Source: a virus. Taken from it: a stretch of 21,883 nucleotides of DNA. This document shows, one piece after another, positions 1-21,883 of the stretch; the stretch's first letter is position 1; every line of letters begins with the position of its first letter. The position numbers and the translations under genes are program-made. The stretch is from the IMG/VR virus record IMGVR_UViG_3300031227_000495, positions 1 to 21,883 of that record; one strand, written 5' to 3'. The notes below the pieces were generated by a model. That model saw only the letters and a program-made list of their open reading frames with translations. It had not been told where the DNA came from and made no database searches.

Positions 1-2
1 TG

Positions 3-173
3 AGGTTCGGTCTTGTATCAGGCGTTGTTGCGGTTTCGCACAAGGTGCTACCAGCAACAACTGGCGACGTGGGCGCCAAGGGCCTTGTGATGACAGATAA
101 CGACGGGGGGCTATTCAACGAGAGCGCTAAGAAGTATGTGGCCAAACTTAAAGAGGCGCCCTATGCAGATTGA
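3..173 (+). CDS. Hypothetical protein, 3' end only (5' truncated)
   Basis: The first bases of the window are an open frame that enters from outside and stops at the TGA at 171-173, giving the last 56 residues of a protein. The translation reads like a real protein: a hydrophobic start (GLVSGVVAVSHKVLP), an acidic loop (VMTDNDGGLF), then an amphipathic Lys/Ala-rich C-terminus (SAKKYVAKLKEAPYAD). I recognise no family. The next gene starts at 163 inside its last codons, so the two overlap by 11 nt and are probably translationally coupled. Its ribosome binding site lies within this gene. The evidence is the open frame, its composition and the tight junction with a recognisable gene; nothing indicates a function. 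Confidence 0.6.
   Translation, partial: RFGLVSGVVAVSHKVLPATTGDVGAKGLVMTDNDGGLFNESAKKYVAKLKEAPYAD
152..156 (+). promoter_or_regulatory. Ribosome binding site deciding the start at 163
   Basis: AGAGG at 152-156 lies 6 nt before the ATG at 163. The alternative in-frame ATG at 136 has no comparable site, so 163 is preferred. Confidence 0.55.
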
Positions 174-357
174 GCAGCGCATTGACTTGAAGGCCGCGCT
201 GTCTACCCTAACGGATAGGCAGCGCGCGGTCCTCTATGCGTCAAAGGTGTTGGGCGTGTCGCAGCAAGAGATAGCGGAAGCGATGGGGATACAACAGCCC
301 GCCGTGTGCAAGTATCTGCAACGGATACTGCAAACGCTGAGGATGATTGTAGTGTGA
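163..357 (+). CDS. Small sigma-70 region 4-like HTH protein, candidate late-gene regulator
   Basis: A 64-residue protein that is almost entirely one sigma-region-4-type helix-turn-helix. The core runs LTDRQRAVLYASKVLGVSQQ, then EIAEAMGIQQPAVCKYLQRI, matching the usual pattern of a 'tdrqr' helix, a 'sqqEIA' turn and a recognition helix. Sigma regions 1-3 are absent, so it cannot be a complete sigma factor. Small proteins of this kind (ArpU/Sigma-like) often sit just upstream of phage terminase genes and activate late transcription; that role is inferred here from position. I chose the start at 163 rather than 136 because of the AGAGG site. It overlaps the end of the preceding gene. A DNA-binding protein with another job is possible. 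Confidence 0.72.
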   Translation: MQIEQRIDLKAALSTLTDRQRAVLYASKVLGVSQQEIAEAMGIQQPAVCKYLQRILQTLRMIVV

Positions 358-406
358 TGGAATAATTTAGGCCGTTCCTGCATTGTAGATAGTGAGGGGA
401 AAGAGA

Positions 407-751
407 ATGGACAAACTGCCTTCCGCTACGGGGGCATGCATGATCTGCTACAGGCCAATTACGCCACAGTTTTGGGCCTGCGCAGAATGCGAAAAAGAGT
501 ATGGCCTTACAGGACCACTCCGCGACTGGCCCGCGTGGGCACGCCAACTCAAGGCTGATCATGAGGCCGAGCGCCGCCAAGAAGCTGAAATGGCTATTTA
601 CTTGGTAGACGCGCCCGACGAATACGACCGTATCTGTTACGGCGAGGACGACGGTATGCGCGATTGCATGGACGACAACGGCGAACCCATCGACGATTAC
701 GCTGGCGCGTGGGAGCGCTTGCGCGAAATGGGCATAAACACAGACGACTAG
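407..751 (+). CDS. Small CxxC-CxxC (zinc-ribbon-like) acidic protein
   Basis: A 114-residue protein of unknown function. Two CxxC pairs near the N-terminus (CMIC at residues 11-14 and CAEC about 15 residues later) form a possible single zinc ribbon. A charged helix follows (ARQLKADHEAERRQEAEMA), then a very acidic tail (DAPDEYDR, GEDDGMRD, DDNGEPIDDY). The ATG at 407 follows a purine-rich GAGGGGA site; a GTG at 392 is also in frame but its site is weaker. The stop codon touches the first base of the structured-RNA region that follows. Possible roles include a nucleic-acid- or protein-binding accessory factor, but nothing in the sequence decides this. Confidence 0.65.
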   Translation: MDKLPSATGACMICYRPITPQFWACAECEKEYGLTGPLRDWPAWARQLKADHEAERRQEAEMAIYLVDAPDEYDRICYGEDDGMRDCMDDNGEPIDDYAGAWERLREMGINTDD

Positions 752-888
752 CTTGCATTCTCGGCAACGCCCGACCACCTCCTGACACCCGGCAGCATCC
801 GGCCGGGTGCTGCCGAGAGCGCAAGCCAACCACATCGGCCCAGACCCTGCGGCGCGGGCAAGACTTGCAGGCCAGCGGCGCGCCTGGA

Positions 889-901
889 CCAAGCGCCGCA
901 A
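889..901 (+). repeat. Direct repeat copy 1 (CCAAGCGCCGCAA)
   Basis: An exact 13-nt direct repeat whose second copy is at 1160-1172. The similarity extends a few bases to the left in both (CCTGGA or CCTGGG). This copy forms part of the strand 886-895, which pairs perfectly with 1055-1064. Confidence 0.8.
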
Positions 902-1159
902 ACATGCGCTGAACGCCCAAGGGGCTACAAGGTCTAGGGGACTGCCCGAGGAAAACGGGCTTGACGATCCTATGGTGGTGCCCAAGCATGCGGGCTAAAT
1001 GTCCTCAACATAAAACCACCAAGCCGGGGCGGAACCGGCACAGCGCACTAGCGACGCTTGGTCCGGTGTCCTTCGGGGCATCCTTAACCACGTTCGAGTC
1101 GTGGGCCTGGGGCGACCGATGAGGCGCTCCAGGCGTGAGTGGACAAGGGAAGCCCTGGG

Positions 1160-1172
1160 CCAAGCGCCGCAA
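1160..1172 (+). repeat. Direct repeat copy 2 (CCAAGCGCCGCAA)
   Basis: The second exact copy of the 13-nt repeat, 271 nt after the first. Its strand 1157-1166 can also pair with 1055-1064 (10 bp, one G-U), so the two copies compete for the same partner. Confidence 0.8.
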
Positions 1173-1260
1173 CCGCCCCGAGGTGTTTAGGCGCAGCATG
1201 TAACCCCGCGAAAGCGGTGCATAAGAGGGCCAGCGTTGCGCACTGGCGGGGCGATAGTAC

Positions 1261-1266
1261 AGGAGG
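1261..1266 (+). promoter_or_regulatory. Strong ribosome binding site deciding the start at 1271
   Basis: AGGAGG lies 4 nt before the ATG at 1271. The frame is open further upstream into the structured-RNA region, but this site fixes the start. The last helix of that region (1174-1180/1247-1253) ends 7 nt before it, close enough for RNA structure to influence access. Confidence 0.75.
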
Positions 1267-1270
1267 CACA

Positions 1271-1477
1271 ATGGCGAGATATAAGAAGATTGATTTTGCC
1301 GAAGAGTTCGAGAGACAGCGCCGGGAGGAAGCCGATAGCGGTATCAGCAACGCCGGGCAAGTGCGCCGGGCGCTCATGCCGGGGTATTTGCTCAGTGGCG
1401 AAAAGGTCTATGTAACGAAAGAGGCTGGCGAGGTCACGCCTGAGCTGATCGCTGAGTGGTGCGAGCCGGAGGCGTAA
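1271..1477 (+). CDS. Small hypothetical phage protein
   Basis: A 68-residue charged protein with no family I recognise. It begins with a basic and acidic amphipathic stretch (MARYKKIDFAEEFERQRREE), then a short linker and a C-terminus rich in Glu (TPELIAEWCEPEA). The start is set by AGGAGG at 1261-1266; reading further upstream would run through the helices of the structured RNA. The next gene follows after 4 nt, so the two are probably co-transcribed. If the upstream RNA is a leader, this is the first gene it would control. Confidence 0.62.
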   Translation: MARYKKIDFAEEFERQRREEADSGISNAGQVRRALMPGYLLSGEKVYVTKEAGEVTPELIAEWCEPEA

Positions 1478-1481
1478 GCGC

Positions 1482-1811
1482 ATGACCACGCCGCCGAACA
1501 TTCCCTGGAGCGAGGTCAAGGCCAAGATGCTGAGCGACCCAGAAGTGCGCGCGGAGTATGACCGGCTAGACAAGGCGCACCCGCAAGTGGCGTTCCCGTA
1601 CAGCGAGTGGACGCGGGTTGAGGACGGCCTGCCGGAACCCGAGGGCGACGGCTACTACGTCCAGCACGAAAGCGGCGCCGTGGACGAGGGCTACTGGCTA
1701 CGGCTGGACGAGGACGAAGGCAGCGCCGACTACGGCTGGTTCACGCCAGAAGAGGCGAGAGTCGTAGCGTGGGCGCCACAGCATTTGCCAGAGGGGCCGG
1801 AGTGGGGATGA
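1482..1811 (+). CDS. DUF551-like protein with an antitoxin-like N-terminus
   Basis: A 109-residue protein that seems to join two parts. Residues about 10-30 (VKAKMLSDPEVRAEYDRLDK) resemble the segment that precedes the helix-turn-helix in HigA-type antitoxins, but no HTH follows. Residues about 43-109 resemble DUF551: WTRVEDGLPEPEGDGYYV, then GYWLRL, and VVAWAPQHLPEGPEW, the usual pattern of a start 'W..V...LPE' and an end 'W.PLPePP'. DUF551 is a short domain of unknown function that is frequent in phages. The gene overlaps the next by ATGA. I recognise the DUF551 half with fair confidence; the antitoxin resemblance is weak. Confidence 0.65.
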   Translation: MTTPPNIPWSEVKAKMLSDPEVRAEYDRLDKAHPQVAFPYSEWTRVEDGLPEPEGDGYYVQHESGAVDEGYWLRLDEDEGSADYGWFTPEEARVVAWAPQHLPEGPEWG

Positions 1812-2074
1812 GCGACAAGGACGTCCAGAGCGCGACGTTCCTGGCCCAGTTCCCCGACATTCAAAGCGCGGTCAAAGCAGGCGCGGACATGTGGCGCATC
1901 CAGCTCGATATACCCAAGAGCGAACAGGGCGAGCGTAAGAAGCTACTCGACTGGATGGGCGTTAGGTTGATGGTGACAGTGGTGCCAGTCAAGAATCAGG
2001 TTTATGGATCAAGTCAGTCTCCTAGCAGGCGAGCGGCAAAAAAGCGAGTCGTTTCGCGCGATACAGGCGTGTAA
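1808..2074 (+). CDS. Small hypothetical protein overlapping the small terminase gene
   Basis: An 88-residue protein starting at the ATG in an ATGA overlap with the preceding gene. The body (residues 1-65) is a mixed sequence that includes IQSAVKAGADMWRIQLDIPK. The last 23 or so residues are rich in Ser, Arg and Lys (SPSRRAAKKRVVSRDTGV). That tail is encoded in the 71 nt that also encode the start of the next gene, so its odd composition may be a by-product of the overlap. No known family is recognised. The tight junctions on both sides argue that it is translated. Confidence 0.55.
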   Translation: MSDKDVQSATFLAQFPDIQSAVKAGADMWRIQLDIPKSEQGERKKLLDWMGVRLMVTVVPVKNQVYGSSQSPSRRAAKKRVVSRDTGV

Positions 2075-2675
2075 CGACTATTTGCGCATGGGGCCGGGCC
2101 GGCTGCTCACGAGCGTCGCCGATGAGTACGCCGAAATGCACCAGAATGCACCGACACAGAGCATTCACACGCTCAAGCGGTGGTCGCAACGCTACAGTTG
2201 GCCCGAACGTGCCGCATCCTACGATGTTGAGCTAGAGGCGCAGAAGAACGCCCAAGCCGAGGCGATCATGCAAGAGGGCCTTGCGCTGGCACACAACCGC
2301 GTCGACAAGCTCAAGGATCTCGCGGGCCTGCTGTGGTCCGAGATGCACGAGCGCGGAGAGGATGACACGCTGCACAATCTGTGGGTGCCGGACGTCAAGA
2401 ACATCGGCGGGGTGGCCGTAGATATTGAGCACTTTAACGCAGGCATCATCCGCGAGTATCGCGACTCGCTAGATGATATCGCCAAGGAGACCGGCGGCAG
2501 AGTCAAGATACAAGAAGTCACCGGCAAGGGCGGCGGACCGATAGAGACCAAGAGCGAAACGACGGTAGCAGTAAACCATGGTGATGAGTTGCGCGAGTTT
2601 ATCAGAGCCCTCCACGATTCCGGCCTTGCCGAAATTGACGATGACGAGGTACATCCCGCACAGGCCAACACCTAG
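2004..2675 (+). CDS. terS: Terminase small subunit (HTH, DNA recognition)
   Basis: A 223-residue protein read as the small terminase subunit, which binds the packaging site and brings DNA to the large subunit. The N-terminal third carries the typical pattern: ESFRAIQACNDYLRMGPGRLL, an HTH (LTSVADEYAEMHQNAPTQSI), then HTLKRWSQRYSWPERAASYD, like the 'L.rWS.r..W.eRa.aYD' signature of many phage small terminases. A long charged helix follows, then a Gly-rich linker (TGKGGGPIE) and an acidic C-terminus. The ATG at 2004 is preferred because the conserved N-terminus lies upstream of the alternative ATG at 2088; the ribosome site is weak (CAGG). It overlaps the gene before by 71 nt and the large terminase by 35 nt, which is consistent with coupled translation. 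Confidence 0.78.
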   Translation: MDQVSLLAGERQKSESFRAIQACNDYLRMGPGRLLTSVADEYAEMHQNAPTQSIHTLKRWSQRYSWPERAASYDVELEAQKNAQAEAIMQEGLALAHNRVDKLKDLAGLLWSEMHERGEDDTLHNLWVPDVKNIGGVAVDIEHFNAGIIREYRDSLDDIAKETGGRVKIQEVTGKGGGPIETKSETTVAVNHGDELREFIRALHDSGLAEIDDDEVHPAQANT

Positions 2676-3876
2676 GCAGTGGCTCTTTTTGCTACTCGAT
2701 GACAGAGAGGTGTTTTACGGCGGGGCAGCCGGTGGCGGCAAGAGTGATGCGCTGCTCATGGCGGGGCTACAGTACGCAGATGTGCCGGGTTACGCGGCGA
2801 TCCTGTTCCGCCGAACCTTTGCCGACTTGGCTTTGCCGGGCGCGCTACTAGAACGCTCTATGGAATGGTTAGGACCAACAGACGCCAAGTGGAACGGGCA
2901 AGAGCACCGTTGGACGTTCCCAAGCGGGGCATCGCTGAGCTTTGGCTATCTGGACACAGAGAACCAAAAGTATAGGTACCAATCGGCAGAGTTTCAATTC
3001 ATCGGCTTTGATGAGCTGACACAGTTTAGTGAAAGCCAGTATCGGTATCTATTCAGTCGATTGCGCAGGCTCAGGGACGTCGAGACCCCGTTGCGAATGC
3101 GCAGCGCCTCTAACCCAGGCGGCACCGGCCACGAATGGGTGCGACGTAGGTTCATCGACGAACGAGGCGCCAACGGGCGCATATTCATACCCGCCAAGCT
3201 GGACGATAACCCGTACCTAGACCGCAACTCGTATGCCGAGAGCCTGAGCGAACTAGATCCGGTGACACGAGCGCAGCTTATGGCAGGCGACTGGGACGTA
3301 CAAGCCGGCGGGCTCAAGTTCCAGCGTCAATGGTTCGAGATTATCGACCAAGCGCCACAAGGCATGCACTGGGTGCGCTTTTGGGACTTGGCTGCAACTG
3401 AGGCCAAGCCCGGCAGAGATCCAGACTGGTTGGCAGGGCTCAAGCTAGCCGAGCGGGAAGGCGTCTACTACGTTGGCGACGTTCGCAGGTTGCGAGCAAC
3501 GCCCAAGGACGGTGATGACCTGATGGCCCAGACGGCCGCGCTAGACGGGGTGGAGACAACCATCGCCATAGAGCAAGAGCCGGGAGCTAGCGGCAAGAAG
3601 CTGATCGACCACTATCAGCGCTACGCGCTCAAGGGGTTCACAGTATACGGGCGCAGAGCTACCGGCAACAAAGAGCTGCGATCAAACCCAGTAAGTTCAG
3701 CGGCACAGGCGGGCAACGTCAAGCTGGTGCGGGGAGCGTGGATCAGCAACTTTCTCGACGAGATAGACGCTTTCCCATTGGGGCGGCACGATGATCAGGT
3801 AGACGCACTGAGCGGCGCATTCGCAGAGCTGTTCATTCCGCGCAAGCCGCGCAAGGCAAGGATGATTCAACTTTGA
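2641..3876 (+). CDS. terL: Terminase large subunit (ATPase and nuclease)
   Basis: A 411-residue packaging motor protein. The ATPase domain starts with a Q-motif-like YIPHRPTPRQW, Walker A GGAAGGGKS at residues 27-35, an arginine-rich segment LFRRTF, Walker B IGFDEL at 121-126 and the coupling segment SNPGGTGHEW. The C-terminal RNase H-like nuclease (Terminase_6C type) shows RFWDLA with Asp249, an acidic strand TIAIEQEP near residue 309 and HDDQVDA at 383-389. These give the acidic residues expected to hold metal. The ATG at 2641 was chosen because the protein begins just before the conserved Q-motif; earlier in-frame starts only add sequence shared with the small subunit's reading frame. It ends in an overlap with the portal start. 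The length is on the short side but all motifs are present. Confidence 0.93.
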   Translation: MTRYIPHRPTPRQWLFLLLDDREVFYGGAAGGGKSDALLMAGLQYADVPGYAAILFRRTFADLALPGALLERSMEWLGPTDAKWNGQEHRWTFPSGASLSFGYLDTENQKYRYQSAEFQFIGFDELTQFSESQYRYLFSRLRRLRDVETPLRMRSASNPGGTGHEWVRRRFIDERGANGRIFIPAKLDDNPYLDRNSYAESLSELDPVTRAQLMAGDWDVQAGGLKFQRQWFEIIDQAPQGMHWVRFWDLAATEAKPGRDPDWLAGLKLAEREGVYYVGDVRRLRATPKDGDDLMAQTAALDGVETTIAIEQEPGASGKKLIDHYQRYALKGFTVYGRRATGNKELRSNPVSSAAQAGNVKLVRGAWISNFLDEIDAFPLGRHDDQVDALSGAFAELFIPRKPRKARMIQL

Positions 3877-5225
3877 GCGAGCTCGAAATAGCATACGAAC
3901 AACTCACGGCCAAGGCCAACGCGCAGAGCGGTTGGTGGAATTACTACGACGGTGACCAGCCGCTTGTCTACACAGCCAAGCGCCTGCAGGCCGAGTTCAA
4001 GAACATGAACGCGCGGTTCACTGAGAACTGGTGCGCTGTCGTGGTGGATTCGGTCCTCGAGCGCATCACGCTCAAGCGGTTTGCGATTGAGAGCAACGAG
4101 CCAGCCGAGAAGCGCGCCAACGAGCTGTGGCGTGAAACCGAGATGAACCTTGACGACCTAGAGGCGCACCGCGCGGCGCTGGTGTGTGGCGAGTCCTACG
4201 TGCTGGCGTGGCGCGAAGCCGACAGCCCGGTCGAGGCCTACTACCACGACCCGCGATCCTGCCACATCCACTACGACCCAGAGCGCCCGAGACACAAGCT
4301 ATGGGCGGCCAAGTGGTGGAACGATTCTGGCGAGGACGGGCGTCAGCACATCACGATCTATGGCACTGACAAGATTCTCTATTACGTGAGCACCAAGAAA
4401 GCCGACGCGGTACGGAGCGCTGGCGACTTTGTGAAAGATGAAAGCACAGCCCCAGAGGGCGAGGCCGCCAACCCCACCGGCGTCGTGCCCATGTTCCACC
4501 ATCGCCGCAACCGGCGGGTGATTCAGAGCGAGCTCGCGAACGTGCGGTCGCTGCAAGACGCGGCCAACAAGACACTGTCGGACATGATGGTAGCAGCCGA
4601 GTTCGGCGCGTACAAGCAGCGCTATGTGATCGGCAACGGCGACCTGAGCGCGTTGCGCGCCTCGCCCAGCCGCATCATGGATATTCCCGGCGGAGAGGGG
4701 CAGGGGCAGGACACGCAGGTGGGCGAGTTCAGCGAGGCCAACCTGGGCCAGTTCCTAGAAGTGCTCAACTATCTAGCGCAAGCCATCGGCGTGATCAGCA
4801 GGACGCCGCGGCATTACTTCTATGCACAGGCCGGCACGCCCTCGGGCGAGGCGCTGATTGCCATGGAAGCGCCGCTCAACCACAAAGCGGCCAGCTACAT
4901 TGAACTGTTCGCCGCAACGTGGGCGCAGGCCATGGCGTTCATGCTCACCCTGGACGGCGTCACGGGCGTGGAGCCGTCCGACATCAAGGTGATCTTTGAG
5001 CGACCCGAGACCGTCCAGCCCAAGACACAGGCGGACATTCGACAGGTCAACAAGAACGCGGGGATCCCGATAACCACGTCGCTGAGGTGGGAAGGCAAGA
5101 GCGTGTCTGAGATTGAGGCGATGCGAGCCGATGCGCAGACCGAGCAGGCCGCTAGTGTCGCCAGCTATGGTGCTCTGCAGATTGAGATGGCTCGCCGATC
5201 CTCGCAGCAAGAGGACGTGGCCTAG
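3873..5225 (+). CDS. Portal protein (SPP1 Gp6-like)
   Basis: A 450-residue portal subunit. Twelve copies should form the ring through which DNA enters and leaves the head and on which the terminase docks. The pattern follows Gp6-type portals: an early YYDGDQPLVYTAKRL, NMNARFTENWCAVVVDSVLERI, then the wing region with GESYVLAWRE and a DPRSCHIHYDP strand. After the stem-like middle comes SRTPRHYFYAQAGTPSGEALIAMEAPLNHKA... region residues, and a helical C-terminus with PITTSLRWEG. The start is a TTG at 3873 that overlaps the terminase stop (TTGA); AAGGA at 3858-3862 lies 10 nt before it. The length is normal for the family. Confidence 0.9.
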   Translation: MSELEIAYEQLTAKANAQSGWWNYYDGDQPLVYTAKRLQAEFKNMNARFTENWCAVVVDSVLERITLKRFAIESNEPAEKRANELWRETEMNLDDLEAHRAALVCGESYVLAWREADSPVEAYYHDPRSCHIHYDPERPRHKLWAAKWWNDSGEDGRQHITIYGTDKILYYVSTKKADAVRSAGDFVKDESTAPEGEAANPTGVVPMFHHRRNRRVIQSELANVRSLQDAANKTLSDMMVAAEFGAYKQRYVIGNGDLSALRASPSRIMDIPGGEGQGQDTQVGEFSEANLGQFLEVLNYLAQAIGVISRTPRHYFYAQAGTPSGEALIAMEAPLNHKAASYIELFAATWAQAMAFMLTLDGVTGVEPSDIKVIFERPETVQPKTQADIRQVNKNAGIPITTSLRWEGKSVSEIEAMRADAQTEQAASVASYGALQIEMARRSSQQEDVA

Positions 5226-6235
5226 TGGCAACCCCGCTAGTCTTACAGATGGCGCGCCGATTCAAGCGGGCGCTGATAGCCAACGAACAGGGGACCATAC
5301 AGCGCATGGCCCGCGAATGGACCAAGGTTGAGGACCGGCTGCGTGACGGGATCGAGCTGGTAGCGCGTGACATGGCTGATGCCAGACGTGACGGCCGCGA
5401 GCCAACGCCGACGATGCTGTGGGAAATGCAGCGCTACCGCGAACTGTTGGTACAACTCGACATGGAGCTGTCCGGGTACGTGCCGATCGCGTCACAGGCA
5501 ACGATGGCGATTCAAAAAGAGGGCATCGATCTAGGGCTGCAGCACGCACGGCAGACCATCGACGCCAGCTTTATGGGCGCGGGGATGATTGCCCCGTCGT
5601 TCAACCATCTGCCAGCGAGCGCGGTCGAGAACATGGTGGGGTTTCTAGCCAACGGTTCGCCGCTCGACAACCTGTTGCGGCGGTCCTATGGCCCCGCTGC
5701 AGACGCCATGGGGAAGGCGCTGATAGACGGCACGGCGATGGGGTGGAACCCGCGCAAGACGGCCAAGCTGGCACGCGAGAAAATGACCGGCGGGAGCTTT
5801 GGCAACATGCTCACCATTACGCGCACAGAGCAGTTGCGGGCGTTTCGCGAGGCGGACCGGCGGCAGATGGACAGGAGCGGCGTGGTCGAGTACTACGTGC
5901 GGCTCGTGGCACACAGCGGCAGAACGTGCGTGGCATGCCTGGCTGCTGAGGGCGAACGCTACACGACACGCGAGAGCTTGCGCGATCACCCAAACGGCAG
6001 ATGCACCGCTCTCGCCAAAGTTTCCGGGATACCGTTGCCAAAGTTCGAGGGCGGCGAGGCGTGGTTCGGGCGTCAGTCGCCAAAGATGCAACGGCAGATC
6101 ATGGGGTCTGGCCGGTACGACGCCTGGCACAGCGGCAAGGCGGGGTTTAAGGACATGAGCGTGCGGGTGGCTAACCCGATTTGGGGTGACAGCGTCAAGC
6201 CGGCGAGCCTGGCTGATTTGGGAATAGCAGCATAG
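5225..6235 (+). CDS. Minor head protein (MuF-like, SPP1 Gp7 family)
   Basis: A 336-residue minor capsid protein normally bound to the portal and carried inside the head. Residues about 195-275 show the MuF core: TRTEQLRAFREADRRQM, then CVACLAAEGERYT and HPNGRCTALA. The paired cysteines and the 'HPN.RC' box are the signature of this domain. The N-terminal 190 residues are helical. The start is a GTG at 5225 overlapping the portal stop (TAGTG). MuF proteins are sometimes fused to C-terminal toxins or enzymes; here the region after the core is only about 60 residues and I see no such fusion. Position directly after the portal supports the call. Confidence 0.87.
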   Translation: MATPLVLQMARRFKRALIANEQGTIQRMAREWTKVEDRLRDGIELVARDMADARRDGREPTPTMLWEMQRYRELLVQLDMELSGYVPIASQATMAIQKEGIDLGLQHARQTIDASFMGAGMIAPSFNHLPASAVENMVGFLANGSPLDNLLRRSYGPAADAMGKALIDGTAMGWNPRKTAKLAREKMTGGSFGNMLTITRTEQLRAFREADRRQMDRSGVVEYYVRLVAHSGRTCVACLAAEGERYTTRESLRDHPNGRCTALAKVSGIPLPKFEGGEAWFGRQSPKMQRQIMGSGRYDAWHSGKAGFKDMSVRVANPIWGDSVKPASLADLGIAA

Positions 6236-6243
6236 GGGGAGTG

Positions 6244-6381
6244 ATGGGGTTGTTCAAGAGTTCCGGCACATGGTTTAGCGTTGCGCTAAACGCAGGCACG
6301 GCGTTGATTGCGTTCTCGGCTCTAAGCGGCGTTGCACTGAGCATCGCCATGTTGTGGCTCAGGCTGTGGGGGCTGGCATGA
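6244..6381 (+). CDS. Very small single-helix membrane protein
   Basis: A 45-residue open frame with a GGGGGAG site just upstream of the ATG at 6244. After a short N-terminus (MGLFKSSGTWFSV) the rest is hydrophobic: LNAGTALIAFSALSG and VALSIAMLWLRLWGLA, which is one or two membrane segments. It fits between the minor head gene and the next gene with no wasted bases and overlaps the next start (ATGA). Function unknown. A holin-like or membrane-associated accessory role can be imagined, but it is shorter than most holins and lies among head genes. Support comes from the good ribosome site, the close packing and the coherent membrane profile. Confidence 0.5.
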   Translation: MGLFKSSGTWFSVALNAGTALIAFSALSGVALSIAMLWLRLWGLA

Positions 6382-6614
6382 TGCAAGTAACCTTCAACGG
6401 AGAGTTGTGCAGTATGCCCGACGACATGGATGTGAGCATGTTCGCAACAGATCCCGAACTGCGCGAGCCGCAAGACGTCCAGCTTGACCCGGTGTTCCTG
6501 GAAAGAATGAGGCTCAGTGCGCTGATCTCCAAGATGGCATACGCCGACAAGGACCAGAGCGTGGCGAACATGGCGCGATGGGACCGGCTCAGAGCGATGA
6601 CGGGGGTGTACTGA
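6378..6614 (+). CDS. Small hypothetical phage protein
   Basis: A 78-residue protein with no recognised family. The start lies in an ATGATG where the TGA of the membrane-protein gene overlaps; 6378 and 6381 are both possible. The N-terminal part is predicted strand-rich (MQVTFNGELCSMPDDMDVSM), and the C-terminal part is helical (FLERMRLSALISKMAYADKD). It belongs to the group of small genes between the portal block and the terminator. No motif suggests a function. Confidence 0.55.
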   Translation: MMQVTFNGELCSMPDDMDVSMFATDPELREPQDVQLDPVFLERMRLSALISKMAYADKDQSVANMARWDRLRAMTGVY

Positions 6615-6615
6615 G

Positions 6616-6798
6616 GTGACTGACGCGGCCAAGACCCCGGCGCCGAACCTGGACATGGGCGATAGGCCGACTAGGCTGCTTGCCCTTGTAGCTAGATTGA
6701 TGGGCCTCTCACGAGGGCGTTGGATCATTGTACTGGACACGCGGCACGAGCGATCTACCTGGGCCATCACCCGAATGGGCGAGACCGAGCACGCATAG
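6616..6798 (+). CDS. Small hypothetical basic protein
   Basis: A 60-residue open frame starting at a GTG one base after the preceding stop. The centre is basic and hydrophobic (RLLALVARLMGLSRGRWIIV) and the C-terminus is mixed (DTRHERSTWAITRMGETEHA). I recognise no family. The tight spacing favours a real gene, but the absence of any motif and the short length keep confidence moderate. It is the last gene before the intrinsic terminator at 6885-6926. Confidence 0.45.
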   Translation: MTDAAKTPAPNLDMGDRPTRLLALVARLMGLSRGRWIIVLDTRHERSTWAITRMGETEHA

Positions 6799-6884
6799 AC
6801 CGACAGACAACCGAATAGCCCTGCTACTTTCGGCCTAGCCGATCACGACAGGGGACGCGACCTGGACCCGCAACACGCGGACAC
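6799..6884 (+). other. Non-coding gap before the terminator
   Basis: No gene is seen. A 5-bp hairpin with a three-base loop is present at 6830-6842 (TCGGC, CTA, GCCGA). No promoter could be recognised with confidence. Confidence 0.5.
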
Positions 6885-6926
6885 ACGGCGCTTATCTGGA
6901 GAAATCCAGGTGAGCGCCGTTTTTTT
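6885..6926 (+). terminator. Strong rho-independent terminator upstream of the scaffold gene
   Basis: The arms 6885-6900 and 6905-6920 pair over 16 continuous base pairs (two G-U) around a GAAA loop. The stem is followed directly by a run of seven T (6920-6926). This is a textbook intrinsic terminator for + strand transcription. It ends the small-gene group and lies only 38 nt before the scaffold start. Confidence 0.9.
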
Positions 6927-6964
6927 ATTTTCCCGGCGAGATGCCGAGAGCACAGGAGACAGCA

Positions 6965-7537
6965 ATGGCAGAGCCTACAACGAACACCGGCGAGACGCCG
7001 GACGGCACCCCGCAGCCAACAGGCCAGGGCGAGACACCCGAGCCCGTTGTCGCGACGACGCCGCAGAGCTTTGACGACTTTTTAGAGGCGCAATCGGTCG
7101 AGATCCAAACGCTGTACGAAGCCCACACACAGGGGCTTACCTCAGCACTAAAGGCCGAGCGCACGCAAGGCACAGAGCTGACCAAGCAACTCAAGGCACT
7201 CTTGCCCAAGGCCGAGAAGGGCTCGGAGCTAGAGGCGGCTTTGAAAGATGCAACGGCCAAGCTCGACGACGCGCAGCACCGTAACGGCTTTCTAGAGGAG
7301 GCGGGCAGGCCAGAGATTGGCTTACGCCCGAGCTACCTCAAGCTGGCGTACATGGCGGCGCAAGCAGATGAATTGATTGACGCCCGAGGGCGCGTGAACT
7401 GGGCCGGGCTTAAGTCGGCTTACCCCGACATGTTCGGCACACCCACGCCCAAAGGCAACGCAGGGGCGGGCACGCAAACGCCGCCTGCGGTGGCAGCAGA
7501 TATGAACTCAGAGATTCGCCGGAAGGCGGGTCGATAG
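6965..7537 (+). CDS. Capsid scaffolding protein
   Basis: A 190-residue protein directly before the major capsid gene, with the composition typical of phage scaffolds. The N-terminus is low-complexity and Thr/Pro/Glu-rich (residues 1-35, including TGETPDGTPQPTGQGETPEP). A central coiled coil follows (LKAERTQGTELTKQLKALLP, KAEKGSELEAALKDATAKLD). The short C-terminus ends in basic residues (EIRRKAGR) of the kind that contact the capsid protein. It should guide procapsid assembly and then leave or be degraded. The ATG at 6965 is set by AGGAG at 6954-6958; an ATG at 6941 is in frame but lacks a site. The call rests on position and composition. Confidence 0.8.
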   Translation: MAEPTTNTGETPDGTPQPTGQGETPEPVVATTPQSFDDFLEAQSVEIQTLYEAHTQGLTSALKAERTQGTELTKQLKALLPKAEKGSELEAALKDATAKLDDAQHRNGFLEEAGRPEIGLRPSYLKLAYMAAQADELIDARGRVNWAGLKSAYPDMFGTPTPKGNAGAGTQTPPAVAADMNSEIRRKAGR

Positions 7538-7555
7538 CGACAAAGGAGCCCTGAC

Positions 7556-8527
7556 GTGGCTTACAACAACTCAATCACGACCTCGGGCGTAGCGTCCCTG
7601 ATTCCGCAGGAGACCGCCAGCGAGATCATCAAGAACGTAATCGCGACGAACCCAATCATGCAGCTTGCGAAAAAGCTGCCCAACATGTCTAGCTCGCAAA
7701 CCAAAATGTCAGTGGCGAGCGCCCTAGCCAGCGCCTATTTCGTGAACGGCTCGGCGGGCCTCAAGCAGACCTCGAGCATGAGCTGGGAAAACAAGTACCT
7801 CGATGCTGAAGAGATTGCGGTCATCGTGCCTATCGCTCAAGACAAGTTGGATGATTCCAGCTATGACATCTGGGGCGAGGTCCGGCCCAGCATCGAAGAG
7901 GCGATCACTTTGTTGATCACCCAGGCCGTGCTCTATGGCACCAACATCCCCAGCTCGTGGACCACAAACCTCGGCGCGGCTGGCCTCGTGGCCGTCTGCA
8001 CCGCTGCTAGCCAGACGTTGAGCCTGGCCGACTACGATGACGTGTATGGCGCGCTTTTGGGCAAGACCGGTGCTGGTGCACTCGGTGTGCTTGGCGCAGT
8101 CGAGGCAGATGGTTTTGGTGTGACAGGCAGCTTGGCGCACATGAGCTTTAAATCCGAACTACGCAACTGCCGCACCACCGACGGCCACCCGGTTTTTAAC
8201 GCTGACCCGAACGGCCCTACGCCCTACAGCCTGGACGGTTCGCCCGTTTACTTCCCCACCGACGGCTCGATTGTCTCAGGCTCTAGCCTCCTGATCGCTG
8301 GTGACTGGAACAAACTGGTTTACGCCATGCGCCAGGAAATGACCTATACGATCGCGGATCAGGCCGTCATCACCGACGCCGCAGGCGCGATTGTTTACAA
8401 CCTCTTCCAGCAGGACATGGTCGCGCTGCGCGCCACTATGCGCCTTGGCTTTGCGTTGCCGAACCCGATCAACCGCATGGAAGAGACAGCCGCGTCGCGT
8501 TGCCCGTTCGCCACACTGACCGCCTAG
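7556..8527 (+). CDS. Major capsid protein (HK97 fold)
   Basis: A 323-residue HK97-fold capsid subunit that should form the head shell. The N-terminal segment has the usual start SLIPQETASEIIKNV, followed by NPIMQLAKKLPNMSSSQTK and the E-loop-like region to FVNGSAGLKQTSSMSW. The spine-helix region includes EEIAVIVPIAQDKLDDSS and IEEAITLLITQAVLYGT. The C-terminal half contains the domain pattern FVLADYDDVYGA-like (LADYDDVYGALLGK), FKSELRNCRTTDGHPVF and MTYTIADQAVI, with a final ATMRLGFALPNPINRM. The start is a GTG at 7556 after AAGGAG. There is no N-terminal delta domain, in keeping with the separate scaffold gene. Confidence 0.9.
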   Translation: MAYNNSITTSGVASLIPQETASEIIKNVIATNPIMQLAKKLPNMSSSQTKMSVASALASAYFVNGSAGLKQTSSMSWENKYLDAEEIAVIVPIAQDKLDDSSYDIWGEVRPSIEEAITLLITQAVLYGTNIPSSWTTNLGAAGLVAVCTAASQTLSLADYDDVYGALLGKTGAGALGVLGAVEADGFGVTGSLAHMSFKSELRNCRTTDGHPVFNADPNGPTPYSLDGSPVYFPTDGSIVSGSSLLIAGDWNKLVYAMRQEMTYTIADQAVITDAAGAIVYNLFQQDMVALRATMRLGFALPNPINRMEETAASRCPFATLTA

Positions 8528-8585
8528 TAATCGTCTGGTTCGGACTCACAGAGTCTTGACGACAGACACAAGGAGTAAACAGATC

Positions 8586-9524
8586 ATGGGTTTGTATCCG
8601 AAAGCAGTAGAAGCTGTCTTGGCAGGTATCCCGCGCGGTAGGTACAGCAATGTGTACTGCGTGGATCCCACCAACGGCGACGACGACAACCCCGGCGACC
8701 GATGGACTCAACCGCTGGCCTCAGTTGAGGCAGCCGAGGTCAAGTGTACCGCCAACCAGCACGACGTCGTGCTTTACGTAGGCTCGGCGGCTGGCAACAA
8801 CCTGGCAGCGGCTTTGACGTGGGACAAGAACCTCACGCACCTGGTTGGGATGTGCGCCCCGACGCACGCCGCCCAGCGCGCGCGCATCTTTCAGGCCTCG
8901 ACGCTCACTGGCGCGTCGCCTCTGCTTGACGTCACGGCTAGCGGTTGCGTGTTCAAAGACTTTTACATCTTCCAGGGTGTAGACGACGCGACCAGCCTCA
9001 TCGACGTCAGAGTCACCGGCGGGCGCAACTACTTTGAGAACGTCCACTTTGCCGGCGGCGGTCACGCGACCCAGGCCGTCAACGGCGGCGCGTCGCTCAA
9101 CCTGAGCGGTGCAGAAGAGAACCTGTTCCGTCATTGCACCATCGGCGTGGATACCATCGAAGCGGCAACCGGCATGACCGGGATCCTGTTCGACACGGCG
9201 GCTCATCGCAACGTTTTTGAGGACTGCCTTGTGACGATGGTCGCAGGCAACGCCGGTGCCTCGTTTATGGAGATCACCGGCGCCGGTGGCATCAGCCACT
9301 ACAACCTCATGAGGAATTGCGACTTTTTGAACACGGGCGCCACGGCGATGACAACGGCGTTGGCTGCCCCGGCGCAGTCGGCGTCGCGGTTCTTGTTCGT
9401 CAAGGACTGCATGTTCTACGGCGCAACCAAGCTGGATGCCAACGACCGCGGCGTGCTGATGGGCAACATGAACGACGTGACCGGCGCTGACACCAGCGGC
9501 GTGGCCGTCGAGATGGTCACCTAG
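8586..9524 (+). CDS. Beta-helix protein in the capsid block, possible head decoration or fibre
   Basis: A 312-residue protein that reads as a right-handed parallel beta-helix. An N-terminal helix (YPKAVEAVLAGI) is followed by VDPTNGDDDNPGDRWTQP, the opening typical of pectate-lyase-like helices. Then come repeated rungs with short strands and Asn or Cys positions: VFKDFYIFQG, NYFENVHFAG, NLFRHCTIGV, NVFEDCLVTM, YNLMRNCDFL, FLFVKDCMFY. No catalytic site is recognisable. The ATG at 8586 has AGGAG at 8571-8575; an in-frame TTG at 8556 is less likely. Between capsid and decoration-like genes it is probably a head-surface protein. Tail-spike-like folds are more usual at the tail end, so its position is unusual. 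Confidence 0.72.
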   Translation: MGLYPKAVEAVLAGIPRGRYSNVYCVDPTNGDDDNPGDRWTQPLASVEAAEVKCTANQHDVVLYVGSAAGNNLAAALTWDKNLTHLVGMCAPTHAAQRARIFQASTLTGASPLLDVTASGCVFKDFYIFQGVDDATSLIDVRVTGGRNYFENVHFAGGGHATQAVNGGASLNLSGAEENLFRHCTIGVDTIEAATGMTGILFDTAAHRNVFEDCLVTMVAGNAGASFMEITGAGGISHYNLMRNCDFLNTGATAMTTALAAPAQSASRFLFVKDCMFYGATKLDANDRGVLMGNMNDVTGADTSGVAVEMVT

Positions 9525-9597
9525 CCAGACGCGTAACCTCTCGCACTGACAACCAACGGGAGGCCTAACCGCCGCCCTATTCCCGAGGAGCGACACC

Positions 9598-10005
9598 ATG
9601 ACCGTAGCAGTAAGCACAGATCCCGACCGAAAAGGGATGCTTGAGATTGATATCACCGGCGCGACGTCTACCGCCAACGCGGGCCTTGGCGAGATCGCCA
9701 ACCCCGAGGGCTGCACGCTGATGATCACGCGCGCGTTTCTCTATTTCACAACCGGCTCGACCGGCGCGGCCAACCTTGACATTGGCGTGGGTGCGTCGGG
9801 GGCCAAATGCACCGACATCGTTTCGGCAATGGCCGTGCTCGAGGCCACCGTGGGCGCCAACGCCTACTACGGCCCGGCTGCGCAAGCCGCCGAGACCGAG
9901 GTGCCAACCGCGTTGTGGACTAGCACAACCTATCTGACGTTTACCGGCTCGGCCACATCGGTGGGCATGGCCGCGAAGCTCTACGTCGAGTATATCCGCA
10001 TCTAG
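9598..10005 (+). CDS. Probable capsid decoration protein, copy A of a tandem pair
   Basis: A 135-residue beta-rich protein with many Gly, Ala and Thr, located after the capsid gene. The start is an ATG with GAGGAG upstream. It is a paralogue of the next gene: both begin MT.A.STDPD.KGMLE, share ANPEGC near residue 35, TGSTGAANLDIG in the middle and TGSATSVG.AAKLYVEYIR at the end. By hand alignment about 93 of 135 positions are identical. Decoration proteins of this size that cap the shell are common next to capsid genes; a neck or tail structural role is possible. I recognise no named family. Confidence 0.66.
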   Translation: MTVAVSTDPDRKGMLEIDITGATSTANAGLGEIANPEGCTLMITRAFLYFTTGSTGAANLDIGVGASGAKCTDIVSAMAVLEATVGANAYYGPAAQAAETEVPTALWTSTTYLTFTGSATSVGMAAKLYVEYIRI

Positions 10006-10043
10006 CAGCGCGCCTCGAGGTAGCGACGGCCTCCCTATTTGCT

Positions 10044-10049
10044 AAGGAG
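10044..10049 (+). promoter_or_regulatory. Ribosome binding site deciding the start at 10057
   Basis: AAGGAG at 10044-10049 lies 7 nt before the ATG at 10057. This start makes the product 135 residues, exactly the length of its paralogue, and starts with the same MT. The in-frame codon at 10039 would add six residues with no match to it. Confidence 0.7.
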
Positions 10050-10056
10050 CAATGAC

Positions 10057-10464
10057 ATGACGCTTGCACGGAGTACAGACCCCGATCAAAAAGGGATGCT
10101 TGAGCTCGACCTGACCGGCGCGGCCTCGTCGGCCAACGCGGGCCTGGGCGCTTTCGCCAACCCCGAGGGGTGTAGCCTCTTGGTCACCCGGGTCTTTGCC
10201 TACTTTGCTACTGGCTCCACTGGGGCCGCCAACCTGGACATCGGAATCACCACGGTAGCCGCCAAGGGTATCGACATCGCTGCCGCCATGGACATGGTTG
10301 AGGCCACGGTCGGCGGCAAGGCTTTTTCTTTGCCCGTGGCGCAAGCCGCCGAGACCGAGGTCGCCCCCGTTATCTGGGCCTCGGGTACCTATCTCACAGC
10401 TACCGGCTCGGCCACATCGGTGGGCCTGGCTGCCAAGCTCTACGTTGAGTACATCCGACTCTAG
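10057..10464 (+). CDS. Probable capsid decoration protein, copy B of a tandem pair
   Basis: A 135-residue paralogue of the preceding gene, starting at 10057 and equal to it in length. The shared blocks are listed under copy A. The two differ most in residues 64-72 and 90-97, and in many conservative positions elsewhere. The short leaders also look alike (CCCTATT before each ribosome site), so the duplication included the upstream sequence. Two similar but non-identical structural proteins could occupy different sites on the shell or form mixed oligomers. The function is inferred from position and paralogy. Confidence 0.66.
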   Translation: MTLARSTDPDQKGMLELDLTGAASSANAGLGAFANPEGCSLLVTRVFAYFATGSTGAANLDIGITTVAAKGIDIAAAMDMVEATVGGKAFSLPVAQAAETEVAPVIWASGTYLTATGSATSVGLAAKLYVEYIRL

Positions 10465-10473
10465 GAGTAGCCC

Positions 10474-10911
10474 ATGACAGCAACGGCGGCACAGATTGTC
10501 CGTGTTCGGCGCATGGCGGCTGATTCAAGCTACACATACACCAACACGGAAATAGGCGAGTACATCGAAATGTATCCGTGCCTGGATGAGCGCGGCGAGG
10601 AGCCCTACACATGGGAAACCTCGACTGAGCCCCCCACGCAGGAGGACAACGACTCGTGGATACCTACCTACGATCTGGCCGCCGCCGCTGCTGACATCTG
10701 GGCTGAAAAGGCTGGCGCGGTAGCGGGCGACTATAACACCTCGGACCAGGGCGAGAGCCTACAGCGGTCGCAGGTCTATGAACACTACATGGCCAGCGTG
10801 CGCTATTGGCGCGCGCGGCGCAGGCCAAAGACGGCCCGCATGCACAAGTGGCCAGACGAAGACAGTGTCAACCCACGCGGGTGGATATGCAACCTCGCGG
10901 AGCCTGACTGA
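10474..10911 (+). CDS. Head-tail connector protein (adaptor, gp6/gp15-like)
   Basis: A 145-residue protein in the position of the adaptor that sits below the portal. The N-terminus is a helical segment (MTATAAQIVRVRRMAAD) followed by SSYTYTNTEIGEYIEMYPCL, which recalls 'vR.ll.d....fsdeel...l' of the connector family. The central helix YDLAAAAADIWAEKAGAVAG and the acidic-to-basic C-terminus (SVRYWRARRRPKTARMHKWP) fit a helical adaptor. It overlaps the next gene by one base (TGATG). The assignment rests mainly on gene order after the capsid block and on the helical pattern. Confidence 0.62.
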   Translation: MTATAAQIVRVRRMAADSSYTYTNTEIGEYIEMYPCLDERGEEPYTWETSTEPPTQEDNDSWIPTYDLAAAAADIWAEKAGAVAGDYNTSDQGESLQRSQVYEHYMASVRYWRARRRPKTARMHKWPDEDSVNPRGWICNLAEPD

Positions 10912-11312
10912 TGCAAGCACCGAAAACTACCGAACTATCGCGCATCCGCGCGGCATACGAAGACACGTTCTGGGACGCGGGGTATCTGTTGACCCTAACC
11001 CCCGAGGCAGGCGACGGCTACGACACATCAGACGATTCGTGGGGGCGCGGCGACGTGCTCGCCTGCCGGTTCTATCCCGCCGCCTCTCGCGAGGTGCTGG
11101 GCGGTGCGCAGGTTGTGCTGACTCCGGCGCGCGTGAAACTGCCCATCGATACCACGGTCTCGAATCAGCAACGATTTGAGCTGACCAAGCGGCACGGCGA
11201 GGCGCTGTCAGCATCCGAGTTCTACAGCATTCAAGGCAACCCAGAGCGGGGCATCGGCGCCATTCGATTGACGCTGATCAGCACGCCTGACACGGCGGTG
11301 CGAGATGAGTAA
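10911..11312 (+). CDS. Putative head-tail stopper / head closure protein
   Basis: A 133-residue protein in the head-closure position. A short helix (TTELSRIRAAYEDTFWD) is followed by a strand-rich region: YLLTLTPEAGDGYD, DVLACRFYPAASREVLGGAQ, VVLTPARVKLPIDTTVS and GAIRLTLISTP. This layout resembles small beta-barrel stopper proteins (SPP1 gp16 family), which plug the portal channel until DNA release. It starts at 10911 in a one-base overlap and its stop lies inside the start of the next gene. I see no diagnostic motif, so the specific role is from position. Confidence 0.58.
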   Translation: MQAPKTTELSRIRAAYEDTFWDAGYLLTLTPEAGDGYDTSDDSWGRGDVLACRFYPAASREVLGGAQVVLTPARVKLPIDTTVSNQQRFELTKRHGEALSASEFYSIQGNPERGIGAIRLTLISTPDTAVRDE

Positions 11313-11709
11313 GTGCGGCGGCAGTGTGGACTGGTTCGGCACCAAGGCGCTCGTGAGCGTGGGCAATGCCACCGACGAGCTGTTGACCAAGATCGCCATG
11401 CAAGCGCTGAACCACGCGCGGGTGAACCTGCGCGAGACCGGGCGCGTCGACACTGGCTTTTTGATCAACAGCGGCTACGTGACGCCAGCCGAGGGCCAAG
11501 ATGTGCCGGGCGAATACGGCTACAGCCCGGACGCGGTCGAGGGGCGCAGCGTCGCGTCTCAATCCGACGCGCCACCCAACGGGGCGGTCGTGGGGTTCGC
11601 TGCAGAATACGCGCTTTGGCAAGAGCTGAAAAAGAGCTACCTGGTGGCCGGCGTTGAGGCCGCCGCCAAGGACGTTGGACGCATCGCCAAAACGATAGGC
11701 AAGGGCTGA
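11305..11709 (+). CDS. Tail completion / neck protein, HK97 gp10-like
   Basis: A 134-residue protein that overlaps the previous gene by 8 nt. The order ALNHARVNLRETGRVDTGFL, INSGYVTPAEGQ and VVGFAAEYALWQEL matches the HK97 gp10-like family, in which an N-terminal helix is followed by a 'DTG.L..S' box and an 'YA..vE.G' box. The final helix (AAAKDVGRIAKTIGKG) is basic. These proteins belong to the neck and help complete the tail end. The family pattern is clear although the usual terminal Gly motif of the second box is altered to WQEL. Confidence 0.75.
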   Translation: MSKCGGSVDWFGTKALVSVGNATDELLTKIAMQALNHARVNLRETGRVDTGFLINSGYVTPAEGQDVPGEYGYSPDAVEGRSVASQSDAPPNGAVVGFAAEYALWQELKKSYLVAGVEAAAKDVGRIAKTIGKG

Positions 11710-11710
11710 C

Positions 11711-12109
11711 ATGAATGATGTAGCAACGGTTTTGAGAGCGCATCTTGTGGCCAACTGCGCAACGGTAGTGGCGCTGACCTCAACGCGCATCTATCGCGAG
11801 ACATTCGAGCCATCAGCGGCGGGGTGGAAACCCAGCACCGGCGCGGCCCTGTGCTTTCAGTTCCGGCCTGGCGCCTTTGAGACAGAAGAAGATGGGCTGA
11901 TTGCCGCCTCGGTCCAGTTCGCATGCTGGGCAAAAGACAAGGCGCTGGCCAATGACCTCTACCAGGCGCTGGTGACAGACCTGCAACAGGGCGGCAGCGG
12001 TGATATGCGATACGCGCGATTCACCGCACTAGGCGAAACGTTTACGCACCCCGACACCGGCTGGCCTTTTGTCCGCTGTGTGGCTCGAGTGCTAGTAGCA
12101 AAGGACTAG
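11711..12109 (+). CDS. Tail terminator protein (DUF3168-like)
   Basis: A 132-residue protein following the gp10-like gene at a distance of one base. The sequence begins with a helix (NDVATVLRAHLVANCATVVA) and continues with RIYRETFEPS, ALCFQFRPGAFETEEDGLI and SVQFACWAKDKALANDLYQA, a pattern typical of DUF3168-type tail terminators: alternating strands, a helix with 'A..L...v...L' and a final strand. Such proteins cap the tail tube after it has reached its length and join it to the neck. The gene order supports this. Confidence 0.72.
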   Translation: MNDVATVLRAHLVANCATVVALTSTRIYRETFEPSAAGWKPSTGAALCFQFRPGAFETEEDGLIAASVQFACWAKDKALANDLYQALVTDLQQGGSGDMRYARFTALGETFTHPDTGWPFVRCVARVLVAKD

Positions 12110-12114
12110 AAGAC

Positions 12115-12480
12115 ATGGCATACGCTGATGCAACCGAATTGACCCCGATTGACGTGACGCGCGCGGGCGTTGCGGTGGCTTTGACTGCCGCTGATGCCGA
12201 CGGCAACACGCTACCCGCCGACGGCCACACTGTTCTACGCATCACCAACGGATCTGAGGCTGCTATTGTCGCGACGCTCACCGTGACGGCGACAGTGGAC
12301 GGCAACGCCGTCACCAACCCCACCGTGACCATCGCCGCAACTGGCGACGGTGACGGCTTGGACGAGCAACTGATCGGACCTTTCGACGGGCGCTACGACC
12401 AGGGCGATGGGCTCGTCTGGATCACCTATGACGGCGTAACCACGTTGACAGTCGCCGCGTTCCGTTGGACCACGGCATAA
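12115..12480 (+). CDS. Small beta-rich structural protein of unknown role
   Basis: A 121-residue protein between the tail terminator and the major tail protein. It is strand-rich with Ala/Thr/Val alternation: VTRAGVAVALTAADADGN, TVLRITNGSEAAIVATLTVT, TVTIAATGDGDG and LVWITYDGVTTLTVAAFRW. The 'VLRITN.S..A..atlTV' part resembles small Ig-like or jelly-roll phage proteins used as decoration or tail accessory subunits. The GPFDGRYDQGDGLVWI stretch suggests a conserved surface loop. I recognise no named family. A decoration or tail-tube accessory role is inferred from neighbours. Confidence 0.5.
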   Translation: MAYADATELTPIDVTRAGVAVALTAADADGNTLPADGHTVLRITNGSEAAIVATLTVTATVDGNAVTNPTVTIAATGDGDGLDEQLIGPFDGRYDQGDGLVWITYDGVTTLTVAAFRWTTA

Positions 12481-12493
12481 AGGAGCACTTGAG

Positions 12494-13105
12494 ATGGCAA
12501 ACCCAGTAGTGGCAAATGTGACACACAGCAAGGGGATGGTCTACACAGCCTCTTACGGCGAGGCCGAGCCCGCTGATGACGTGGCCTACGGCACGGCTTG
12601 GGGCGGCAACTGGGCGCGCGTGGGTTACACCATGGCGCCGGTGACGCTCGCCTACGAAGACGAGCGCGCAGAGATCGGCGTGCAAGAGGCGCTGACCAAG
12701 ATCAAAGAGTTCAAGACAGCCGAGAGCGTGGTGCTCGAAACCACGCTCGCAGAGTTGGACGCGAGTTACCTCAACCTGGCCGCCGCGTCTGGCGCCGTGA
12801 CCGACACGGCTGCTGGCGCCGATCAGGTGCAAAAAGAGGCGTGGGTCGTTGGCGGTGAGTCTGTCGTTAACGAGTACGCGTGGGGCATTGAGGCCCGGTA
12901 CATCGACGGCAGCGGCACCACGTGGCCGATCCGCATCTACGTGTGGAAAGGTGTGGCCAAACTCAACGGCGCGCTCGAGTTCAGCAAAGACGCTGACGCG
13001 GCTGTGGGCATCGGCTTGCAGATCTCGGCACTGGCTGACACGACCAAATCCGAAGGCCAGCAATTGCTCAAGTTCGAGCGCGTGCTCGCTGCTGCATCTA
13101 GCTAG
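12494..13105 (+). CDS. Major tail protein (tail tube)
   Basis: A 203-residue protein expected to form the tail tube as stacked hexamers. It has AGGAG at 12481-12485 before the ATG. The sequence alternates strands and loops as in lambda-type tube proteins: AYGTAWGGNWARVGYTMAPV, LAYEDERAEIGVQEALTKIK, ESVVLETTLAELDASYLNLA, a long loop, then IRIYVWKGVAKLNGALEFSK and GIGLQISALADTTKSEGQQL. The 'lt.e.e...i.v.q....v......e....v...l.e.....l..a' pattern is typical. The next genes are the chaperone pair and tape measure, exactly as expected after a tube gene. Confidence 0.85.
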   Translation: MANPVVANVTHSKGMVYTASYGEAEPADDVAYGTAWGGNWARVGYTMAPVTLAYEDERAEIGVQEALTKIKEFKTAESVVLETTLAELDASYLNLAAASGAVTDTAAGADQVQKEAWVVGGESVVNEYAWGIEARYIDGSGTTWPIRIYVWKGVAKLNGALEFSKDADAAVGIGLQISALADTTKSEGQQLLKFERVLAAASS

Positions 13106-13128
13106 ACCACATTTTAGGGGGAGAGAAT

Positions 13129-13584
13129 ATGCGATCTGTTGACATCGAGCTGGGTGGCAAAACGTACACCGTGCGCGAGCTGCCCAGCCGCAAAAGCAAA
13201 GCATGGAGGGGCGAACTTGAAACGCCTCTCCGTGGCTTGCTTGGTTCTACTTCGGAACTGCTAGGCGCAAAGCTCAGCACCGACGCCATCCTGCCACTGT
13301 TGGGCGCGGCAACGGATACCGCGCTCGGCAGCATTGATACCATCTTTGACCTGGTATGCCGCTATAGCCCGGACATTGACAAGGACCGGGAGCGCATCCT
13401 GGACGAAGCCTACGACTCTGAAATTACCGATGCGTTCCGAGAGGTGCTTGGTCTAGCCTACCCTTTTGGCCGGCTGGGCCAGATGGTGACTGGGCTGATC
13501 CGGCTTGGCTCCAAACAGCCAGCGACCGAACCGAGCTCTCCCTCTCCCAGTGGGGACGATGGGACGACGAGTTCGACTCAATAG
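13129..13584 (+). CDS. Tail assembly chaperone, short (G-like) form
   Basis: A 151-residue product read without frameshifting, following the tail tube gene after a GGGGGAGAG site. The N-terminus is a small strand pair (VDIELGGKTYTVRELPSRKS) and the rest helical (LFDLVCRYSPDIDKDRERIL-like region, EITDAFREVLGLAYPFG). The last 30 or so residues are Ser/Pro/Thr-rich (PATEPSSPSPSGDDGTTSST) and look unstructured. Tail chaperones of this kind bind the tape measure protein during tube assembly. A slip at 13461-13467 would replace the last 38 residues with the T domain encoded in the -1 frame. Confidence 0.78.
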   Translation: MRSVDIELGGKTYTVRELPSRKSKAWRGELETPLRGLLGSTSELLGAKLSTDAILPLLGAATDTALGSIDTIFDLVCRYSPDIDKDRERILDEAYDSEITDAFREVLGLAYPFGRLGQMVTGLIRLGSKQPATEPSSPSPSGDDGTTSSTQ

Positions 13585-13796
13585 AGCAAATCGGGCTGGC
13601 CCAATCTTACGTGAGGCGCAAACAGATGGAAGCCAAGATACTTGTCAGCGTGATCGCTGAGACAATGGCCGGCCAGGTTGGCGGGGCGCCTGCGCAAAAG
13701 GGCGCCGGGCCAGCGCCTACGATACACGCGCGCGGCAAATCATACAGGCGGATTGCGCCTGATGCGATGCTCGCTCGTATGGGAGTAACGTTCTAG
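13129..13796 (+). CDS. Tail assembly chaperone, frameshifted long (GT-like) form
   Basis: The predicted product joins 13129-13467 with 13467-13796 by a -1 slip and is 222 residues long. Beyond residue 113 the -1 frame reads as a credible protein: SDRTELSLSQWGRWDDEFDS, IEQIGLAQSYVRRKQMEAKI and LVSVIAETMAG. Its helices resemble the T domain that contacts the tape measure protein. The C-terminus (SYRRIAPDAMLARMGVTF) runs to the TAG that overlaps the tape measure start. A GTG at 13611 could start a free 61-residue product, but it has no clear ribosome site and would lose the QWGRWDDEFD segment. The join position is inferred. Confidence 0.72.
13461..13467 (+). promoter_or_regulatory. Programmed -1 frameshift site (slippery CCCTTTT)
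   Basis: The heptamer C-CCT-TTT is in the exact phase needed: frame-0 codons Pro112 (CCT) and Phe113 (TTT) re-pair as CCC and TTT after a -1 slip. The -1 frame is then open through to the TAG at 13794-13796. Just downstream, 13469-13473 can pair with 13500-13504, enclosing the stem 13479-13482/13490-13493, a possible stimulatory structure. A G to GT chaperone frameshift is conserved among long-tailed phages at this position. Confidence 0.75.
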
Positions 13797-16700
13797 TGGC
13801 TGAAAGCATAAAGCTGGCTGACGCAATTGTCATGCTGGCAGCCGATAACGCCCAACTGAAAAAGGATCTTGCCAGCGCTGAAGGTGAGACCAAGAGCTCC
13901 ACCGACCGCCTCTCCGGCCTGTTCAAGGCCGTTGTAGGCGGGGCGGTTGTGGGCATGATCGTCGCTGGCGTCGGCAAGATCGCGGGCGCGATCGGCGGCA
14001 TGGTGCAAGACGCTGCAGGCGTCGAGGTTGTGCGTGCCAACTTTGGGCGCTTGGCCTCCAGCATTGGCGCAACGCCCACGGATGCGCTAGATGGGCTGCG
14101 TGCGGCCACGCGCGGCCTGGTCGAAGACGCCTCGCTGATGCAAACCGCCAACATGTATATGGCGATGGGCTTGGCCACGACCAACGAAGAGATGCAGACC
14201 CAGATCGAGACGGCCACCCAGCTTGGTATGGCCATGGGCAACTCGGCAGAAGAGTCCGCAGAATCGTGGGCGCTGATGAACGCCAACATGTCAGCCGCCC
14301 GGCTCGACTCGTTTGGCATCAGCTCGGGCGCCGTGAACGCGCGCATCAACGAACTCACGACCGGCGTCAACGCGCTCTCTCGCGAAGAGGCGTGGAACAT
14401 CGCCGTCAACGAGCAAGCGGCCATCTCTTTGCAGCGCGTGGGCGAACAGACAGGCACCGCCTCGCAGCGCTGGGCGGCGGCCACTGCCAACCTCAAGGAC
14501 TCGGTAGGGCGCGGCTTTGTGGGCGCCTTTGAGAACGCCCTGAGCGGCGCGGCCAGCCTCGTACAAAAGTTCACCCCGCTGTTGCAGTCCGTCTCCGGCG
14601 GCCTGGGCGCAATCGCCAACCAGGGGATCGAGGTGCTCAAGCGGCTCGTGACCGTCATGGCCGAAAAGCTCGGCATTGACTTTGGCGACATGTCAAAGAA
14701 CGCCGGCACATGGGGCCAGAACATCACCATCCAGCTAGCCAAAGGCATCGCCTCGGCTATCGGCGCTGTGATGACAGCCCTCAACCGATTGGGCGGCGCT
14801 ATCGCCGGCATGCTCAAGCCTGGCTCGCCGCCAAAGCTGTTGCCCGACATCGACAAATGGGGCGCGGATGCCGCGACCGTCTACATGGATGGCTGGGGCG
14901 ACGCCGACTATAGCGTGTTCGACCTCCTCACCGACAAAATCGGCGGGTACATCAAGGGCCTTGGCGAAGACGTCATGCCCAAAGAGGATGTGAACCCCTG
15001 GCTCGCATCGCTCAACGCGGCCATCGCCGAAACGATCAACAGCGTCAACGAGACCGGCAACGTATCCCTCGATGTGTTTGATGACATCCTGGGCCAGGTC
15101 GACTTTTTGCCCGCCTCATTCCAGGATTATGCTCGCTCGCTGTTGGACGCAGAGCTGGCTCAGCTTGACCTGACCTCAGCGATGGACACGCTCGAGGCCG
15201 CTACCCAAGCGGTGAGCGACGCCCAGGACGAGCTCAACGCGATCACCGACGAATACTCGGCAAAGCTGGCACCGCTCAACAAAGAGATGGCCGCGCTGCA
15301 AGCGCAAAAGCAAGCCATCAAAGACAAGCAGCGGCTGGCCAAGCTCAACGCGACGCTCATTGATGGTGAGGCCACGGCAGAAGAAAAGGCGCTGGCCCGC
15401 CTAGAGATTGAGGAAATCGGCCTCAAGCAACAGATGGCTCTGGTTGAGGAAGAACGCGACGTCGCCGTGGACGCCCAGCAAGCCAAGATCGATGCGCTAG
15501 GCGAGGCAGAGGCCGCAGCTAAAGCAGAGGTTGACGCCAAAGCCGAGGCCCTGACGCTGGCTCAAGAGCAGATCGCCGCGAGTGAGCGGTTGATTGGCGT
15601 CCAGCAAGAGGCCAACGGAATGATCAACGAGCAGGCTAGCCTCATGGCCGGCCTGGCCGCAACCATGGAAGGCGTGGGCGCTTCGATGGGTGGCATGAGC
15701 ACGTCGATGGCCGGGATCGGCCCGTCGATTACCGAAAGCCTAGAGGCTGTGACTGGCGAGGGCGGCATTGCCGACGTCGGTGATGGGTTGGCGCTTGGCA
15801 TTACCGACGGCCTATCAGGTATTACCGATGACATTATGGCCGAGTTCGCCCCAATTGAGGGCAACATCCAAACGCTGACGGATACCTGGTCGGGCATCTT
15901 TACATCCGAGGGCGGCACGGCCAAAGAGAAGCTGGCCATTATCGCCACGGAAACATGGGACAAAATCAAGGGCGTCGTTGCCACAAAGGCCGTCGAGCTG
16001 ATAACGGAGATCAGCACCAAACTCTTTATCAAGATGGCCACGGCTTACTGCATGTTTTTTTACAACCTAGACGCGGCTCTACTCATGTGGTGGCTCGGGC
16101 TTATGTGCGACCTCGGGATGTGGTGGCTCGGGCTTATGCGCGACCTCGGGATCTGGTGGCTCGGCCTCGTTACGGACCTCACGACGTGGTGGGACGACCT
16201 TATTACGGAAATCGAGGATTGGTGGGACACCTTCCTGTCGGATATGGAGACCTGGTTTAGTGACCTGTGGGATTCTATCTCAACCTGGTGGGAAGATTTG
16301 GTGGCGGACCTTACCGCTTGGTGGGCGGGCCTAGTTATCAGCGTTGTCGCGTGGTGGGAAGCGTTCCGGCTCAGCTTGGAAGGGTGGCTAGGCGGCATTC
16401 TTGTCTGGATTGAGGAGCAATGGGTTGTTCTCACAACGGCAGCCACGACGGGGTGGGGCAATTTCCGGGCCGCCATTGAGGACGTTTTGGAGGGCATTCA
16501 AACTTGGATCACGAACATCTTTACTGGGCCGGACGGCATCCTCACGTTTTTGGGCAACCTCGACTTGGCCGCTATTGGCGCGGGCATCTTTGACACCTTG
16601 TGGACCGGGCTCAAGACAAAATGGAACGAAATCGCTGTTTGGATGAATACCAAGATCGCCGCCGCGTGGGCGGTGCTGCAGGCAGTTTGGCCTAACCTTG

Positions 16701-16990
16701 GCCCAGCGCCGCAACTTCCGACCGTTACAATCACGGGCGGCGATACGTTCGACGGCGCCAACCCGTTTGGCGCTATGGGCGCCAACCCGTTTGGCGCTAT
16801 GGGCGGCAACCCGTTTGGCGCTATGGGCGGCAACCCGTTTGGCGCTATGGGCGGCGGCGGCATCGAGGGCACTGAGATTCTGCTGATCATCGAAGACAGC
16901 CGCACGGGTTCACGCCAAGAGCTGCCCTTCCGGTTGGGTTCACAGCAACAGCTCCTCATCGACATGGGTCAGACTGCGAGCGCACGTTAA
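13796..16990 (+). CDS. Tape measure protein
   Basis: A 1064-residue protein that sets tail length and is released at infection. It starts at a GTG (13796) overlapping the chaperone stop. Residues 1-42 are a charged helix, 44-70 a Gly/Ala/Val membrane-like segment (GGAVVGMIVAGVGKIAGAIG). A 'KPGSPPKLLPDIDKWGADAA' box near 342 is typical of tape measure proteins. Residues about 455-605 form a long Ala/Glu/Lys coiled coil. Residues 765-864 contain ten 11-residue repeats, each beginning with WW (WF or WL in two). Residues 989-1020 hold four NPFGAMG repeats. The last part (IEGTEILLIIEDSRTGSRQE) is a compact tail. Lengths of such proteins scale with tail length at roughly 1.5 angstrom per residue, which would suggest a tail of about 150 nm. 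Confidence 0.93.
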   Translation: MAESIKLADAIVMLAADNAQLKKDLASAEGETKSSTDRLSGLFKAVVGGAVVGMIVAGVGKIAGAIGGMVQDAAGVEVVRANFGRLASSIGATPTDALDGLRAATRGLVEDASLMQTANMYMAMGLATTNEEMQTQIETATQLGMAMGNSAEESAESWALMNANMSAARLDSFGISSGAVNARINELTTGVNALSREEAWNIAVNEQAAISLQRVGEQTGTASQRWAAATANLKDSVGRGFVGAFENALSGAASLVQKFTPLLQSVSGGLGAIANQGIEVLKRLVTVMAEKLGIDFGDMSKNAGTWGQNITIQLAKGIASAIGAVMTALNRLGGAIAGMLKPGSPPKLLPDIDKWGADAATVYMDGWGDADYSVFDLLTDKIGGYIKGLGEDVMPKEDVNPWLASLNAAIAETINSVNETGNVSLDVFDDILGQVDFLPASFQDYARSLLDAELAQLDLTSAMDTLEAATQAVSDAQDELNAITDEYSAKLAPLNKEMAALQAQKQAIKDKQRLAKLNATLIDGEATAEEKALARLEIEEIGLKQQMALVEEERDVAVDAQQAKIDALGEAEAAAKAEVDAKAEALTLAQEQIAASERLIGVQQEANGMINEQASLMAGLAATMEGVGASMGGMSTSMAGIGPSITESLEAVTGEGGIADVGDGLALGITDGLSGITDDIMAEFAPIEGNIQTLTDTWSGIFTSEGGTAKEKLAIIATETWDKIKGVVATKAVELITEISTKLFIKMATAYCMFFYNLDAALLMWWLGLMCDLGMWWLGLMRDLGIWWLGLVTDLTTWWDDLITEIEDWWDTFLSDMETWFSDLWDSISTWWEDLVADLTAWWAGLVISVVAWWEAFRLSLEGWLGGILVWIEEQWVVLTTAATTGWGNFRAAIEDVLEGIQTWITNIFTGPDGILTFLGNLDLAAIGAGIFDTLWTGLKTKWNEIAVWMNTKIAAAWAVLQAVWPNLGPAPQLPTVTITGGDTFDGANPFGAMGANPFGAMGGNPFGAMGGNPFGAMGGGGIEGTEILLIIEDSRTGSRQELPFRLGSQQQLLIDMGQTASAR
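16088..16387 (+). repeat. Tandem 33-nt/11-residue tryptophan repeats in the tape measure gene
   Basis: TGG codons recur exactly every 33 nt at 16088, 16121, 16154, 16187, 16220, 16253, 16286, 16319, 16352 and 16385. Eight units begin with WW, one with WF and the last with WL. The first three units are also nearly identical in DNA (TGGTGGCTCGGGCTTATG and similar); later units have diverged, so the periodicity is protein-level. Confidence 0.92.
16760..16855 (+). repeat. Four tandem 24-nt repeats encoding NPFGAMG(G/A)
   Basis: Four 24-nt units start at 16760, 16784, 16808 and 16832. They are identical except for one base near the end (GCC or GGC). They encode NPFGAMGA or NPFGAMGG. The near-identity of the DNA suggests recent expansion by slippage or recombination. 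Confidence 0.95.
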
Positions 16991-17832
16991 TGGCTATTAT
17001 TGGGCTGTACATTACACCGGGCGACACGACCACAGAGCAGACGCTGTACCACACACTGTCTGCGGCGACCGAGTTCTTGTCAGACGAACAGGGCTGGTCC
17101 ACCCCCAAGGACAAGCCGCTCATTGCGGAGACGCCGAGTAAATACGTCAACAGCGACCAGGGCGTGGTGTTTTCCGACCGCGTCTATGTGGCACAGTTCG
17201 ACATGTTCGCCGGCGCGTGGGGCAGCCTAGAGACGGCGCGCAAGGCGTGGGCGTGGACGCATTTCCCCGATCGAGGCGTCGCCACCATCCGGCGCGTAGG
17301 CGGTGATGGGGTAACGCGCTACCTCAAAGCGCGCCCCACGTCGACGGGTTGGGCACGAAAGGGCTATGGCTACCGCATCACACAGAAATACGTGGCCGCC
17401 GTGCCGTGGTGGTATGGGCCAGACGAGACCTATTCGGGCACGTTCAACGGCGCAACGCCGGTCAACATCGCCGTCACGAACAACGGCTGGCTGGCCGTAC
17501 CGCCGCGCATCAAATGCACGGGGGTTGTACACACGCCAAAGTTCACCAACGCCGACGGCGAGGTGATCGAGGTCAACAAGGCAACGGTCAATGCGGACGA
17601 CATTCTGCAGGTCGACTGCCGACAGGGACACAGCAGCGTCTCGCACTGGGAGAACGGCACGGACTATGACGACGAAGACGAAGCCGACCTTTGGTACAAC
17701 TGGCGCACCAACGCGACAAAGTTCTGGTGTGTGCCACGCGAGACGGAGAACGTCATCATCGTGGGTGCGGCCGCCGAAACGTCAACGGCTACATGCGACG
17801 TGATCATCACGCCATGGTACGGGAGCCTGTAG
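16990..17832 (+). CDS. Distal tail protein (Dit-like)
   Basis: A 280-residue protein right after the tape measure gene, in the place of the hub that joins the tube to the tip. The start overlaps the tape measure stop (TAATG). The N-terminal half has a strand-rich region with QGVVFSDRVYVAQFDMFAGA and a helix, AWGSLETARKAWAWTHFPDR. This is followed by strands (TIRRVGGDGVTRYLKARPTS), as in Dit belt domains. The second half (KYVAAVPWWYGPDETYSGTF, then VNIAVTNNGWLAVPPRIKCT) resembles the galectin-like C-terminal domain of Dit, where 'G....P.I.i.g' is common. No carbohydrate-binding module insertion is seen. Confidence 0.78.
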   Translation: MAIIGLYITPGDTTTEQTLYHTLSAATEFLSDEQGWSTPKDKPLIAETPSKYVNSDQGVVFSDRVYVAQFDMFAGAWGSLETARKAWAWTHFPDRGVATIRRVGGDGVTRYLKARPTSTGWARKGYGYRITQKYVAAVPWWYGPDETYSGTFNGATPVNIAVTNNGWLAVPPRIKCTGVVHTPKFTNADGEVIEVNKATVNADDILQVDCRQGHSSVSHWENGTDYDDEDEADLWYNWRTNATKFWCVPRETENVIIVGAAAETSTATCDVIITPWYGSL

Positions 17833-17833
17833 C

Positions 17834-20428
17834 ATGACCATTCACACATGGGAAGACTACAAGTTCGACCTGTACGACAGCGACTGGGTCGCCGTCGAGC
17901 TCAACCCGCTTGAGGACGCCATCGGCCTGCGTTGGATCAAAGCGCTGTATGGCCAGGGCGAATTCTCATTCTCTGTGCCGTTGGGCAGCCCCACAGCCGA
18001 GGCGCTGCAAAAGCAAGAGCTGCACTTTTTCAGGATCTGGCGCGCTGGCTTGAACCTGATGGACGGGTTCATCATGAAGCCGGCGTGGAAGGGCCTCAAA
18101 GCCGGTAGCACGGTGGACGTCCACTGCGAGCCGCTGGCGCACATTGCCAAATGGCGTTGTGGATACCCCGAGACTATCGGAACCAGCCTGACCAAAGAGG
18201 ACTTTGTCGACAACGTGTTCAACTGGATGGTTGATCACACCCTCGGCGCCAGCGCGCCCACGGTGCCGGGCGGATCGACGCGAGTGGTCCCCGACCTGAC
18301 CACGGCGGCAGATGTGGACGCCTATCCGGTAGAGGAAAAGCTGCAATTCCACTCGCACCCTGGCCAGGGGTACTTTTTGTACAAGTGGCTGCAAGAGTGG
18401 GGCGTCCATTTCAAAGTAGATTGGGACATTGCGTTCAACGACGACATGGAGCCGGTGTTTACGCCGTACTATCCCCGGCGCGGCACAAAACGAGCCGAGA
18501 CGGATTACACCGATTACCCGATCATCTTTAACGATGCGGCCACCAACCTGAGCGCGTGGAAGTTCTTTTGGGATGCGAGCGAGCACTACAACGCGGTCAT
18601 CTCTGCCAACCTGAGCGAAGAGGTAGAGGATGCCACGGCCGTCGCCTCGTGGATGCGTCGCGAGGTCATCGCAGGGTCTAGCAACGATCTTGAGGTAGCC
18701 AAGCGCCTGAGCCTGGGCGAGGTTGCCGAGGGGTACGACCTCGAGCTGATTGAGTCGATTGATTGCCAATACCGAGACGGCGGCGCAAACGTTCGGTTTG
18801 ACGTGGGCGATCTGGTCACGGTCAACAACATTGAGGAAGATTACGGCCCCTTTGATTGGACCATCGCCGCGATTGAGGGGCAGATCCAACGAGACGGGCA
18901 AGAGAAGCTAAAGATCACGTTCGGCGACCCAGAGCCTGACATCATGGACAAGGGCGGGGGCGGCGGGGCGTTGCCGCCTGCGCTCAACTTCTTTGTTGGC
19001 CTTCGCGACGATGACGATGTAATCGCCATGGTGGCGATTGACGGAACCGTGCCCGTGCTCGGCGACGGCCATGGCATCTCGACAACCAAAGTTGACACCA
19101 CGGTCAACGGCGCCACGGTTGACGCTATCCAGATCGAGGGGCCGTGGTATCGAGACGTTACCGGTACCGCGTTTTTGCGCCAAAAAACGATGGGGGATGA
19201 GCTCCGCATTAAAGAGGCTGGCGCGGCCGATCTGTTTTACGTGGACGCGGCCGGGAACGTTGGGGGCTACACGGGCGGCGGTTTTCTCCAGATGCTGTTC
19301 CGTTTCTACAGTATGGGCGATTATGCAGGGGGCAGCGTCGGTATCCATAACATCAATATGGCAGGCGACCTAACCAGCGATATGGCGGCCGGGGGCTCGC
19401 ATTTGCGTTGGGCCAACGCAGGCGACCAGGGACATTTCCATCAGATTCTAACTACTAACGCGCCTCTAGGTGGGGTCACCGGGTGGGTGGTTGACGAAGA
19501 AGGGCACAGCTACTGGAAGCCTGCGGCTTTGCTTACGCTAGAGGGCACCACCTATCGGCCTCCGCTAGCCCCGCCTGCCAACGTCAACCAGGTGATGGGC
19601 GTGTCCACAGCCGCCGGTACCATTCAGATGGTTTGGAAGGACAGCCCCGTCAGCCTGCCAGGCACGCTAACGGCGGCAACTGGGAACGTCGCAGGACTAA
19701 ACCACACTCACGCCATTACCACAACCACGGTGAGTGCAGCGTCCACAATTGTAGCCACCGATGCTAGCGGGTATATTAGGGCAACGCGGCTAGAGTCTGG
19801 GAACGCGGGGAACTACCTGACTGACACCGGAACTGCGTTTATGATCAGCGCCGATGGGCTGGGCATCCAGCTTGCCTCGGCGGGCGTGAACCAGGTGAGC
19901 GTCCAGAACGGATTTATGTTCCCGGCCGTGACCGACGACATTGATCTAGGCACCGCAGCCCTTCGCTGGAAAAGCGTTAACAGCCTCGCGGGTGATTTCT
20001 CCACGACTGTGACCATCGGCGCTGCGGTATTAGACGAGGTGGCTGGCGACCTAGAGGTCAGCGTGGACTTCTTGCCATCAGCGGACAACTCTGATACGCT
20101 AGGCACAGCGGCGAAAAAGTGGTCAACGATCTATGGGGTGGAGGGCAATCTTACCGGGGACTTGACTGTTAACACAGCGGGCAAGGGTTTGATCATGAGC
20201 AACAACGGCGACAAGACGGTGATGTTCGGTAACGGCGTTCGTTGCACAATGAAGTCGACGTTGTTTACGGGATATACAGACACATTCACGGCAGGGGGGT
20301 TTCGAGCCTGGCTGAAGGTGTATGAGACAGAAAGCACCGGGGCCACCGTGGTAGGCTATCTCGATGGCTACGAGCACTATCACAACCTGGCGGGGGGCGC
20401 GGCAACGGCAGCACTAGGGTATTCGTAG
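17834..20428 (+). CDS. Gp37-like tail tip protein with a fibre-like C-terminus
   Basis: An 864-residue protein. Residues 1 to about 372 match the Siphovirus ReqiPepy6 Gp37-like family, a Tal-type hub: FDLYDSDWVAVELNPLEDAI, then EFSFSVPLGSPTAEAL, FRIWRAGLNLMDGFIMKPAW, and IIFNDAATNLSAWKFFWDAS. A Gly-rich linker (DKGGGGGALPP) near 373 separates it from a fibre part. The C-terminal third has two copies of a fibre repeat near 700 and 750 (DLGTAALRWKSVN and TLGTAAKKWSTIY). A His-rich, Thr-rich stretch (NHTHAITTTTVSAAS) and a final beta-rich domain follow. It probably fastens to Dit and carries the receptor-binding part. GGGAG at 17821-17825 precedes the ATG. No peptidase or lysozyme domain is visible. 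Confidence 0.82.
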   Translation: MTIHTWEDYKFDLYDSDWVAVELNPLEDAIGLRWIKALYGQGEFSFSVPLGSPTAEALQKQELHFFRIWRAGLNLMDGFIMKPAWKGLKAGSTVDVHCEPLAHIAKWRCGYPETIGTSLTKEDFVDNVFNWMVDHTLGASAPTVPGGSTRVVPDLTTAADVDAYPVEEKLQFHSHPGQGYFLYKWLQEWGVHFKVDWDIAFNDDMEPVFTPYYPRRGTKRAETDYTDYPIIFNDAATNLSAWKFFWDASEHYNAVISANLSEEVEDATAVASWMRREVIAGSSNDLEVAKRLSLGEVAEGYDLELIESIDCQYRDGGANVRFDVGDLVTVNNIEEDYGPFDWTIAAIEGQIQRDGQEKLKITFGDPEPDIMDKGGGGGALPPALNFFVGLRDDDDVIAMVAIDGTVPVLGDGHGISTTKVDTTVNGATVDAIQIEGPWYRDVTGTAFLRQKTMGDELRIKEAGAADLFYVDAAGNVGGYTGGGFLQMLFRFYSMGDYAGGSVGIHNINMAGDLTSDMAAGGSHLRWANAGDQGHFHQILTTNAPLGGVTGWVVDEEGHSYWKPAALLTLEGTTYRPPLAPPANVNQVMGVSTAAGTIQMVWKDSPVSLPGTLTAATGNVAGLNHTHAITTTTVSAASTIVATDASGYIRATRLESGNAGNYLTDTGTAFMISADGLGIQLASAGVNQVSVQNGFMFPAVTDDIDLGTAALRWKSVNSLAGDFSTTVTIGAAVLDEVAGDLEVSVDFLPSADNSDTLGTAAKKWSTIYGVEGNLTGDLTVNTAGKGLIMSNNGDKTVMFGNGVRCTMKSTLFTGYTDTFTAGGFRAWLKVYETESTGATVVGYLDGYEHYHNLAGGAATAALGYS

Positions 20429-20440
20429 GAAAGGGAGACC

Positions 20441-20827
20441 ATGAAACTGAGCAACGAACAGGCGACGGCGGCTCTTGAGGCAACACGGGCACTTGCAAGG
20501 CGAATGATGCCAGTCGCGGTAGCGATGAAAGTCCGCGCGTTGGGACGGGAATTAGAGACCCGCGCGCAAGACGTCGAAGCTGAGCGCATGAAGGGGCTTG
20601 ATACATTTGGGAAAAAGGACGAGAGCGGTAACCTGATGACCTCGGATAACCGCGTGCTATTCCCAACGCCAGAGGCGGCGGCTGCATTCCAGACATTTAA
20701 CGCTGAGCTTATGGCCAATGAGATTGAATGCAAGCACACGATCAAACTGAGCGAGCTAGGCGAGGGAGACATCAAGCCCGAGATTTTGTGGGGGCTTGGC
20801 GATCTGCTAGAGGAGGATGACGAATGA
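20441..20827 (+). CDS. Hypothetical protein after the tail genes
   Basis: A 128-residue protein with a GGGAG-type site before the ATG. The N-terminal half is a long amphipathic helix (EQATAALEATRALARRMMPV, KVRALGRELETRAQDVEAER). A short loop with GKKDESGNLM follows, and the C-terminal half includes PTPEAAAAFQTFNAELMANE and an acidic end (DLLEEDDE). I recognise no family; small proteins of this style recur after tail modules but their role is unknown to me. The stop overlaps the next start (ATGA), so the two are probably co-translated. Confidence 0.6.
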   Translation: MKLSNEQATAALEATRALARRMMPVAVAMKVRALGRELETRAQDVEAERMKGLDTFGKKDESGNLMTSDNRVLFPTPEAAAAFQTFNAELMANEIECKHTIKLSELGEGDIKPEILWGLGDLLEEDDE

Positions 20828-21054
20828 GCGCACACAGCTATGCGCGCGGCTGGCCCGTTACCTATGTAAGCGGGGTATGGATTTATGACGACACAGGCGA
20901 GCCGATAGACGAGATGCGGGCTTGCGCTAGGTGTGGCCGCGTACCAACGCCAGAGGGCTATGATGCCTGCCTTGGACACATCCCCGGTGCAATTGGCGCG
21001 TGTTGCGGCCATGGCGCCGAGAACGGCTATGTGAAGTTCCCAGAGGAGGCGTAG
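20824..21054 (+). CDS. Small Cys-rich, zinc-binding-type phage protein
   Basis: A 76-residue protein with a conserved-looking core: ACARCGRVPTPEGYDACLGH, then IPGAIGACCGHGAENGYVKF. The CxxC pair, followed by a further Cys-His and a CCGHG box, forms a plausible zinc site. Proteins with the same core are frequent in phages and mobile elements and remain uncharacterised as far as I know. The start at 20824 overlaps the previous stop in ATGA. The first 30 residues are Gly/Tyr/Trp-rich. Function unknown. Confidence 0.7.
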   Translation: MSAHSYARGWPVTYVSGVWIYDDTGEPIDEMRACARCGRVPTPEGYDACLGHIPGAIGACCGHGAENGYVKFPEEA

Positions 21055-21055
21055 C

Positions 21056-21883
21056 GTGAAACGTCTGGCGTTCGATGTGCTAATAGCTCTATTGGCGCTC
21101 GTGCTCCTGCTAGCGTTTTTGTACATCAAAGTTAGCGCGGGCACGGGCTACGATTCAAACATTGCTACGCCGTTGGTGCCGATCCTGAAAAAGCCCGTTA
21201 CGTCGGGCATCGGCCCGATGTTTGGCGAGATGCCAGACGAGGGCGTGTGGTGCACATGGGACGGCTGGAATGAGCTAGAGAACCCGCGCGGCACGTATCA
21301 TTTTGACAAGGTCATCGCCATGCTGGACGAGGCAGAGCGACGCGGGGTGAGTGTGCAATACCAAGTGCTGGCGTATACCAGCGACGTTGTAGGGGCGCGG
21401 TATTTCATGACCTGGACGCCCACGGGCTACGCGGCGGACATTCTCATAACCGCAGAGTACGAAGGCGACACCTACACAGCGGCTATGCCCAACTGGGCCA
21501 GCTATGACTGGACCGCTGGCTATTTACGGTGCGTGTGTGCGCTGGGGCGGGCCATTGACGGCCACCCGGCGCTGGAAAGCTTCCTAGTCCCTTCCGGGTT
21601 GGATGGCGAGACGCACCCCATCAAGGACTTTCAATTCAACTGGGAAACACAATATCTACCCGGCGTCGAAGGCGGGCAAGAGCACTACTTTGGCGAGTTC
21701 ATCAACCGATCGATCCTCACCAGTTCGATAGCGTTCAAGCGCACACAACTATTCCTAAATTGTGCGCCAGGCGGCAACGCTCGTATGGGCTGGGCCGACT
21801 ACGCCGCCGGGTATGGCGTCGGGCTCAAGCACAGCGGCGTGACCTACGACCTGGACTCGCACGTGGGATATGGAACTGAGGTC
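21056..21883 (+). CDS. Membrane-anchored glycoside-hydrolase-like protein, 3' truncated
   Basis: An open frame from a GTG at 21056 to the end of the window (276 residues, no stop). AGAGGAGG at 21042-21049 gives a strong start. Residues 2-23 (KRLAFDVLIALLALVLLLAF) are a basic residue pair and one membrane segment, so the rest should lie outside the cytoplasm. From about 48 the protein resembles a TIM-barrel glycoside hydrolase: VTSGIGPMFGEMPDEGVWCT, WDGWNELENPRGTYHFDKVI and AMLDEAERRGVSVQYQVLAY, the common 'W..lEp..G.Y.fd..d..l..a...G' strand-helix start. The catalytic acids cannot be assigned with certainty. It could be a cell-wall or polysaccharide enzyme, or a host-derived cargo gene. Confidence 0.62.
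   Translation, partial: MKRLAFDVLIALLALVLLLAFLYIKVSAGTGYDSNIATPLVPILKKPVTSGIGPMFGEMPDEGVWCTWDGWNELENPRGTYHFDKVIAMLDEAERRGVSVQYQVLAYTSDVVGARYFMTWTPTGYAADILITAEYEGDTYTAAMPNWASYDWTAGYLRCVCALGRAIDGHPALESFLVPSGLDGETHPIKDFQFNWETQYLPGVEGGQEHYFGEFINRSILTSSIAFKRTQLFLNCAPGGNARMGWADYAAGYGVGLKHSGVTYDLDSHVGYGTEV

Follow-up and report, generated by a model that had tools for sequence, protein, structure and literature searches.

What does the gap between a regulator gene and the terminase genes of this phage encode? The window, that is, the whole stretch of 21,883 nt that was analysed, is a 21.9-kb IMG/VR viral contig classed as linear, and its head and tail genes are those of a tailed phage. The structural genes include terminase, an SPP1-type portal, and an HK97-type capsid protein, and a long ORF of 1064 amino acids was read as tape measure. 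We assign a probability of about one half to the reading that the gap encodes a + strand phage non-coding RNA (approximately positions 848–1172, perhaps extending to 1253) with a circularly permuted tRNA-like module in its 3' half. This reading is based on the missing coding signal, the architecture of the module, and a gene order shared with related viruses, from which we infer transcription, a tertiary fold, and a function.

Gene order and coding potential around the gap

A gene for a sigma-70 region-4-like protein is followed by a Cys-rich ORF, the gap (752–1270), three small ORFs, and the genes for the small and large terminase subunits:

166–357, + strand: gene of a sigma-70 region-4-like HTH protein (Pfam Sigma70_r4_2, E 6.5e-12)
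407–751, + strand: Cys-rich small ORF with four conserved Cys (CMIC..C..C) and a WPxWA motif, directly 5' of the RNA locus
1271–1477, + strand: small ORF, the first 3' of the RNA locus (codon score +0.28)
2004–2675 and 2578–3876, + strand: small and large terminase subunits (PHROG 6299 and 979, Pfam Terminase_6)

The HTH protein is a probable late regulator and shares 35% identity with an HTH ORF of the related locus L086. The Cys-rich ORF matched no family in Pfam or PHROG and has homologues in loci L084–L086, L116, L124, and L126. The large terminase has approximately 50% identity to that of the archaeal phages psiM2 (a Methanobacterium phage) and psiM100 and approximately 52% to that of Gordonia phages. 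Elsewhere on the contig, an ORF located 3' of the tail genes (21056–21883) is truncated by the contig end and appears glycoside hydrolase-like by eye, and the start of the putative tape-measure gene (13796–14010) is the strongest fold outlier of the contig, with a z of about −5 on both strands relative to shuffles.

The first-pass annotation had described the gap as devoid of a credible gene, which is borne out. With codon statistics trained on the structural genes of the same phage, no ORF inside the gap scored as coding on either strand (mean log-odds of −0.46 to −0.11 on the + strand and −0.67 to −0.28 on the − strand), as compared to +0.10 to +0.35 for real genes of the contig. Neither a sigma-70 promoter nor a + strand intrinsic terminator was found near the RNA locus. 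Searches for DNA similar to the gap yielded no homologue from phages, plasmids, the record itself, or some 120 related viral loci, and none of the RNA was recovered from viral, genome, phage, and plasmid collections, from which very near relatives may be absent; the gap RNA is thus far known from a single sequence. Several short matches were rejected. IMG/VR matches to the repeat CCTGGNCCAAGCGCCGCAA were restricted to L082 and L083 and lie within protein genes, as does a 17-mer match in L077, and the similarity of CTTCGGGGCA..TAACC in L086 to 1071–1089 is too short for a homology claim.

Predicted fold of the gap

The minimum-energy fold divides the gap into a hairpin, a main domain with a branched subdomain, and a 3' domain:

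751–826, + strand: long imperfect hairpin right after the stop codon of the Cys-rich ORF (z −5.9 on the + strand, −5.8 on the − strand)
848–1171, + strand: main RNA domain, closed by 848–855/1164–1171 and 870–873/1158–1161
886–1064, + strand: branched 5' subdomain, closed by the perfect 10-bp helix 886–895/1055–1064 plus 897–899/1051–1053
1174–1253, + strand: 3' domain, closed by CGCCCCG/CGGGGCG and containing a GAAA hairpin (z −1.5)

At least fourteen mostly compatible helices had been proposed from a first inspection. The helices named there exist, and the minimum-energy fold contains the 10-bp pairings 886–895/1055–1064 and 1105–1114/1125–1134, the T-arm at 1088–1104, the GAAA hairpin CCGC-GAAA-GCGG at 1206–1217, and the 7-bp helix 1174–1180/1247–1253. 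The UUCG hairpin at 1065–1082, however, is not part of the main fold: its ensemble probability is about 0 because 1065–1069 and 1072–1085 pair elsewhere, and as it competes with a more stable stem, not all fourteen helices coexist.

In comparison with shuffled sequences, the best subdomain of the fold exceeds its matched controls but the bulk energy of 828–1253 is unexceptional. For the whole gap, the z is −3.4 (+ strand) and −2.7 (− strand). Much of this is supplied by the hairpin at 751–826, which has 26-nt arms of 81% complementarity and a terminator-like shape without a T tract. With this hairpin removed, 828–1253 has a z of only −2.7, which was equalled or exceeded by six of 90 coding windows, and fold energy alone is therefore weak evidence. 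The best closed subdomain, 870–1161, reached a z of −5.74, as compared to −4.82 for the best of 46 coding windows and −5.29 for the best of 50 shuffles; since it had been picked after the fold was seen, the identical choice was repeated on all of these controls. The − strand was nearly equal in this selection-matched test (z −5.59), as expected for long perfect helices, which fold on both strands, and the test thus does not fix the strand. The main domain (847–1172) has a z of −4.94, and the 5' subdomain a z of −4.2 with a base-pair probability of 0.98. The 3' domain is weakly supported as a structured unit.

The least probable of the explanations weighed here is that the gap is ordinary non-coding filler of high G+C content with helices formed by chance. 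Such filler would be consistent with the energy of 828–1253 (z −2.7, matched by six of 90 coding windows) and with the lack of homologues found, but a 500-nt gap is unusual for a densely packed phage, the subdomain beats its matched controls, and the combination of T-arm and hairpin described below was found in 0 of 20,000 shuffles.

A permuted tRNA-like module at 1072–1159

The T-loop had been listed in the first-pass annotation, but the tRNA-like module around it was missed. It consists of the following elements:

1072–1159, + strand: permuted tRNA-like module as a whole, with closing stem 1072–1085/1146–1159 (13 bp, one A-A mismatch)
1088–1104, + strand: T-arm CCACG-UUCGAGU-CGUGG, canonical in sequence
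1105–1134, + strand: acceptor-like hairpin of 10 bp plus 2 bp with a closing loop, immediately adjacent to the T-arm (base-pair probability 1.0)
1135–1145, + strand: D-loop-like stretch GUGAGUGGACA, assigned by sequence, 3' of the acceptor-like hairpin and without a D-stem

Directly after the last T-arm base, GCCUGGGGCG pairs with CGCUCCAGGC to form the 10-bp hairpin at 1105–1134. Within GUGAGUGGACA, AGUGGACA fits the tRNA D-loop consensus, A-R-Y-G-G-N-N-A, with a GG that would make the contact to the T-loop. The order of stem, T-arm, loop-closed acceptor helix, and stemless D-loop is that of the tRNA-like domain of permuted tmRNA; the T-arm, the loop-closed acceptor helix, and, by inspection, the stemless D-loop of such a domain are present at 1088–1145, and a D-stem and an encoded CCA are absent. 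When the gap was dinucleotide-shuffled 20,000 times, a T-arm arose in 18 of the shuffles and a T-arm abutted by a hairpin of at least 7 bp in none. Folding of 1072–1160 yielded a z of −4.4 on the + strand and −2.8 on the − strand. The + strand is indicated both by this difference in folding and by the T-loop, a motif that is meaningful in RNA and not in DNA.

The same interval in related viruses

Relatives were gathered via the terminase small subunit and the Cys-rich ORF. Loci L084–L086 encode the regulator, the Cys-rich ORF, a helix-closed element of 148 nt, and a tRNA-Thr gene, with regulator and Cys-rich ORF in the same order as in the window. In L116, the order is regulator, a 360-nt gap, Cys-rich ORF, a tRNA-like element, a helix-closed element of approximately 120 nt, an HNH endonuclease gene, and terminase. 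In L124 and L126, the Cys-rich ORF almost adjoins the gene next to terminase, with no RNA gap between them. A search of 1.67 Mb of related loci on both strands for a T-arm with an acceptor partner recovered the window, L084–L086, L116, and a weak match in L022; the T-arm genes of L084–L086 and L116 all lie between the Cys-rich ORF and the terminase small subunit. This interval is a recurrent site of tRNA-like RNA genes, a pattern into which the module of the window fits, and the RNAs of the window and its relatives are not mutually alignable. The permuted T-arm in L022 has weak pairs and was judged a chance match, as was a model match in L091 (E 0.05) that lacks the T-arm. L120, reached via the Cys-rich ORF, is a chance match inside a bacterial gene, and the nearest relatives by large terminase (L002–L005, 81%) have an upstream region that differs from that of the window.

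Individual elements of these loci were described further. The element in L086 (3536–3679; approximately 148 nt) has a closing helix of approximately 20 bp and a z of −4.9 and adjoins the 5' side of the tRNA-Thr gene; it is identical in L084 and L085 and had no match in Rfam. The tRNA-like element of L116 (3713–3778) has a 7-bp acceptor, a T-arm, and a stemless D region (CUGG..GACGG) as in tmRNA. Positions 3716–3776 matched a tmRNA model with an E of 7.6e-5 and 17.9 bits, relative to a gathering score of 47, and the element is possibly a phage tmRNA without reading frame. On its 3' side follows the element of approximately 120 nt (3783–3900), which is closed by the perfect 12-bp helix GGGGTTGCATAT/ATATGCAACCCC (z −3.9) and overlaps the start of the HNH gene. 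The 360-nt gap between regulator and Cys-rich ORF of L116 (2894–3250) contains no coding-like frame, a TATAAT at 2959, and long-range complementary segments of weak fold energy (z −1.8).

L088 harbours an apparent small RNA gene 5' of its terminase region (976–1123), with a TTGACA-17-TAAAAT promoter and a T6 tract at its end. Its helices are interleaved in the order A5-B5-C5-D5-A3-B3-D3-C3 (13, 7, 6, and 5 bp), an unusual knotted pairing.

Phage integration into tRNA genes is frequent, and the T-arm of the window could accordingly be a host tRNA fragment kept as attP, from a host gene ending in CCACGTTCGAGTCGTGGGCCTGGG, or what is left of a decayed tRNA of the type seen in relatives, with the remainder of the gap unconstrained. 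The frequency of such integration and the intact tRNA-Thr gene at the same place in relatives count in favour of this origin. We nevertheless consider it very improbable, because the acceptor strand is fully paired locally in a 10-bp hairpin, which is unexpected for a fragment, the fold of the region exceeds matched controls, and no integrase was noted among the listed ORFs.

Comparison with known RNA families

No Rfam family was detected in the whole window at gathering scores, and searches of 700–1300 and 1060–1175 at E 10 returned none of relevance. The tmRNA_permuted and alpha_tmRNA models had no match in the whole record at E 10, while their positive controls, including Caulobacter vibrioides, were detected, and ARAGORN predicted neither a tRNA nor a tmRNA in the window. 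Models of GOLLD and ROOL were unmatched in the window at gathering score and in 700–1300 at E 10, and the initial statement that no feature identifies the RNA as one of these two holds as far as testable. Given these unmatched models, the RNA was not assigned to permuted tmRNA, YrlA, GOLLD, ROOL, or tRNA. The cloverleaf of a tRNA, with its open acceptor and an anticodon arm, is absent, and no 5' acceptor strand lies where it would normally be expected. Given the missing strand and the lack of an Rfam match, a regular tRNA with a remote 5' half is not supported. Neither RNase P nor a group I intron is supported, with no Rfam match.

The likeness to permuted tmRNA (RF04321, RF01849–RF01851) lies in the order of the module elements, including the gene-level loop that closes the acceptor. 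The module differs in that its acceptor helix has 10–12 bp instead of 7, no CCA is encoded, and it sits in a larger domain; inspection of 1135–1256 by eye revealed no resume codon or tag frame (with an Ala-Ala ending or similar). Phages with two-piece tmRNA genes are known (PMC9004378). In the printed consensus of YrlA (RF02553), a stem tip with a T-arm, an abutting loop-closed acceptor-like hairpin, and a D element follow each other in the same order as in the window. Unlike YrlA, the module has no D-stem; 1060–1175 and 700–1300 did not match the YrlA model at E 10, and no Rsr (Ro60-like) gene was noted among the ten proteins scanned of the 21.9-kb contig. GOLLD and ROOL are large RNAs that phages or prophages carry, often near tRNA genes, and to which no function has been assigned (PMC12286853). 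GOLLD is often longer than 800 nt (PMC12286853), whereas the domain in the window is shorter (approximately 325–430 nt). Phage DS6A encodes a tmRNA without reading frame, expression of which in E. coli inhibits the host tmRNA (PMC11915505); it is a short form, grouped with CDS-less tmRNAs of about 65 bp (PMC11915505). Both this RNA and that of the window are phage-borne and tRNA-like, but the latter is permuted and embedded in a larger RNA, and the element of L116 is closer to the DS6A tmRNA.

The initial proposal of a large structured phage RNA is supported in part. Two of the refuting outcomes listed in the first-pass annotation were checked and did not refute it, as the best subdomain is more stable than matched shuffles and the gap lacks a coding signal. 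The gap is best read as encoding a structured RNA that is probably not translated. The evidence that carries this reading, namely the permuted module at 1072–1159 and the syntenic tRNA- and tmRNA-like elements, differs from that first put forward.

Repeat copies and alternative folds

A 19-nt repeat provides two alternative partners for one strand of the fold:

883–901, + strand: direct repeat copy 1, CCTGGACCAAGCGCCGCAA, which pairs with 1051–1064
1154–1172, + strand: direct repeat copy 2, CCTGGGCCAAGCGCCGCAA, 18/19 identical to copy 1 and the alternative partner of 1051–1064
1051–1064, + strand: inverted repeat copy, whose partner is copy 1 in state A and copy 2 in state B
1065–1082, + strand: UUCG hairpin, present in state B only

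Exact copies of GGNCCAAGCGNCGC are located at 886–899 and 1157–1170 (direct) and 1051–1064 (inverted), and no other site in the contig has fewer than two mismatches to it. In state A, copy 1 is paired with 1051–1064 and copy 2 contributes to domain closure. In state B, pairing of 1051–1064 with 1157–1170 generates a compact unit of 120 nt (1051–1170; z −4.9, 0 of 500 shuffles), the stem of which carries the UUCG hairpin, the T-arm, and the acceptor hairpin; the latter two are common to both states. The predicted energies of −202.0 kcal/mol (state A) and −198.9 kcal/mol (state B) are 3.1 kcal/mol apart, a difference that lies inside the error of the energy model. By these modelled energies, the repeat could allow switching between two near-equal folds.

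The repeats are also central to the main rival explanation, a DNA packaging site of the cosB or pac type in which the small terminase subunit would bind the GGNCCAAGCGNCGC copies and the RNA helices would arise incidentally. Three exact copies, two direct and one inverted, in a gap immediately 5' of the packaging genes agree with such a site, as do perfect helices that fold on both strands. We consider it unlikely, because it accounts neither for the T-arm with its abutting acceptor hairpin nor for the tRNA and tmRNA-like elements that relatives carry in this interval, and because the predicted RNA fold also uses the GGNCCAAGCGNCGC copies as pairing partners. The two folds could alternatively belong to a 5' leader that is transcribed ahead of the late or packaging operon and acts in cis, not as a separate RNA. 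Such a leader would control elongation by antitermination or attenuation, with the repeat copies competing for 1051–1064 in the manner of an attenuator. The position of the gap after the sigma-r4-like regulator and ahead of the terminase operon is compatible with a leader, and two folds only 3.1 kcal/mol apart do swap the same strand. A leader is distinctly improbable, however, as the T tract is missing after both alternative helices, no terminator-like site is present on the + strand, and tRNA or tRNA-like genes occupy this interval in relatives.

Putative function and implications

If the gap encodes a non-coding RNA as we propose, its module would fold like the elbow and acceptor arm of a tRNA or tmRNA, with the acceptor-like helix stacked on the T-arm, and the 5' subdomain would serve as scaffold. 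Because the acceptor is closed by a loop, the module could not be aminoacylated, and blocked aminoacylation is the reason to propose that it acts as a mimic or decoy. Its target would be a host factor that binds tRNA or tmRNA; candidates are SmpB together with trans-translation, a defence nuclease that cleaves tRNA, or an enzyme of tRNA processing. By analogy, the RNA may work like the DS6A tmRNA without reading frame, as an inhibitor of host tmRNA. We regard the mimic or decoy role as the most likely mechanism, although doubtful on its own. As a tentative possibility, the gap RNA might represent a new phage RNA class in which a circularly permuted tRNA mimic is joined to a branched scaffold that may be bistable. 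The phage would then belong to a lineage whose pre-terminase interval repeatedly gains tRNAs, tmRNA-like RNAs, or permuted tRNA-like RNAs, plausibly as decoys against translation-rescue or tRNA-cutting systems.

A T-arm beside a hairpin can flag RNAs that Rfam overlooks. Permuted tRNA-like modules have so far been found in two-piece tmRNA and bacterial Y RNAs, and a large phage RNA would, if our reading is true, be the third setting. It would also point to a fixed hot spot in which tRNA mimics evolve in phages.
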